Assembly: GCF_009905605.1 (NCBI RefSeq)
Contig: NZ_JAAAKZ010000016.1
Span: forward strand, 1-64,000
Source of the DNA: Runella sp. CRIBMP
GTDB lineage: Bacteria > Bacteroidota > Bacteroidia > Cytophagales > Spirosomataceae
Direction of reading: 5' to 3'
Length of the DNA: 64,000 bases
In this document: positions 1 through 64,000 of the stretch, one piece after another
How positions within the stretch are numbered: position 1 is the first letter of the stretch
Layout: every line of letters begins with the position of its first letter
Program-made: the position numbers and the translations under genes
The notes under the pieces: model-generated
What the model saw: the letters and a program-made list of their open reading frames with translations, nothing else
Database searches by the model: none
What the model was told of the DNA's origin: nothing

Positions 1-480
1 TTGCTTTGCAAACGGACGCTGAAAGTGTAGTTGGCAGGGGACAACAATGAAAATGTATTGCTCGTCTGCCAGTTCATGCCATCTTTCGAGTATTCCAAAG
101 TGCCCGAACCCGTGGCGTTGACCACCGCCGTACCCGTCGGAACCCCGCAGGTCGGCTGAGTCAATGTCACATCCGTCAGCGTTGGTGCACCAGGTACGAC
201 ATTGATCGTCTGAGAGGTAGACGTCGCTACGCAGGTAGGATTGCTTTGCAAACGGACGCTGAAAGTGTAGTTGGCAGGGGACAACAATGAAAATGTATTG
301 CTCAATTGCCAGTTCATGCCATCTTTCGAGTATTCCAAAGTGCCCGAGCCCGTGGCGTTGACCACCGCCGTACCCGTCGGAACCCCGCAGGTCGGCTGCG
401 TCAACGTAACCCCTGTCAGCGTTGGTGCACCAGGTACGACATTGACAACTAAACTCAAGGCTTCTGAAATACAACCTGAA
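1..480 (-). repeat. Two tandem 240-bp SprB-like coding repeats
   Basis: Bases 1-60 and 241-300 are identical, and the next 120 bases differ at only a few positions, giving an 80-residue period. The similarity fades after about 444. Each unit encodes a domain with a conserved [10 protein letters not shown] start and a YSKDGMNWQ centre, like the SprB repeats of Bacteroidota gliding and adhesion proteins. More copies probably lie left of the window. The DNA identity points to recent duplication or gene conversion. Confidence 0.85.
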
Positions 481-3400
481 GCAGTGTTTTTGGCCGTTAC
501 CGAATAGGTATTTGGTGCCAATCCACTGAAAGTACCACTAGATTGATACGTCCCACCTACGCTATATTGGATATTTCCACCAGTTGGAGCAGTTACCACA
601 ATCGTTCCCGTTGGCGTAGTACAATCAGGTTGAGCTGTAACCGAAGCCGTCGGTGCCGCAAAAGCAGGACAGACAACGGTAATAACCACATCATTTCCCG
701 TTCCTCCCGTATAAGAAATTGTCGCATTCAAACCGCTTCCTAAGAAATTCGCAAGGGTGGCGCCTTCTGCCAAGCCGTTGAATGTACCTATGATGGCATC
801 ACTGCCATCGTTGTTGACAATCGTAAATGTTGCCCCACCTAGCGGAATAAACGCATTGATTGTACTAAGTACCAAATCTAAGCCAGTCAGATTCACACTG
901 CCCGCTACGTTCAATTGGCGATAATCTGTATCTGCCGTGGTACCGTTAATAACAATATTGAGGTCATTCCCTGCGGTAAAGGCAACCGTTCCGGCACTGG
1001 CATCAATCCCGGCAGCAGTGGGACTAATCCCTCCGACTGCATTGATATTTAAAATTCCACCGTTGATATTGAGTGATGAAGCATTCAGATTAACTGTGCC
1101 GCCAGAAGTTAGATTGAAGGTAGTATTAACGGCGCGGCTGATGGCCGCGCTGACGGTAATTACTCCGCTGTTGGTATTACCTACGTTGATGGTTCCTGCG
1201 GTGATTCTGTCTAGTTCAGCATCAGTAAGACTAAGTGGACCGCCGAGGGTATTGCTGGATGCTCCAAGGTCAACGCCCACTCCGTTGGTATAAGGCCGCA
1301 GGGTTACGCTGCTCGCTGTATTGGTGCTGATGGCAGAAGTGCCTGACATATCGAGGCTATTGGTAATGAGGGTAATATTTCCACCGTTGGTGAGGGTAGA
1401 GATAGATCCTTCTGATTCCATTAATATGCCAGTACCGCTGCCTCCTTCGATTCCTGTCACCTGAATAGTACCGCCCGTAGTACTGCTGAGCGCGTCGGCC
1501 ACGCCGATAAACACTCCGGCATTGAAAAGCCCCGTAGAACTTCCAGCCGTTCCTTGAACGATAATGGATTTACCGTTTCCTGCCGTAACCGTGCCAACAA
1601 TTTCTACCCCATAACTGCCAAATTGGGCAGTAGCATCAGCACCGCCAACACCTATCAGCGTGATGTTGCCGTCATTGGTAGTAACAGGGCTTTCAATAAT
1701 CACCCCATGACTGAACGGTTTGCTAGCTCCTGTGCCCTGTAAATGGATAGTACCCGTTCCACCGGCAGTGATGGGCCCCTCCACATTTATACCTGAATCT
1801 CCAGTAGCTGTTCCCGTACCGTTTCCACCCACCCCAACAAGCTGAATATTCCCGTTATTGGTGATAATTTGAGAATTACTGCCTTCTATATTAATTCCGT
1901 AATTAAACCCATCAGCGCTGCCCGAACCTGTTCCCTCCATGTATATACTGCCCGTACCACCCGCAGAAATACGACTTGCAAAGTCCAAAAGGATGCCTTC
2001 GTTGCTACCGGATTCACTCTCACCTCCTGCTTGCCCAGTCAGGCTGATATTGCCATTGGTAGAAGTAACAGAGCTTGCCGCTAAATAAATGCCGAAGTTA
2101 TATCCTCCGCTGCCATTACCTCCCGTTCCCTGCACTGTGACGGTGCCGGTACCTCCGGCTGAAATTAAACCTGACGATGCTAAGTACACCCCATAATTAT
2201 TAAAAGCGTTGCCGTTGCCGCCACCTTGGCCAGTTACGCTCACGTTTCCTCCCGACGAAGTGATTTTGGAGTTAGGGTCGGTTACTAACACGCCATAATT
2301 GTTACTGACAATGCCCCCGCCACCCGTTCCTTGGACGGTTAGAGAATTATTTCCTGCCTCAATCAGCCCTCCATTTTGCACCACAATGCCGTATCGGTCA
2401 GAATTAGTGGTACCTCCTTTCCCTTTTACAAGTGTAAGGCCACTGCCCGTTACTTTGAGTGTGCCACCATTGACATCAACTCCAACAAAATCCCCTGTCG
2501 TTGGCGTTGTCTGCTGATTGGCTTCTACGATAAGGTTGCCGTTTTGGGTAATCAGGCTAGCGCCGGTATTGACCGTCAGGTTTTTGCTCGCTTTCACCGT
2601 GGCCGTACCCGTGCCGGAGAGGGTCACGACGGCATTGGAAGCAATCAATACGGCGTCGGTGCCAGGGTTAGCGTCGTCGTTTTGTAGATCTAAGTCCAAG
2701 TTAGCATTGGCGGCCAAGGTAAGGTTGCCGTTGAAGTTCACGGCATCGTCGCCCGTACCGCCGTTGATGGTGAGCGATGGGAGATTGCTCGAAAACGCTC
2801 CTACGTTGATGATATCGTTACCGACTGCGGTATTGACCGTAATGCTTGTTTTCCCCGCAAGGGCTACGTCGGCGGGGAAGTTGGTGGCGATGCCGCCATT
2901 CAAACTAAACTTACGCCCAGTGACGTTGAAGCGAATATTGGTACTGTTTTGACTGATGTCCAATGTCTCTCCATTGCCCGATATGTCGGTGATGATGAGG
3001 TTGTTGCTGGTAGTGGTGATGGTATAGTCAGGATTAACAACCGCTACACTAATCACCACGTCATTTCCATCCCCTCCCGTATACGAAATCGTAGCGTTGA
3101 GGCCACTACCCAAGAAATTACTGATAGTAGCTCCCTGGGCCAAACCGTTGAAGGTACCCGTAATGGCGTCGCTGCCGTCGTTATCAACAATAGTGAAGGT
3201 TTCGCTGCCAGTAGGTGTATAAGAACCTGAAAAAACCAAATTTACGCCCGTAAGATTTACGGCCCCTACTATTTTGAGTTGAGAGTAGGTGCTGCTGGTA
3301 CCATCCCCCGCCGTTGCGCCATTGATGGCGATGCTTAAATCACCCGCAAAAGAAAGGGTACTTACCGTTACGTCGGTGCCGTTAAAAGTAGGTTTCACTG

Positions 3401-6400
3401 CTTTGGGAGAGGTGCCCGGGTCGAGCAATAAGGTGCCTCCATTGGTATTAATATTTCCTCCACTAATGACTATATCACCACCACTCACGAACTGTATGTT
3501 AGTGACGGACGGGCGAGTGATTCCAATCGAAGACGTAATGTCGCCCGAGGTGGCATCACCGATGACAAGGGTTCCGGTGGTAATTCTGTCAAGTTCAAGA
3601 TCTGAGAGCATGAGAGGGTCGGAGACCCCATCAAAACCCCCAAAAATACTGATCTCTTTGCCAGCGGTGAAAGGTTTGATGGTCACGCTGCCGGCAGCAG
3701 TGGTTCTGATGTCAGGTGCATCTACAATGTAAAAACTGTTGGTAATGATGGAGATATTGCCGCCGTGAACATTGGTTAGAATGCTTGATACGGGAGCCGA
3801 CATTTGTTTGGACATGTATATACCATAGGTACCCAGGCTTCCGCCACCGAGCTTTCCGGTCAATGTAATATTTCCGCCTTTCGAAGTGACTAAGCCTTCA
3901 AGGGCTAATCCATTGTTGGAAATTCCGGTCCCCGCACCGCCTTGACCGGTGATATCGACCGTTCCGGAGCCACCAGCGGACAGTTCACCGTCCGCTAAAA
4001 AAATGCCTGCATTTAATGCACTTGCCCCCGAGCCTCCTCCTGTGCCGGTAATCGTTACATTGCCACCCGTATCATTGGAAGTAATTTTGCCTGAAGCCTG
4101 CACCGAAATTCCCGAATTGGAATTGCCAGTAGCATTTAATCCACCCTGTCCGACAACAGTAACGTTGCCCCCGGCAGAGGTAATCTCACCGGAGCTTGTC
4201 ACTCGTACCCCCACATTCCCGCCGCTCGTTCCTGAGCCGCCACCGGTACCAGTTACGTTGACCGGTCCACCCAACGAAAATATACGGGAATTGGCATCGG
4301 TTAACCAAACACCATAATTACTGCTGCCGCTGGAGGCTCCACCGGTTCCCACGACCATAACGGCATTGGCCCCTTCACCGCCGAGAATTTTCCCTCCCGC
4401 CGCCAGTTTGACTCCCTGTTGGCTTCCTGACGCATCATCTCCGCCTTTGCCTTTCACCGTGAGGGTGCCGTTAATAGACGTTTGGAGTTGGGTATTTGTG
4501 CCCGTGATGAGCACTCCGATAAAATTACCAGCGGTAGGTATAGCCTGCTGATTGGCCTCGACAGTGAGATTACCGTTGACCGTAATAAGCGTACTTCCTG
4601 TATTGAAAGTGGTGTTTTTGCTTACTTTGACCGTAGCGGTCCCCGTACCTGAAAGTACCAAATTGGTACCAGACGCAAACGTGACGGCATCAGTGCCGGG
4701 GGTTGCATCATCATTTTGCAGATCAAGATCCAAGTTGGCGTTGACGGCAAAAGTAATGTCTCCGTTCATAAACACTTGGTCATCGCCAGTACCCCCATTG
4801 ATTGTGAGCGATGGTAGATTGCTCGAAAACGCTCCTACGTTGATGATATCGTTACCGACTGCAGTATTGACCGTAATGCTTGTTTTGCCCGCAAGGGCTA
4901 CCTCGGCGGGCGTAGTGAAGACCGTGGTAGGCCCTCCGTCGATGCTGTACGTTTTACCCGCGACGTTGAATCGAATGTTACCGCTGCTTTCACTGACGGC
5001 AAGGGTTTCACCCGTGCCGGTCACATCGGTAATGACTACGTTGCCGCCCGTGGTGGTGATGGTGTAGTCTGCTGATTGCACATTCAGCGTGATGGGAACC
5101 ACGGTGGCGGTCGTGCATACATCCGAAGCAACGACCGTGATGGTGTAAATGCCAACCGGAATAGTGTTAGGAACAGACACTGCACCAGTTAAATTATTCA
5201 CCGTAATGGTGGCCGGAGATGGGGAAGGAGAAACACTCTGCAGGCCAATATTAACCTCGCCATTATCAACCGGGCCAGTAGCCGGAAGAATAGTGCCGCC
5301 TACTCCCGGGCTAAAGAAAGCATTGTTGTAGGTCAACGTTGGTGCCGTATTTGCCGTCACATTGACCGTAAAGTTGGCCGTGGCCGTACCGCCGTTGGCA
5401 TCGGTCACCGTCAGCACCACCGTTTTACTGCCAATTCCAGCGAAGCAATTAGCCGCTACGGTGGCGGTGACAGTACCAGAAACATTAGTGATGTTCGTAA
5501 TAGTAATACCCTGCGGTAAAGTGGTGACCGTAACGGTCAGACTTCCGGCGGGAGTTTCCGCGTCGTTGACCGTGGCGATGGTAGCGCTTGAACCAGGACT
5601 ACCCTCTTGACGGGTAACGGCGGCGGCTATAATGGTGGGGTTGGTATTATTGATCGCAATGACTACATCATTGCCCGAGCCACCAGTATAAGAAATCGTT
5701 GCGTTTCGGCCACTTCCCCTGAAATTGCTGAGGGTGGCTCCCTCCGCCAGACCAGTAAATGTTCCCGTAATGACATCGGAGCCATCATTGTCTACGATGG
5801 TGAACGTATTGCCCGCCACTGGTACATAAGTGCCTTCAAAAAGCAAATTTACGCCCGTCAAGTTCACCGAGCCTATCACTTTGAGTTGTGAATGGGTACC
5901 GCCAGTACCATCACCTGCCGTTGCTCCATTGATGGCAATTTGTAAATCGCTGGCAAAAGAAAGGGTACTTGCCGTGACGTCGGTGCCGTTAAAAGTAGGT
6001 TTCACGGCTTTGGGAGAGGTGCCAGGGTCGAGCAATAAAGTCCCACCGCCCGTATTGAATCCGCCGCCGCTGATGAGGACATCGCCACCGCTGACGAGCT
6101 GTACATTGGTGCTGGCGGGGCGGGTAATATCTGCTAAAACCGTGAGATCACCGCTGTTGCTATTGCCAAAGATGAGGGTTCCTGTGGTGACCTGATCCAA
6201 CTCTGTATCGCTGAGACCAAGCGGCCCACTGATGGTATTTGAACTCGTACCCAAGTTGATTGGCACGTTGTTGGTGTACGGGCGCAAGGTGGTGTTGCCA
6301 AGCAATTGGGTGCTGACAGTGCCACCCAAATCCATGCTGTTGGAGATGAGGGTGATGTTACCACCATTCGTCGCAGTGGTGAGCGCAGCCGGAAGTGTAT

Positions 6401-9400
6401 GACTGATGCCAATGCTGCCTGACCCGCTGCCTTCGATGCCTGTTACGGTTATATTGCCCCCACTTGAAGTGATTTGAGCGCCGGAACTTGCTGTTTTAAC
6501 CCCAAAATTGCTGCCACCGGTAGTTCCGCCCCCCTGTCCGCTTACCGTTACTGTACTGGTGCCACCGGCGGTAATGGTGCCACCCAATTCCATCCAAATA
6601 CCGTAATTATTGTTACCGGAGCCGGTTCCACCACCCACTCCGGTTACACTCACATTTCCACCAGAGGATGTAATAAAAGTATTTGCCGAACCTGCTACAT
6701 AAACCCCTGCGTTAAAGTTACCCGTGCCTGCACCGCCCGTACCACTCACAGTCACAGTGCCGCTGCCCCCCGCAGTGATGGTGCCATTTGTGGTTACGGC
6801 TACACCCCGGCTGGTAGAACTGGCGCCCGTACTTCCTCCGAGGCCCACAACCGAGACATTCCCCCCCAAAGAGGTGATGCGTGCATTGGTACCTGTGACA
6901 TATACACCAATGTTGCCATTGGCTGATCCAGCACCCGCTGAGCCTTCTATGGTGGCCGTGGCGTTAGTACCACCACTGATTAATCCTCCATTTTGTACCA
7001 AAATACCAAATTGGTTGATTACCGAGTCGTTGCCACTTTTACCTTTGACCGTCAGGGTTCCTGTGCCATTGACCCTTACCGTAGCACCACTGACTGCTAT
7101 TCCGATGAAGTTGCCCGTAGTGGCCGTGGCCTGTTGATTGGCTTCTAGGGTTAGGTTGCCGTTGGTCGTTTCGAGTGAAGCTGTGCCATTGCTAAAGTTA
7201 ATGTTGCGGCTCACTTTTATTACAGCGGCACCAGTGCCAGAGAGCACCAGATTGGCATTATTGGTAAAGGAAACCTGATCGGTGCCAGGGGTGGCATCAT
7301 CGTTTTGCATGTCCACATCCAGGTTGGCATTAGCAGCGAAGGTGATGTCGCCATTGAAATTCACCTGGTCATCGCCCGTGCCGCCGTTGATGGTCAGGCC
7401 GGGTAGGTTGGCGCTAAACGCTGCCACATTGATGATGTCATTGCCATTGCCTCCATTGATGGTAATGCCAGTTTTGCCGGCAAGGGCAATATCGGCAGGC
7501 GTGGTAAAGGCCGTGGTAGTGCCCCCGTCGATGCTGTAGGTTTTACCCGTTACGTTAAAACGAATATTACTTCCACTTTCACTGATGTCCAGCGTTTCGC
7601 CTGTGCCGGTCACGTCGGTGATGACTACATTGTTGCCCGTGGTGGTGATGGTGTAGTCGGCAGGTGCAGCACCCGTCCCCTGAATACTGAAATTGTAAGG
7701 GTTTTCATCGCTGTCATTATTGGCAATGCTCACGGTAGCCGTTCTTAAACCACTTGCCGACGGATCAAAGGTGATTTGGAAAGTGGTGGTGCCATTGGTG
7801 GCTGCCACGGGCGTGGTTGGTAGTTGAGTCACCGTAAAATCTCCCGCATTTGTGCCACCAATACTCACCAAGGGACTACCCGAAAGATTCAATGTCCCGG
7901 AACCCGTGTTTTCAATGGTGAAAGTACGAACAACCGTGCCCGAAGCAACCAACTGCGCACCAAAATCTGTATTGTCGGCCGTCCTTGGGGAACTGTCATT
8001 GTCATTGATGCTGACACCGTTGCCTTTGACGTTCATTTCGGGAAAGGTGTTATTGTACGTAAACGGCACTACATAAAAGCAAGCCCCGCCACTCGGCGTG
8101 ATTTTGGCGTAAAGCGTTTGCAAACCAGCCGGCAGCGAAACATCCGGCACGAAAGTAATTGGTGCTGTAAATGTACCTGCTGAAGCAGTTGCTGTGGAAT
8201 TGGTAAAAATACCATTGACGGTGCTGCTGCCGGTACCATTGTATGTACCACCATAAGTAAAAATTGGGGTTGGGGTATTATTGACTACGATTGAAGCATT
8301 ACCCGAATTGGTTAAAATTGACGAAACATTCAAAGCCCCGTATTTCAGAACAGCATTGTTGGTAAAAGTACCTCCTGACGGACTATGCAACGTGCCGCCT
8401 ATTAATATGAAACCATTATTTATAGTAGTGGCCAAAAGTCCATTGAAATAGTCCGCCGTAAGCTTAATCGTACCGCAGGCATTGTTATTGATTTGTGCTC
8501 CGCTATTGGCTTCTATTTGGCCGGTTGCCTCTATTAAACCGGAATTACTCACTGAGCCGTTGTATTGAATAGCCGAGTTAGTTCCTGAGATTGAAATGGT
8601 TGCACCGGAATCATTAATGAATGGCCCTTCACCTCTAATTCCGCCACGGGCCGCTATTGAAATCAATCCACCTGTATAATTATGAACTGTACTGCCATTG
8701 CCTACCTCTAATCCTGTATTTTGCGAAGATGTTAAATTTACAGTGCCATAATTGTCAAAGGTTGTATTGCTGCCTAAACCCAAAGCGTAGGTACTAACAA
8801 AGTTTGGATTGCTATTGGTTGCATTTATAGTACCCCTGTTGGTTAAAAGTCCATTATTGCTCAAAGTCAATGCCCCTTCCGTAGATGAAACCGTAAGGCT
8901 GGCACCGTTATTGACGGTGAGGCTCGCTCCCGAGCCGGTTATTTGTAAATGCTTCGCCACCATAGACCCCGATAATATAATTGGGTCGTTGGTCGCAGCA
9001 GGAATGGTTACTGCATTGGTAGCACTTGGCACACCATTCGGCGACCAGTTACAAGGGTTCGCCCAGTCGGTACTTACTGAGCCTGTCCAAGTCATGGTTT
9101 CGGTGGAGGTGGCTACTTGGCTACAGCCGTTTTGGTACGTGAACGGCACAACATAATTACAAGCTCCACCGCTAGGCGTGATTTTAGCGTACAGCGTTTG
9201 TGACCCTGCCGGTAACGCTCCCGAAGGATTAAATGTATTGGTAGCTTGGGTATAAGTACCCGCAGAGGTAGTAGCAGCCTCATTCGTAAAAATGCCATTT
9301 ACGGTGCCCGTATAAGTGCCGGTATAAGTAAAAACATTCGTGTTGGCTGGGTTATTATTTACCCGCACCGAACCCCCACTGGAGGTGATTGGATTGTTAG

Positions 9401-12400
9401 GGAGCGTGCCTCCAACAAATACCACGCCCCCGCTTTGATTCGTAAACGGTCCTACTATCGCCAAATTTCCCGATGTTCTGAAAAGCCCCGCATTGTTAAA
9501 AATAGAGGCCCCAATGGAATTCAGCAACATCTGCCCTGCATAATTGACAAAAGTAGCACACGCGTAGTTGTTGAAGGTAGCGCTAGGACCATTGACGCCA
9601 TTATTGCCGATTTGAATAGGGGTTGAATTAGTAGAATTGATCACAACTGCCCCGTAGTTATGGAAAATGTTGTCGTCGAAACCCATCTCAAATGTACTAT
9701 TGACACCACCGCCGCCACTTTGTTCAAAAATGAGTAAGCCATTGTTGGTTACAGTGGCATACTGCACCATATTAAACTTAGTCGCCGTAGATTCTGTACT
9801 GCCCATACGCAGTTCGGAACCTTGACTGATAGTCAGCGAAGCTTTATTGCCGAAACCGCCATTGAGGCTGATTGATTTGGCCGCGGCATTTGTCCCAGAA
9901 GGAATGACGACGGGTACGGCATTAGAAATCACCACGGGATTGGTTTGAGTGGGCACACCATTGGGCGTCCAGTTGCAGGGGTTTGTCCAGTCATTGCTGA
10001 CAGAGCCATTCCAAGACATTGATTGAGTAGTGGTGGCTACTTGGGAGCACGTAGTTGACCCCGTTCCCTGTATAGAAAACGTATAGGGATTTTCATCAGT
10101 GTCATCATTGGCAATGCTTACGGTGGCGGTTCGCAGTCCACCGGCTGAAGGGTCAAAGGTGATTTGGAAAGTGGTGAAGCCGTTGGTGGCCGCCACGGGT
10201 GTGGTTGGTAGTTGAGTCACAATAAAATCTCCCGCATTGATGCCGCTCATACTCACCAAAGGGCTACCCGACAGCGTTAACGCCCCCGTACCCGTATTTT
10301 CAATCGTAAAAGTTCTTACAACCGTTCCCGAAGCCACCGACTGTGTACCAAAATCGGTGTGGTCGGTGGTGGTGGGGCTGGTATCACCGTCAACAATGTT
10401 GACACCATTGCCTTTGAGGTTCATTTCGGGGATTACAATCGTTACCGAAACAGTGGCCGTCACCGCATTGCAACTCCCTGAAGCTGCCACGAGATAAGTA
10501 ACTGTATAGGTACCCGGCGTACTCAAACTTGGGGTGATCAGACCGGTATCTCCGTTCAGATTCAATCCCGCCGGACTTGACGTAAATGTGCCCGTAGGTG
10601 TACCGGTACGATTGACACTGACTGTACTGCCGTTTGTTGAAAATGGAGAACCTGAATAGGATATACCAGCAGTAGGTATCTGACAGCAGCTAAGGCTCGC
10701 CGACGAAACTGTGTTTGCGGTGGTGCTATACGGGGTAAAGTCAAAATCACCGGTCGAATAAACAACCCCACTGATAGCTACCGTTTCTTTTCGCAGAGCA
10801 ACCCCAGTCCCACTCGGATTCGTTGTGTACATCGGTCCATTTGCTGCTCCCCAATAGTTATTTTCAAAATTATAAAAAGTCAGGTTATCAGCCGTACCGT
10901 AAGGACCGTTTGGCGATATTCCGGCTTTGTGCGTAACCCCAAAGCTGCCGCTCGTCAGGTTATAAAAATTATTATAGTTTACATAAGTTGGGTTAGCGGC
11001 AGACGCGCTTTCCCACCCTGCAATATCTATGGCTAAGCCATTGAAAGAAGTCGATACATCATTATACGTGATATTTTTACCTTTGACATTACTCGAAAGC
11101 ACCGTAATAGCCCCACTGCCCAAACTTTGTCCGGTATTGGCGTTGGTGATGGTATTGTGCGTAATGTAGGCATTGGTCGGATAGTAACCCGGCGTTCCGG
11201 AGGAGAAACCAATTTGAATCCCCGCATCTACGGTACGGTTAATTCTGTTGCCTGAGATAGTTACGGCACCATCCAAATTTGGAAAACTACTCATGGATTG
11301 ATAGCCACCGTAGCCATCACACAAAATACCCGCCCATTTGGTATTATCAATAATATTATTCGAAATCAAAAAACTATTCCCGGCTTCACCTAACCAAATG
11401 GCAGTGACCGGAGAAGGAGTCGGGCAGTCACCCATTGCATTATAAAAACCGATATTTTCAAAATAGTTACCCGTAATATCCCAGGCACCTCTGTTAATGG
11501 GGACGCCCGTGGGGCCACCGGTATCCGTTTTTATACCATGTCCTCTTGTATTGGAAATTTTATTGTTTCTTATTTTTAGATTCCCCGACTGAGAATAGGG
11601 ACTTCCCGTAGCAAAATTGGTGTCCCAAAAACCATTTACCCGCACACTGTCAAGATGTAAGCCCTGAATCAATGTGTTTGAGGCATTATCGGTAAATATT
11701 CCATACCCAACCAAACGGGCATCGGAAGTACAGTGATTTCCTGTTTCCGAGGTTAAGGTAATCCCTTTGTTTTCGATGGTCAGATACAGATTAAACTGCT
11801 GGCCTGTTCCTGAGAATACACAGCTATTGGATGTAGCTTCGTTGGGGTTTCGGTATAAACCGTTTGTTATATACACAATATCATCCGTTACGGCGGCATT
11901 GATGGCACTCTGTATATCGGTGTAGGTGTTAGCAAAAACAGGATAGGTTACGCCATCTAAAGTAACGGTTGATGGGCGGCTTGCTCCCTGATTATTTACC
12001 CATCGAACCTGTGTGACAGATTGCCCTATTCCCGAAATACTGAAAGTATAAGCACCCTCGCTGCTATCGTTATTATTGACAGTCACTGTTGCCGTTCGTG
12101 TACCAGTAGCAGAGGGGTCAAACCTTATAGAAAATGTAGTACTTCCCCCCGCAGGGATACTCAGAGAGGGGCTTGTAGTAACTGTAAAATCACCTGAATT
12201 TGTACCTGTAACAGCAGGATTTCCAGTCAAGGTTAAAGTAGTGGTACCGATGTTTTCTATTGTAAAAGTTTGCGTTACAGTTGCTCCAGAAGTATACTGT
12301 CGGTTAAATGACGTATTATCGTCCGTCGAAGGGCTTGTATCTCCGCTCAAAATAGTCACATTTCGACCTTTTATGTTTATTTCTGGTTGAGCAAAGAGGG

Positions 12401-12446
12401 AATGGCTCAGCATCAAAGCCATAAAGAGATAAAAGAGTTTTTTCAT
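1..12446 (-). CDS. Giant exported multidomain surface protein, C-terminus beyond the window
   Basis: Open frame of 4148 codons from ATG at 12446 to the left edge with no stop seen; the true C-terminus, probably a type IX secretion sorting domain, is missing. Order of domains: signal peptide (residues 1-20, ending in SLFAQ); a choice-of-anchor-D/ASPM-like domain (about 12390-12030); a right-handed beta-helix stretch (about 12000-10750); a second D-type domain (10440-10070); two modules starting with a W-x-G...DW...NW motif (10030-8060); a third D-type domain (8050-7680); three long repeats each beginning DYTITTT (7660, 5068, 3033); and SprB-like repeats (about 660-1). The role is inferred: cell-surface adhesin or gliding-associated protein. 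It starts 12 bp after a LytTR gene and is probably in its operon. Family calls are from motif recognition only. Confidence 0.9.
660..7675 (-). repeat. Three long paralogous modules inside the giant protein
   Basis: Each module begins DYTITTT and runs through a VGNDIINV-like segment, an NGGTGDD segment and glycine-rich repeats of the 'GGxxxVTGxGG' style, ending near 'TISYTGGxGNDVVI'. Modules 2 and 3 share long near-identical DNA: the same stretch occurs around 2763-2875 and 4798-4910, offset by 2034 bp (678 codons). Module 1 is more diverged and is followed by an extra Ig-like domain (about 5640-5070). Confidence 0.8.
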
Positions 12447-12479
12447 TGGTAGAAAAGTTTAAACGTTGGTAGAAAAGTT
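12446..12479 (-). repeat. 14-bp direct repeat at the lytTR/giant-gene junction
   Basis: TTGGTAGAAAAGTT occurs at 12446-12459 and 12466-12479, exactly 20 bp apart. One copy is within the last codons of the LytTR gene and the other is the untranslated leader just before the giant gene's ATG. The start region of the 17552 gene resembles it (CTTTCTACTAAATGAAAAAAC). It could be a translation-initiation element that was duplicated, or a binding site. Confidence 0.45.
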
Positions 12480-12905
12480 GGGGATGGTGGGAGAAAGCGA
12501 TTTTTGTGAGAAATTCCCCGATTGACTAATTATCCTTTTTTTGAGCCCCACGTGGCGCCGTCGCGCCACTTCTATTATCCTACCGTTGGGCAAGCGCAGC
12601 TCCCGATTGGGGTTCAGGCGGCACTGGCCGAGGTGATAACCGTTGATTAAATGGGATTTATGTACCCTGATAAAACCGTAGTCTTCCAGCAGTGAGGCAT
12701 AGCTACTCAGCGACAACGACGTCAGGACCTGCTCGCCGTCGTCTAGGTAAAACAGCGTATAATTCAACTGTGCACTCAGGTACACAATCCGGCACGGGTC
12801 GATGGCCCGCTCGCCTTCTTTGGTTTGAAAGCGCGGCAAATACACCGCACTTTCAATGGTTGGAATAAATGATTGTACACTCATGATCTTTACTATTGCG
12901 GTCAT
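12459..12905 (-). CDS. Standalone LytTR-type DNA-binding regulator (copy 1)
   Basis: Encodes about 148 aa with a LytTR DNA-binding domain over most of its length: the LPRFQTKEGERAI stretch, IVYLSAQLNYT, LSLSSYASLLEDYGFIRVHKSHLIN and the basic ARRRHVGLKKR end. There is no receiver domain or membrane segment, so the signal it answers to is not visible. The open frame begins at a TTG (12911); I prefer ATG 12905 because the product then starts MTAIV, matching MTATV of the paralogue at 28729. A later ATG at 12884 is possible. It lies between two exported repeat proteins (33 bp after one, 12 bp before the other) and probably regulates them or itself. The C-terminal 15-20 residues are not found in the paralogue. 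Confidence 0.9.
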   Translation of the reverse strand: MTAIVKIMSVQSFIPTIESAVYLPRFQTKEGERAIDPCRIVYLSAQLNYTLFYLDDGEQVLTSLSLSSYASLLEDYGFIRVHKSHLINGYHLGQCRLNPNRELRLPNGRIIEVARRRHVGLKKRIISQSGNFSQKSLSPTIPNFSTNV

Positions 12906-12938
12906 TCTCAAATAAAGGGGGGGTATGAAACCTCAAGA

Positions 12939-15900
12939 CTAATTACAGCCTCCTATTTGGGAGAGAAAGATTACCCCGTTGTCTGCCACAAAACCTGGGC
13001 TAAGCATGATGGCATTGCCCGCCTGATAAATTACGCTGGCGGGTGCCGTTAGTTTGTTGGTGGCCGTGATGGTTTGCGCGGCCTGTTTGGTGCCTGCGTT
13101 GGTGTTGATGTCGTCGGTAGGGCTCACCAGCGTCAGGGTGGCTGGAATTACAGACAGCGTTGCCACGTTTGAGTTCGTACTGCCTCCTGCTCCCGTAGCC
13201 ACACAGCGGTATTGGTTGCCATTAAGCCCAGTTACGTTGCTGATGTTGAGGGTTGTGGTTGTGACGTTGGTGTAAATTCCCGATGCAGCAACGTTTGCCC
13301 AATTATTGCCTCCGTTGGTACTTATTTGCCACTGATACGAGGAGGCATTGGCAGCGGCTACGGTAAACGAAGTTGCTACTCCAGCACATTTGTTTGCGCT
13401 ACTCGGGTGAACGCTGAAAACTGGGGCAGGGATGGTCACTACATACGTAAATGGAACTACGTAAAAACAGGAACCGCCACTCGGGGTAACTTTGGCGTAG
13501 AGGGTTTGTGAGCCCCCCGGCAACGCTCCCGAGGGCGTAAAGGTATTGGGAGAGGTAAACATCCCAGCCGAAGCGGTAGCATTGGGGTCGGTAAAAATGC
13601 CGTCAATGATGCCGTTGTACGTACCACCATAGCTAAAAATGGTGGTGTTGGTGGGGTTGTTATTGACAATCAACGAAGGATTGGTTGCGTTGATAATGGT
13701 GCCAGAAAAAGACCCTTTTATCAAAACACCGTTGTTGGTAAAGGTACCACTCGCCGATACGTTACCTCCCACAAAGGCATACCCCAAGTTGGTAAAATTT
13801 GCTCCTACGTCATTGTTTAACGCATTCAATACGTTTAATCTGCCGCAACTTTGATTGTTAAACGTGACGGAATTTCTCAGGCCAGTAGGTGAAGAGGTCA
13901 AGGTGATGAGCCCAGCATTGTTTACGGTGCCGCTCCTGTTGTAAATTCCTGTGCTTGTATTCGTGATGGAGGTTTCTCCCGTAGCAGTATTGGTAAATGT
14001 CGCATCAACCAGCATCCCAGAACTTCCTATAGCGGCTATCGAGCCCAAGGTTATTTTTCCCGCATTGGTAAATGTCCCTGATCTTACAAACAACCCAGAG
14101 CCGCTTGATCTGTCGAGCGTAATTTCTCCGCCCAAATTGTTGTTAAAAGTAGCATCATTTAAAAAGCCATTATTAGTCAATGCAGCATTGGCCCCTATGA
14201 TTATTTTTCCGTAGTTGTTAGTCGTTCCAGCACCATTGGCAAACCCACTATTGGTCGTTCGATCTATTCTTATTTCCCCAGTAGCTTGATTATTAAACGT
14301 GCTTGAATTACTCACTCCGCTACTTCCCGTACTTACGTTGAAGCCTACAATGATTTTGGCCACATTGTTAAACGTTCCCGTGTTATTATTTAAACCCGCC
14401 GAAGTGGCATTATCTATTCTCAATTCAGCGGCGGCATTGTTGTTAAAGGTGCCCTTATTTAACAAACCGTTGGTTCCTGAGCTGGTCGTAGTACCGATAC
14501 TGATTATCCCGTTGTTTTCGGTTGTACCGATGTTATGAAACGCCGCTACGATACTTGACACCGTTTTGGAGCCATTTACGGTAATGCTGCCGTTGGCGGC
14601 AACAGTCAACAAAGCTCCAGCCTGAACTTCTACCGACTTAGCCAACGCATTTATTGATGCCCCAATGATGGGGTCGTTGGTTGTATTGGGAATGACTACG
14701 TCATTGCCTACTGCGGGCACACTGGCTGGCGACCAATTACAGGCCTGACTCCAATCTGTCCCGAAAGTGCCAGTCCAAGTAAGCGTGCCAGTCGGCGTAT
14801 TTACGCCCGTTATTACCGTCAAAAGGGCGGCATTGGAATTGGCAGAGCCGCCAGTGTTTGTTGCTACGCACCGGTACTGATAGGTGTTTAAGCCTGCCGT
14901 ATTGCTGATATTCAGTGTGGTAGTAGTCACATTGGTATAGATAGCGTTGGCCGTGATGTTGGTCCAATTGGTACCGTTATCCGTGCTTACTTGCCACTGG
15001 TAAGAAGTAGCTTGATTTGCTGAAACCGTAAAAAATGCCGCCTCTGGCGAACATTTTGTGGCATTGGAAGGTTGAGCGGTAAAGGTTGGCAAAACCACAT
15101 ACACAAACGGGACAATGTAAAAACAGGCACCACCGCTGGGTGTGATTTTGGCATAAAGCGTTTGAGAACCGATGGGCAAGCCTGCATCTGGCACAAAAGA
15201 ATTTAGAGGTGTGAATGTACCCGCCAAATTTGTTGCTGCTGCATCAGTATAAATGCCATTGATGGTACCGTTGTAGGAAGCGCCTCCATATGTAAAAATA
15301 GGCGTGGGACTATCTTTAACAATGATTGCCGACGTACTCGTGTTTGAAATATTGGTTGTCCCCGCAACGGTTCCGTATTTCAGTATTCCTGTATTACTAA
15401 ACGTTGAGGTTGTGTATATTTCGTTGATTACATGGATAAAACCCGCATTAGTGGTAGGTCCAGCATTGGTATAATTCCCCGCATTTACGACTATTTTACC
15501 GCAGGCATTGTTGGTCAATGATTTACCACTCGCAACCGTAATCCCTCCAGTGTTTATATTTACAATGCCATTGTTTATGAAAGAATAGAATCCACTTATG
15601 GAGCTACAGTTGCTGTTGATAGTGCCATTATTTGTTATCCCGATTCTATTGGTAGATACTCCAATGGAAGTAAACCCATTACCGTTGATGACATTCAACA
15701 CCCCTCCGCTGTTGTTAGTTACATTAAACGTTCCTCCACCATTTGAAAAAGGAGCTCCATCCGAATTAACAGTGAGCGTTCCGCTGTTGTTTACTGCAGA
15801 ACCCGTTTGTGAATAAATCCCTCCTGATGCAAAGGGTAAACCTCCAGGGCGTTGAATATCCGTCGTACCGTTGTTGGTAAAGGTGGCAGCAACAAGCCTC

Positions 15901-17552
15901 ATTCCATCGTTAGTGTTGCCCCTCACGTTCAAAACCCCTCCGCTGTTCACCGTTAATACAGCTCCCGTACTTAGGGTGATGTAGCCTGTATTGGCCGTGG
16001 TCCCTGAGGCTACCACGGGGTCATTCGCAACGTTATTGATAAGCACTTCATTGTCAACCGTGGGCACACTACCTGGCGACCAGTTGCAGGGCGTATTCCA
16101 ATCGGTACTGACCGCTCCCGTCCAGGTAATTGTCCCCGTCGAAGGCGGAGTAGTGGCTGGATTGAGGGTGATAGAGGCCGAGTTTGAGTTGGTGGTTCCA
16201 CCAGCACCCGTGGCCACGCACCGATAGATAGTGCTGCCCAACCCAGTTGAGCTGCTGATATTCAGCGTCACGGTCGTTACATTCGCGTACGTTGCATTAT
16301 TAGAAAGATTGCTCCAGTTGCTGCCGTTGTTGGTACTGATTTGCCATTGATACGAAACGGCATCGGTAGCAGCCACCGTAAACGAGGTAGGAGACCCGCT
16401 GCATACCGCAACGTTGCTCGGCTGGGTAGTAAAAAAAGGAGGTGGCGTATAGTCAAACGTAAAAGGGACGATGTATTGGCAGGCGCCTCCCGAAGGCGTG
16501 ATTTGGGCATAAAGTGTTTGGGAACCCAGCGGCAGGGTATTATCCCCTACAAAGGTATTAGGGGCTGTAAACGTTCCAGCCGAAGTGGCGGCTGCTGGAT
16601 CTTTAAAAATCCCATTGATGATTCCGTTGAAAGTGCCGCCGTAGGTAAAAATAGGCGTGGGCGTATCATTCACTCTTACCGAAGCGTTGCCCGAATTGGG
16701 GATCGTTCCCGACGCAGACTTCACCACTCCCGTATTGGTTGCTGTGCCATTGTTGGATAATGACCCCGTAACGTGTAAAAAACCTGCGTTGGAGAGGGAA
16801 CTGCCCGACTGGTTGAAGAAAGCGCCAGTTACTTTGAACTTCCCACATGCCGAATTAGTAAAAACTGCTAAATTATAGAGTTCTATTGAACCAGTAATAT
16901 CCATTGTTCCTGCATTCGTAATTGAGCCAGGCTGGGCAAAAATCCCCGAATTAGTACCCGTTCCCGCAAAAGTCGCTCCTGCGGCGTTGGTAAAACTCGT
17001 ACCCGAACCACTCATGCGCATCACGTCACGCCCGTTTGAGGTAATATTTCCGCCCGATTGATTAGTAAACGTACTTCCTGCAATGTTGAGGGCCACATTC
17101 TCTCCTCCGTTGAGGGTCAATACCCCACTATTGGTTACCGTTCCGCTGGTGGTCAAAGACATCGCTTCCAGACCAGAAGCAAAAGGGGCAGTGTTGGTAA
17201 CCGAAAGGGTACCGTTGTTAGTCAGCGTGCCCCTTATTACACTGACCGCATCGCCCCCGTTCGTAGAAACCGTCAATGTTGCGCCGTTGTTGATGGTCAA
17301 CGAACTACCTACTACATCAATATTGATGGATTTGGCCACGGCATTTCCCGAAGCAATGATGGGGTCCGGACTGGCAAGAGTGATAAACACGTTGTCGGTT
17401 GCCGTAGGAACACCAGCCGTTGCACCAGCGGAGGGAGTCCAGTTGGCGGCGTTGTACCAATCAGTACTTACGGAGCCATTCCATGTTTTGATTTGGGCGC
17501 AAAGTTGTTGACTCGTGAGCAAAGTCACGACGAAGTAAAAGAGTTTTTTCAT
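12939..17552 (-). CDS. Exported repeat protein with Ig-like modules and 3-coathanger C-terminus
   Basis: 1537 aa. A signal peptide (residues 1-20, ending CAQ) is followed by three similar modules. Each opens with a TW-x-G...DW...NW...VP motif, continues with N/T-rich 'TNNGTL' repeats typical of beta-helix or beta-solenoid folds, contains a '[17 protein letters not shown]' segment and an '[21 protein letters not shown]' segment, and closes with an Ig-like domain (SYQWQ...YRCVATGAGG). The C-terminus (about 1465-1537) resembles the 3-coathanger stack family and ends Gly-Cys-Asn, fitting its Gly-Cys-x-COOH form. It is inferred to be a secreted or surface-anchored adhesin. First gene of a probable three-gene unit with the LytTR gene and the giant gene. 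The leader and first codons resemble those of the giant gene. Confidence 0.9.
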   Translation of the reverse strand: MKKLFYFVVTLLTSQQLCAQIKTWNGSVSTDWYNAANWTPSAGATAGVPTATDNVFITLASPDPIIASGNAVAKSINIDVVGSSLTINNGATLTVSTNGGDAVSVIRGTLTNNGTLSVTNTAPFASGLEAMSLTTSGTVTNSGVLTLNGGENVALNIAGSTFTNQSGGNITSNGRDVMRMSGSGTSFTNAAGATFAGTGTNSGIFAQPGSITNAGTMDITGSIELYNLAVFTNSACGKFKVTGAFFNQSGSSLSNAGFLHVTGSLSNNGTATNTGVVKSASGTIPNSGNASVRVNDTPTPIFTYGGTFNGIINGIFKDPAAATSAGTFTAPNTFVGDNTLPLGSQTLYAQITPSGGACQYIVPFTFDYTPPPFFTTQPSNVAVCSGSPTSFTVAATDAVSYQWQISTNNGSNWSNLSNNATYANVTTVTLNISSSTGLGSTIYRCVATGAGGTTNSNSASITLNPATTPPSTGTITWTGAVSTDWNTPCNWSPGSVPTVDNEVLINNVANDPVVASGTTANTGYITLSTGAVLTVNSGGVLNVRGNTNDGMRLVAATFTNNGTTDIQRPGGLPFASGGIYSQTGSAVNNSGTLTVNSDGAPFSNGGGTFNVTNNSGGVLNVINGNGFTSIGVSTNRIGITNNGTINSNCSSISGFYSFINNGIVNINTGGITVASGKSLTNNACGKIVVNAGNYTNAGPTTNAGFIHVINEIYTTSTFSNTGILKYGTVAGTTNISNTSTSAIIVKDSPTPIFTYGGASYNGTINGIYTDAAATNLAGTFTPLNSFVPDAGLPIGSQTLYAKITPSGGACFYIVPFVYVVLPTFTAQPSNATKCSPEAAFFTVSANQATSYQWQVSTDNGTNWTNITANAIYTNVTTTTLNISNTAGLNTYQYRCVATNTGGSANSNAALLTVITGVNTPTGTLTWTGTFGTDWSQACNWSPASVPAVGNDVVIPNTTNDPIIGASINALAKSVEVQAGALLTVAANGSITVNGSKTVSSIVAAFHNIGTTENNGIISIGTTTSSGTNGLLNKGTFNNNAAAELRIDNATSAGLNNNTGTFNNVAKIIVGFNVSTGSSGVSNSSTFNNQATGEIRIDRTTNSGFANGAGTTNNYGKIIIGANAALTNNGFLNDATFNNNLGGEITLDRSSGSGLFVRSGTFTNAGKITLGSIAAIGSSGMLVDATFTNTATGETSITNTSTGIYNRSGTVNNAGLITLTSSPTGLRNSVTFNNQSCGRLNVLNALNNDVGANFTNLGYAFVGGNVSASGTFTNNGVLIKGSFSGTIINATNPSLIVNNNPTNTTIFSYGGTYNGIIDGIFTDPNATASAGMFTSPNTFTPSGALPGGSQTLYAKVTPSGGSCFYVVPFTYVVTIPAPVFSVHPSSANKCAGVATSFTVAAANASSYQWQISTNGGNNWANVAASGIYTNVTTTTLNISNVTGLNGNQYRCVATGAGGSTNSNVATLSVIPATLTLVSPTDDINTNAGTKQAAQTITATNKLTAPASVIYQAGNAIMLSPGFVADNGVIFLSQIGGCN

Positions 17553-17702
17553 TTAGTAGAAAGAAAATGCTAAGGGTGATATAGGATCATTAACTTCGGG
17601 AAAAAACTGAAAAGCGGGGTTTGAGATTAGGCCATAATATCGCCCCCCGACTTTCCCTCTTTCTACCACGAAAGGTTGTTAATAGGCTCCGAAAAGGTGC
17701 AC

Positions 17703-18665
17703 CTAGGGTACATTGACATTATTCTTGATTTTAGGGACTGTTTTAAGGTAGGCGAAAATGGCCTTGACTTCGTAGTCAGTTAGGGTAATGTGAGGCTGCA
17801 TGGGGTAGCGCAGAATGCCCCCGTCAGGTTTTTTGCAAAATCTAACGGCGTGCACAAACTGCTCCTCGTTGTATTTTTTGGCGATACCCGTCTCTTCATC
17901 AAAGGTCAAATTGGCGGTAGGAATAATTTTACCTTCCAAATCGGGCATTTTGATACCCCCTCCGTAGAAGCCAAACGATTTTTCGGGATGAAGCGGGTCT
18001 GCCTTGGCCAAATCGCCCGAATGGCAGGCGTAACACGCAATGAGGTCGTTGGCGATATACTTCCCAAACGCCACCTTATCGGTAGAATCAGGCACCAAAA
18101 TCGGTTCTGTCACTGGCTCAATGGGTTTCATTACGGTATGGGTCAGTACTTTAAGCAACAAACTGGGCTCCTGCTCATGCCCCTCCCCTTTGGTAGCTTG
18201 CACAGGAAAGCGGTCTGAATGCAAGTAGGCAATGATTGACTTCAAGTCTTCGTCGGCCATGCGCGGAAACTTGGGCATAATGGGTGCGTACTGCCCGTTG
18301 CGTTTGATTCCCGTTTTGAGAAAATACATGATTTCTCCATCGGTCCAGCTCCCAATACCATCTTCGCCATCCTGAGTGATGTTGAGCGAATAAGCCTTAC
18401 CAAACTCCGCTGGCAAATCAGCAATGTGCTTACCTACCAGTCGGTTATCTTGGTTGGCGTGGCAGGCATTGCACATCACTAGGGCTATTTTCTCGCCACG
18501 TGCCACCCGCTCGGGGGTGATTTCTACGTTGATATTTTTGATATTTTCGGGTATATTGACTTCGTAAGAAGGTACACCTCGGAAGTTGACAAACAGCAAG
18601 ACAAGGCCAACGACGGCCACCAAAACGCCCACTGCTTTGAGTAGAAGAGTTACAATTTTTTTCAT
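17703..18665 (-). CDS. Membrane-anchored diheme cytochrome c
   Basis: 320 aa. An N-terminal hydrophobic segment (about 4-26) would anchor it in the inner membrane with the rest periplasmic. Two c-type heme motifs are visible, CNACH at 65-69 and CYACH at 211-215, each in a cytochrome c-like domain. Met130/Met136 and the Met in RYPMQPH near the C-terminus are candidate axial ligands. The electron partners are unknown. It is followed 150 bp downstream by the 1537-aa repeat protein, but no terminator is obvious between them, so co-transcription cannot be ruled out. The start ATG at 18665 is well supported by the anchor segment that follows it. Confidence 0.9.
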   Translation of the reverse strand: MKKIVTLLLKAVGVLVAVVGLVLLFVNFRGVPSYEVNIPENIKNINVEITPERVARGEKIALVMCNACHANQDNRLVGKHIADLPAEFGKAYSLNITQDGEDGIGSWTDGEIMYFLKTGIKRNGQYAPIMPKFPRMADEDLKSIIAYLHSDRFPVQATKGEGHEQEPSLLLKVLTHTVMKPIEPVTEPILVPDSTDKVAFGKYIANDLIACYACHSGDLAKADPLHPEKSFGFYGGGIKMPDLEGKIIPTANLTFDEETGIAKKYNEEQFVHAVRFCKKPDGGILRYPMQPHITLTDYEVKAIFAYLKTVPKIKNNVNVP

Positions 18666-18864
18666 GTTTTGTCGTAATTGAACGCATGGTCTACTGCATC
18701 GTCAGGCGATTTCGGCTCGCCATAATGAAGAGCGACTCAATACGTAGTCTTCATAAATTGAGTATGGTTCTAAAAATGGTCTAGGAAAACACGTCACTCT
18801 TTGGGTGAGTGAGCGAGACAAAATTGGCCGATTTTGCCCGCCAAGTGTTAGCACAAACTGGACT

Positions 18865-18946
18865 TTCTCTTCCTCATTCTGAACCCCCCAAAAAAAGACA
18901 GAGAGACTCTCAAAACAGAAATTGATTTCTCTTCCTCATTTTGAAC
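18865..18946. repeat. 20-bp direct repeat, 62 bp apart
   Basis: TTCTCTTCCTCATTCTGAAC at 18865-18884 recurs at 18927-18946 with one change (C to T). The copies are in the gap upstream of the cytochrome gene. Function unknown; an operator or the remains of a duplicated segment are both possible. Confidence 0.6.
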
Positions 18947-18967
18947 TTTCTTTTACTCGTTTTGGAC

Positions 18968-19000
18968 AAAAAGCCTTTATTTGAAGAATTAAGGCTTTTT
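18968..19000. terminator. Hairpin with T-run, probable terminator
   Basis: AAAAAGCCTT (18968-18977) pairs with AAGGCTTTTT (18991-19000) around a 13-base loop, with T continuing on the plus side and A-run on the other side, so it could work in both directions. Confidence 0.55.
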
Positions 19001-19084
19001 TTAGTACTGGAAGGGCAACATTTAAGCCTTGGTTTGAGCGCTTAAGTAGGTCTACAAAAAACGATTTAAACGCACATTTTCAAT

Positions 19085-19122
19085 AAAAAGGGTTGTCTCA
19101 AAAGTCTGAGACAACCCTTTTT
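19085..19122 (-). terminator. Strong intrinsic terminator after the kinase gene
   Basis: A perfect 16-bp stem (19085-19100 with 19107-19122) with a six-base loop and T-run ends. It lies 42 bp beyond the stop of the gene ending at 19164 and is symmetrical, so it may stop transcription from both sides. Confidence 0.9.
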
Positions 19123-19163
19123 ATGCTTCCTAATTTTCCAGTTTTCGCTACACAATGGCATTT

Positions 19164-21977
19164 TTAATGCCACTCCGAAGGCGCTTTCCCAAACCTTTCT
19201 TGGAATACTTTGGAGAAATACGGCAGGCTTTCAAAACCTACTTGGTAGGCAATGTCGGATACCGTTCCTGCTCGACTGCGCAGCAAATCTGCCGCTTTTT
19301 CCAGGCGATAATTTCGCACAAACACCGTCACGGTTTGGCCCGTCAAGGCTTTTAGTTTACGCCTTAGCTGCACCGAGGTCATTCTCATGGCCTCGGCAAA
19401 AGTCTCTACATCAAAACTGCTGTCGGCGCTATTACTTTCTACTACTCCTAGCGCTTTTTCTAAAAATACATCATCCATCGATGGCTCTTTTTCGGCAACG
19501 GGCAGCGGGTTAGTTAACACTCCGTTTTGGCTGTATTTTTGTTGCAAGACCCGCCGTTGTTGCAGCAAGTTTTGCACCCGTATTTGGAGTTCATTTGAGC
19601 TAAACGGTTTGGCCAGATAATCATCGGCCCCGAGTGCTAATCCTTCCAGACGGTCTTCGAGCGTTGCTTTGGCGGTCAGCATTACCACCGGAATATGATT
19701 GGTACGCGGGTCTGTTTTTAGCGCTTGACAAAACCCGAAACCATTGAGGCGCGGCATCATCAAATCACAAATCACAATATCGGGCACCAACTCAAAAGCT
19801 ATTCTTAATCCCTCTTCTCCATCCTGCGCTTCTTCTACCTGATAGCGCTCGCCAAAAATACCGCGCACGTATTGGCGTAAGTCAGGGTTATCTTCCACAA
19901 TCAACAAAATGGGTAAATCAAGCCCAACCTGCCCCATAACCACACCCTCCAATACGGAAGAATCGGTTGGGTATTCAATGGCTTCTTCAAAAATGGTCGT
20001 TTTTGCAACCGCTCCGACAAAGTCATTTTTGTTTAAAGATTGTTGTCCCCAAGTAGCGGCATCGCAGGGCAATGTTACCACAAAGGTGCTCCCTATCCCC
20101 AATTCACTTTTCACCTCAATTCGGCCACGCAAAACATGCACCAATTCTTTCACCAGCGCCAAACCAATGCCTGTTCCTTCAAAATTTCGATTACTACCTT
20201 GGTCGGCCTGATAAAATCGGTCAAAAATGACGGGAAGGCGTTCGGCCGCAATTCCGATGCCGCTGTCCTTGATTTTAATGATACAGTCGTGTTCGGTATA
20301 ATCTACCCGCACTTCGATTCGACCCTTTTCGGGGGTAAACTTAAAAGCATTTGAAAGCAGATTGGTGACGATTTTTTCGAGTTTATCGGCGTCAAAATAG
20401 TCGATTCGGGTAGGCTGACTTTGTTCGTATTGAAAAACGATGCCTTTACTCTGCGCCAACGACTCAAACGAAGCGAGCAGCTGCCGCAAAAACCGCGACA
20501 AATCAGCCCGTTGTATCTCTACCGTCATTTTGCCTGCTTCTAATTTGCTCAAATCAAGCAATTGGTTAATCAAAGCCAACAGTCGCTCGGCATTTTGCTG
20601 CATGATGCGAAATATTTCACGCTTAGGAAACTCCCTTTGCAGGTCGTTCAGCGGCGACAAAATGAGCGTCAGCGGGGTACGAAACTCATGAGAAATATTG
20701 GCAAAAAAAGTGGTTTTGAGGGTATCAAGCTCTTTGAGACGGGCCGACTGTTCGAGGTTAAACGTTAATTGTTGTTCTGCTAGGCGTTTATTTTGTTCGG
20801 TATTTCTAAAGATTCTTCCCAAAAAAATAACGAAAACGAAAATTTCTCCCAAAAATAAAAGGTAGGCAATTGAATACAGCGGCTCGTATTCAATCCATCC
20901 TAAAAGCCTGATGTAGAGCAAAGCATAGCTGAGTAAACCCAAAATAAAAGGGATAGCATAGTATTTTTCGACTGTGATTTTATTGGCTATGCTATATAGA
21001 TATATAGTCGAGAAATAGAACGCCGAAACGATAATGCTATAGACACCTAGCTTAAGCCAATACCATTGATAATCAATAAAAATGGCGATACTCTCAAAGA
21101 TTGTTGCAAGGATAATTAGGGTGGTAAAAATGTTGTGAATTTTGGGGAGCCTTCCACGAATTTGTGTAAAGTAAACAAAGATACCAGCCCCGATGGTCAC
21201 CGAATTGTAGAAAAGAAAATCTATTTTCTTTGCCAAGTCGGGGTCGTCCGTAAACCACGGCCCTGCGATGTTCAAATAGCCCCAAAATGCGAAAGTCTTG
21301 ATGACTGTATGCAGAGAATAAAGTCGAAAAGGTAAGTCTTTGATGACGAATAGACTCAGCGAAACCACCAAAAAAAGGCGAAAAATAACCAAGCCATTAA
21401 AAAAACTCTGACCCGCGTAATCATCCAATCTGGATTTATAATAAGACTCCTCGGAGTGTATTCTCAAATTACCATAATGCCCGCGCTTGCTGGTGAGCTT
21501 GATATAGACCGTTTTGGTTTGTTGCGGGCCTAGCTCAAAAGCAAATTTGGGTTCTTGGTCAATCATTTTTCGCTCTTTTTCACGGGTCAGAATTTTTTGT
21601 TGCTTGTGCAAGAAACGCTGGTTTGTACTATCTGAGATATAAAAATCAAGCTGCTCAACCAAGGGATTCCCCCACACCAAAAACCAGTTTTTGGTGTGAG
21701 AATTGGTGTTTTTAAGTTTAAATCTTACCCAAAAAGCATCGTTGGTATAAGGGAAAATAAAGTGGTCTTTGGTAGACTTCTGGTAGTTTTTGGTGATTGC
21801 TTGCGCTAAACTCAGCCGTGCAGAGGAGTCTTTAAAAACCTCTATGGAAGGTGTAATATTGATAGGCAACTTTTGGTCAGATGATAAGATAATCTCTTGC
21901 GGGTAGCCTTCGTAGGTAATAAAACAAAAGAGCGCAAAAAGAATTATCCTTGACCACTTGTACTTATTCATAATCAT
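19164..21977 (-). CDS. Hybrid histidine kinase/response regulator with 7TMR-DISM sensor and AraC HTH
   Basis: About 937 aa from ATG 21977. The open frame extends to a GTG at 22007, but the ATGs at 21977 or 21971 put a normal signal peptide first and I prefer them. Using numbering from 22007: a periplasmic 7TMR-DISM-extracellular-type domain (about 40-200), seven membrane segments (about 203-400), HisKA with phospho-accepting His440 (ISHEFRTPL), HATPase (N-box near 549-553, DSGIGI, GTGIGLAL), a receiver with Asp748 and Lys800, and a C-terminal AraC-type HTH (about 850-947). One protein thus senses, phosphorylates itself and binds DNA. It directly follows a paralogue (20 bp) and ends at a strong terminator. 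Targets and ligand are not visible; nearby surface-protein genes are possible targets. Confidence 0.93.
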   Translation of the reverse strand: MIMNKYKWSRIILFALFCFITYEGYPQEIILSSDQKLPINITPSIEVFKDSSARLSLAQAITKNYQKSTKDHFIFPYTNDAFWVRFKLKNTNSHTKNWFLVWGNPLVEQLDFYISDSTNQRFLHKQQKILTREKERKMIDQEPKFAFELGPQQTKTVYIKLTSKRGHYGNLRIHSEESYYKSRLDDYAGQSFFNGLVIFRLFLVVSLSLFVIKDLPFRLYSLHTVIKTFAFWGYLNIAGPWFTDDPDLAKKIDFLFYNSVTIGAGIFVYFTQIRGRLPKIHNIFTTLIILATIFESIAIFIDYQWYWLKLGVYSIIVSAFYFSTIYLYSIANKITVEKYYAIPFILGLLSYALLYIRLLGWIEYEPLYSIAYLLFLGEIFVFVIFLGRIFRNTEQNKRLAEQQLTFNLEQSARLKELDTLKTTFFANISHEFRTPLTLILSPLNDLQREFPKREIFRIMQQNAERLLALINQLLDLSKLEAGKMTVEIQRADLSRFLRQLLASFESLAQSKGIVFQYEQSQPTRIDYFDADKLEKIVTNLLSNAFKFTPEKGRIEVRVDYTEHDCIIKIKDSGIGIAAERLPVIFDRFYQADQGSNRNFEGTGIGLALVKELVHVLRGRIEVKSELGIGSTFVVTLPCDAATWGQQSLNKNDFVGAVAKTTIFEEAIEYPTDSSVLEGVVMGQVGLDLPILLIVEDNPDLRQYVRGIFGERYQVEEAQDGEEGLRIAFELVPDIVICDLMMPRLNGFGFCQALKTDPRTNHIPVVMLTAKATLEDRLEGLALGADDYLAKPFSSNELQIRVQNLLQQRRVLQQKYSQNGVLTNPLPVAEKEPSMDDVFLEKALGVVESNSADSSFDVETFAEAMRMTSVQLRRKLKALTGQTVTVFVRNYRLEKAADLLRSRAGTVSDIAYQVGFESLPYFSKVFQERFGKAPSEWH

Positions 21978-21997
21978 TTTGTTTTCAATCGCCTTCT

Positions 21998-24900
21998 CTA
22001 ATGCCACTCCGACGGCGCTTTCCCAAACCTTTCCTGAAATACTTTGGAGAAATACGGCAGGCTTTCAAAACCTACTCGGTACGCGATGTCTGATACCATT
22101 CCCGCCCGGCTTCGCAGCAATTCTGCCGCTTTTTCCAAGCGATAATTTCTCACAAACACCGTCACGGTTTGGCCAGTCAGGGCTTTTAGCTTACGCCTTA
22201 GCTGCACCGAGGTCATATTCATGGCCTCGGCAAAAGCCTCTACATCAAAACTACTGTCGGCGCTATTATGTTCTACGACTCCCAGTGCTTTTTCCAAAAA
22301 CAGTTCATCCATTGAAGGCACCACTTCGGCCATTGGGAGTGACTCGGCCACTAAGGCCGTTTGGCTGTATTTTTGTTGTAAAACCAACCGCTGTTGTAGT
22401 AAGTTTTGGACCCGTATTTGGAGTTCATCCGTACTAAATGGCTTCGCCAAATAATCATCCGCGCCAAGCGCCAATCCTTCCAAACGATCTTCGAGCGTTG
22501 CTTTGGCGGTCAGCATCACCACTGGAATGTGGTTGATGCGCAAATCTGTTTTCAGCGCTTTGCAAAAACCCAGGCCATCGAGGCGCGGCATCATCAAATC
22601 ACAAATCACAATATCGGGCACCAATTCAATGGCCTTTTTCAAGCCGTCTTCTCCATCCTGCGCTTCTTCTATCTGATAGCGGCCACCAAAAACACCGCGT
22701 ACGTATTGGCGTAAGTCCGGGTTATCTTCAACAATCAATAAAATGGGCAAATCGGCCGTAGCAGCGGCGAGAGGCAATATTTTGGATTCTTCAACCAAAG
22801 ACACAACGGGGCTTTTTTGACGTACTTGATTGGCCTCGGCATTGAGCACTCGGTCTCCCCAGTGGGCTTGGTCGCAGGGTAAGTTAACGACAAATACCGT
22901 CCCTTTTCCCAAAGTACTTTTTACCTCAATCGTCCCACAAAGCGCATTTACTAGCTCTTTCACCAACGCTAGCCCGATACCAGTGCCCTCGTAATCCCGT
23001 CGTTGGCTATCGTCAACCTGATAAAAACGGTCAAAGATGCGGGGCAGCCGTTGGGGGTCAATACCGATGCCACTGTCGGCCACGGTGATGGTAATCAATG
23101 CCCCCCCAAAAGCTTCAGCAGATGATACATAAGCAATTTCGACGGTTACGCGGCCGTTTTCTGGCGTAAATTTAAAGGCGTTGGAAAGCAGATTCGTGAC
23201 AATTTTTTCCAATTTATCCTCGTCAAAATAAGCCATTTGATATTCATGGCTCTGTGAGCGTTGAAACATAATCTTTCTGCTCTGGGCCAGCGACTCAAAC
23301 GAGGCAAACAAATACTGAAAAAAATGCGGCAAATCGCCGTATTGAATCTGCGGCTCCATCTTACCCGCTTCGAGTTTCGACAAATCAAGCAGTTGATTAA
23401 TCAGGGCTTGCAACCGGCCCAAATTTCGCTGCATGACCGGAATCATGGCTTCGGCGGGGTATTTTTTCTGAAAATCTGCCAACGGCCCCACCAAGAGCGT
23501 CAGCGGGGTTCGAAATTCGTGAGAGATATTGGCAAAAAAACGGGTTTTAAGCAAGTCCAACTCCGCCAAACGTTCGGCTTCCTTTTGTTCAAAAGACAGG
23601 CGTTGGGCGAGCTCCTCTTTCTTGGCGCGTTGACGAAAATACAAGAAATATCCCCCAATCAGCGCTACCAACAGTAGCAAGGAAATGACAAACACCCAGA
23701 AGCGCGAATTTTTGGCTTGCTGGTTGGCAAGCTCGGCCCGGAGCCTGCTTTTTTCAACGTCAAACTTAATGGAGGCTTCCGAAGTAGCCACTCTCAAGTT
23801 ATGACGCAAGCTAGCCATCAACTCTTCATAGTATAATTTTTCGTGACGAAAGGCACTCTTATAATCCCCCAAAAGCGTATCGGCCGCCATTCGATTTCGG
23901 TAGATAGACATCAGGATACTATGCCGGTCAACCGTGTCTTCATACATTTCAATGGTTTTGAGTGCTTTATTAAAATAGCTTAACACTTCTTCTGGGTTTT
24001 TCTTGAGCCCAGCCACCTGACACAAATTTCCGTACACCTTGGCAATGTCGTCTATTCCATGGGGTTTATAGCGCTGTCGATACAACAATTCTTTGTGAAA
24101 ATAAGGCTCCGCTTCAATAGGGTTGGCAAATTCATTGAGGATAATTTCCCCGATATTGCCACTGATGGTACCGACTTTAAGACTGTCTCTTTTCAGCCGA
24201 ATCTGCGCCATCGCCAATTTATTGTACTTAATAGCCTTGTCGTACTGCTTCAGTCTGGCAAAACAATTTGCGTAATCTTTGTAAAAAGCAATCCGGTACT
24301 TGTCGATAGGATCTTTATAAATATACGATTCAGCCTCTTTAAAATACCCCATGGCTGTTTTATAGTCACCCACTTCTACCTGATAATAAAGACCCAGATG
24401 AGCAAGTAATCGGTCGGCAAATTGGATGTTTTCGTACCCTATTTTTCGATAGGTCAAATCTGCGGAAAGAAGATGCGTAATTCCCTTAACCGTATTAGTA
24501 CGTTCGATGTATAAAATTGCCCCCAAAAAATGCTCAATATCCGCATTCAGGCGCTCCGTAAGCGCGTTTGGTTTTTGTGTGTTCAATCTTGCCTGAATAG
24601 CCTTGAGGTAAGGGTAAACGATTTTCAAGTTTCGTTCTATCCCCCTGAGATGGTACCGCGCTTTTAAATATTCTGAATAGACGGCGAGCAATTCATCTCT
24701 GGTTTTATCAGCGTAGGTTCTGACAGAGTTGATTTCTTTAAAAGCCGTAGTGCTGTCCATATCTTCCCACACCGACACGTAGTATAGCTCTAGGCTATCC
24801 AAACGGGGCTGTCCTTTAAGGGTTAAAAACCTGTCAACTTTTTTTTGGCCAAGCGCCGCCCTTGAAGATAACCCGATGGTGAGCACAAAAAAAACAAAAA

Positions 24901-25000
24901 ACCAAAGAAGGCGAGGATAATTAGCTACCAAAAACGCAATAACCCATTGACTGTCAGTGGCAGATTTATTCGTGTGTAGTGTGATAGAAAATAAACGCAT
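21998..25000 (-). CDS. Hybrid histidine kinase/response regulator with TPR-type sensor and AraC HTH
   Basis: 1000 aa. An N-terminal hydrophobic segment (about 31-50) leads into an alpha-helical periplasmic region with TPR-like repeats (about 195-390), one membrane segment (434-454), a coiled linker, HisKA with His494, HATPase (DSGIGI, GTGIGLAL), a receiver with Asp801 and Lys853, and an AraC-type HTH ending FGKAPSEWH. The receiver-HTH half is almost the same as in the downstream paralogue at both protein and DNA level, whereas the sensors are unrelated (TPR versus 7TMR-DISM). This points to duplication with sensor replacement, or gene conversion keeping the outputs alike. It is the first gene of a two-gene unit; a promoter candidate and a tandem 11-bp repeat lie upstream. 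Confidence 0.93.
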   Translation of the reverse strand: MRLFSITLHTNKSATDSQWVIAFLVANYPRLLWFFVFFVLTIGLSSRAALGQKKVDRFLTLKGQPRLDSLELYYVSVWEDMDSTTAFKEINSVRTYADKTRDELLAVYSEYLKARYHLRGIERNLKIVYPYLKAIQARLNTQKPNALTERLNADIEHFLGAILYIERTNTVKGITHLLSADLTYRKIGYENIQFADRLLAHLGLYYQVEVGDYKTAMGYFKEAESYIYKDPIDKYRIAFYKDYANCFARLKQYDKAIKYNKLAMAQIRLKRDSLKVGTISGNIGEIILNEFANPIEAEPYFHKELLYRQRYKPHGIDDIAKVYGNLCQVAGLKKNPEEVLSYFNKALKTIEMYEDTVDRHSILMSIYRNRMAADTLLGDYKSAFRHEKLYYEELMASLRHNLRVATSEASIKFDVEKSRLRAELANQQAKNSRFWVFVISLLLLVALIGGYFLYFRQRAKKEELAQRLSFEQKEAERLAELDLLKTRFFANISHEFRTPLTLLVGPLADFQKKYPAEAMIPVMQRNLGRLQALINQLLDLSKLEAGKMEPQIQYGDLPHFFQYLFASFESLAQSRKIMFQRSQSHEYQMAYFDEDKLEKIVTNLLSNAFKFTPENGRVTVEIAYVSSAEAFGGALITITVADSGIGIDPQRLPRIFDRFYQVDDSQRRDYEGTGIGLALVKELVNALCGTIEVKSTLGKGTVFVVNLPCDQAHWGDRVLNAEANQVRQKSPVVSLVEESKILPLAAATADLPILLIVEDNPDLRQYVRGVFGGRYQIEEAQDGEDGLKKAIELVPDIVICDLMMPRLDGLGFCKALKTDLRINHIPVVMLTAKATLEDRLEGLALGADDYLAKPFSTDELQIRVQNLLQQRLVLQQKYSQTALVAESLPMAEVVPSMDELFLEKALGVVEHNSADSSFDVEAFAEAMNMTSVQLRRKLKALTGQTVTVFVRNYRLEKAAELLRSRAGMVSDIAYRVGFESLPYFSKVFQERFGKAPSEWH

Positions 25001-25189
25001 AATGATCTAATCTTAACTATTTTGGGGTCGTTGCTCCGTCAAAATACCTCATAAAATATACCAACACTACGATAACCAACATCTATCTAAAAACACTTTT
25101 TAGGGATACAAAAAAACTTTTAAAATTTACCTGAAAGCTAATCTTGATGATTCATCAGAGTAAAAAAATGGCCTTTTTTAAGACATAAC

Positions 25190-25211
25190 GACGCATAATT
25201 GACGCATAATT
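25190..25211. repeat. Tandem 11-bp repeat, possible operator
   Basis: GACGCATAATT occurs twice without a gap (25190-25200, 25201-25211); a partial third copy (GACATAAC) precedes it. An 11-bp period is about one helical turn, as in tandem regulator sites. It lies between the promoter candidate and the start of the 1000-aa kinase. Confidence 0.5.
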
Positions 25212-25233
25212 AAGGTAGCGCCAACGAATTGGC

Positions 25234-25264
25234 CAAAAATAGCCTATAAAGCCATAATACACAA
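25234..25264 (-). promoter_or_regulatory. Bacteroidota-type promoter candidate for the kinase pair
   Basis: Read on the minus strand: TTG (25264-25262), 20 bases, then TATTTTTG (25241-25234), matching TTG/TAnnTTTG. It would give a leader of roughly 220 bases before ATG 25000. Confidence 0.4.
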
Positions 25265-25368
25265 TAAACATACCCCAATTAGAATATCACTCTAAAACAC
25301 CTAAAATTGCCTACTAACCCTCGAACTATCTTACAACGCACGCGAGAAAGGAGCTACTTAAAAGATTT

Positions 25369-28140
25369 TTAACGCCCTTGCCACTCCGACGGCGGCTTGC
25401 CGTATTTATCCTGAAACGATTTGGAGAAATAAGGTAAACTCTCAAAACCCACCTGATAGGCAATCTCCGACACAGTATGGGTACGCTGGAGCAGCAGTTG
25501 CGCCGCCCGTTGCAGGCGTATTGTGCGGATAAATTCAGTCGTAGAGGTATCGGTCAGCGCCTTCAATTTACGGTGCAAATTGGTCCTGCTCATGCCTATT
25601 TCCTTGCAAAATTCTTCGACATCAAAGCTACTATCACCCAAATGCGCCTCTACAATTTCGCGGGCTTTCTTAATGAATTGATTGTCCAGACTTTCGGGTA
25701 TCCCAGCGGTTTGACTCGGAGCGAGCGGCCCCATGAGGCTGAATTTCTGCCGAAGAATAGCCCGCTGTTGAATTAAATTCCTGACCCGGACCAACAGTTC
25801 TTCTTTGTTAAACGGTTTTTGCAAGTAGTCATCCGCCCCTAGTTCGAAGCCTTCCAAGCGGTCAGACAAGGTGGCCTTGGCCGTCAGCAACACCACCGGG
25901 ATATGGCTGGTGCGTTGGTCAGATTTTAGTCGTTGACATAAACCAAAGCCATCGAGCAGCGGCATCATCAGGTCGGTAACTACCACATCAGGTACCAGCT
26001 CAAAAGCCAAGTCCAAGCCATTTTGACCGTTTATGGCTTGTACAATTTGATAATGTGGCTCAAATAAACCGTACAGGTATTGCCTTAAATCGGGATTATC
26101 TTCAACAATTAGCAACATCGGCTTGGTAGCATCCATAGCCAAACCAACTACCGGTGTGCGATCAGACGGCCACCGCTCCATGGAGGTGGTTGGGTAGGCA
26201 GGGGTGGTTGGAATCGTAAACTCCTTGTCTAGGCCATTTTTAGGTTTTGGCAACGGTAACTCCACCCGAAAGACCGTGCTTTGGTTCACTTCACTTTTGA
26301 CCGTGATTTTTCCTTTGAACAAGTCCACTAGTTCTTTAACCAAAGCTAATCCGATGCCCGTTCCCTCGTAGTTGCGTTGGGCGGTATCGTCAACTTGATA
26401 AAAACGGTCAAATATTCGAGGCAGTCGCTCGGCATCAATCCCAATACCGTTATCCTCCACTTCCAACAAAAGCCAATCTTCGGCGTCAATGGTCTGATAA
26501 AACACCCGTATCTCAATCCGACCGTTGACAGGGGTAAATTTAAAGGCGTTTGAAAGGAGATTAGTGATGATTTTTTCGAGTTTGTCGGCATCAAAATACG
26601 TCTCAAAAGAACGACGGCTTTGGCTCACATTGAAATGAATATTTTGGTGCTGGGCCAAGGACTCAAAAGAGGAAAAAATGTACCCAAAAAACGCCGCAAT
26701 ATCGCCGTACTGCGTTTCAACCTTAAACTCTCCCGCCTCTAATTTAGACAAATCAAGCAATTGATTGATAAGTGATTGCAGGCGTTTTACGTTGCGTTGC
26801 ATCATCGGTATCATCCCTTCTTTCGGGTACTTTTGCCGGATTTCTTCCAATGGCCCAGTCAAAAGGCTGAGCGGCGTACGAAACTCGTGAGAAATATTGG
26901 TAAAAAACCGCGTTTTCAAACGATCTAATTCCTGTACCCTTAACGTTTGTTCTTTGATAAAAGCCAATTCTTGGACCGACAGCGCCCGGTTGCGCTCATA
27001 ATCAATGATAATTTTTCCCAAAAAATACCCGAATACCAAAAATTCAAGAATAAAAAACAGCAATGCTACGGGCGATATCCACGGGAAGCTCACCCATCCA
27101 ACCAAGCGCATTTGAACAAAAATATAGCTACCGATGCCGAGCAAATACGCCACCGAGTAATTCCAATTGATGGGGTATTTTTTGATAATGGCAAAAACGT
27201 ACATGGCCAAAATAAACACTTGTGTGGCAATCATTAAGTAGGTGCTTGCCAAAATCCACTGCCAACGATACCCAAATAAGATAATGACCGCCAAAAGAAT
27301 ATTCACGACCATAATGAATTTTAGGACGCTTTCGACCCATTTAGGAAATCGTTTGCCCGGAAATATGACCCTAAACGCAACAATCAACCCCAGCGGCAGG
27401 ATATGCGACGACAGAAAACTAACCATTAGCGCGGTCGAAGGGTTCGTGAAAAAATTGCTCAAAATACCGTGCAGCCCCCAAAATGCAATCGAACGAACCA
27501 CCAAAAGCACCGAATACTGCCGAAAATCCTTGTCTTTGACGGCAAACAACGCCAATAAAAACACGTAGAATAAACGAACCGCGATGGCCCCCGACATGAA
27601 GCCGTAGACATTGGTTTGAATCAAATCGTGGCGACTGTAGGCCTGTGTGGAGTAGAGATTGACGGAGGCAAAATGCGCCCGCTGCCCTTTTACGCGGATG
27701 TAAATGGTTTTAGTTTCGTGGAAGCCCAAATCAAACTCTACAAAAGGTCGGTTTTCGGCCATTAAAATCCGATTTTCGGTATTGACCATCCCCATTTTTT
27801 TAATCTGATAGGGACCGTTGGGAGAGGAAATATAAAAATCTACGGATTCGCCCATGGGGTTGTTCCACTCCAACACCCATTGCTTACGTACTGGGTTGCG
27901 ATTGGTCAATACTATTTTAAGCCACGAAGCCGCATCATTGAAAGGAAACAGAAGCCCGTATTTACGCGTTATTTCAAATTTTTGCTTTTGGATTTGCCCA
28001 AATGGAAGCTGTCCGGAACTATCTCTGTACAAACCCGCCGCAGGAGTAATCGGGTAGGTGTCGGTATTGGGAACAAGATCAAGCGTCTGAGCGCTTCCCC
28101 ATAACGGTAGCAAAAAAACAAGAAAGGCGAGGTTTTTCAT
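25369..28140 (-). CDS. Hybrid histidine kinase/response regulator with 7TMR-DISM sensor (third copy)
   Basis: 923 aa with a clear signal peptide (residues 1-18, ending GSAQ). It has a periplasmic 7TMR-DISM-extracellular-type domain (about 25-165), seven membrane segments (about 180-380), HisKA with His418 (ISHEFRTPLSL), HATPase (DNGIGI, GTGIGLAL), a receiver with Asp723 and Lys775, and an AraC-type HTH (about 820-923, ending KPPSEWQGR). It has the same layout as the 19164-21977 protein, but the output domain is clearly more diverged, so it is the older copy. It is separated from the kinase pair by 368 bp and has its own promoter candidate 60 bp upstream. The signal and targets are unknown. 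Confidence 0.93.
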   Translation of the reverse strand: MKNLAFLVFLLPLWGSAQTLDLVPNTDTYPITPAAGLYRDSSGQLPFGQIQKQKFEITRKYGLLFPFNDAASWLKIVLTNRNPVRKQWVLEWNNPMGESVDFYISSPNGPYQIKKMGMVNTENRILMAENRPFVEFDLGFHETKTIYIRVKGQRAHFASVNLYSTQAYSRHDLIQTNVYGFMSGAIAVRLFYVFLLALFAVKDKDFRQYSVLLVVRSIAFWGLHGILSNFFTNPSTALMVSFLSSHILPLGLIVAFRVIFPGKRFPKWVESVLKFIMVVNILLAVIILFGYRWQWILASTYLMIATQVFILAMYVFAIIKKYPINWNYSVAYLLGIGSYIFVQMRLVGWVSFPWISPVALLFFILEFLVFGYFLGKIIIDYERNRALSVQELAFIKEQTLRVQELDRLKTRFFTNISHEFRTPLSLLTGPLEEIRQKYPKEGMIPMMQRNVKRLQSLINQLLDLSKLEAGEFKVETQYGDIAAFFGYIFSSFESLAQHQNIHFNVSQSRRSFETYFDADKLEKIITNLLSNAFKFTPVNGRIEIRVFYQTIDAEDWLLLEVEDNGIGIDAERLPRIFDRFYQVDDTAQRNYEGTGIGLALVKELVDLFKGKITVKSEVNQSTVFRVELPLPKPKNGLDKEFTIPTTPAYPTTSMERWPSDRTPVVGLAMDATKPMLLIVEDNPDLRQYLYGLFEPHYQIVQAINGQNGLDLAFELVPDVVVTDLMMPLLDGFGLCQRLKSDQRTSHIPVVLLTAKATLSDRLEGFELGADDYLQKPFNKEELLVRVRNLIQQRAILRQKFSLMGPLAPSQTAGIPESLDNQFIKKAREIVEAHLGDSSFDVEEFCKEIGMSRTNLHRKLKALTDTSTTEFIRTIRLQRAAQLLLQRTHTVSEIAYQVGFESLPYFSKSFQDKYGKPPSEWQGR

Positions 28141-28200
28141 ATACTTGTACTTGCCTCAAGCTTGCGCGTATTTTATTGTTTCACAAGTTGAGTTTAACGT

Positions 28201-28208
28201 CAAATATA
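28201..28208 (-). promoter_or_regulatory. Candidate -7 box for the third hybrid kinase
   Basis: TATATTTG on the minus strand matches TAnnTTTG, 60 bp before ATG 28140. A matching -33 TTG at the expected distance is absent. Confidence 0.4.
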
Positions 28209-28354
28209 TGATTATTACTACTAAAACCACAGATAGGTCTACTGCATCGCGGGTTTATTATTTTTAATTATGTTTGCCGATGACCTCCAATGTCATTCTT
28301 CTATATCTTTTAATTAGGCACTTTTAGCAACCCTTCAACCAGAATAAAACTAAA

Positions 28355-28729
28355 TCATTTCGTACGGTTCTCGTTTGCTATTTTCTTTAACGAACTTCGC
28401 TTCCGACGTGCCACTCCGATGATTTTGCCATTGGGCAACATCAACTCGCCACTCCGTACTAATCGACACTTACCCAAATAGTGTCCGTTCAAGAGGTTCG
28501 ACTTATGAATCCTGATAAAACCCCGAGCTTCTAACAGCGAAGCATAACTACTCAACGACAGCGTGGTGAGAACCTGCTCTCCCGTGATTAAATGAAAAAT
28601 GGTATAATTGCTCTGCGCACTCAAGTACACAATTTGCTTCAAGTCGATTGCTCGCTCTCCTCTCTTGGTTTGAAAGCGTGGCAAATGCACCACGCTTTCT
28701 CCTACCGCTAATCCTACCGTAGCCGTCAT
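28355..28729 (-). CDS. Standalone LytTR-type DNA-binding regulator (copy 2)
   Basis: 124 aa, with a LytTR domain filling most of it (LPRFQTKRGERAI, IVYLSAQSNYTIF, LSLSSYASLLEARGFIRIHKSNLLN, basic ARRKRSSLKK). No receiver or membrane part is present. It is highly similar to the LytTR protein at 12459-12905, and like that one it sits directly beside a giant exported repeat protein (11 bp after its stop). Likely a transcription regulator of the surface-protein operon. The four direct repeats at 37250-37331, at the head of the gene series, have LytTR-operator geometry and may be its target. The ATG at 28729 follows an A-rich leader. Confidence 0.9.
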   Translation of the reverse strand: MTATVGLAVGESVVHLPRFQTKRGERAIDLKQIVYLSAQSNYTIFHLITGEQVLTTLSLSSYASLLEARGFIRIHKSNLLNGHYLGKCRLVRSGELMLPNGKIIGVARRKRSSLKKIANENRTK

Positions 28730-28740
28730 TTTTCTACGAA

Positions 28741-31700
28741 TTATTTCTGTGAATTATTCTCACTAGCTGTAGGAACAACCGTATCGCAACCGCCAATTAC
28801 GGCCTCAAATACGCTTCCTGCAACGCCAAAACCAGGCAACAGCACTACTGACTGCCTCCCTCTATACTCCACTGTAGCGCCCGATACCTGATTCGTTGCC
28901 GTGATTCGGCCACCTGTTTTCAGCACCGTGCCACCCGTTATTGGCTCATTCACATTCAATACCGCAGGACCGCCACCGCCAGTACTTTGGCTTTCATAAC
29001 ACCCCAAATCAACAATTGACAAGCCAGTAGCAAAGGGACGCACGTTGCCGTCCAAATCCAGATTCAACGTACTCGCCGCGTTGTCGCCCGCGTTGATTGC
29101 TGGCGAGCATACCTGCAAACGATAATCCCCCAAATTGACCGTGGGTGACAATCCCAGCGGGGTGGCCTTCACAAACAACGGATCTCGATTCATATTGCCA
29201 GTGCCCGCAAATCCGCCTTGCACAATGCTATATCGGATACTGATGTCCGACGTCGTTTGAGAACCACTATTATCCCATAAGATACTGTTTTGTAAAGTCG
29301 CAGATGAATTGGTGTTGAAAATACCGCCAGGTGTACTATTAGCACTTTGATTGGATGCAATCGTACAATGCGTCAGTATGGGTGCGCTGTAGTTGAGGTA
29401 CAGACCACCCCCTACTCCCTTGTTGGACACAATCAGAAGGTTTTCCAAATGCGGCTGTCTTGCTCTTTCCATGTAGATGCCCCCCCCGAATGTAGCTTCG
29501 TTGCCTACGATAATGCTGTTCGTAATACTTACCTCACTGCTATCTCTGAGCAAAATACCGCCACCGCCAATTGCTCGATTGTTGGTAATCACACAATTTG
29601 TAATCAAACCTCGGCTCCGATTAAGCACCAGTACTCCGCCCCCCGAGGAAAGTAAGGTCGGGTTGGATAAGTCTGCCCCTTGCGTGGGCACAAAATAATC
29701 GGCGTAGCCTTTCTCAACCACAAAACCATCCAAACGGGTCTGCTCATTGGTATTGCTCAATACCACCACGTGGTTGACATTGTCGCTCAAGACCGACGTG
29801 CCGATTTCTCCGCTCAAAATCGTCTTTTGCGTGCGCCAATTCCTTTGATTCAACTCACTTTCACTGCCCGCAAAACCGCCGTATACCCGTACCCCCGAAG
29901 GAATCTCAAACACATCTTTGCGCAACGTGCCCGGCTTATAGGTTCCTGCGGCCACCCACACCTGAATATCTTCCCCTGTCAATGCCGCTGCCGCACTCAA
30001 ACCCGCCTGTAAACTTGCAAAAGCGTTGCTCCAACTGCTGCCATCCTGACCCAGAGACGTGTTTGAACTATTGACGTAAATAATTTGGCCCACATTAAGG
30101 GCCACGATAGACACCCATGCCGTATCGGTTACGGCCGGGCAACTGCCACCCGCCGCCGCTATCGTATAGGTAATAACGTAACTTTGAGGCGTGGAAGCCG
30201 CCAGATTTATTTCTCCCGTAGTAGGATTGAGCGATAGCCCAGAAGGGGTTGCACTGAAGGCTCCGCCCAGGGCTCCCGTGAGCGTAACGGTAGCCGTGCC
30301 AGAATTGGCAAAAGGAGAACCGACATACGCAATGGTGGCAGAACCCACGACTGCGCCGCTGTTAGTGCCCGTCACGGTGAATGCGTCGGTATCTTCATTG
30401 ACGATGGTGCCTGAGTTAGTACTTATATTGCTGACTGCCATAAGGTTATCAGAACGCTTGGTAATGACACCCGCGTTACTGAACGTCCCTGCGGCATTGA
30501 GAATGACGGGCGTAGACTCGATGTAGGCGCAGGATTGGTTGGTCACCGTTCCTCCCTGATTGGTGATACCCGAGCCTTCGGCGCTTTGGAGAACTATCCG
30601 GCTATCGGTGGTATTGGTCAGCGTACCCGTATTATAGATTCCGTGCATTTTAATTTTACCCACGCCGCCAATGCGCATGAGCTTGTTGTTTTGGAACGTA
30701 CCCGCATTGTTGATACCCGACAGCGCAACGGTGTCAGTTTGGGCAATCATCATTTCCCCGTTGTTGACAAAACTGCCTGCGGTGTTGTTGATACCGTTGC
30801 CAAACACAAAATCAATGTTGATTTGGCCAGTAGCGGTATTGGTGAAGCTACTGCCGCTACCTTTCTGCAAGACCGCATCCCGAAACACGGAGTCGATTTC
30901 CATAACGCCCGCGTTTTCGATGGTGCCGCCGTTGTTGTGAATGCTTTTGTCACTGTTGCCCGTTTCAAAACGCCCTTTATTGACAAACGTGCCCGAGTTA
31001 TCAATACCATAGCCCCCGAAGCGGGTAAAGTGTAGACTACCTTCGTTGGTGAGGTTACCGGTATTGGTAATAGGCGTACCCATATCCACCCCACTGATAG
31101 AGGACTGACTGCCAATGATTATCTTCCCCGCATTATCTATTATCGTTGTATTTCTAATCGTAAAATCAGCCTCTGAATGTACATAACCCATACTTGTGTT
31201 GGTGAGAGGAATACCGTGCCCACCACTGGGGGTAGAGGTAATGCTCGCCTGTGGGCCCAAAATCAACGTATCACTGTTTATAAATAATTTATTCGTTGAC
31301 CCCATAACCATGGGTATGTTGATGTGGGCATAGTTTTCGTTTTCAAAAAAACGTTCATTGCCTCCCACATTAATGCTGCCATTCAAGTGGGTATATCTGC
31401 CTTGATTCTTGATAAAAGGACTGCCGGCTCCATTAAAAGATATGGTACAGTTATTCACAAATACACCCGTAGAGGTATTCAATATGTGACTTCCTCCTAA
31501 TGCAGCTCCCCCTATAATACATCCAGTACTGCTCAAAAAAGTACCCGCATTGACTAAACCTGCTTTATCAGTACCTGACAGCGATAGCAAAGTACTGCCT
31601 TGAGTAAATTCCCCTAAATTATAGAAGAGAATTTGATTTGATCCCACAATCTCCCAACTGCCCTGATTAAGAATTTCGCCCGTTGAGGTGTTGTACAGAC

Positions 31701-34700
31701 AGGAATCTTTACTGTCTTTTATACTGAATGTATGGTAATTCTCAATGTATCCGCTGTTTGTAAAAATCCTCTTTTCCGTATTGGAAACCTTAAACACAGC
31801 CCCTGCCTTGTTTCGCAGCGTTGCCCCTGCTTGATTATCAAAACCCCTATCTCCTCCATTTTTAACATTAAAAGTCCCCTCATTTTCCACTAATTTCTGA
31901 TTGTCGAAAAGGAGTGCTTTGTGGTTATTTATCGTCATCGTAGCCCCAGAGCGGTTGGTAACGGTCTCTTGATTAATGAACAATGTCCCCGAAACGCCCC
32001 CGCTTACTGTCCATTGCCCTGAATTATCAATTGTACCTTGGTTAAGGATGCCACCTGTTGCCCCGCCACTCACCCCAAAAGTTAAAGTATTGGTAATGGT
32101 AGCCGCAGGGTGGTTGAGGATGGCAGTACCAAGGCCGCCGCCTACGGTAAATGTACCGCTGTTGTTGAGGCTGCCGTAGTTTTCGAGGCGGTTGCCCGTT
32201 CCTTTTTGAATCGTCAGGGCATTGGTGTTGATGAGTGAAGCACCCGTTTGGTTTACAAATCCGTCGTTGTACGAAGAGTCGATCAGTACCGTTCCGTTGT
32301 TGGTAAATGTACCCGCATTGGTTACGCCGTCGGTATCGCTACCCACAATTTTTAAATTACCCATGCTTTTAATGGTCAAACTTGCATTGGCCGCAATAGT
32401 GACCGAACGAGCCCCCGAAGCGGCGGTTACCTCGGGGTAATTACCATTGGCAACAACGGGAATAAGCGTACGATGTCCCGTTTGTGAACCAAAAGTTGGA
32501 GCAACGGCAGGGATACCGCCCCCTACCAGCCAGTTGTCAGGCGTATTCCAGTCTTTAGACAATGCACCCGTCCAAGTATAATCCCCTGCGGCAATCGCAA
32601 AACTAAATGGCACTACATAACTGCACGCACCGCCCTGGGGCGTGATTTTGGCATACAGCGTTTGCGTACCTGTTGGCAAGCCCAAAGGCTCAAAGGTATT
32701 GGGCGCGGTAAACATACCCGCCGAGAGGGTCGTTAGTGAATCTTTAAAAATACCGTTAATAACCCCATCGTAGGTACCTCCGTAGGTAAAAATAGGCGTA
32801 GGGGTGTTGTTGACGATGAGCGATGAGTTTGTCGCGTTGGTCACCGTCCCCGTGAGCGAGCCGTATTTTAGTACGCCGTTGTTGGTGAAGGTAGCACTAG
32901 ACACTTTCTGTAATAAACCGCTTATTTGAATCAACCCTTGGTTGGTTGTTGCGGAGTTATTCTGATTATAATAACTACCTTTCACTTTCAGCCTACCACA
33001 AGCATTATTAACGATTTGTTCAGTTCCCAAAACTTCCACCTGCCCACTTAGGTCTATCAAACCTGAATTATTGATACTTCCACTTCCTCCACTCAAAATC
33101 ATGGATGAATTAGAACCAGTACTGAAAAAAGACGCGCCACTTTCGTTGGTAAGCGTACCAGAAACCACATAAGTACCAACTCTCCCATTCGCATTAATGG
33201 TTCCTCCCGTCTTATTGTTAATAGTACCACTGTTCAATCCAATACCTTCATTGAGAAGATTCGTCACATTCAAAACGCCGTAGTTTACAATGCTTCCATC
33301 ATTTACTTCTAATCCAGACTGTGCGCTGGAGCCGCTTATGGTTAAGTTTATCGTGCCTTTATTGACCAATTCCGCTGCATTATTCACCCGAATTGAAAAT
33401 GTGGTAGATGAAATTGTTAATGTAGCACCCGCATTTACGGTTAAACTCGCCCCTGAACCAGTTATCGTTATATTTTGAGCCACACTCATTCCTGAACCAA
33501 TGATGGGTTCATTCGTGGTGGCAGGAATCACCACGTCGTTGGTGGCAGTGGGCACGCTCGAAGGCGTCCAGTTGCAGGCCGTGTTCCAATCCGTATCCAC
33601 TAAGCCTGTCCATGTAAGCGTACCCGTGGGGTTTCCTCCTGTACCGATGGTTAGGGTGGCCGCCGTAGAGGCTAACGTCGCCCCGCCTATGCTGCTCGCT
33701 ACGCATCGGTATTGGTAACCGTCTAAGCCCGTCACATTGCTAATATTGAGCGTGGCCGTGGTCGTGTTGGAGTAAGGACTTATCGCGGGGACGTTGTTCC
33801 AACCACTACCCGTATTGAGTTGCCACTGATAATCAGCCGCGTTGGCAATGGCAACCGTAAACACCGCCGCCCCTCCTGCGCAGACAACTTGATTACTAGG
33901 CTGAGAGGTAAAGGTAGAAGCAGTAGTTACCTCAAACGTAAATGGTACAATTTGCGGACAACTACCGCCCATACGGGTAATTTTGGCATAGAGCGTTTGT
34001 GAACCAACCGACAAGCCAAAGTGCGTAAAGGTATTGCTCGCCTGATTGTAATCTCCTGCCAAAGCCGTAGCGGCATTATCTTTATAAATACCCGATACTG
34101 TCAGGTCGTTGGAGGCTCCAAATTCAAAAATACCGGTTGATAGAGCATCGTTGAAAATCCTGATTTTGTTGTTGGTATAAGAAGCCGCGCCGCCCACGTA
34201 CACGATGCCATTGTTGATAAAATCTGCCGCAGGGCCATTCAGATTAGCCGCAGCACTGAAAAAACCTTCATTGATGATTTGTCCGCCATTGTTATACACT
34301 TCGCCTGCGAGAAGGCTTACCACCCCACAAGGGTAATTGTGGAACGTGCCCGCGTACTTTTCTATCTGTCCTGCCAAGGTTAGCTTTCCGTGATTTTGTA
34401 CACTTTCCGGAGAAGCACTACCTGACAAAAACATTGAACCCGAGAACCCGGCAAAGCTAATTGTACCACCGACTTGGTTTTGCAATACTGAATTGCCTTC
34501 TACTCGGATACCATAAAAACCTATAGTGGCGGCTGACAGGATAGCCCCAGTATTATTCTTAAACTGCCCGTCCCCTGACAACTGCATCGCATTGGCGGTA
34601 TTGGAAGTAATCTGGTTAACGGTAATGGTTCCGTTGTTTTCGACCGTCCCCAAAACAATCAGCCTAACATCATTCCCAATGCCCGCAATGGTCAACTCCT

Positions 34701-35016
34701 TGCTGGCATTGACGGTAAGCGTTGCTCCTGCTTCTACGTTCAAGGTTTGAATGGAGACGTTGGTGTTCAGCACCGGATAATGCGCCAAACTTCCTGGAAT
34801 AATGACATTATCGGTATTGGTAGGTACCACATTGGTAGACCAGTTGGAAGGTGTGTTCCAATCGTGGGCAAAACCCGCCGTTCCGCCCACCCACGTAACG
34901 GTAGCTACGGCTACTGAAAGATGTTTGTTTGGGTTTAGGGTGGGTGTGGCGATGACGGATAAAATCCCTAAGTACATCAGCCCCATAACGTTTAGTAAAT
35001 GTCTATAAAATACCAT
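28741..35016 (-). CDS. 2091-aa exported repeat/beta-helix surface protein
   Basis: Starts with a hydrophobic segment (about 8-27) serving as the signal peptide; ATGs at codons 11 and 14 are alternatives. It contains W-x-G...DW...NW modules (starting near residues 39, 467 and 815), Ig-like SYQWQ/YRCVA segments, very long N/G/T-rich 'NxGTxxN' stretches expected to form a beta-solenoid, a domain similar to right-handed parallel beta-helix proteins (about 1690-2000; 'SNTSLGQDGSSWSNAF', 'VYGGFAGSE', 'ITNNRAIGGGGI'), and a 3-coathanger-like domain (about 2010-2075) with GGC followed by a short polar tail. It is probably secreted to the surface. It lies 30 bp after a glycosyltransferase and 11 bp before a LytTR gene, suggesting one transcript. 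Adhesion is inferred. Confidence 0.9.
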   Translation of the reverse strand: MVFYRHLLNVMGLMYLGILSVIATPTLNPNKHLSVAVATVTWVGGTAGFAHDWNTPSNWSTNVVPTNTDNVIIPGSLAHYPVLNTNVSIQTLNVEAGATLTVNASKELTIAGIGNDVRLIVLGTVENNGTITVNQITSNTANAMQLSGDGQFKNNTGAILSAATIGFYGIRVEGNSVLQNQVGGTISFAGFSGSMFLSGSASPESVQNHGKLTLAGQIEKYAGTFHNYPCGVVSLLAGEVYNNGGQIINEGFFSAAANLNGPAADFINNGIVYVGGAASYTNNKIRIFNDALSTGIFEFGASNDLTVSGIYKDNAATALAGDYNQASNTFTHFGLSVGSQTLYAKITRMGGSCPQIVPFTFEVTTASTFTSQPSNQVVCAGGAAVFTVAIANAADYQWQLNTGSGWNNVPAISPYSNTTTATLNISNVTGLDGYQYRCVASSIGGATLASTAATLTIGTGGNPTGTLTWTGLVDTDWNTACNWTPSSVPTATNDVVIPATTNEPIIGSGMSVAQNITITGSGASLTVNAGATLTISSTTFSIRVNNAAELVNKGTINLTISGSSAQSGLEVNDGSIVNYGVLNVTNLLNEGIGLNSGTINNKTGGTINANGRVGTYVVSGTLTNESGASFFSTGSNSSMILSGGSGSINNSGLIDLSGQVEVLGTEQIVNNACGRLKVKGSYYNQNNSATTNQGLIQISGLLQKVSSATFTNNGVLKYGSLTGTVTNATNSSLIVNNTPTPIFTYGGTYDGVINGIFKDSLTTLSAGMFTAPNTFEPLGLPTGTQTLYAKITPQGGACSYVVPFSFAIAAGDYTWTGALSKDWNTPDNWLVGGGIPAVAPTFGSQTGHRTLIPVVANGNYPEVTAASGARSVTIAANASLTIKSMGNLKIVGSDTDGVTNAGTFTNNGTVLIDSSYNDGFVNQTGASLINTNALTIQKGTGNRLENYGSLNNSGTFTVGGGLGTAILNHPAATITNTLTFGVSGGATGGILNQGTIDNSGQWTVSGGVSGTLFINQETVTNRSGATMTINNHKALLFDNQKLVENEGTFNVKNGGDRGFDNQAGATLRNKAGAVFKVSNTEKRIFTNSGYIENYHTFSIKDSKDSCLYNTSTGEILNQGSWEIVGSNQILFYNLGEFTQGSTLLSLSGTDKAGLVNAGTFLSSTGCIIGGAALGGSHILNTSTGVFVNNCTISFNGAGSPFIKNQGRYTHLNGSINVGGNERFFENENYAHINIPMVMGSTNKLFINSDTLILGPQASITSTPSGGHGIPLTNTSMGYVHSEADFTIRNTTIIDNAGKIIIGSQSSISGVDMGTPITNTGNLTNEGSLHFTRFGGYGIDNSGTFVNKGRFETGNSDKSIHNNGGTIENAGVMEIDSVFRDAVLQKGSGSSFTNTATGQINIDFVFGNGINNTAGSFVNNGEMMIAQTDTVALSGINNAGTFQNNKLMRIGGVGKIKMHGIYNTGTLTNTTDSRIVLQSAEGSGITNQGGTVTNQSCAYIESTPVILNAAGTFSNAGVITKRSDNLMAVSNISTNSGTIVNEDTDAFTVTGTNSGAVVGSATIAYVGSPFANSGTATVTLTGALGGAFSATPSGLSLNPTTGEINLAASTPQSYVITYTIAAAGGSCPAVTDTAWVSIVALNVGQIIYVNSSNTSLGQDGSSWSNAFASLQAGLSAAAALTGEDIQVWVAAGTYKPGTLRKDVFEIPSGVRVYGGFAGSESELNQRNWRTQKTILSGEIGTSVLSDNVNHVVVLSNTNEQTRLDGFVVEKGYADYFVPTQGADLSNPTLLSSGGGVLVLNRSRGLITNCVITNNRAIGGGGILLRDSSEVSITNSIIVGNEATFGGGIYMERARQPHLENLLIVSNKGVGGGLYLNYSAPILTHCTIASNQSANSTPGGIFNTNSSATLQNSILWDNSGSQTTSDISIRYSIVQGGFAGTGNMNRDPLFVKATPLGLSPTVNLGDYRLQVCSPAINAGDNAASTLNLDLDGNVRPFATGLSIVDLGCYESQSTGGGGPAVLNVNEPITGGTVLKTGGRITATNQVSGATVEYRGRQSVVLLPGFGVAGSVFEAVIGGCDTVVPTASENNSQK

Positions 35017-35046
35017 AATTGCAAGGTTTAAGAGAAGGAAATAAAA

Positions 35047-36468
35047 CTAGGATAAGGAAAATTGAGCTTCGGGTGAAGGAGCAGTGTGATTGGATTTTTC
35101 TGACTCGGTGTGGTCGGTTTTGTGCCAATGCATCGGGGCCAAAAAATATTCGCCGTAGGCTTTAAAGCCCGCCCCGAGGTGCAAAAACAAATACCTAAAA
35201 GTATCCCAAAAGATGCCTAAAGCCGATTGTTTTATACCAAGTTCGCGGTAGGTTTTGAAGTTAATCACCCACGAACACCCCAAATTAAAGGCCAATAATA
35301 GCCATAAACTGATGCTCATTACCGTTGTTGTGGCATACGACAAATCACTCATTATCATGTAGATGGGAATGTAAATATTAAAAAATGGAGTAAGGGACGA
35401 ACTGATCATTGGCAACCAAAAACTTGACCAACCTTCAAGACCAAAACCCCGACTGAAGAGCGTGCGACGTAAATGCACCAATTGGGTGATAAACAGTCCC
35501 TTGTTCCAACGCGTCCGCTGGTTAATCCAATTGGTAGCGGAATCAGGGCAACTTTCGGTCGTTATGCTTTCCAAAAGCTGGAGTTTTACGCCCTGCTCAA
35601 TGAGCCGCACGCTCAAATCCGCATCTTCCGTCACGTTGAAGGGGTCCCAGGCACCCGCTTTTTCTAACGCATTCTTGGACAAAAAGAAGGAATTACCGCC
35701 CAACCCAAAAGGCAAGCCCTGCGCCGACAACGCGCGCATGTGGCGCTCGTACCATTCGTAATATTCACCCGCAAAATGACGACTTATCCAGCTTGACGAA
35801 CGGTTGAAAATGCTGATTTTGGCTTGAAAACAAGTCGTTTCTTTCGCCTCAGCCAAGGCCCATGCCGCTTTTCTGAGCTGACTAGGTTCGGGGCGGCTTT
35901 CAGCATCGTACACCGTAATATATTCTCCAGTCGCAATGGGTAAGGCGTGCAAAAGCGCCCGACCTTTGGTGTAAGGCGGCAGCGCTGGAATCAACAACAC
36001 TTTAAAAAAACTGGGTAATGTAACGCTGCGAAGACTCCGACGGGTCAGTTGGTCGGTTTCTTCTACCACAATGATGACTTGCATCAAGTATTGGGGGTAG
36101 TCGAGCGCTTCAATTGAGCGTAACGTGGCGTGAATGACTTCGTCTTCGTTTTTGAGAGGCACCAAAATGGAAAAACTCGGCCACGAGGACAAGTGACCAA
36201 TGAAGGCATTATCTGTTGTTGTTGGCTTCTTAAAAAAATTATTGCTGATGCGAAAGCTCAACAATAGCACATAATTTAGAAATCCTACGCCGAAAAGAGC
36301 TAATCCTACGGTAATAGGGTAATAAATTCCGGCAAATAAAAGCCCAATCCAACCCAAAAAGGCAAAGAGCCGCGTAGGCCACTGAATCCGATAAAGGGCT
36401 GATTTGGCACCAAGACGCCCAAGTTGCGTTTGGGCAAATGAATCCCTTGTTGTGTAATTTTTCTTCAT
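35047..36468 (-). CDS. Membrane family-2 glycosyltransferase (XagB/cellulose-synthase-like)
   Basis: 473 aa. Two N-terminal membrane segments (about 33-72) are followed by a GT-A domain and three or so C-terminal membrane segments (about 349-435). Visible motifs are FSILVPLKNEDEV at the start of the fold, the DAE acidic motif (188-190), TED (280-282) and QRTRW (317-321), the Q-x-x-R-W signature of processive polymerases. The VYDAESRPEP context resembles XagB-type enzymes that make exopolysaccharide. It could synthesize a matrix polymer or decorate the neighbouring surface protein; the sequence does not decide. Its ATG overlaps the stop of a 45-aa membrane protein (ATGA), and the 2091-aa protein begins 30 bp after it. 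Confidence 0.88.
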   Translation of the reverse strand: MKKNYTTRDSFAQTQLGRLGAKSALYRIQWPTRLFAFLGWIGLLFAGIYYPITVGLALFGVGFLNYVLLLSFRISNNFFKKPTTTDNAFIGHLSSWPSFSILVPLKNEDEVIHATLRSIEALDYPQYLMQVIIVVEETDQLTRRSLRSVTLPSFFKVLLIPALPPYTKGRALLHALPIATGEYITVYDAESRPEPSQLRKAAWALAEAKETTCFQAKISIFNRSSSWISRHFAGEYYEWYERHMRALSAQGLPFGLGGNSFFLSKNALEKAGAWDPFNVTEDADLSVRLIEQGVKLQLLESITTESCPDSATNWINQRTRWNKGLFITQLVHLRRTLFSRGFGLEGWSSFWLPMISSSLTPFFNIYIPIYMIMSDLSYATTTVMSISLWLLLAFNLGCSWVINFKTYRELGIKQSALGIFWDTFRYLFLHLGAGFKAYGEYFLAPMHWHKTDHTESEKSNHTAPSPEAQFSLS

Positions 36469-36602
36469 CTTTTTTTTGAAGCGTTTCGTAAGTGTTTCAA
36501 ATATTCGGAGGGAGCGTACAAGTCTTTCTCTGATCTCTTTATTTTTTTTAAGCCAAAGAATAAACCCATCACCACACCGAGAAAAACGGCCCCTATTATC
36601 AT
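36465..36602 (-). CDS. 45-aa single-pass membrane protein coupled to the glycosyltransferase
   Basis: Short frame from ATG 36602 to a TGA at 36465 that overlaps the glycosyltransferase ATG by four bases (ATGA). The product has an N-terminal membrane segment (IIGAVFLGVVMGLFFGL) followed by a basic tail (KKIKRSEKD...). An in-frame stop lies two codons upstream, fixing the start. The coupling and membrane character suggest a small partner subunit of the synthase. I know no family for it. Confidence 0.7.
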   Translation of the reverse strand: MIIGAVFLGVVMGLFFGLKKIKRSEKDLYAPSEYLKHLRNASKKR

Positions 36603-36718
36603 GTATCAGAAGTGTTTAAGCGTTTATCCTTTCCTCCATTGTTCCATCAACTGATTGTCAAGCCATTACAAAGCCTTTTGGCTTGTCTTTACCAGCAAAA
36701 CCAAGGAGGAATAAATAC

Positions 36719-37183
36719 TTAAGGAGTAAAAAGTATGGGAAGTGAAAAATGGAGCTGGCCCGCCACGGGCAGCGCAAGGGGTTTAAGTTTTGAACCCGAA
36801 ACGCGACCTACCGCGTCGATGATGGATTGCTCAAAATCTCGCCCCAAAGATTGGCCAAAGGAAAGAACGTTCACCCTTCCGTTTGAATCAATGCCAAGAT
36901 TTACAAACATTTTTCCCGCAATGTTGTAGGCTTTTCCCCGGGCAGGGTATGCAATACGCCCCATCAATGCTTCCGAAAATTGCCGTAGCCAGGCCTTATC
37001 GGGATAAATATCGGCAGCAGTAGCGTCGGGATTGGTGCGGGATTGGTGAGACGGCTCATAGGCCGTAAAAGCGATGATGCCGTTGGGAGGGAGGGAAGTG
37101 TATTTAATTGATTTTACTTCTTGAGAATAGACGGACAGGCAGGAGCTAACCCCTGCAAAAATTGCAAAAATGAAAGTTTTCAT
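36719..37183 (-). CDS. Exported TonB C-terminal-like domain protein
   Basis: 154 aa with a signal peptide (about 1-20, ending VYSQ). The second half (about 85-154) reads like a TonB C-terminal domain: GKMFVNLGIDSNGRVNVLSF, then DFEQSIIDAV and a final LHFSLPILF. It lacks an N-terminal membrane anchor and a proline-rich spacer, so it is not a standard TonB energy transducer; such short exported versions are common in Bacteroidota. Nothing in the sequence shows its partner. It leads the group containing the small membrane protein, glycosyltransferase, surface protein and LytTR gene, though a 116-bp gap follows it. Four LytTR-like direct repeats lie upstream. Confidence 0.75.
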   Translation of the reverse strand: MKTFIFAIFAGVSSCLSVYSQEVKSIKYTSLPPNGIIAFTAYEPSHQSRTNPDATAADIYPDKAWLRQFSEALMGRIAYPARGKAYNIAGKMFVNLGIDSNGRVNVLSFGQSLGRDFEQSIIDAVGRVSGSKLKPLALPVAGQLHFSLPILFTP

Positions 37184-37249
37184 ATGCGAGAACCGATGAG
37201 TTTAAGAATACTCAAAGGTCAGCACGCGCATCAGACGGGTGTTAGCACG

Positions 37250-37331
37250 GATGTTCTATTTTTTTACTCGTATGTTCCAGCTCTAAAAAATCATTTACTC
37301 TTATGTTCCAAACCTTTACTATTATGTTCCA
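37250..37331. promoter_or_regulatory. Four LytTR-type direct repeats (two putative operators)
   Basis: TATGTTCCA occurs at 37271-37279, 37302-37310 and 37323-37331, with a close copy GATGTTCTA at 37250-37258. Start-to-start distances are 21, 31 and 21 bp, so the repeats form two pairs of 9-mers with exactly 12 bases between them. This matches the known geometry of LytTR binding sites (two 9-bp direct repeats, 12-13 bp apart). The nearest copy is 67 bp upstream of the TonB-like gene. That the regulator is one of the two LytTR proteins here is inference. Confidence 0.65.
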
Positions 37332-37410
37332 TTTGCTCATTATCAACACATTAAGTAGGCTAACAAAACTTTAAATGTTTTACCAAACAATACTTAAAGC
37401 AGGGGTGCCT

Positions 37411-37447
37411 AAAAAAAAGCGCTAAGCAGATATAAACTGCTTAGCGC
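37411..37447 (-). terminator. Intrinsic terminator after the metallopeptidase
   Basis: An 11-bp perfect stem (37419-37429 with 37437-37447) with a seven-base loop, followed on the minus strand by eight T. It lies about 30 bp beyond the stop at 37478. Confidence 0.92.
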
Positions 37448-37477
37448 CCAACAAGCTTAGATGATGTTTAGTTGTGG

Positions 37478-40243
37478 CTATGGATTCGTTGAATACAGCT
37501 GATTAAAGAGCAACTTAAACGTACCCTGCGCCTGCGCCCGGAACGTAATTTCGGGGCCAAATACGGTCAATTTCCCCGCTCCTACTGGCGCTTCAAAAGC
37601 CGTAATTCCGTCTTGTAAGTACGGCTGTCCCCACGCCCATCCGCTACGAAGCGGCTTGTTGGTTGAGAACCAAAGCAACGGCTTAACTTGTCCTTTGGCG
37701 ATAGCATCAGGCGCTAATTTGAATACTGGACTTGAATCAAAATACACGTCACTTTGTGAGGCCATTCCCCAAGTAGCGCTCTGGGTTGAGTCAAGCGTTA
37801 CGCGCAAAATACTGCCCGGAATATAATATTTTTCGGCAGGCAATGGGCGCTCCGTTCCAGCATTGGTCATTTCAACAAGGGCATTCCGAACGGGGAGCCC
37901 GAGGTGATACGCTAAGTTGGCACTGCTCCCGATGGTTACTACCTTGCCGCCCTCTTCCAAAAACTTCTTAATCTGGGGAATAGATTTATCGGCCGTAATT
38001 CGACCCAACCACGGGCGGAACGAATCAGGAATTTCTTCTACTTTCGGCTCTCTGCCTCCAAATCCACCATACTCACCTTCTGCACGCCCCGTAGTTGCGG
38101 CAGGGATGGCCCGAGTTACAAAGATAATCACGTCGTATTTTTTCTTTAAGTCGCCCGCGTCAATGGCCTGAGAGTAGAGGACATCGATTGGAAAATGGTA
38201 CTGCTCCATCAACAACCGCACCCAGCCCGAAGGCATCGAGCCGCCGTAGGTATCCCAAAGCGCAATGCGCATCGGCGCTACTTTCACCATGGTGCCTGTA
38301 GGTTTTTTGGCCACGCCCGTGGCTATAATGCCCAAGTCTTTAGCGGCTTTTTCCAACAAAGATTTTGCTTTTGCAGAGGCTGGTACGTAAAAAGCCCCCG
38401 CCTCTGCGGTACCGATTCCTTGCGGTATTCTAAAGACTGGAATGCCCGCGCCCAACAAATCATTGACCGCGATAAAAGAGTTATTGGCGCGGCTACTCAA
38501 CGTATATCCTGCGGGAGCCGAGGCGTCGATTTTACCCGACGGAGTTTGTAATTCACCATAAGGGATACGCTCAAACGGGCCGTCGAAAGCATTCAGTAAG
38601 CGGTCAAACTGCACGCCCATTTGGTAGGCCAATGTCCAGCCAGCCGCATCATAAGGCCGCGTTGGAGGGCCACCCGGATATGGGAAGTCATTGGGGTGAT
38701 CTTGTGGCTCAAACATATCCAATACGTGTGGACGGAACGACTGGGCCGTTTTGACGATAAACGAACCTGCGGGGTATTTTTTGCCGGCAACCGTAAATTC
38801 AGCCGTGGCTTTGTGTACCAAAATTCCCGTACGAATCAGCGCGTTCACAAACTTCGTAGCGGTGGCAAAATCTGGCTGGTTGGCCGAGATAATATAGCCG
38901 CGCGCGTCACGTCCGTTGGTATCTTTCAACACCATATCGTAGTATTTTGTCGGAATTCCGCCTCTCATACCAAATGGGTCCGGGGCTGGCGTACCTGATT
39001 CAGGCTGAGCACTTTTGTCATTTTTTTGCGCGGCAACAATCGCATCTGAGCGTTTGGGAGAAAGCGTCCAATAATCTTTGCTTCCGCGCTCAATGGAGTT
39101 TTTACCCATAACGTAAATATTATACAACAACTCATCATGGTGACGAGCGGCATAGTCTAGCACGGCGTAATTACACGATACCGAGTAGTCGATTGACTGC
39201 TTAAAATACCATTTTTGAGGGGTAACTGGAAAAGGAGTATTTCCGTTGGGAATCAAACGATTGGGCACCAAAGGAACGGTTTCGGGCGTAGGCCCACCGA
39301 TAATTTCGGTCAACAATCCGATTTGGTTGTGGAAGTGTGTAGTGGTACGCAAACCACCGTTATACCAAGTCGAGAACACCGAGCCGCCCAAACGCGTAAA
39401 CCCGGGTTTTTCTTCGGCAATGAGGCGGTTGATCATGGCCGCTCCGAGGGCGTCAATGCCCGTAATCATCAACGGGTGAAATACGTAGTTGAATGGGTCA
39501 CGGTACGGAGGTCCCGCCAAAACCGACCCTGCTGGACCGCGTTGGTGATGGTTGTACATAATCTGCGGAATCCAGTCTATAAACAACTGACGACCTACAT
39601 TTTGGGTTTCTTTCAATTGCAGCATGAAGAAATCGCGGTTGTTGTCGTGACCAGCATATTTCTGATACAACTTAGGCAAATGGTCTAATGTGCGTTTTTC
39701 AGCGGTTGGATTACGCATGTACCAGTTGGCCACCAATTCCTGCCCATCGGGGTTGATGTGCGTCAGGAGAATGACCACGTTGTCCAAAATACGCGTTACT
39801 TCGGCGTCTTTGCGGCTCACAAGCTGATAAGCGGTTTCGATGAGTTGCATCCACGCCACGGTTTCGTTGGAGTGAATACCGCCGTCAATCCACACCACGG
39901 CCTTACCTTCTTCGGCCATGGCTTTGGCCTGCGCGTCGGTGAGTCCTTCAGCCCGGGCGAGTTTGGTCGAAATCTCCTGATAACGAGCCAGTTTTTTGTG
40001 GTTATCGGGCGAGGTAATAATCATCATCGGCTGGTCACGGCCTTCTTCGGTCTTGCCGATTGAAAGCAGTTTTACCCGGTCAGAGGTCGCCAATTTCTTG
40101 AAATACTCTTCAGTTTGGGTAAAATTGGCGAGCATGTAATCATCGCCGACATTAAACCCAAAATGCTCCTTAGGGGAAGGAATTTGTGCCCATACGATGT
40201 TGCACAAAAGTAAGATGATAAAAAGTGGGAGTAGTTTTCTCAT
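37478..40243 (-). CDS. Exported M14-family zinc carboxypeptidase-like protein
   Basis: 921 aa with a signal peptide (1-20, ending WAQ). The peptidase domain (about 30-380) shows the zinc motif HSNE (His124, Glu127), the substrate-binding NNR (200-202), a later His pair (231-232) for the third zinc ligand, and Glu309 in LLTEIIGG as candidate catalytic base. All M14 essentials are thus in place. The C-terminal half (about 570-900) has no peptidase motif and resembles a class-I glutamine-amidotransferase-like fold seen in long Bacteroidota M14 proteins; that part is tentative. It acts outside the cytoplasm on peptides. It ends at a strong terminator and starts divergently from no neighbour, so it is probably monocistronic. 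Confidence 0.9.
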   Translation of the reverse strand: MRKLLPLFIILLLCNIVWAQIPSPKEHFGFNVGDDYMLANFTQTEEYFKKLATSDRVKLLSIGKTEEGRDQPMMIITSPDNHKKLARYQEISTKLARAEGLTDAQAKAMAEEGKAVVWIDGGIHSNETVAWMQLIETAYQLVSRKDAEVTRILDNVVILLTHINPDGQELVANWYMRNPTAEKRTLDHLPKLYQKYAGHDNNRDFFMLQLKETQNVGRQLFIDWIPQIMYNHHQRGPAGSVLAGPPYRDPFNYVFHPLMITGIDALGAAMINRLIAEEKPGFTRLGGSVFSTWYNGGLRTTTHFHNQIGLLTEIIGGPTPETVPLVPNRLIPNGNTPFPVTPQKWYFKQSIDYSVSCNYAVLDYAARHHDELLYNIYVMGKNSIERGSKDYWTLSPKRSDAIVAAQKNDKSAQPESGTPAPDPFGMRGGIPTKYYDMVLKDTNGRDARGYIISANQPDFATATKFVNALIRTGILVHKATAEFTVAGKKYPAGSFIVKTAQSFRPHVLDMFEPQDHPNDFPYPGGPPTRPYDAAGWTLAYQMGVQFDRLLNAFDGPFERIPYGELQTPSGKIDASAPAGYTLSSRANNSFIAVNDLLGAGIPVFRIPQGIGTAEAGAFYVPASAKAKSLLEKAAKDLGIIATGVAKKPTGTMVKVAPMRIALWDTYGGSMPSGWVRLLMEQYHFPIDVLYSQAIDAGDLKKKYDVIIFVTRAIPAATTGRAEGEYGGFGGREPKVEEIPDSFRPWLGRITADKSIPQIKKFLEEGGKVVTIGSSANLAYHLGLPVRNALVEMTNAGTERPLPAEKYYIPGSILRVTLDSTQSATWGMASQSDVYFDSSPVFKLAPDAIAKGQVKPLLWFSTNKPLRSGWAWGQPYLQDGITAFEAPVGAGKLTVFGPEITFRAQAQGTFKLLFNQLYSTNP

Positions 40244-40421
40244 TCAGGTTTCAGTTTGTTGTGACAGTAGTTAACGTATTATCTAATTTACCGTACAAAG
40301 TAAAAAGAAAATGGGGGAAATTGAATGCTATCGGGGGCGTGTGGAGGTCTTTTGATGATAAAAAGCGGTTATTTTGCGATAAAATTGGGGAGTTTTTTTT
40401 AGTTATTATGAGAAATAGATT

Positions 40422-40814
40422 CTACCAACTACCTTCTTTCTTCATAGCCAAGTAAGTCCAAACCCCACCCAAAAAATCAAAGGCTGCAAAGGTGAGCATT
40501 ACTGGTTCCATCATTTGTAGATAAACAAATCCAGAAAAGAAAAAAATAATACTGCAACGAATGCATACCGTGACTTTGAAAATAACAGGCAGATTGTGTT
40601 TTGCGGCAACGATATAATACACTGATAACGCCATTAATAAAATCCCAGATAATCGTATCCAAACTTCACTGGTATTAGCCACACCAATTACGGTAAGAAA
40701 AAGATTAGGTATAATCAAGAGCGTTGCGCCTACGAGCGTAAGGTAAACACCAAATACCAGCACACTTTTAGCGGAATGAGTCATTTGATTTATTTGTTTG
40801 GTCTGAATAATCAT
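40422..40814 (-). CDS. Small four-helix membrane protein, unknown function
   Basis: 130 aa (120 if it starts at the ATG of codon 11, which gives MTHSAKSVL). Four hydrophobic segments are visible, at about 18-38, 52-70, 78-98 and 103-123, with few charged residues between them. I do not recognise the family. It is flanked by gaps of 178 and 98 bp and has no clear operon partners. Confidence 0.7.
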   Translation of the reverse strand: MIIQTKQINQMTHSAKSVLVFGVYLTLVGATLLIIPNLFLTVIGVANTSEVWIRLSGILLMALSVYYIVAAKHNLPVIFKVTVCIRCSIIFFFSGFVYLQMMEPVMLTFAAFDFLGGVWTYLAMKKEGSW

Positions 40815-40912
40815 TAGGTAAACCTACATAAGATAAAAAAATATTCTGGTAGTATTCAATGAGTGGGGGGGTAAAATACTATAAACTATTTGCAAACATC
40901 TACTGCATAATA

Positions 40913-42568
40913 TCACTGACCGGTGTTAACCTTTACATCCCGGAACATAAACGGATTATCACTGATTCGTAGTGCTTTTCCACTAACAGCCGTTATATTC
41001 TTGATAATGACCTCCTTCGTTTTAACATAAGGAAATTTTTCTTGGTAGGAATTGTCCGTCATTTGTGGGTTAAAATTTGCAAAAATGGCAGGCCCTTGGT
41101 AATTTTCTGGATGCTGGGAGTCGTCGATACGCAGATTTTCAATGGTGATTTTTTCGGGCATGTAGCACGTGTAGCCGAAATCATGCTGACCAGAATAGGA
41201 ACCACTTATTAGGCTGGCACTTATTGATTTTCCTCCCGCTGGCACAAAAACACAGTTGCGAATGATCAACTCTCCCTGCCATGTACTGCCGTAGTCGGGG
41301 CGCAGGTTAACAACGCTTCTGCCACGAATGGTAGAATTTTCCACCAATAAAACACCACTACCGATGGCATTGATTCCCATGTGTCCCAGGGTCGAGTTGC
41401 GGATGGTGGCATTGGCCACACCCTGATGGGCATCGAACCGGGAGAGGATACAATGATCATAAAGAAGATTTTTACAGAAGTTAGAACCCAAAATACCCCA
41501 GTAGGTATTGTCGTTGATGTCGTTGGTCTGACTGCAATTGACGAAGGATACGTTAAGCGCACGATTGACCGAAAGATCGTAAGAGCCCATGGACACCGGC
41601 TTTCCAGCCGCGCCAATGGTGCTATAGGTTCGGTGTCCAGTCAGGATTGTATTTTTTACGGTTACATAAGCACATTCACCGATGTTAATGAAGCCCCCGT
41701 AGGGCGCACCGTGGTCTTCTTCGCCCTTTATATAGTGTTCCAGCCCTTCTACAAGCACATTAGAGCGCCGGATGGCGAGGTTTCGGTTATAATAGGTGTA
41801 TTTGGATTCGGCTTTATTAGCGATAGTAGTAAAACGTCCCCCTGTAATCTTCAACGGAGTCTCATCTATGGGTAACGCAGTGATGTCGGTGATTTGGTCA
41901 AAATCCCAAATAATCGGCGCGTTCATATCTACGTTGCCATTTTTGTCAACGACAAAGATATCGGTCTGCGAAGACCCATTGTTTTGATTGAGCCCAAACC
42001 GGATGTATTGCTTTACGTTAGCATTTGTAACCGTGATTAGGCAGGGGCTAGGTAAAGGCACATCAATTTTTTTCTGGTTCCTCTTAAGGGAAGGTATCAT
42101 TTCTGGTTTAAACGGTTTGAGGGCTGAGCTTACCGTAAAAACAGCGACATTGCGATTTTGTACCTCGGTGTCGTCAATAATGAAGGCTGCCGTGCCAAAA
42201 TCAGTATCCGTCTGGATGACCGCGGTGCGCTCCTTGCCTCCAATGTAATAGGTGGCTCCATTGTCGGCTTTAACCAAAAGGCCGTGCAGGTTAGCAAATG
42301 CGTGAGTCGCAGCGATGACGTCTATGTCATCTGCTTTGCCATCGCCTCTGGCGCCTAAATCACTGTAACGCACCAATTTAGCGGCTTTAAATCTACCGAC
42401 ATCCTTTGGGGCTACGTTTACCTGCAATTCACCTTTTTCGTTGGTAAATACCTGAGTTTTCTTCTTTTGGGATGTGATTATTACATTTTCAAACGGGCTT
42501 TTGTTCTGCCCCTGTGTCACAAATGCACAGATTAAAAAGAGGAATGTCAAGAGTATGTGCTTCATCAT
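40913..42568 (-). CDS. Exported right-handed beta-helix protein (pectate-lyase-superfamily-like)
   Basis: 551 aa with a signal peptide (1-20, ending TQGQ). Residues about 66-90 contain YSDLGARGDGKADD, the hallmark start of Pectate_lyase_3-type beta-helix enzymes. The remainder is beta-strand-rich with repeats such as 'VLVEGL', 'VTVKNTIL' and 'ATIRNSTLG', as expected for a beta-helix. The catalytic residues cannot be assigned by eye. It follows a sulfatase gene and a TIM-barrel gene in the same direction (gaps of 104 and 40 bp), which suggests it acts on a sulfated or uronate-containing glycan in the periplasm or outside. Non-catalytic glycan binding is also possible. Confidence 0.82.
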   Translation of the reverse strand: MMKHILLTFLFLICAFVTQGQNKSPFENVIITSQKKKTQVFTNEKGELQVNVAPKDVGRFKAAKLVRYSDLGARGDGKADDIDVIAATHAFANLHGLLVKADNGATYYIGGKERTAVIQTDTDFGTAAFIIDDTEVQNRNVAVFTVSSALKPFKPEMIPSLKRNQKKIDVPLPSPCLITVTNANVKQYIRFGLNQNNGSSQTDIFVVDKNGNVDMNAPIIWDFDQITDITALPIDETPLKITGGRFTTIANKAESKYTYYNRNLAIRRSNVLVEGLEHYIKGEEDHGAPYGGFINIGECAYVTVKNTILTGHRTYSTIGAAGKPVSMGSYDLSVNRALNVSFVNCSQTNDINDNTYWGILGSNFCKNLLYDHCILSRFDAHQGVANATIRNSTLGHMGINAIGSGVLLVENSTIRGRSVVNLRPDYGSTWQGELIIRNCVFVPAGGKSISASLISGSYSGQHDFGYTCYMPEKITIENLRIDDSQHPENYQGPAIFANFNPQMTDNSYQEKFPYVKTKEVIIKNITAVSGKALRISDNPFMFRDVKVNTGQ

Positions 42569-42672
42569 ATGAGTGAGTGGCGTAATGCCTTTAGGGGTAA
42601 TCGTTACGTTTTTGGTGTGTGAAAATTGGCTAATAAAGTCAACATAAGCTACGGAGGGTGTTTTTTCTTGCT

Positions 42673-44220
42673 TTACTTTTTTGCACCATTTCGGGTATAG
42701 CCGTTTTGTTGTTGTTGCCTTAATAAAGTTTGCAGATTAGCAGCAATTTTTGGATGTGTATTCATTAAATTATTAGTTTCTCCAGGGTCTTTTTCAAGGT
42801 CATACAGTTGAGCAGGCAAAGCAGGCTTTCTATCATTAGCTGGCCCTTTTGACCAGCCACCGCTGCCTGCGCCGTCAATATATTTCCATTTTCCCGACCT
42901 AATGGCAAACATTCCATCAATTGAATGATGAATAATACTGGGTCGTACGGGCTTTTTGGTGGGTGAGGTTGTCAGGAGTTTGGAGAAATCAAAACTGTCT
43001 TGGCCTGCATTTGAGGGTAGCGTCTGGTTGGTGAGGGAAGCAAAAGTAGCCATCAAATCGGTGAGGCAGAGGGTATGGGCAAGGGTACGGGTATTATGGA
43101 TTGCTCGGGGCCAACTGACCAGAAATGGAACCCGATGACCGCCTTCCCAGACATCCGATTTTTGGCCTCGGTACCCATAGTTTGCCCGATGTTTAGGGAA
43201 TTTCTCCTTATCTCCTGGCTTCCAGTCTGCTCCGTTGTCGGATGTGAAGATGACAAGGGTATTTTCTTTTAACCCCAACGCTTCCAGTTTCGCCAACACC
43301 TCTCCAACCACAAAATCGGTGTGCATCACAAAGTCTCCGTAAATACCTGCGTTGGATTTTGCCCGAAACTCCTTTGACGGAACCCAAGGGGTATGCGGGC
43401 TCGTCAGTGGCAAATACAGAAAAAAGGGCTTTTTCTGCTTACTCATTTCGGTCATGTATTGCTGCGCTTTTTGCCCCAAAATATCCAACGTATTTTCTAC
43501 TTTAAAGCCTTCACCTGCGGGGCCCGTCCTCCAAAACACGCCCCTCGGTTCGTTATTTCCCGCCAATTCCACGATTTCTCGTTCGGTGGGTTTGCCATTT
43601 TCGAGGTATAGATAAGGCGGTATATCCAAGGATGACGGGATAATATAGCTATAATCAAACCCCAAATCGTTGGGTCCTTGTGTCAAATCCGCCTGAATAT
43701 TCAGCCCGTCTCCCGTAGGCCACGCATCGGGCTCTGAGCGCGACGGTGGCGTTGCTCCATTATGCAGAGGCCACTCAAGGCCCAAATGCCATTTACCAAT
43801 CACGGCGGTTTGATAACCCGCATTTTTGAGCAAATCGGCAATGGTAAATCGTTCGTTTTCAATCAATGGTGGAGAAAATCCCCCCAATACGCCTTTCTTT
43901 AAAGGCGACCGAAAAGCGTAGCGGCCCGTCAAAAGCCCATAACGAGTCGGGGTGCACACCGACGAGCCCGAATGAGCATCGGTAAACCGGAGGCCTATCT
44001 GACTCAATTGGTTAAGATGAGGTGTCGGTATTTGCGAATCAGGGTTGTAGCACTGCAAATCACCGTAGCCCAAATCGTCGGCCAAAATAACAATGATATT
44101 TGGTGGAGGAGAAGTCGAAACCTCACCTTTTTTGATTTCATTACCCGAAAAGTAAGACTTAAAACCCAAAAGGCCTATCAAAACCCAACTGCTAATAAAA
44201 AGGGATGTTCTGAGTTTCAT
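42673..44220 (-). CDS. Exported arylsulfatase-type sulfatase
   Basis: 515 aa with an N-terminal hydrophobic segment (about 5-24). The sulfatase core begins NIIVILADDLGYGD (Asp48/Asp49 as metal ligands), and the signature SVCTPTR places the Cys to be converted to formylglycine at 89 and Arg at 93. Further typical parts are GKWHLG, a SPHTPW segment and TSDNGAD. It removes sulfate esters from a substrate that cannot be determined here, after activation by a formylglycine-generating or anaerobic maturase not in this window. No SusC/SusD pair is adjacent. It lies between the TIM-barrel gene (40 bp) and the beta-helix gene (104 bp), probably as part of one transcription unit. Confidence 0.93.
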   Translation of the reverse strand: MKLRTSLFISSWVLIGLLGFKSYFSGNEIKKGEVSTSPPPNIIVILADDLGYGDLQCYNPDSQIPTPHLNQLSQIGLRFTDAHSGSSVCTPTRYGLLTGRYAFRSPLKKGVLGGFSPPLIENERFTIADLLKNAGYQTAVIGKWHLGLEWPLHNGATPPSRSEPDAWPTGDGLNIQADLTQGPNDLGFDYSYIIPSSLDIPPYLYLENGKPTEREIVELAGNNEPRGVFWRTGPAGEGFKVENTLDILGQKAQQYMTEMSKQKKPFFLYLPLTSPHTPWVPSKEFRAKSNAGIYGDFVMHTDFVVGEVLAKLEALGLKENTLVIFTSDNGADWKPGDKEKFPKHRANYGYRGQKSDVWEGGHRVPFLVSWPRAIHNTRTLAHTLCLTDLMATFASLTNQTLPSNAGQDSFDFSKLLTTSPTKKPVRPSIIHHSIDGMFAIRSGKWKYIDGAGSGGWSKGPANDRKPALPAQLYDLEKDPGETNNLMNTHPKIAANLQTLLRQQQQNGYTRNGAKK

Positions 44221-44260
44221 CTTGAAATTAGAGTATTAATGTGAATAAATTTAGCCTGTT

Positions 44261-45085
44261 TCAGGCGTCTGCCCAAGTCTGGCGGGCAAAGGTTACGCTT
44301 GCTTGGATGCCTTCTTTGCCTTTGTTGGCCCACTCTTCCAAACAAAGCCATCCGTCAAAATTTTTGGATTTTAGGTAACGAAATATCTCCTCAAAAGGAA
44401 CGATTCCAGTCCCTAGCGCAACGGGTTGCAATTGTCCAAATGTGGCAGTTTCGGCTACATGAATGGTCAATACTTTATCAAAAACGGCGTCGAGGATTTC
44501 GATGGTATCTGCGTACCCTGCGGCTAAAATATTGGCGGTATCAAAATTAATCCCGACCGACGTTTCGCGCAGGCCTTCGGCAATCTGCAAAAAAATGGCG
44601 GGAGGATGGCTAAAGTCGATATACTCCCACACGCCGGGCTTTGCGTGGTTTTCGTACACGAGCCTGATGCCGTATTTGTCGGCCACGGGTGCGGCCTTTT
44701 TTAGGTATTCGATGACCCACCGTATGCCCTCATCCTCGCGGGTACTGGGATGCGCCTGCCCGGCGGTTACGCGTACGAATTTTGCCCCTAAGGCCGAGGC
44801 CAACGCGATGTCGTGCACCAAAAAATCAAACTCCCGCTCTCGTTGCAAATACTCCGGGTGCGTAAAATCGGGGTAAGTCGTCACCATGATCAGCGGGATA
44901 CCTTCCTGAGCAATCTCATTTTTTAGCTGAGCAATATACTTGGGCGTATGGTTTTTGATTAAAGTACTACCCAAATCAAAACCGTCAAGGCCCAGATTTT
45001 TGCAGAGGTGGGCATATTCTGAGATGGTCATTTCATTATTCATGATAGCCGCGAATAATGACACCGATAAGCAGCTCATTTTCAT
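44261..45085 (-). CDS. Sugar phosphate isomerase/epimerase-like TIM-barrel protein
   Basis: 274 aa, the usual size of this family. Candidate metal ligands are Glu145 (YENH), Asp182 (NFDTAN), His209 (IHVAE) and Glu250 (CLEEW), the pattern of the xylose-isomerase-like AP endonuclease-2 superfamily. There is no signal peptide, so it is cytoplasmic. It probably isomerizes or epimerizes a sugar released by the exported neighbours; the substrate is unknown. First gene of the group with the sulfatase. ATGs at 45085 and 45079 are equally possible starts. Confidence 0.88.
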   Translation of the reverse strand: MKMSCLSVSLFAAIMNNEMTISEYAHLCKNLGLDGFDLGSTLIKNHTPKYIAQLKNEIAQEGIPLIMVTTYPDFTHPEYLQREREFDFLVHDIALASALGAKFVRVTAGQAHPSTREDEGIRWVIEYLKKAAPVADKYGIRLVYENHAKPGVWEYIDFSHPPAIFLQIAEGLRETSVGINFDTANILAAGYADTIEILDAVFDKVLTIHVAETATFGQLQPVALGTGIVPFEEIFRYLKSKNFDGWLCLEEWANKGKEGIQASVTFARQTWADA

Positions 45086-45222
45086 TCCAATACGTTCATT
45101 AAAAAAGTGAATTCAACAAAGAAATCCAATTCACGCGCCTAAATACTCATTGAAACACAAATCATTTGCTTTCAGCAGTGTTGATTCTTTTAGCAGATGC
45201 CCTTAAATTCTGTCGGTAATAG

Positions 45223-45253
45223 TTGTGTGTCCGCCTACTTTGGATTAGTTTTG
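45223..45253 (+). promoter_or_regulatory. Promoter of tRNA-Ser
   Basis: TTG (45223-45225), 20 bases, then TAGTTTTG (45246-45253): a full match to the Bacteroidota TTG/TAnnTTTG pattern, 15 bp before the tRNA. Confidence 0.65.
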
Positions 45254-45268
45254 CAGCCTGAACTAAAC

Positions 45269-45355
45269 AGAGAGGTGTCCGAGTGGTTGAAGGAGCACGC
45301 CTGGAAAGTGTGTATACGGGCAACCGTATCGAGAGTTCGAATCTCTTCCTCTCTG
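45269..45355 (+). tRNA. tRNA-Ser (anticodon GGA)
   Basis: 87-nt cloverleaf: acceptor AGAGAGG (45269-45275) pairs with CCTCTCT (45348-45354) and G45355 is the discriminator. The anticodon loop CTGGAAA (45301-45307) has GGA at 45303-45305. A long variable arm typical of tRNA-Ser (TATACGGGCAACCGTAT region) and the TTCGAAT T-loop are present. CCA is not encoded. A recombinase gene starts 208 bp downstream on the same strand, so the 3' end is a likely phage attachment site. Confidence 0.95.
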
Positions 45356-45377
45356 CTGGAACCCATTGAATACGAGG

Positions 45378-45412
45378 CCATCGCTTAATTTAAAGCGGTG
45401 GTTTTCTGTTTG
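45378..45412 (+). terminator. Terminator after tRNA-Ser
   Basis: CCATCGCTT (45378-45386) pairs with AAGCGGTGG (45393-45401), with one wobble and a six-base loop, followed by TTTTCTGTTTG. Confidence 0.65.
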
Positions 45413-45535
45413 TTATGGATTGTAGGACAATCTACTGACGTAGGGTTACGTTTACGATTACGGCAAAACTTGGCGATTACGCCACTCTTCTACGCCGTAT
45501 AATTAGCATAGTTATTGTTTAGTCTCTTCACCAAT

Positions 45536-45547
45536 GGGTAGTGTGGC
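45536..45547 (+). repeat. Left copy of a 12-bp inverted repeat around the recombinase
   Basis: GGGTAGTGTGGC, the exact reverse complement of 46869-46880. It is 15 bp before the recombinase ATG. Confidence 0.7.
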
Positions 45548-45562
45548 GCAAGCTCACTACTT

Positions 45563-46843
45563 ATGTACAATATTCAACAGATGTATATTTTGTTTTGGTT
45601 TCGTAAATCGGAAGCCAAGGTTGAAGTAATGCAAAGAAAACAGGATCCTCAGTATGATACCAAGGGCAATATTTCTTGCCGGGTAACTCTCGAAGGTGAA
45701 AGTGTAGAAATCGGCAATGTTCACATTGAATGCAGAAAGTCCAGTTGGGATGCCGAAAATCAAAGATTAATTGGCTCTGACGCCAAAACCAAAAGCCATA
45801 ATAGACAGATTAATGACCTAAAAACGAAAATTGAGCGCACGTTTGGTCTACTCCAAATTGAATTTGAGTATGTATCAGCGGCGCTCGTAAAGGAGTACGT
45901 AACTGAAAAAAAGCTGTTTCGATATACCATCAGCCAATTAATCGGGGAGTATTTTAAAGATAGGCAGCTGGACGTAAAAAACAAATTGATAGTCCAAGTG
46001 ACGATTGATGTTCAGGAGAATTATTCAAGAAACTTTTTGGACTACCTCGGCCATGAAAAATGGTTAAATCTGTCGCTTAGGTCGTTTGATGAAAAAGTCT
46101 TGACAGGCTTTAAAACCTACCTCCTGGTTGAGAATGGCTTTAGTTTCCCCCATACGTATAAACATTTGGTGTGGGTTAAATCTTTGTTTAAGCATTCATT
46201 AAAAAAGAGACGAATTAAGCACAATCCATTGGCTGATTGTGAAATCGGGAGCGATAATACCAAACCTGACACCACCCATTTAACAGTTGACCAACTTTCA
46301 AAGTTGGCTTGCTTTGATTTTTATGGCCTTGTAAAAAAGGGATTTATCACAGAACAAACTGCGAAAAAATGTGACCTCGAAAGGGATGCGTTTGTTTTCA
46401 ATTGTTTCTCTGGAATGCACCACGTTGACTACACCAATAAAACCTTCAGGATTGAAAAATACAGAGATGACATTTTCTTAAAGGGGAGACGACAAAAGAC
46501 CGACAATGATTTCATGGTTAAGTTGCTCGAACCAGCAGTAAATATTTTAGCCAAGTACGGTGGTGAGATTAAGAATCTACCCGTCAAGTCTAACCAAAAA
46601 AGGAATGACACCTTAAAACAGATTGCCGTATTTGTGGGAATCCCAGTTGTGCTTTCGACGAAAATTGCACGAAAGACATTTACAGACATCGCACTGAACG
46701 AATTGATGATGGAAATCAAGGATGTAACGGCGTGTTTGGGTCTGAAAAATGACCGATATCTGGAACATTACGGAAGAATTCGAGAAAAAAGACTTGCTGC
46801 CAAAATGATGAAGTCATGGAACGACATTATGAAATCAGCCTAA
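45563..46843 (+). CDS. Divergent tyrosine recombinase (phage-integrase-like)
   Basis: 426 aa, laid out like Bacteroidota integrases: an arm-type N-terminal part (about 1-100), a SAM-like core-binding domain (about 118-215, YTISQLIGEYF through SLFKHSLKKR) and a C-terminal catalytic domain (about 230-415). The active site is unusual. The first catalytic Arg position, normally within 'TGLRxxD', reads SGMHHVDY; the H-x-x-R box reads KIARKTF, keeping the Arg but with Lys at both usual His positions; the next His position reads LGLKND. The nucleophilic Tyr (LEHYGRI) is present. It could be inactive, differently catalytic, or recently decayed. It lies between tRNA-Ser and the phage genes, bracketed by a 12-bp inverted repeat, and converges on a terminator. 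Confidence 0.85.
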   Translation: MYNIQQMYILFWFRKSEAKVEVMQRKQDPQYDTKGNISCRVTLEGESVEIGNVHIECRKSSWDAENQRLIGSDAKTKSHNRQINDLKTKIERTFGLLQIEFEYVSAALVKEYVTEKKLFRYTISQLIGEYFKDRQLDVKNKLIVQVTIDVQENYSRNFLDYLGHEKWLNLSLRSFDEKVLTGFKTYLLVENGFSFPHTYKHLVWVKSLFKHSLKKRRIKHNPLADCEIGSDNTKPDTTHLTVDQLSKLACFDFYGLVKKGFITEQTAKKCDLERDAFVFNCFSGMHHVDYTNKTFRIEKYRDDIFLKGRRQKTDNDFMVKLLEPAVNILAKYGGEIKNLPVKSNQKRNDTLKQIAVFVGIPVVLSTKIARKTFTDIALNELMMEIKDVTACLGLKNDRYLEHYGRIREKRLAAKMMKSWNDIMKSA

Positions 46844-46868
46844 ACCATCCAAAAATCAGTTAATCATT

Positions 46869-46880
46869 GCCACACTACCC
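46869..46880 (-). repeat. Right copy of the 12-bp inverted repeat
   Basis: GCCACACTACCC, reverse complement of 45536-45547, 26 bp after the recombinase stop. A related TTACCACACT lies 27 bp further on (46894), next to TTGCCACACT within this copy. Confidence 0.7.
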
Positions 46881-46913
46881 GTGGCTACATGCGTTACCAC
46901 ACTTTGAAAATAG

Positions 46914-46947
46914 AAAACCCCCGTCGGCAGCGCCAACGGGGGTTTTT
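46914..46947. terminator. Bidirectional terminator between recombinase and phage genes
   Basis: An 11-bp stem AAAACCCCCGT/ACGGGGGTTTT (46914-46924 with 46936-46946) with T-runs on both strands, between two convergent genes. Confidence 0.9.
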
Positions 46948-46970
46948 GTCAACAGCTATGAGAAAACAAA

Positions 46971-47441
46971 TTAAACTCGAAAGACAGAACGGAGCTTTGG
47001 AAGGGATTTGGGGCGCTTTTTGAGGTATTGCACCTGAAGTATTCGCCCTTGGCTGGTACGCATCAGGGTGCTTAGCTTATCCGTTTTTCGACAATATCGC
47101 CATACACTTCGCCCTGCTCCCTCTCCTATCAGAAAAACAATATCGGGTTTGAAGTCCCGGTTAATCGCTTTGACGGGGTAAATGTGGGCAATGTCACCGT
47201 CGCTTTTGACGGACAGACTTTTGGCGGTCAGCGTAAAAACTTTGTCAATGTGAGCGGTGTGGGTCAACATAAACACTTCCAACGTGGTGTCAACGGCCAC
47301 GGATGCGATGCAGAACGTAGACTCATACTTGAGTAATTCTTTTTCGGTGGTCTGATTTTCCTCTAAAGAAGGGGTTTGGGATTGGGCCAGCGGTGCTGAT
47401 AACAGCAGCGCAATGGCGAAACCTGCTAAGATTCTTTTCAT
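46971..47441 (-). CDS. Exported protein of unknown function
   Basis: 156 aa with a clear signal peptide (1-21, ending SQT, h-region ILAGFAIALLLSAPLA). The mature part has several beta-strand-like stretches and a very basic C-terminus (KKRPKSLPKLRSVFRV). Two Cys are visible (FCIAS, RYCRK), which could form a disulfide. I recognise no family. It is the last gene of the minus-strand island block, 190 bp after the SBBP protein, so it may be a chromosomal or cargo gene rather than a virion gene. Confidence 0.7.
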   Translation of the reverse strand: MKRILAGFAIALLLSAPLAQSQTPSLEENQTTEKELLKYESTFCIASVAVDTTLEVFMLTHTAHIDKVFTLTAKSLSVKSDGDIAHIYPVKAINRDFKPDIVFLIGEGAGRSVWRYCRKTDKLSTLMRTSQGRILQVQYLKKRPKSLPKLRSVFRV

Positions 47442-47471
47442 GATTGAATAAGTTGGTTAAAAAATGTGAAC

Positions 47472-47479
47472 CAAACCTA
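47472..47479 (-). promoter_or_regulatory. Candidate -7 box for the 156-aa exported protein
   Basis: TAGGTTTG on the minus strand, 31 bp before ATG 47441; a second match, TAAATTTG, is at 47508-47515. No good -33 match for either. Confidence 0.3.
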
Positions 47480-47631
47480 TTCTGAAAAGCATCCTAAAAA
47501 CAGGACACAAATTTAAACATTTGCAACTGTGTGGTACCTCCAACGGCAGTATTTAAATTACTGAGCTGTATTTTGACTCAGCCTACCATGATGAAAACGA
47601 CGCGCTGGGGGACATGGTGTTTGGGAAGTAA

Positions 47632-49212
47632 TTAAAACTCGCTGTCAAGTTTTATAACATAAAAGTTGTTATATCCTGATGTCGAATAAAAAGTACTCCC
47701 AAAAGCAGCTTTGCCAGAGTAAGTTCCTGTTACAAACACATTTCCGTTCTTACTTACATCGACTCCATAAGCTTCATCACTCAACTTTCCGCCGATAGAC
47801 TGTACCCATTCAAATTCCCCAATACTGCTACATTTAGCTACGAAGGCATCAAAAGCTCCTGAAGAGATTTTAGATATACTGCCAAATTTGACAGTGTTCA
47901 TAAAAATACCTGCAATATATATATTCCCTGTAGTGTCTAATTTCATGCGATAGGTGTGTTCACTTTTAGCGCCACCTGCAGTTTGTACCCATGAAAGTAG
48001 ATAGTTAGCCATATCGTATTTGGCAATAAATATATCATTTTCCCCGCTGGAAGATTTTGAAACTATTCCGGATACAGGTTTTGAAATTGGGCCGAATACC
48101 GGGTTTCCAAAGGAAACAGTACCTGAAAAACTACCTGATATATAAATGATATAATTTCCGTCTACTTGTATATTATATCCAACATCATCGCCTGCTCCAC
48201 CGGCAAATTGTAATAACCCCATGATTCCGTTCGGAGAATATCTGGCAAAAAAAATATCTCTGTAACCTGATGAAATAATGGAATTGCCTCCAATATTGGT
48301 AGTGCCATCAAAACTGCCAACGATATATACATTCTCGTTACTATCCAATGTAATTCCATGGCCATAATCATTTCCTGCTCCACCCCCAGATTTTACCCAA
48401 AGTAAATTACCATTGGTATCGTACTTGGCTAAAAAGAAGTCACTTTGGCCGGATGATGTAATCGTTGAGGTTTCAAAAGTAGCGGTAGTATAATAATTCC
48501 CTGTAAGGTAGACATTACCTTGACTGTCTGCTACTATACTTCGGCTGTAATCATATCCAGTTGTACTGTTTGAACCAGCAGAACGTACCCATTGAAATTG
48601 TCCGTTGTTGGTATACTTGGCAATAAAAATATCATGCCCTCCTAATGACGTCACTGTGGCAGTACCAAAACTGGCGTTTCCACCATAGGTTCCCACAATA
48701 TATATGTTGCCATTTTTATCCAACGTTAGTTGAGATCCTGAAATAGTAGCGTTTGCTTTGGCCATTTTTACCCACTTTACACGGCTGTTTTTACCGTATT
48801 TTGCGATAAACATCCCGGTGCTGTCGGTGCCATTTCCTGATGAAATGGTAATTGTATCGAAGGTCGCATTTCCTTTGAAAAAGCCTGTGACGTAAACATT
48901 GCTGCTATCATCCAATGCAATCCCATACCCTATACTTTGTCCTGTTCCATTGATAAAAGCGAAACCTGAAATATTTGGAGTTAGATCACCGGGTTGTTTG
49001 TAACTGCAATTCCATTTACCTGCGGTATAAACCCGTAGGCAGTTAAATGTAGTATCATAGACCATATCTCCAGTTTGGGGGCTGGGGATAGACAAAATAG
49101 CATCATAGCTTTGCCGTGGGGGTGAAAAAACAGAGGGAGAAATAGTGGTGTTTTGTGCTTTTACACTTCCAAATAACATGAACACCAAAACAAAATGCAG
49201 GGTAGCTTTCAT
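47632..49212 (-). CDS. Exported SBBP-type beta-propeller repeat protein
   Basis: 526 aa with a signal peptide (1-19, ending VKAQ). After a short 'GDMVYDTTFNCLRVYTAGKW' segment, which is frequent in Bacteroidota tail and surface proteins, it has about seven to eight repeats of the form 'D..GNVYVTGxFxGxAxFGxxxxxSxGxxDxFIAKYxxxGxxxWV', matching SBBP (seven-bladed propeller) repeats. It ends FYVIKLDSEF with no sorting domain. It lies between phage tail genes and the island end. A phage-encoded receptor-binding or host-modifying surface protein is possible, or a host gene captured by the island. Confidence 0.82.
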   Translation of the reverse strand: MKATLHFVLVFMLFGSVKAQNTTISPSVFSPPRQSYDAILSIPSPQTGDMVYDTTFNCLRVYTAGKWNCSYKQPGDLTPNISGFAFINGTGQSIGYGIALDDSSNVYVTGFFKGNATFDTITISSGNGTDSTGMFIAKYGKNSRVKWVKMAKANATISGSQLTLDKNGNIYIVGTYGGNASFGTATVTSLGGHDIFIAKYTNNGQFQWVRSAGSNSTTGYDYSRSIVADSQGNVYLTGNYYTTATFETSTITSSGQSDFFLAKYDTNGNLLWVKSGGGAGNDYGHGITLDSNENVYIVGSFDGTTNIGGNSIISSGYRDIFFARYSPNGIMGLLQFAGGAGDDVGYNIQVDGNYIIYISGSFSGTVSFGNPVFGPISKPVSGIVSKSSSGENDIFIAKYDMANYLLSWVQTAGGAKSEHTYRMKLDTTGNIYIAGIFMNTVKFGSISKISSGAFDAFVAKCSSIGEFEWVQSIGGKLSDEAYGVDVSKNGNVFVTGTYSGKAAFGSTFYSTSGYNNFYVIKLDSEF

Positions 49213-49290
49213 TGATGTAATTTAATACTCGTTCAATATTAGAACTTAATAAGGGTTTTACCAATTTGCGCTAATAATTTAATTAGGCAT

Positions 49291-50703
49291 TTACCGCATC
49301 CACATCTCTAATTCCGTTGGCCCGGCCAAAGGCAGATTGATGCGCTGATTGCCGATGAGGTAGTCGCGTCCCTGCACGTGTACGGTCATGGTTTGGCCTG
49401 CTCGTTGGTGCATATCAATCAGGGCAATGTCGGTGGCGGTGAGATTGCCGGGCAATACGCGCCTCGAGGTTCGGCCTCGGAAGGTCTCAAACTGTTTCCA
49501 ATAATGATCCACGAGGTTGTTGGTGCCGTGCCAGGCTAGGCGTCGGGGACCGATGTAATTGGACGCAAACGGAATACCGCCAACCATGCCGTGCCAAAAC
49601 AGCAATCGGGGCGCAAATTTGTTATTGCGTTGGTTGTTGATGGTCGTGATGCCAGGCTGCTCCACGATGGGCAGGCCTGCGCCCGTGACGTCGGTGGTGC
49701 TAAAACGCGTTTTGACGGGGAAGAGCAGCTCACTGCCGGGCGTGTTGTATTTTTCATAATCGGCGGGCCGTACCTTCATGCGCCCGTCGCCTGAATCCAC
49801 CTCCCAATCCAGCTCCAGCCGCGTGGCCATCTCGGGGGAGCGGGCCGCAATGACCCCAAATTTTTTGGACCAATTCAATACCGTCGGCTGCTGCAGTAAT
49901 TCATCCGCATAGCGCATGGTGAGCGTACGCGTGCGCACGTCGAAAAACAGCCCAAGGTTAAACAGCTTGCGGAGTTCTTTGAGCAGGTCGGGAATGGTGA
50001 TAGCGGGCAGGTGGTTGCGGTACTGAATGACGGTATCGGTCGGCTCCACGGCAAAGGTATTGTAAAGCACGAGCCGTTGCATAATCACATCATCCACAAA
50101 CTCACCCTTTATCGTGAAATTGCATATATCTTCAATTTTCCCTAACAACCACCGCAGGTACATCATCGGCACTTTGGGGGTGCTGGCCGTATAGCCCGAT
50201 GTATATTCATTCATGTATCCACCAAAACCCACGGGCGGAGCGGTACCGTAGTAGCCCGCATTCTGAACCATGGGCAGGCAGTAGGCATCGGTGAGGTGAT
50301 TGGCCGCTGCCGTAAAAGTGACGGGCTTGGCCACGCTGCCGAAATCAATATCCGACAAAAGTACTTTCTGATAATCGCCAAAGACTTCGCCCAAGTTTTG
50401 GGTGTACATTACTTTGTAGCCATCGGCGGCCACTTCCCTCAGGGTGATGTAGCCACGCTCGATGAGCTCACCGTCGGCGTACTGTTCGCAGTACAAATCT
50501 TCGGTCGGGAAAGCGGCCTGAGGCTTATAATACCAGTTAAAAAACTTGTTGTTTTTGGGCGAAAATGGCACCACAAAATCCAATACCCTAGCCCCCTGAA
50601 TCACGTCAAAATCCAGTACAGGATTGAAGCGGTTGAGGGTGATGGTTTTGTTGGGTTGCAGGTCAATGGCCTGCCCTTCGAGACGAATTTGAAAGCTACT
50701 CAT
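49291..50703 (-). CDS. Probable phage tail protein downstream of the tape measure
   Basis: 470 aa, no signal peptide or membrane segment. It starts two bases after the stop of the tape-measure gene, so the two are translationally linked. The opening (FQIRLEGQAIDLQPN, followed by 'DFVVPFSPKNNKFFNWYY') and its place directly after a tape measure suggest a baseplate or distal-tail component. I cannot name the family by motif. The C-terminal third contains a 'FRGRTSRRVLPGNLTATD' segment and ends in GPTELEMWMR. Confidence 0.7.
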   Translation of the reverse strand: MSSFQIRLEGQAIDLQPNKTITLNRFNPVLDFDVIQGARVLDFVVPFSPKNNKFFNWYYKPQAAFPTEDLYCEQYADGELIERGYITLREVAADGYKVMYTQNLGEVFGDYQKVLLSDIDFGSVAKPVTFTAAANHLTDAYCLPMVQNAGYYGTAPPVGFGGYMNEYTSGYTASTPKVPMMYLRWLLGKIEDICNFTIKGEFVDDVIMQRLVLYNTFAVEPTDTVIQYRNHLPAITIPDLLKELRKLFNLGLFFDVRTRTLTMRYADELLQQPTVLNWSKKFGVIAARSPEMATRLELDWEVDSGDGRMKVRPADYEKYNTPGSELLFPVKTRFSTTDVTGAGLPIVEQPGITTINNQRNNKFAPRLLFWHGMVGGIPFASNYIGPRRLAWHGTNNLVDHYWKQFETFRGRTSRRVLPGNLTATDIALIDMHQRAGQTMTVHVQGRDYLIGNQRINLPLAGPTELEMWMR

Positions 50704-50705
50704 AA

Positions 50706-53700
50706 TTACAAATCAGATTTGGCAATGGCGGCGGCGGCCGACGAAAACGCGCCTTGGATTTCGTGCAGGCTGGGGCCGCTTGGTTTGTTTTTGATGTCGT
50801 TCAATAATCCCGAATGCGTTCGCAGTTCGCTGCCGTTTTGGCTCGTGGCTGCAAGGAGCAGGGAGAGTTTGCCGTTAGATTTTTTCAATTCTTCCAACAT
50901 ATCCTTTTGCATCTGCGTGTTTTCGGCAATCATGGCCTTGGTATCGCCCTGGTCGGGTACGCTCTCCACGTCGCCATCGGCGGGGGCGGGTGCAGGCTCA
51001 TCGTAGGTGGGGCGCTGCGGCTCGGAGTAGCCGCCGCCGTTGTTATCGTCCATGCCTCCGTACTGAAACATCCGCCCGCCATTGCGAAACATGAACGGCG
51101 TTTGGGCTACCGACACCACGCCACCGTCGCGCAGGGTGATGGGCGCGCCGTTTTTGTGCAGGCTGGAGTGCAGCAGTCGGTCAATGACGGGTCGGTTGTT
51201 TTTGTAGGTATTCCTGGACAAAATCATAAACGGCTCTCCGCCTTCCATTTCGCCAATTTCGCGGCCCGAGCTGCGATCGATCAGAGAGATACCAGAGTCG
51301 CCGTACTTGAGTCCGTGCCTTGGGCCTTGGGGGACACCCGCATTGCGCACGTAGCCGTTGGCGGCCTGAAACACCCCACCCTTTTCGCCCGAGAACTGCT
51401 GGCGTTTTATAGCGGCTATCTGCAAGCCCGTGGCCACGGCCGTAGCAGCCGCAAAAACGAGGTTGACGGGGAAGAAACCCGAGGCCAACGCTTTCACAAA
51501 GGCCATCCCACCGCTGATGAGCGCCATCGCAATCTGCAACTTTTTATCCCGCTCGAAGGCCGCTTTTTGGGCTTCCTTCAGTTTATTGTCGGCATTTTTG
51601 TTGATGCTCGTTACGCCTTTTTCGTACTCATCTTTGGAGATAAGGCCCTTCTTGTATTTTTCCTCCCATGCCTTGAGCTGCGTATCCTTCTCCTTTTTGA
51701 TGTTGGCTTCCTGCTTTTTTAGGTAGCCTTCATTGAGCTTCTGGAGGGCGGCTACACCCTGCTGGGCAATCTGCCCCACCTGCTCGGTGGTTTTGGAAAA
51801 TTGTTGAAAACGCTCCGAATTAAATACCGTATCGTTCTTGGTTTTTTGGGCCAAAAACTGCGTAAAGGCCGTAAAATCGCCTTTCATAATGCCGCGCAGG
51901 GCATCCGAAAATTTGACGTTATCGGCCTGCCGGGCGGTGTTGGCGGTCTGCTCCTCCCGTACTTTATCGTTGAGGTACTTTTGAAAACCCGCGTAGTCGC
52001 CATCTTGGGCTTTTTTCATCCAGCCCAAAAACTCCTCATTGTCCTTTTTGCGTTTGGCGGTGGCCTCTTCCTGCAGCTTTACTTTGTCGGCTTGCAGCTT
52101 GGCTTCGTTTTGCTGAAGCTGAGACGTGAGCGACGCATCAATGGCCTTGATGGCCGTGGCGCGTTTGTCGGTATCCTGAATGCTCTCGGTGATACGTTTC
52201 TTTTCGGCTTCCGCTTCATTTTTGAGCTTCTGGTCCTTGTACCTGTTCTCGGCTTCGAGCAGTTGGAGTTTGGCGTCGTGCTGGGCCTGCGCGTTGTTTT
52301 TAGTGAGCGAAAGCGAAAGTTTGGCGTTTTCGATTTCGGCCTTAAATCCTACATCCAAGAGTAGTTGATCCTCTTTCCGTTTTTTATCGCGGGCCGCCGC
52401 TTCATCCGCCTCTTTTTTCTTGGCGGCGGCGGCTTCGTCGGCCTCCTTTTTCTTGGCGGCCGCTTCCTCTTTTTTGGTGGCATCGTCCTTGATTTTGTCA
52501 ATTTTGGCCTGATGCGTCTGCTCCAGTACTTCGAGCTGTTGTTTTTTGAGGGTCTCGGCGGCCTTGGTATCGTTGATGCGCTGCACCTCCCGTTTGTACT
52601 TCAGCTCCTCAGCGGCCAGGGCGCGTTCCAAGTCATTTTTGATGAGCGACACCCGCCCGTCTTCGATGGCTTTGTTGGCATTGGCATCAGCGGTTTCGCG
52701 GTCTTTGGCGTCTTTTTCGACGGCTTTTTTGGCCGATGCCGACACTTTCCCCTGATTGGCCGTTTTGTGTTTTACGACCTCATCGTCAGATTTTTTGTCC
52801 AAATCGCGCAGCTCGGTGCGGGTTTTGAGATTGAGGGCCTTGAGCTGTTTGTCGCGCTCGGTTTCATCCTTGATATTTTCCAGAATGTAGGCTTTGCGCG
52901 CGGTGTGCTCGGCTTTGATGGCATCGCCTTTGGTCTTGGTGACGGCTGCCGTGTGGGTGGTTTCGAGCTTGGCCAGCTCGGCCGCTTTGGCGGTGGCATC
53001 CTTAAAAGTCTTATCAATGCGGGCTTTTTCGGCGGCGTATTTGGCGTTTTCGGAGGCAATGGACCTATCTTGTACGTCTTTGATTTTGTTGATTTGAACC
53101 TCGGCCACGTTTTTGGTCCAGCTGTTGCCGATCGATTTGAAGTTTTTGTCGGCATTGGCCAACATATTATCGAAGGTCGCCGCAGGGTTGATTTTAAAAT
53201 CTGCCCCGAAGAAGTTAAGCACTTCTTTGCCTTTGTTGACCAAGGCCGCCAAACCATCGTAGGCAAAGCCAACAACGGTAACTAAGGTTCGGAATGGAAT
53301 GGTGGCGGCATTGATTACCAGCCCCAATGCGGTCATTACATCACGGACACTGACGCTAACGTCGTTAAATTCAAACAGTACCGAGATGGCTCGTTTATAG
53401 CTTTCCCACACACTGCCGAGGATTTCGGCGATATTTTCAAAGACAATGGCGACTGGCTCGGAGTTTTCGACCACCGATTTGATGATTTCAATGCCCGAAT
53501 TCATGGCATCCATCACGCCCAGGAATACGGGCTTGAGCACGTCGCCCAGGATGATTTTGAGCGCGTCGTAATTATCTCCAAGGTTAGATAGTTTTCCCTC
53601 CAGTGTGCCAGAGATAGCGGCCATCCCGCCCATGATCCCCTGCAATTCGCCAAAGCTGAGCAGGGCTTCTTGGATGGCTTCGGGGGTATTGGCGATGGTT

Positions 53701-54557
53701 TTCTGTACGCCTTTGAAAGACAGCTCTACCTGCTCACCGTTTTTGGAGGCTTGGATACCAAATTCTTTGAGGCGCTCAAATTCGCCAGTGGTAGCATCCA
53801 GAATGGCCTCCGTGAGTTGGTCGAAGGATTTGCCTTGAGAGGCGGCAATATCGCCCATCTTGGTCATTTCGGCCATGGTAGGCTGCAAGCCCCGGTTGAC
53901 GTACTTGACGTAGCTTTCGGTCAGCTCATCGACGGTAAAGGGCGTAGTGGCGGCGAGGGTTTTGATATCGTCCATGGCCTTGGTAGCCGCTTCTTGTGTA
54001 CCCAAGGCATTTTTCAGCACCGCTTCGTAGCGTTCAAATTTCCCTGCCGTTTCAAAGATTTCTTTCCCGAAATCAATCATGCTGCCGATGGCACCCGTGA
54101 TGGCTTCGACGGTGAAAGCGGCGGCAAAGTTGGCTTTGAAAGACGTCCAGAAGCCGTTTTGCTCTTCGCCTTCGCCCTTGATGCGCTTCATGGCCTCGCG
54201 GGTACCGTCGATTTTTTCATCGACTTCACTGAAGTCTTTCAGCTTGTCAATCCATTCTTCACTGCCTACTTTGAGGTTTCCGAGTTCGCGGTTGAGCTGA
54301 CGGCTACGGGCGGTGAGCTCGTTCATCGACGCATCGTTGAGGTCGATGTTGCGGGTCATCTCCTTGATTTCGTCGTTGACGTCCTTCTGAAGGCGTTTTA
54401 ATTCCTTCCACGTCTCACTCCCTTTTTCTCCGTTTAGCTCCAAAAGGCGCATTTCGGAGTTGATTTCTTTCAGGCCTTTTTGGAGGCCGTCGATGGTTTC
54501 GGCCGACTCATCCCCCAGGATTTCGAGCCTGAGCCGGGCTACTTCTTCTAATGTCAT
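50706..54557 (-). CDS. Phage tail tape-measure protein
   Basis: 1283 aa, mostly alpha-helical. An N-terminal coiled part (about 1-135) precedes a tape-measure-like core (about 140-400, 'FKANFAAAFTVEAITGAIG', 'ATTPFTVDELTESYVKYVNRGLQP', 'LTEAILDATTGEFERLKEFG'), a hydrophobic stretch (about 406-437), a long K/E/A-rich coiled coil (about 480-960) and two hydrophobic segments (about 1000-1045). The tail is polar and glycine/proline-rich. Length sets tail length in such proteins. It is followed after two bases by a tail protein. Many plus-strand open frames here are its antisense shadow. Confidence 0.93.
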   Translation of the reverse strand: MTLEEVARLRLEILGDESAETIDGLQKGLKEINSEMRLLELNGEKGSETWKELKRLQKDVNDEIKEMTRNIDLNDASMNELTARSRQLNRELGNLKVGSEEWIDKLKDFSEVDEKIDGTREAMKRIKGEGEEQNGFWTSFKANFAAAFTVEAITGAIGSMIDFGKEIFETAGKFERYEAVLKNALGTQEAATKAMDDIKTLAATTPFTVDELTESYVKYVNRGLQPTMAEMTKMGDIAASQGKSFDQLTEAILDATTGEFERLKEFGIQASKNGEQVELSFKGVQKTIANTPEAIQEALLSFGELQGIMGGMAAISGTLEGKLSNLGDNYDALKIILGDVLKPVFLGVMDAMNSGIEIIKSVVENSEPVAIVFENIAEILGSVWESYKRAISVLFEFNDVSVSVRDVMTALGLVINAATIPFRTLVTVVGFAYDGLAALVNKGKEVLNFFGADFKINPAATFDNMLANADKNFKSIGNSWTKNVAEVQINKIKDVQDRSIASENAKYAAEKARIDKTFKDATAKAAELAKLETTHTAAVTKTKGDAIKAEHTARKAYILENIKDETERDKQLKALNLKTRTELRDLDKKSDDEVVKHKTANQGKVSASAKKAVEKDAKDRETADANANKAIEDGRVSLIKNDLERALAAEELKYKREVQRINDTKAAETLKKQQLEVLEQTHQAKIDKIKDDATKKEEAAAKKKEADEAAAAKKKEADEAAARDKKRKEDQLLLDVGFKAEIENAKLSLSLTKNNAQAQHDAKLQLLEAENRYKDQKLKNEAEAEKKRITESIQDTDKRATAIKAIDASLTSQLQQNEAKLQADKVKLQEEATAKRKKDNEEFLGWMKKAQDGDYAGFQKYLNDKVREEQTANTARQADNVKFSDALRGIMKGDFTAFTQFLAQKTKNDTVFNSERFQQFSKTTEQVGQIAQQGVAALQKLNEGYLKKQEANIKKEKDTQLKAWEEKYKKGLISKDEYEKGVTSINKNADNKLKEAQKAAFERDKKLQIAMALISGGMAFVKALASGFFPVNLVFAAATAVATGLQIAAIKRQQFSGEKGGVFQAANGYVRNAGVPQGPRHGLKYGDSGISLIDRSSGREIGEMEGGEPFMILSRNTYKNNRPVIDRLLHSSLHKNGAPITLRDGGVVSVAQTPFMFRNGGRMFQYGGMDDNNGGGYSEPQRPTYDEPAPAPADGDVESVPDQGDTKAMIAENTQMQKDMLEELKKSNGKLSLLLAATSQNGSELRTHSGLLNDIKNKPSGPSLHEIQGAFSSAAAAIAKSDL

Positions 54558-54569
54558 GGCTGTATACGC

Positions 54570-54604
54570 AAAAAAGGTACGATGCCAATTTGCACCGTAC
54601 CTTT
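54570..54604 (-). terminator. Terminator after the S74 fibre gene
   Basis: AAAGGTACG (54573-54581) pairs with CGTACCTTT (54596-54604); on the minus strand T continues to 54570. It separates the fibre gene from the tape-measure gene. Confidence 0.7.
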
Positions 54605-54636
54605 CAGGTATAACAGGACAGGAAAAAGGGGAAATG

Positions 54637-55845
54637 CTACCTCTTAGCGGCCTCGGAATCGTTCATTTTTGCTTCGGTTTTGGCGGTTTCCATTTCCGTC
54701 ATTCGTTGGGCCAGCGCAGCCAGCTGTTTTTTCAAATCGTTGATTTCAGACTGCTGTTCATCATTCTGCTGTTTTAATTCCTTGGCGGCATTGACCAATG
54801 GCATCACAAAATCAGAGTAGGCCAGTGAATACATGCCATCATCGGATTTCTTTAAGCCACTGAAGGGCACATTCAACTCTTTCATAACGGCTTCAATATC
54901 TTGTGCAACAAAACCATCATGACGCACATGGGTATTATCTGACTTGTAACTGTAAGAAACGGTTTGGAGTTTGTTGATAAAGTCTAACCCCAAACGAGAA
55001 GTATAAATGATATTTTCTTTTAAACGACGGTCAGAGGGATAAGTATAAGCCACTTGCCCTTCAATAACAGTTACTTGGGCATTTCCAAGGCGTATTTTAT
55101 TAGAAGCGTTAACGGAGGCTAGGTATCCAAGGGCTGTTGCATTGTTTAGATTAGAAGAATTGGCATTAGCCTGAGTACCAATGAATGTATTATTCCTTCC
55201 AGTAGAATTTGAGAGTCCAGCGCTAATTCCCAAAGCAGTATTACTGTAGCCTGTCGTGTTGTTAATTAGCGAGGTAGCTCCAATGGCCGTGTTTTGAGTC
55301 CCCGTCGTGTTGTTGTACAGTGCATAGTTTCCATAGGCAGTGTTTTCATAGCCTATCGTGTTGCTTTGCAGCGCTTCGGCACCATAGGCTGTGTTATAAT
55401 AGCCCGTCGTATTGCTTTGCAGAGCTTTGGATCCATTCGCGGTGTTTTCATAGCCCGTCGTATTGCTTTGTAGCGCATAAATTCCAGTCGCCGTATTGTA
55501 AACTCCACTCGTGTTGCTTACTAGGGCAGATTCTCCGTGGCCCGTGTTGTAACTGCCTGTCGTATTGTTTCTCAGTACAGAGGCCCCTGTAGCTGTATTT
55601 TTAACGCCTATCGTGTTGAAAACAAGCGCTCCGGATCCAATGGCGGTATTACTATTACCTGTTGTATTGGCTTTAAGAGTAGATGGCCCTAAAGCAACGT
55701 TCGTTGTATCCGCCGAGGGATTACTTTTGCTCTGTAACCCCTTAGGTGTAATAAGTATTGAACCATGGGCATTGGATTGGGTAGAAATTTGACCCATGCT
55801 GTACAAACTGCACATTAACATAGATAAAATAAGACTCTTTTTCAT
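54637..55845 (-). CDS. Repeat-rich tail fibre with S74 peptidase/chaperone domain
   Basis: 402 aa beginning with a signal-like segment (1-19, ending GQIS). Residues about 50-235 are nine or so repeats of a 22-residue unit of the type 'NTTGxxNTAxGxxALxS', as in collagen-like or YadA-head-like beta-rolls. The C-terminal part carries the S74 hallmark SDRRLKENI (near 274), followed by 'GFVAQDIEAVMKE' and a final coiled coil. S74 domains trimerise fibres and cut themselves off. It is an unusual member in having a signal-like N-terminus, which may mean it is an exported host-type protein with the same domain. The 66-bp DNA repeats invite copy-number change. Confidence 0.85.
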   Translation of the reverse strand: MKKSLILSMLMCSLYSMGQISTQSNAHGSILITPKGLQSKSNPSADTTNVALGPSTLKANTTGNSNTAIGSGALVFNTIGVKNTATGASVLRNNTTGSYNTGHGESALVSNTSGVYNTATGIYALQSNTTGYENTANGSKALQSNTTGYYNTAYGAEALQSNTIGYENTAYGNYALYNNTTGTQNTAIGATSLINNTTGYSNTALGISAGLSNSTGRNNTFIGTQANANSSNLNNATALGYLASVNASNKIRLGNAQVTVIEGQVAYTYPSDRRLKENIIYTSRLGLDFINKLQTVSYSYKSDNTHVRHDGFVAQDIEAVMKELNVPFSGLKKSDDGMYSLAYSDFVMPLVNAAKELKQQNDEQQSEINDLKKQLAALAQRMTEMETAKTEAKMNDSEAAKR

Positions 55846-55978
55846 GGTTTACTAAGTTCCTGCTCCCTACCAAGGAATAATTAGTTGGGGTATGGCTATG
55901 CCCTGAGGGAGTCACAAGGCATGGTGGAAAGTCACGAATATAATGCAAGAGTTAGGGATTGCAAAGTACGATTCAATT

Positions 55979-56503
55979 TTATGTAACGGCCTCCTTCATG
56001 GCTTTGAGCACAATGCCCTGAGCGCGGTCGAGCATACGGCGACGCATGACATTCAAAAAATTGGCCTTGGTGGAATTGTACCAGGCAGAGCGGCTTTTGC
56101 GGCGTACGGTGGGCACCCGTTTTCGGCTCATGGCCACGGACCATGCCACACGTTTGGCGGCATTTTTGATGTTGCTCACATCGACCGAACTATACCCGGG
56201 CACGTAGGCAAATTTTTCTAACCCTACTTTTTCGACAAAATCTTCCATGGCCTCAATGGGTGGCATGAGCGCATAGGTCAATACGCGCATATCCTTGAAG
56301 CGGCCATAGCCTTTGAAGTGAATTACTCCCGCCACCGAAAGCCTGCCGGCGGTTTGGATGATTTCATGTTCAAAACTGTTTTTTAAATCTCCGGAAAGAA
56401 TGATGCCTGCGCGCTCAATGGCTTTTTCAAAATAACCCACGGCATCGCGGGTTATTTCTTCGGCCAACTCCGTGGCCTCTCGTTGAAGTTCTTCGCTTAT
56501 CAT
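55979..56503 (-). CDS. Phage protein of unknown function (178-aa frame)
   Basis: 174 aa from ATG 56503, whose A-T-G-A overlaps the stop of the upstream gene; the longer frame starts at a TTG (56515). Helical start (EELQREATELAEEIT), then 'GDLKNSFEHEIIQ', and a basic C-terminal half (RKRVPTVRRKSR). Its position among tail genes and its size would suit a head-tail connector or minor tail protein (HK97 gp10-like) but I see no decisive motif. Confidence 0.7.
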   Translation of the reverse strand: MISEELQREATELAEEITRDAVGYFEKAIERAGIILSGDLKNSFEHEIIQTAGRLSVAGVIHFKGYGRFKDMRVLTYALMPPIEAMEDFVEKVGLEKFAYVPGYSSVDVSNIKNAAKRVAWSVAMSRKRVPTVRRKSRSAWYNSTKANFLNVMRRRMLDRAQGIVLKAMKEAVT

Positions 56504-58497
56504 GCTGGTTCGCAAATTATAACAAGATTAGGGTCGCCCCAATTGACCGCAATGTTGGCAATTCGGTAGGTCTGATTGCCTGCCAATACCGCACTGGTGA
56601 AGCCCTTGGAAGGAATCCGAATCCTGAAATTGGCAAACGGCGACGCGGAATATTGCACCCGAATATCAATATTGTAGATGCCTTGATTCAGGCCAGCGGC
56701 GGCATATCGAACGCTTGGGCTGTTGTAACTTGTGTTGGTAATTATCTCTACCCCGCCCACGATAACGGCAAAAATAGGCTGCGTCGAGGCCGTGGGGCAG
56801 GCGTTGGTGATACCAATCGGAATGGGCGTTGGCACAATACAAGTACCGTAAGCGTTGGCGTTTTCCTGCGTATCCATGGCATTGGCGGCGGCGGCCGCTT
56901 TGCCGTCGGCGTCGCCTTGGCTTACTTCGGAGCCGTAAGCACCAGCCGCTACCGTGATGGTCCAGTTGCCACCCACCTGCCCAACGGCGCAGTTGTTGCG
57001 TTTATAGACCGACGTTTGGTTCAATACCGTATTTTGGTAAGGAGTGGTGATGGCTTCGCAATCGGCGCTGTCCCACGACGGAATGTACCCTTCGGTACCT
57101 ACGACGTTGGGTTTTTGGGTACGGGGTTTGACATCTTCACCGTTGTCGATGTAGTATTTTACGAGCAATCCGTACCGCTTTTTACCGTTGCGGAGTCCCG
57201 TTGACTGATTCAGCTCACAGGCCTGTGCGTCGCCGCGCCAACCCGTAGGCCGCGCAGGAGCCGAGGCCAGTGCGGGCAGGCGGCTATAAGAAGTTTCTTT
57301 GTTGGTGTACCTGAAGGTGAGCGTACGGCCAACGGTCTTTTCGCGGTCATCATCGGCCAAGTAACTATCTGAAATGAGCGTGAGCGGGATATGCTCGCGG
57401 TCGGTAATCAAATAGACCTGCTCGGCAAAAAACAGTTCCTGCCAATAATCGCGCATTCCTTTGCCCTGGTATTGGTAACCCGTGGAGACGGTAAGCTCAC
57501 GCTCCCCCGTGACCCGGTTGATGACTCGCTCCGAAACATCGGGCAAATACTCATACCCCCTGAACTGTTCGGCGGTTTGGCGCTGTACTTTTAGATTTTC
57601 GCTGGCGTCGCCATAGCAAGCCAGGGTATCAAACAGGCCGAGGCTGTTTTGGAAAAGAATATAACGTAACGTACGGTAAGGCTGACGGTACATGAGGTAG
57701 TTTCGTTCTTCCGAAAGCCGCTCATTGTTTTCGTTAGAGAGCCAAACTTTGTACCGGCTCACGGGCTTGCCAGCCACGTTGGTGCGGGCTTGGAGGTCGA
57801 GCTGCGTAGGGCCAACGGGGCAAACATACACCGCCATTGACGATACATCATCGAGGGCCAGGGCCGTGATCGTTTCGACGCTCCAGTCGTCGTAGGTGAT
57901 TTCGACCCGTAGCCTCAGCTCCGACGGGGTGGGGCTAAAGTTGGTGATGAAGCCCAAATACTCGGGTTGGTCGGGGCGAAGGGGAGCCCAGTCAGGTTTC
58001 CAAGTCAGGAAACGGCGACCACTACCGACGTAGCTCGTAAAGAATTTGTCTTTATAGGCGGCGTAGTCAGTTTCTGCAAAACCACCCCGGTACACATACG
58101 ATGATGGTTGGATAGTTTCGTCGATGGGAGCGCTGCCGTTTTTGCGGATGGCCTTGGTGTAGTAGGGCCGCACGAGGGTTTCACAGATGGCAATTTGGCT
58201 GAGGCCAAACACGGGCACGCGGCTCTCTACCAAGCCGTGTAGTAGATCCTGAATTTCGAAATTTGCGCCCGGGTAGGCCGTAACCCCCGCGACGGTTTGG
58301 GGCGGCTCTTCGCTTCCCTCCAGCGTGGTCAATGAAATAAAACCACCCTGATAAAATTCAGGCACAAAAACTTCCAAATAGTAGCGCAGGGGCATCCTGT
58401 CGGGGTAAGTGACGGGACTGGAGGCATCGACATTGACGACGATGGGCAGTTTGGAAAGCTGCAAATCCTGATGGGTGATATTAGCTAAGTAATCCAT
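56500..58497 (-). CDS. Phage structural protein with DUF5977-like region
   Basis: 665 aa from ATG 58497 (the open frame begins earlier at TTG 58518). Mostly beta-rich. A C-terminal stretch (about 505-560), 'NCAVGQVGGNWTITVAAGAYGSEVSQGDADGKAAAAA', is the DUF5977-type segment found in Bacteroidota surface and phage-like proteins; 'NYLMYRQPYRTLRYILFQN' precedes it. The last 100 residues form another beta-domain. Probably a large tail or baseplate protein. It overlaps the upstream gene by 17 bases and the downstream gene by 4. Confidence 0.75.
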   Translation of the reverse strand: MDYLANITHQDLQLSKLPIVVNVDASSPVTYPDRMPLRYYLEVFVPEFYQGGFISLTTLEGSEEPPQTVAGVTAYPGANFEIQDLLHGLVESRVPVFGLSQIAICETLVRPYYTKAIRKNGSAPIDETIQPSSYVYRGGFAETDYAAYKDKFFTSYVGSGRRFLTWKPDWAPLRPDQPEYLGFITNFSPTPSELRLRVEITYDDWSVETITALALDDVSSMAVYVCPVGPTQLDLQARTNVAGKPVSRYKVWLSNENNERLSEERNYLMYRQPYRTLRYILFQNSLGLFDTLACYGDASENLKVQRQTAEQFRGYEYLPDVSERVINRVTGERELTVSTGYQYQGKGMRDYWQELFFAEQVYLITDREHIPLTLISDSYLADDDREKTVGRTLTFRYTNKETSYSRLPALASAPARPTGWRGDAQACELNQSTGLRNGKKRYGLLVKYYIDNGEDVKPRTQKPNVVGTEGYIPSWDSADCEAITTPYQNTVLNQTSVYKRNNCAVGQVGGNWTITVAAGAYGSEVSQGDADGKAAAAANAMDTQENANAYGTCIVPTPIPIGITNACPTASTQPIFAVIVGGVEIITNTSYNSPSVRYAAAGLNQGIYNIDIRVQYSASPFANFRIRIPSKGFTSAVLAGNQTYRIANIAVNWGDPNLVIICEPA

Positions 58498-58942
58498 TTG
58501 CGGTAAATCTAAGTTCAAATTCTAATCTCCAACCCCAATGACTACCCGCCCAGCCGCGATCGACGGCGGTTTTTTTCATGCCGCTGATGGTGCAATCGAG
58601 CGTACCTTTGTTGCGGTTATCCAATCGCATCTTTTTTTGCAAGCCTTGCAGGAGCCGCATCGCATCGACCTCGGCCTGCACCTGCGCGGCGCGGTCATCG
58701 AGGGGAGCGGAGCAGATAACGCTGATGCCGCCGTAGTAGGCTTCGATGAGCTGCCCAGCACCGTTGTCTTCCGAGACGATTTCGGGTTGTTCGAGCCAGG
58801 CGAAGGGATAGGAGAAATCTTCCTTGGAGGTGGCATAACTGATGCCCAGCTCTACCCCGCCATACAGGAAGAACAGTTGCTGAGCTTCGGCCCAAGCTTT
58901 GAAGTAATCAAGATAGTTTTGAAAATCAGCCGTGATAATCAT
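58481..58942 (-). CDS. Phage protein of unknown function (159-aa frame)
   Basis: 153 aa from ATG 58942; the longer frame starts at a TTG (58960). Visible features are an aromatic-rich start (FQNYLDYFKAW, LFFLYGG) and a 'WGWRLEFELRFTANG' end, reminiscent of small tail-terminator or completion proteins, but I do not recognise the family. It is the first gene after the plus-strand cargo unit and lies behind a terminator-like hairpin. Confidence 0.65.
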   Translation of the reverse strand: MIITADFQNYLDYFKAWAEAQQLFFLYGGVELGISYATSKEDFSYPFAWLEQPEIVSEDNGAGQLIEAYYGGISVICSAPLDDRAAQVQAEVDAMRLLQGLQKKMRLDNRNKGTLDCTISGMKKTAVDRGWAGSHWGWRLEFELRFTANGLLS

Positions 58943-58963
58943 CGTTGGGTTTTTGCCCAAAAC

Positions 58964-58990
58964 AAAAAAATCCTGCCGAGGTACGACAGG
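58964..58990 (-). terminator. Hairpin with T-run before the 159-aa gene
   Basis: CCTGCCGA region (58972-58979) pairs with CGACAGG (58984-58990), with one wobble; on the minus strand T follows to 58964. A related 20-base segment (GTACGACAGGACAGGAAAAT) occurs at 54607. Confidence 0.6.
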
Positions 58991-59198
58991 ACAGGAAAAT
59001 GATTGAATTTAATTGGACTGACGATAGTTATGGCACTATGGCTATTAGTCATCGTTTTAAAAAAAAACAGTCATTTTTTGATTTAAAACTAAATTCTTGC
59101 TATGTGTAATACATTTTTTTTTAGCTTGCGAAGCAAACCTCCTCTTAAGTAGGTAAAGTCTACATAGGTATTAAAAAGTAAAAAATATAATCTAGTAA

Positions 59199-60011
59199 AT
59201 GGCACATAGTAAAAGAAAAGGCAAGAATTTTATACCTCCAAAACGTCATAATCCAACCTATCTTGCCCATAAAATTGAAAAGAATGGGGAGGAAATCCAA
59301 AAAATCAGGAAACAGAAAGATATGATTTATGCGGCTCTTGAGCGCCATGTAGAATACTTAACAAACTTTACAAGTCATGATATCAAAAACGCCATCCAGA
59401 ATATGGATAGCGTTGTCTCAAGCTTAGATATAGAAAACGTCACAAATGAAGATATTGAAACAATAAAGGCCTGTTTAGGTAGTATACGTAGTTCACTTCA
59501 AAACTTTGCATCCTTAGTGCCGAACTCCACAAAAAAGGAGTTTTATTTAAAGGAACTTTGTATGGCTACTGAACTAATTAATAAACCAGACTTCAAAAAG
59601 AATAAAATTAAGTTTGAGTCAAATTATGAAAAAGGTGATAAGACAATAATTACACAGCCTTACCATAGTTTACTTCAAGTTTTAAATAACTTAATGATAA
59701 ACTCAATAAAATCTTTTGAGGGGCTAGATGTTGAAAAACGAATACGGTTAGACTGCCATTTAAAAGATGGCAATGTAGAAATATCTATTTCTGATAATGG
59801 CTGTGGGATATCTGACTCAATAAAGCCTAAAATATTTGACATGTACTTTTCAAATACAAATGGAAGTGGTGTTGGGTTATATCACGCAACATATATTCTT
59901 GCAGATTTAAACGGAAAAATTGAGTTACTGCAAAATATTGGAGATTTTGTAACAGTTTTTAAAATTAGCTTTCCTATAATTACGACAAATGAAATCGATA
60001 CTGATAATTGA
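59199..60011 (+). CDS. Soluble histidine kinase of the cargo two-gene unit
   Basis: 270 aa, no membrane segment and no recognizable sensor. A lysine-rich start (about 1-40) leads into a helical dimerization region with His60 (TSHDIKNAIQNM), the candidate phospho-site, followed by a HATPase domain (about 120-262): N-box NNLMINSI (163-170, Asn168), DNGCGI (199-204) and GSGVGLYHA (222-230). These are all the catalytic boxes of a histidine kinase. The gene overlaps its partner by 23 bases, implying coupling. It is on the plus strand, against the phage genes on both sides, and much richer in A/T, so it is likely cargo acquired separately. The trigger could be bound by the N-terminal region or by a missing sensor protein. 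Confidence 0.9.
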   Translation: MAHSKRKGKNFIPPKRHNPTYLAHKIEKNGEEIQKIRKQKDMIYAALERHVEYLTNFTSHDIKNAIQNMDSVVSSLDIENVTNEDIETIKACLGSIRSSLQNFASLVPNSTKKEFYLKELCMATELINKPDFKKNKIKFESNYEKGDKTIITQPYHSLLQVLNNLMINSIKSFEGLDVEKRIRLDCHLKDGNVEISISDNGCGISDSIKPKIFDMYFSNTNGSGVGLYHATYILADLNGKIELLQNIGDFVTVFKISFPIITTNEIDTDN

Positions 60012-60894
60012 TGACGAGTCTATCCAAGCCAATAGCCTTGCGAAATCGCTAAAAAAAGAGCGCACAAATATTGACTTTTTTGTGGCAAGTAAAGAAGAAG
60101 AAATACTCTACAGTATTGAGCATCTGTACTTTGATATTGCTATTGTTGATTTAAGGATGGATGATTTTGATATCGACGGCTTTCAGGTAATTGATAAAAT
60201 TATTGAAATAAATCCATTTGCTAAAATAATCGTTGTTTCCGCATTCACTCAAGAATATTTTACTGAATTAAATAAAATTCTACTCTCTGGGAAGATTATA
60301 GCTATAATTGAAAAGAAAGAATATAATGTTTTTTTAAGCGAAATAGTACTCGCTATAGCAAAGTATGAAGAGTACGTAACAAAGAACCCTAGTGAGACAT
60401 CGAAGGCTTTATTGAATTATTATGCAAATGCAAAGAATCAGCAAAATTCATATGAAAAAGGCATAGTTTTTGAACACTTTATTACTCTATTGTTTAATAA
60501 TATGGGATTTAAAACTATAATTAAAAGAGTAATAGATAAAAGCAGAAATGAAGTCGATTTAATTATTAGAAATGACGTTAATGATAATTTCTTTTCAAAA
60601 TTCAGGCCATACATTTTAGTAGAATGTAAAAACAAGCCCGACGATGGAATTGGAAAAAACGATTTTATACAATTTTATTCAAAATTGCAACATACGAATG
60701 GCCTCTCTGATTTAGGGTTTTTAATAACCTCTGGATTTATTTCGAAAACAACTTACTTAGAAGCAATGAGAACTTCAAAGAATGGTGAGAAAATAGCCTT
60801 TATTTCAAATCCAGAAATAGAGAGACTAATAAATTCGGAAAGTCCGATGGAAGAATTGAAAAAAATTATTGACGAGCAAGTTAAAGATAATTAA
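59989..60894 (+). CDS. Receiver domain fused to Mrr-like PD-(D/E)XK nuclease
   Basis: 301 aa. Residues 1-120 are a CheY-like receiver: acidic Asp8/Asp9, phospho-site Asp54 (IAIVDLRMDD), Ser84 and Lys109/110. A linker (about 121-150) leads to a restriction-endonuclease-type domain (about 155-290): YEKGIVFEHF with Glu162, then NEVDLII with Asp190, then YILVECKN with Glu212-x-Lys214, the PD-(D/E)XK core in the order found in Mrr_cat-like enzymes, and the 'GFLITSGF' strand also typical of that family. The upstream kinase likely phosphorylates the receiver and so switches nuclease activity. A two-component output through DNA cleavage instead of transcription is unusual. Stop at 60894 is 12 bp from the convergent phage gene. 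Confidence 0.9.
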   Translation: MKSILIIDDESIQANSLAKSLKKERTNIDFFVASKEEEILYSIEHLYFDIAIVDLRMDDFDIDGFQVIDKIIEINPFAKIIVVSAFTQEYFTELNKILLSGKIIAIIEKKEYNVFLSEIVLAIAKYEEYVTKNPSETSKALLNYYANAKNQQNSYEKGIVFEHFITLLFNNMGFKTIIKRVIDKSRNEVDLIIRNDVNDNFFSKFRPYILVECKNKPDDGIGKNDFIQFYSKLQHTNGLSDLGFLITSGFISKTTYLEAMRTSKNGEKIAFISNPEIERLINSESPMEELKKIIDEQVKDN

Positions 60895-60906
60895 TTCTCA
60901 GTAAGT

Positions 60907-61710
60907 TTATTCACCTTCGTTTTTTTTCTTTGCCTGTTCATCCATTTGAATCTTCCGATGTTTGAGGTACATCCAAATGGTGTGGGCGTTGGTATCACAG
61001 ACTTTATCGAAGTTGCCATGGACGCCCGCTGAGGCGACATCTTCCAACGTGGCCAGCCAGCCTTCGCCATTCTGAAAAAGGCTGCGGCCCTCGGCCCCGT
61101 CGTAGAGGGCTTTGTGGATTTCGTAGAACTCATTGTTTTGCGCTTCCCAATATTGAAGGATGGCAATGCACACGCCAAGGCGTAGCTTTTGGAATTTGAC
61201 AGCCCGCCGCTCCGCGCGCAGGGAGTTGAAGGGTTGACGGTCCTCGCCGTCGTAGCCGGGCAGGTATTTACGAAACCACCAATTCCATTTTCGCGGGCGG
61301 CATATCGTGGCCAGCAAATCAAACAGCCGGGGGGAGTCGGCTTTGGTGGCTTTGACAAAAGCAAGGTAGTGCATGTTGGCCATGGCCAATTCGATGCTTG
61401 AGGTATCGGCGTAGTGGAGTTTGGGCAGGAAGTACTGACGGCCTCGATGGCGAAAAGAAGTAAATGGCAGCGTGGTGATTTTATCGACCGTGGCCCAGCG
61501 GATGCGGTCAATCAGTTCAAACTTTTTATCGTTGGACAGCAGCTCGTATTGGTTTCGGTCTAGGCGGGTGAGCAGGCATACCAAATCACCGAGCAGCTCC
61601 AGTACGGCATCGGGGTAGCTGGCGTAGGATTGAATGAGCAATTGCAGCTCCAGTCCTTCGATGAGCTGAGGGGTAGAGCAGTCTTTCCAGGAAGAAGGGA
61701 TTTTTACCAT
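60907..61710 (-). CDS. Phage-associated protein of unknown function
   Basis: 267 aa, cytoplasmic, rich in helices and aromatic residues (WNWWFRKYLPGYDGED, CIAILQYWEAQNNEFYEIHKAL). It ends in a Lys/Glu-rich tail. No motif recognised. ATG 61710 overlaps the upstream gene by seven bases. An alternative frame on the same strand (60891-61511) is Pro/Thr-rich and looks like a shadow. Confidence 0.7.
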   Translation of the reverse strand: MVKIPSSWKDCSTPQLIEGLELQLLIQSYASYPDAVLELLGDLVCLLTRLDRNQYELLSNDKKFELIDRIRWATVDKITTLPFTSFRHRGRQYFLPKLHYADTSSIELAMANMHYLAFVKATKADSPRLFDLLATICRPRKWNWWFRKYLPGYDGEDRQPFNSLRAERRAVKFQKLRLGVCIAILQYWEAQNNEFYEIHKALYDGAEGRSLFQNGEGWLATLEDVASAGVHGNFDKVCDTNAHTIWMYLKHRKIQMDEQAKKKNEGE

Positions 61711-62111
61711 AAACCGATTTTCTTAGTAGCAATCAAAAGCACGGCGCCACGCCATGCCCAGTTTTCGAGGCGCGACCAAAGCAGCTTTCGCTTGGCAGAA
61801 TGGAGAGAGGTGGTAAGCGTTGCCGCTTTGTTTTGTGCGGCCTGTAATTCGTGGGCCCCACTCAGGATGGTTTTGGTTTTACGCTCGCTGTCTTGCCGGT
61901 ACGTGCTGATGATAGAGTCTTTCAAAACGATGACTTGATTGAGCATCTTGGCTTCTTCGATGGCTTTGAGGGCCATCTTTGCCCCAGCTTCGCTCATACG
62001 GATGGGTTTGGCTTCGAGCCTACTTAGCGTGTCCGAACACGCGGTCGACCTCACGCTGGAGAGCAGTGCCACGCAAAGAATCAATGCGAATAATCGCTTT
62101 TTCATAGTCAT
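61704..62111 (-). CDS. Exported coiled-coil protein, candidate outer spanin-like
   Basis: 135 aa (or 133 from the second ATG). Signal peptide-like start (about 1-25, ending STAC) with a weak lipobox, then a helical region (about 35-110) and a hydrophobic C-terminal stretch (WAWRGAVLLIATKKIGLW). It overlaps the C-terminal coding part of the upstream membrane/coiled-coil gene by 92 bases, an arrangement known from Rz/Rz1-type spanin pairs. The C-terminal hydrophobic segment does not fit standard Rz1, so this reading is tentative. Confidence 0.6.
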   Translation of the reverse strand: MTMKKRLFALILCVALLSSVRSTACSDTLSRLEAKPIRMSEAGAKMALKAIEEAKMLNQVIVLKDSIISTYRQDSERKTKTILSGAHELQAAQNKAATLTTSLHSAKRKLLWSRLENWAWRGAVLLIATKKIGLW

Positions 62112-62343
62112 TCTGGAGGCGTTCTTGTCGGCGCTGCAGCGTCCAAATCTGCGAGCGTAATTGGGAATTGCTTTTCTCGGTCAGGTACAGCGTTTTGTAA
62201 AATTGGGTAGAGTCTATTCGCGCAGGGTTGGTGATGGACGATGATTGGGAGTGCCGGAGGAAGCTCCCGAAAGGCATGCCGATGGAGAACCCCACAAATA
62301 GGAGCAACCAAAATTGCCACCACTGAAGGGGCGGTGAATTCAT
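62020..62343 (-). CDS. Inner-membrane coiled-coil protein, candidate inner spanin-like
   Basis: 107 aa from ATG 62343; the longer frame (to 62496) runs into the holin-like gene and its added residues look like shadow. An N-terminal membrane segment (WWQFWLLLFVGFSIGMPFG, about 7-25) is followed by a periplasmic helical region with heptad-like 'SQIWTLQRRQERLQNDYEKAI'. This is the shape of an inner spanin. Position after a holin-like gene fits. Confidence 0.6.
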   Translation of the reverse strand: MNSPPLQWWQFWLLLFVGFSIGMPFGSFLRHSQSSSITNPARIDSTQFYKTLYLTEKSNSQLRSQIWTLQRRQERLQNDYEKAIIRIDSLRGTALQREVDRVFGHAK

Positions 62344-62402
62344 CGGAACGTTGAGCTTGTGCCCAACGCTCCGAATCAAGTTCAAAAGCTTTGTCAACCA
62401 TA

Positions 62403-62672
62403 TCACGGTTTGAAACTTTTTAGGCGTTCTAATCGGCGCTTTTCGTTCCAGTCTACCGTGAACTTGGCCACGATGGCGGCGGCACCCGCTGCCCAACCGG
62501 CTACATCGGTCAGGAATTTGGGCGGTACCAAACCCACGCTGACGATTTGCTCAATGAACAAATTGGCTCCCGCGCTCAGCGCCACAATGGCGGCCGCCAG
62601 ATAAAACAGGACTTTGAAAAACTTGGGCATGGGTCCTTGCCAGCGCTCCAAGAGGGTTTTGAAAATTTCCAT
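62403..62672 (-). CDS. Holin-like small membrane protein
   Basis: 89 aa from ATG 62672; the open frame to 62765 adds His-rich shadow residues over the preceding gene, whose stop is only five bases away. Two hydrophobic segments (about 17-35 and 47-76) and a basic C-terminus (NEKRRLERLKSFKP). Holins are defined by shape and position, so this call rests on both: it lies in a dense group with a CHAP peptidase and spanin-like genes. Confidence 0.6.
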   Translation of the reverse strand: MEIFKTLLERWQGPMPKFFKVLFYLAAAIVALSAGANLFIEQIVSVGLVPPKFLTDVAGWAAGAAAIVAKFTVDWNEKRRLERLKSFKP

Positions 62673-62677
62673 GGCTG

Positions 62678-62794
62678 TTATGGATGTAAGGTTTGAAATG
62701 CTTCTACTAAGATGGTCCCGAAAATGAGAGCCATGATGATGGACCCGATGATGAGCCAGGCCCATTCTTCGAGAAAATCAAGTACTTTTTTCAT
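62678..62794 (-). CDS. 38-aa single-pass membrane protein in the lysis-like cassette
   Basis: Frame from ATG 62794, which overlaps the stop of the CHAP gene by four bases (ATGA), to TAA at 62678. One membrane segment (WAWLIIGSIIMALIFGTILVE) after the basic-acidic start MKKVLDFLEE. The tight spacing on both sides argues that it is translated. It may be a pinholin, antiholin or holin partner; nothing more specific can be said. Confidence 0.65.
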   Translation of the reverse strand: MKKVLDFLEEWAWLIIGSIIMALIFGTILVEAFQTLHP

Positions 62795-63417
62795 CGAATT
62801 AGTCGGATGGTGTTACGGACAAAATTTTTGGACCGCTGAATGTTGACGTACACACCATGCTGTTTGGCTCCAGCGGTGGTGTTGCCGCCCGTGGTATAAA
62901 AGTACGTGATGCGCGGGTCGAGCGGCCAGTACCGTACCAGCTCAATGTGCGACCATTGCTTATACGTCACCGCATCGGCGGGCAATACCGCCTCTCCAGG
63001 GCGGATGCGCTGACCAATCATGCCATTCCAAGTCAACACGGCGGCGGCTCCTGACTTGGAGGGCACCGAAATGCCGCACTGCTTATAGACCCAAGTGACG
63101 AAAGCAGCGCACCACGCCTTATGCTGCGGTAGCATTTTTTCGGGGGCCTTGAAGCCGCAGGCCTTCATGTACTCATTGATTTGGGGATGCTCGTTCCGAT
63201 TGTTTTTTTCCTTCACAAAGGATTGACTTTCGGCGGTTTTGAGGACGCATTCGCGCAGACGGGCCAGGCTATCTACGCGTAGGCGGTCAGGTAGTAGTTG
63301 GCAAACACCCACATGACCAAGGCAAAGACACCCAACAAGAAAAACAAGACGGCCCACGAAGGTGCTTCGCTGAGCAGGGTGGACAGGTTTCGTTCGGAAT
63401 TGATTCGATTGTGCCAT
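62791..63417 (-). CDS. CHAP-type peptidoglycan peptidase, probable endolysin
   Basis: 208 aa. Candidate catalytic residues are Cys103 (WCAAFVTWVY), His157 (YKQWSHIELVR) and Asn179 (GGNTTAG), the order seen in CHAP amidases/endopeptidases. N-terminal residues 20-40 (FVGRLVFLVGCLCLGHVGVCQ) form a signal-like segment, which would make it an exported or signal-arrest endolysin. The ATG at 63417 makes it overlap the upstream gene by 145 bases; no good later ATG exists before residue 84, so the long overlap seems to be real. The cassette that follows contains membrane proteins. Confidence 0.8.
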   Translation of the reverse strand: MAQSNQFRTKPVHPAQRSTFVGRLVFLVGCLCLGHVGVCQLLPDRLRVDSLARLRECVLKTAESQSFVKEKNNRNEHPQINEYMKACGFKAPEKMLPQHKAWCAAFVTWVYKQCGISVPSKSGAAAVLTWNGMIGQRIRPGEAVLPADAVTYKQWSHIELVRYWPLDPRITYFYTTGGNTTAGAKQHGVYVNIQRSKNFVRNTIRLIR

Positions 63418-63995
63418 AATTGAAATAAATCGTTAAAAAATAACCATACAAAAAACACCCCTACCAAGAAGGTAAGGAAGGTCATATCGAAGGCCACCAA
63501 CGCGCGGAGCGGGGCGTTCTTCATCATGCTTTGGCCGACAGGGTTGTACGGGTCGTTGATGGCATTCATGCCTACCCACGAGGTGAGCGCGCAGCAGCCC
63601 ACAAACAGCCCAATCAGCACATAGATAGCGCGAGAAGTGCTGATACCCATTGAGGTACGCGGTTCGGATTTGGGCTGGTCGGCAACGTCACCAAAGCGGC
63701 CAATGCCATACTTTTCTTCAATTTCGTCAATATCAGCCTGGTACTTGGCTTTCTTTTCGGAGAGGGCAAGGGCGTCATTGAGCGACAATTTAGACGACAT
63801 AGCCGCTGCCGAATCAAGCTTTTTGATTTCGGATTTGAGGTTTTTGAGCGTTTCCATGTCCTGCCCGCGCTCTACTTCAAGGCGGTTTTTACGGGCTTTT
63901 TCTTCGGCTTGGCGTTGGATCGCGGCCTGTTGTTTCATCTGCTCAATCTTTTTTTCAAGGTCATCGGCAGTTTCGATGTTTTGATTTGGGGTCAT
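63273..63995 (-). CDS. Coiled-coil membrane protein of unknown function
   Basis: 240 aa. The N-terminal half (about 8-98) is a charged coiled coil (EKKIEQMKQQAAIQRQAEEK...), the C-terminal half has about three membrane segments (122-142, 165-190, 211-237). No family recognised. Its 3' part encodes the start of the CHAP protein in another frame. Its ATG is five bases from the window edge, so partners upstream are not visible. Confidence 0.75.
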   Translation of the reverse strand: MTPNQNIETADDLEKKIEQMKQQAAIQRQAEEKARKNRLEVERGQDMETLKNLKSEIKKLDSAAAMSSKLSLNDALALSEKKAKYQADIDEIEEKYGIGRFGDVADQPKSEPRTSMGISTSRAIYVLIGLFVGCCALTSWVGMNAINDPYNPVGQSMMKNAPLRALVAFDMTFLTFLVGVFFVWLFFNDLFQLWHNRINSERNLSTLLSEAPSWAVLFFLLGVFALVMWVFANYYLTAYA

Positions 63996-64000
63996 GGCTG

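Follow-up and report, generated by a model that had tools for sequence, protein, structure and literature searches.

We argue that two adjoining genes of Runella sp. CRIBMP probably form a compact phosphorylation-gated nuclease module for anti-phage defence that is carried as prophage cargo. The defence would most likely be abortive or restrictive. The argument is built on the two proteins and their conserved catalytic residues, on their linkage and co-variation, on a predicted nuclease fold and on the site that the pair occupies. We read the pair as defence cargo above all because of that site, which is shared with ApeA and other defence-type genes. The window is the whole stretch of 64,000 nucleotides analysed here. 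The initial annotation of the window had already proposed a defence module, and the circumstantial support for it comes from the cargo site, carriage by temperate phages unlike each other, restriction genes as neighbours and a patchy distribution.

The first gene (59199..60011, + strand) encodes a soluble minimal histidine kinase of 270 residues and the second (59989..60894, + strand) a receiver-nuclease of 301 residues. Both are called as open reading frames with Pfam support. They overlap by 23 bases (59989..60011, + strand), just as the initial annotation had it, and their translation is presumably coupled. In homologous pairs the genes overlap or are separated by short gaps. HATPase_c (3.8e-15) is the sole Pfam match of the kinase above the cut-off. 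The kinase has a basic N-terminal tail, with 59 residues before His60. The H-box is H60-D61-I62-K63-N64, the N box is N164/N168 and the G boxes are D199-x-G201 and G222-x-G224-x-G226, so the His60 and the N and G boxes that had been claimed are all present. H60 is kept in 36 of 37 kinases, the exception being a broken fragment (L036). N64 is kept in 34/37, and position 61 is D, N or E in 35/37. This H-(D/E/N)-x-x-N resembles the phosphatase motif of HisKA kinases, which is why we propose that the kinase may also disarm the nuclease. By a simple hydropathy scan the window kinase has no transmembrane segment, in agreement with its annotation as soluble. It has no recognisable known sensor domain, and no TPR family matches at E 0.1 in Pfam, so the claim that it lacks a TPR sensor stands. 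Hydrophobic N-terminal segments occur in 4 of the 32 kinases scanned, and the N-terminal region is long and has no Pfam match in two scanned kinases of Myxococcota. Since the kinase N-termini vary among homologues, the input side is variable and the effector constant.

Receivers usually drive transcription. In this pair no HTH family matches at E 0.1 in Pfam and the output is Mrr_cat. The second protein matches Response_reg over residues 4-89 (1.7e-11, over the cut-off) and Mrr_cat (PF04471) over residues 160-280 (1.7e-8; 35 bits, with the cut-off at 21). From Pfam and a structure model, the receiver domain spans about residues 1-122 (59989..60354, + strand), a boundary read from the model by eye, and contains D8, D9, D54, S84 and K109. 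The Mrr-type PD-(D/E)XK nuclease domain covers residues 134-301 (60388..60891, + strand) and contains E162, E188, D190 and E212-x-K214. These five nuclease residues are invariant in the alignment of 39 receiver-nucleases, which bears out the claimed nuclease domain (Glu162, Asp190, Glu212-x-Lys214); their loss in homologues had been named as grounds for giving it up. D54 is found in 37/39, or 37/38 of those that cover the receiver. The aligned piece of L046 has no receiver and counts as a non-match among the 39, and L042 has Asn. D9 and K109 are each found in 38/39, again with the L046 piece as the one without a receiver. The receiver is therefore complete with Asp54, as claimed, and the canonical two-component residues are present in both proteins (H, N and G boxes; receiver Asp, acidic pair and Lys). 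The initial annotation had called for a structure prediction of this protein. The predicted nuclease domain has a pLDDT of 93.5 and resembles AF1548, BspD6I and FokI. Judged by a score above the cut-off, by the modelled fold and by its catalytic residues, the domain belongs to the Mrr / PD-(D/E)XK family. No separate DNA-recognition domain is apparent, as residues 134-301 make one domain that matches nucleases. Searched against PADLOC the kinase has no match and the receiver has weak matches only, which speaks against the defence reading.

A search for such pairs across genomes had also been suggested. Our contig scan gave 48 loci, comprising 30 close ones (29 in Bacteroidota and 1 in Psychrobacter), five in Myxococcota with identities of 23-26% and a further 13 that are weaker. 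Viral contigs add L109 and L110. We counted 38 homologues (L017-L051, L077, L109 and L110). L052-L064 (the 13 of the 48), L007, L111 and L112 were left out of the pair counts as nuclease-only or too distant, and L004, L005, L006 and L008 duplicate L019, L037, L045 and L044, so each was counted once. A kinase lies directly upstream of the receiver-nuclease in 36 of the 38 loci, across Bacteroidota, Moraxellaceae, Myxococcota and viral contigs. This count includes L036 and L040, in which the kinase frame is broken, and L050 and L051, whose kinases were recognised by eye. The receiver-nuclease frame is broken in L046, and the kinase frame of L051 runs on. The two loci with no kinase nearby are both from Pedobacter (L035, 7995-8900; L042, 7995-8906). 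L042 has its Asn at the phospho-acceptor position and an altered C-terminus, and these orphan receiver-nucleases could be decaying genes. Distances between kinases and between receiver-nucleases correlate with r 0.88 in a mirror-tree of 29 pairs (the tree itself has 32 rows), and 0/2000 permutations were as high, although common ancestry by itself also raises such a correlation.

The distribution of the pair is rare and patchy. Matches occur in 5 of 200 genomes of the host family, four full-length including our own genome and one to the nuclease part only. In the phylum sample 2/395 genomes match at E 1e-30, one of them our own. To look for effector swapping, 295 genomes of the class were searched with a kinase profile and up to eight candidates were scored in each genome; our own kinase has 328 bits and the next 114 bits. 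At 1e-22 the profile matches 251/295 of the class genomes, and we take these for ordinary kinases. Two queries of a phage record collection gave no receiver-nuclease match, and plasmid records gave partial matches only. The kinase has one weak match among phage records, to a Staphylococcus phage record at 22.6% identity.

The initial annotation placed the pair inside a phage block, and this is indeed an integrated prophage. A tRNA-Ser gene was called at 45269-45356, and its 3' end forms attL, a 23-bp repeat (45334..45356, + strand). The other copy of the repeat, attR, lies outside the 64,000-nucleotide window at contig position 90147-90169. An integrase-like gene follows attL (45563..46843, + strand); its match to Phage_int_SAM_5 (1.3e-4) is just over the cut-off, and the catalytic-domain family gives no match at 0.001. 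Between the repeats are tape-measure, tail-spike and other phage-like genes, and the pair sits among tail genes, opposite in orientation to the adjoining phage genes. IMG/VR holds a viral contig of 43005 bases with the pair that by calculation corresponds to positions 45563-88567 here. The GC content of the pair is 30.6% against 48.1% in the rest of the prophage. A second AT-rich gene of the prophage (contig 69140-69871, L009 5140-5871, + strand, 243 residues, GC 35.5%) has no Pfam match at 0.01 and is possibly another cargo gene. A Peptidase_S74 tail-spike-like protein (54637-55845) has a GC content below most of the prophage, and a protein at contig 73850-75559, also of lower GC, looks by eye to have a similar N-terminus.

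The pair lies between two genes of the minus strand, a left border gene (58481..58960, 159 residues) and a right border gene (60907..61710, 267 residues). They are 95.6% and 91.6% identical in the closest sister prophage, which carries a 470-residue ApeA protein with 29% GC in place of the pair. The right border gene is matched in 51/200 host-family genomes. We compared 21 sites, the window and 20 of these matches, mostly the strongest, counting once L125 and L127, which look like one prophage. Homologues of both border genes are present at all 21. Beyond the window and the closest sister the borders are more diverged (31 to 82% identical). The site is nearly empty in 5/21, with gaps of 9 to 123 bases, and occupied in 16. 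Contents can be named for 5 of the 16 occupied sites, one of these by the broad family AAA_21. G029 has a protein with Mrr_cat and nSTAND3 (7.0e-7 and 4.5e-52) that has no PDB sequence match, and in G091 the site holds a HEPN_Toprim_N protein (1.1e-8). In G011 it holds an AAA_21 ATPase (3.0e-20), which among ABC ATPases matches AriA weakly. Since 11 of the 16 contents have no assigned product and AAA_21 is broad, these contents do not prove that the site is kept for defence genes. It must be noted that the G011 genome (L129-L131) has at least 3 related copies of the border genes, one slot with the AAA ATPase and two nearly empty. Several sites contain mostly AT-rich ORFs that are candidates for new defence genes (L128 4405-5370, L135 7163-9259, L138 4154-5479, L139 5099-6073, L144 6051-7762 and L145 4399-5466). 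The gene in L128 has no Pfam match at 0.01 and that in L139 no PDB sequence match at 0.01.

The tree suggests that the pair has moved. Psychrobacter L032 groups with the viral contig L109 (100/100), and this clade is nested in one of Sphingobacterium and Flavobacteriaceae (100/97), where its exact place has weak support (90/44). The protein of the window clusters with Geofilum (97/95) and not with Dyadobacter of its own family. The pair is carried by unlike temperate phages, lambda-like and Mu-like. L109 has a CII-like gene, a CI-like gene and DnaB, and in L110 the pair is closely preceded by Mu portal and Mu F genes. In L109 (5010-8906) the pair lies downstream of the CI-like gene, reads in its direction and is separated from it by three small ORFs. 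In lambda rexAB is downstream of cI, and the place of the L109 pair in a lambda-type immunity region recalls it. Next to the pair, or no more than two genes away, L030 has a P22-type portal, L031 a tail gene and an integrase, L027 a phage-type Dam and L033 an integrase, and restriction genes adjoin the pair in some genomes. Neighbours for single Pfam scans were picked by eye, so these positives are lower bounds without a control; several picked neighbours have no Pfam match (e.g. in L019, L021, L028, L032, L033 and L034). Many chromosomal homologues have neighbours that, judged by eye, resemble housekeeping genes, and this counts against the defence reading. A PADLOC tally of neighbours at E 1e-10 covered 106 genes from 30 loci (two of 108 were dropped because of their length) and, as a control, 92 genes from 11 stretches. 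Among the best 25 of 117 families for the loci and the best 25 of 99 for the controls, both hold many ATPase models (one gene). The former add methyltransferase, HEC-06 and CARF models, one gene each, and the latter a Septu-like PtuA/PtuB match.

We infer the following route from infection to phage protection. The minimal cytoplasmic kinase would sense a sign of infection; the trigger is a guess because no sensor domain can be recognised in it. It would autophosphorylate on His60 and hand the phosphate on to Asp54 in the receiver-nuclease. This would alter the surface by which receivers associate and bring the FokI-like nuclease domains together, and the paired domains would cut DNA of the phage, the host or both. 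An unstimulated kinase would use its H-D-x-x-N motif to remove the phosphate and keep the nuclease off, a task that falls to the buffering receiver protein in Detocs. We favour phosphate as the ON state because two loci keep an intact nuclease with no kinase nearby. A nuclease active when unphosphorylated would be hard to tolerate, so these loci fit this polarity, with decay as the alternative.

One can imagine other scenarios. It is unlikely that the nuclease is a type IV-like restriction enzyme that cuts modified foreign DNA, with a kinase that only tunes its activity. No separate DNA-recognition domain is apparent, and the kinase is retained and co-varies with the nuclease. A function for the prophage itself is a little less likely again. 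Here the nuclease would act at induction, for instance on host DNA, or the pair would be an addiction module that maintains the lysogen. Several types of temperate phage do carry the pair, and it is opposite in orientation to the adjoining phage genes. However, many homologues are found where no phage gene is seen by eye, two orphan nucleases persist without a kinase, and in related prophages the site is nearly empty or has a different content, so this is not a core phage function.

The canonical residues in kinase and receiver and the hydrophobic N-terminal segments in 4/32 kinases scanned would also suit an ordinary stress-response two-component system with a nuclease output, such as DNA-damage-linked death unrelated to phage. 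We consider this improbable, since the pair is rare, patchy and foreign in GC, and a gammaproteobacterial copy falls inside a Bacteroidota clade of the tree. The least credible scenario, with a very small chance of being right, has the receiver as a ligand sensor and not a phosphate acceptor, as proposed for Cam2 of type III CRISPR loci. Orphan nucleases exist, and receivers used without kinases have precedent in the part of the source available (PMC11229360), but the phospho-acceptor site is retained and 36/38 loci have the kinase directly upstream. A phosphorylation-gated defence module is still the reading we prefer.

The closest known system is Detocs, a defensive two-component system reportedly described by Rousset et al. 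in 2023. It has a DtcA kinase with an N-terminal TPR sensor, a receiver-only buffer DtcB and a receiver-effector fusion DtcC, and some operons have effectors other than PNP. Our pair shares with it a histidine kinase, a receiver fused to an effector (Response_reg and Mrr_cat in one protein) and, in our reading, a phosphorelay that reads infection. It differs in having two genes and not three and a 270-residue kinase with no TPR family at E 0.1. The initial annotation had also claimed that the buffering receiver protein is absent. A receiver-profile scan at E 0.01 of the prophage to contig 84000 and of the 38 loci agrees, with no separate receiver gene found adjoining the pair. The extra matches were three ORFs in L035 and L051 (250, 435 and 547 residues) and a 140-residue fragment of the broken L046 gene. 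The best-described member of the three-gene Detocs family has a PNP effector (PMC11249213, available part), whereas the effector here is a PD-(D/E)XK nuclease domain. Of the four Detocs features compared (TPR sensor, separate receiver protein, receiver-effector fusion and PNP effector), the pair shares the fusion and lacks the other three.

The pair resembles Mrr / PD-(D/E)XK endonucleases (PF04471) in sequence family, fold and catalytic residues, but differs from them in its receiver fusion, its kinase partner and the lack of a visible separate DNA-recognition domain. In the regulated defence nucleases Can2, Card1, Can1, Avs4 and SduA the drive comes from cyclic oligoadenylate, STAND sensing or other domains, whereas the partner domain here is a receiver. 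Canonical two-component systems share the conserved residues but have a transcription output domain. HEF_HK / Response_reg_2 (PF19191, PF19192) is similarly a soluble HK-like and RR-like gene pair linked to restriction-modification genes, and the available part of PMC8011034 describes no receiver-fused nuclease. Its domains differ from PF02518 and PF00072 of the present proteins, and neither PF19191 nor PF19192 is among the Pfam matches of the pair at E 0.1. In the part of PMC13092281 available, DefensePredictor highlights eight predicted systems, and HATPase, REC and TPR are among their domains. No kinase and receiver-nuclease defence pair was found in the open literature searched.

Taken jointly, these points allow a bolder reading, to which we give a little less than an even chance. 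The pair would be a separate immune class, a two-gene phosphorelay in which varying kinases (minimal soluble, membrane-spanning or, in Myxococcota, with a long N-terminal region) feed a constant receiver-nuclease. It would be spread between phyla by temperate phages, its kinase would both arm and disarm the nuclease without a buffer, and the prophage family would have a dedicated swap slot. A receiver wired directly to a DNA-cutting domain would be a very simple immune circuit from kinase to nuclease, and it would show how a toxic nuclease can be kept safely in check by a phosphorelay that has no buffer protein. H60, D54 and K214 are three residues that make the circuit directly testable, and the cargo slot is a ready list of further candidate defence genes.
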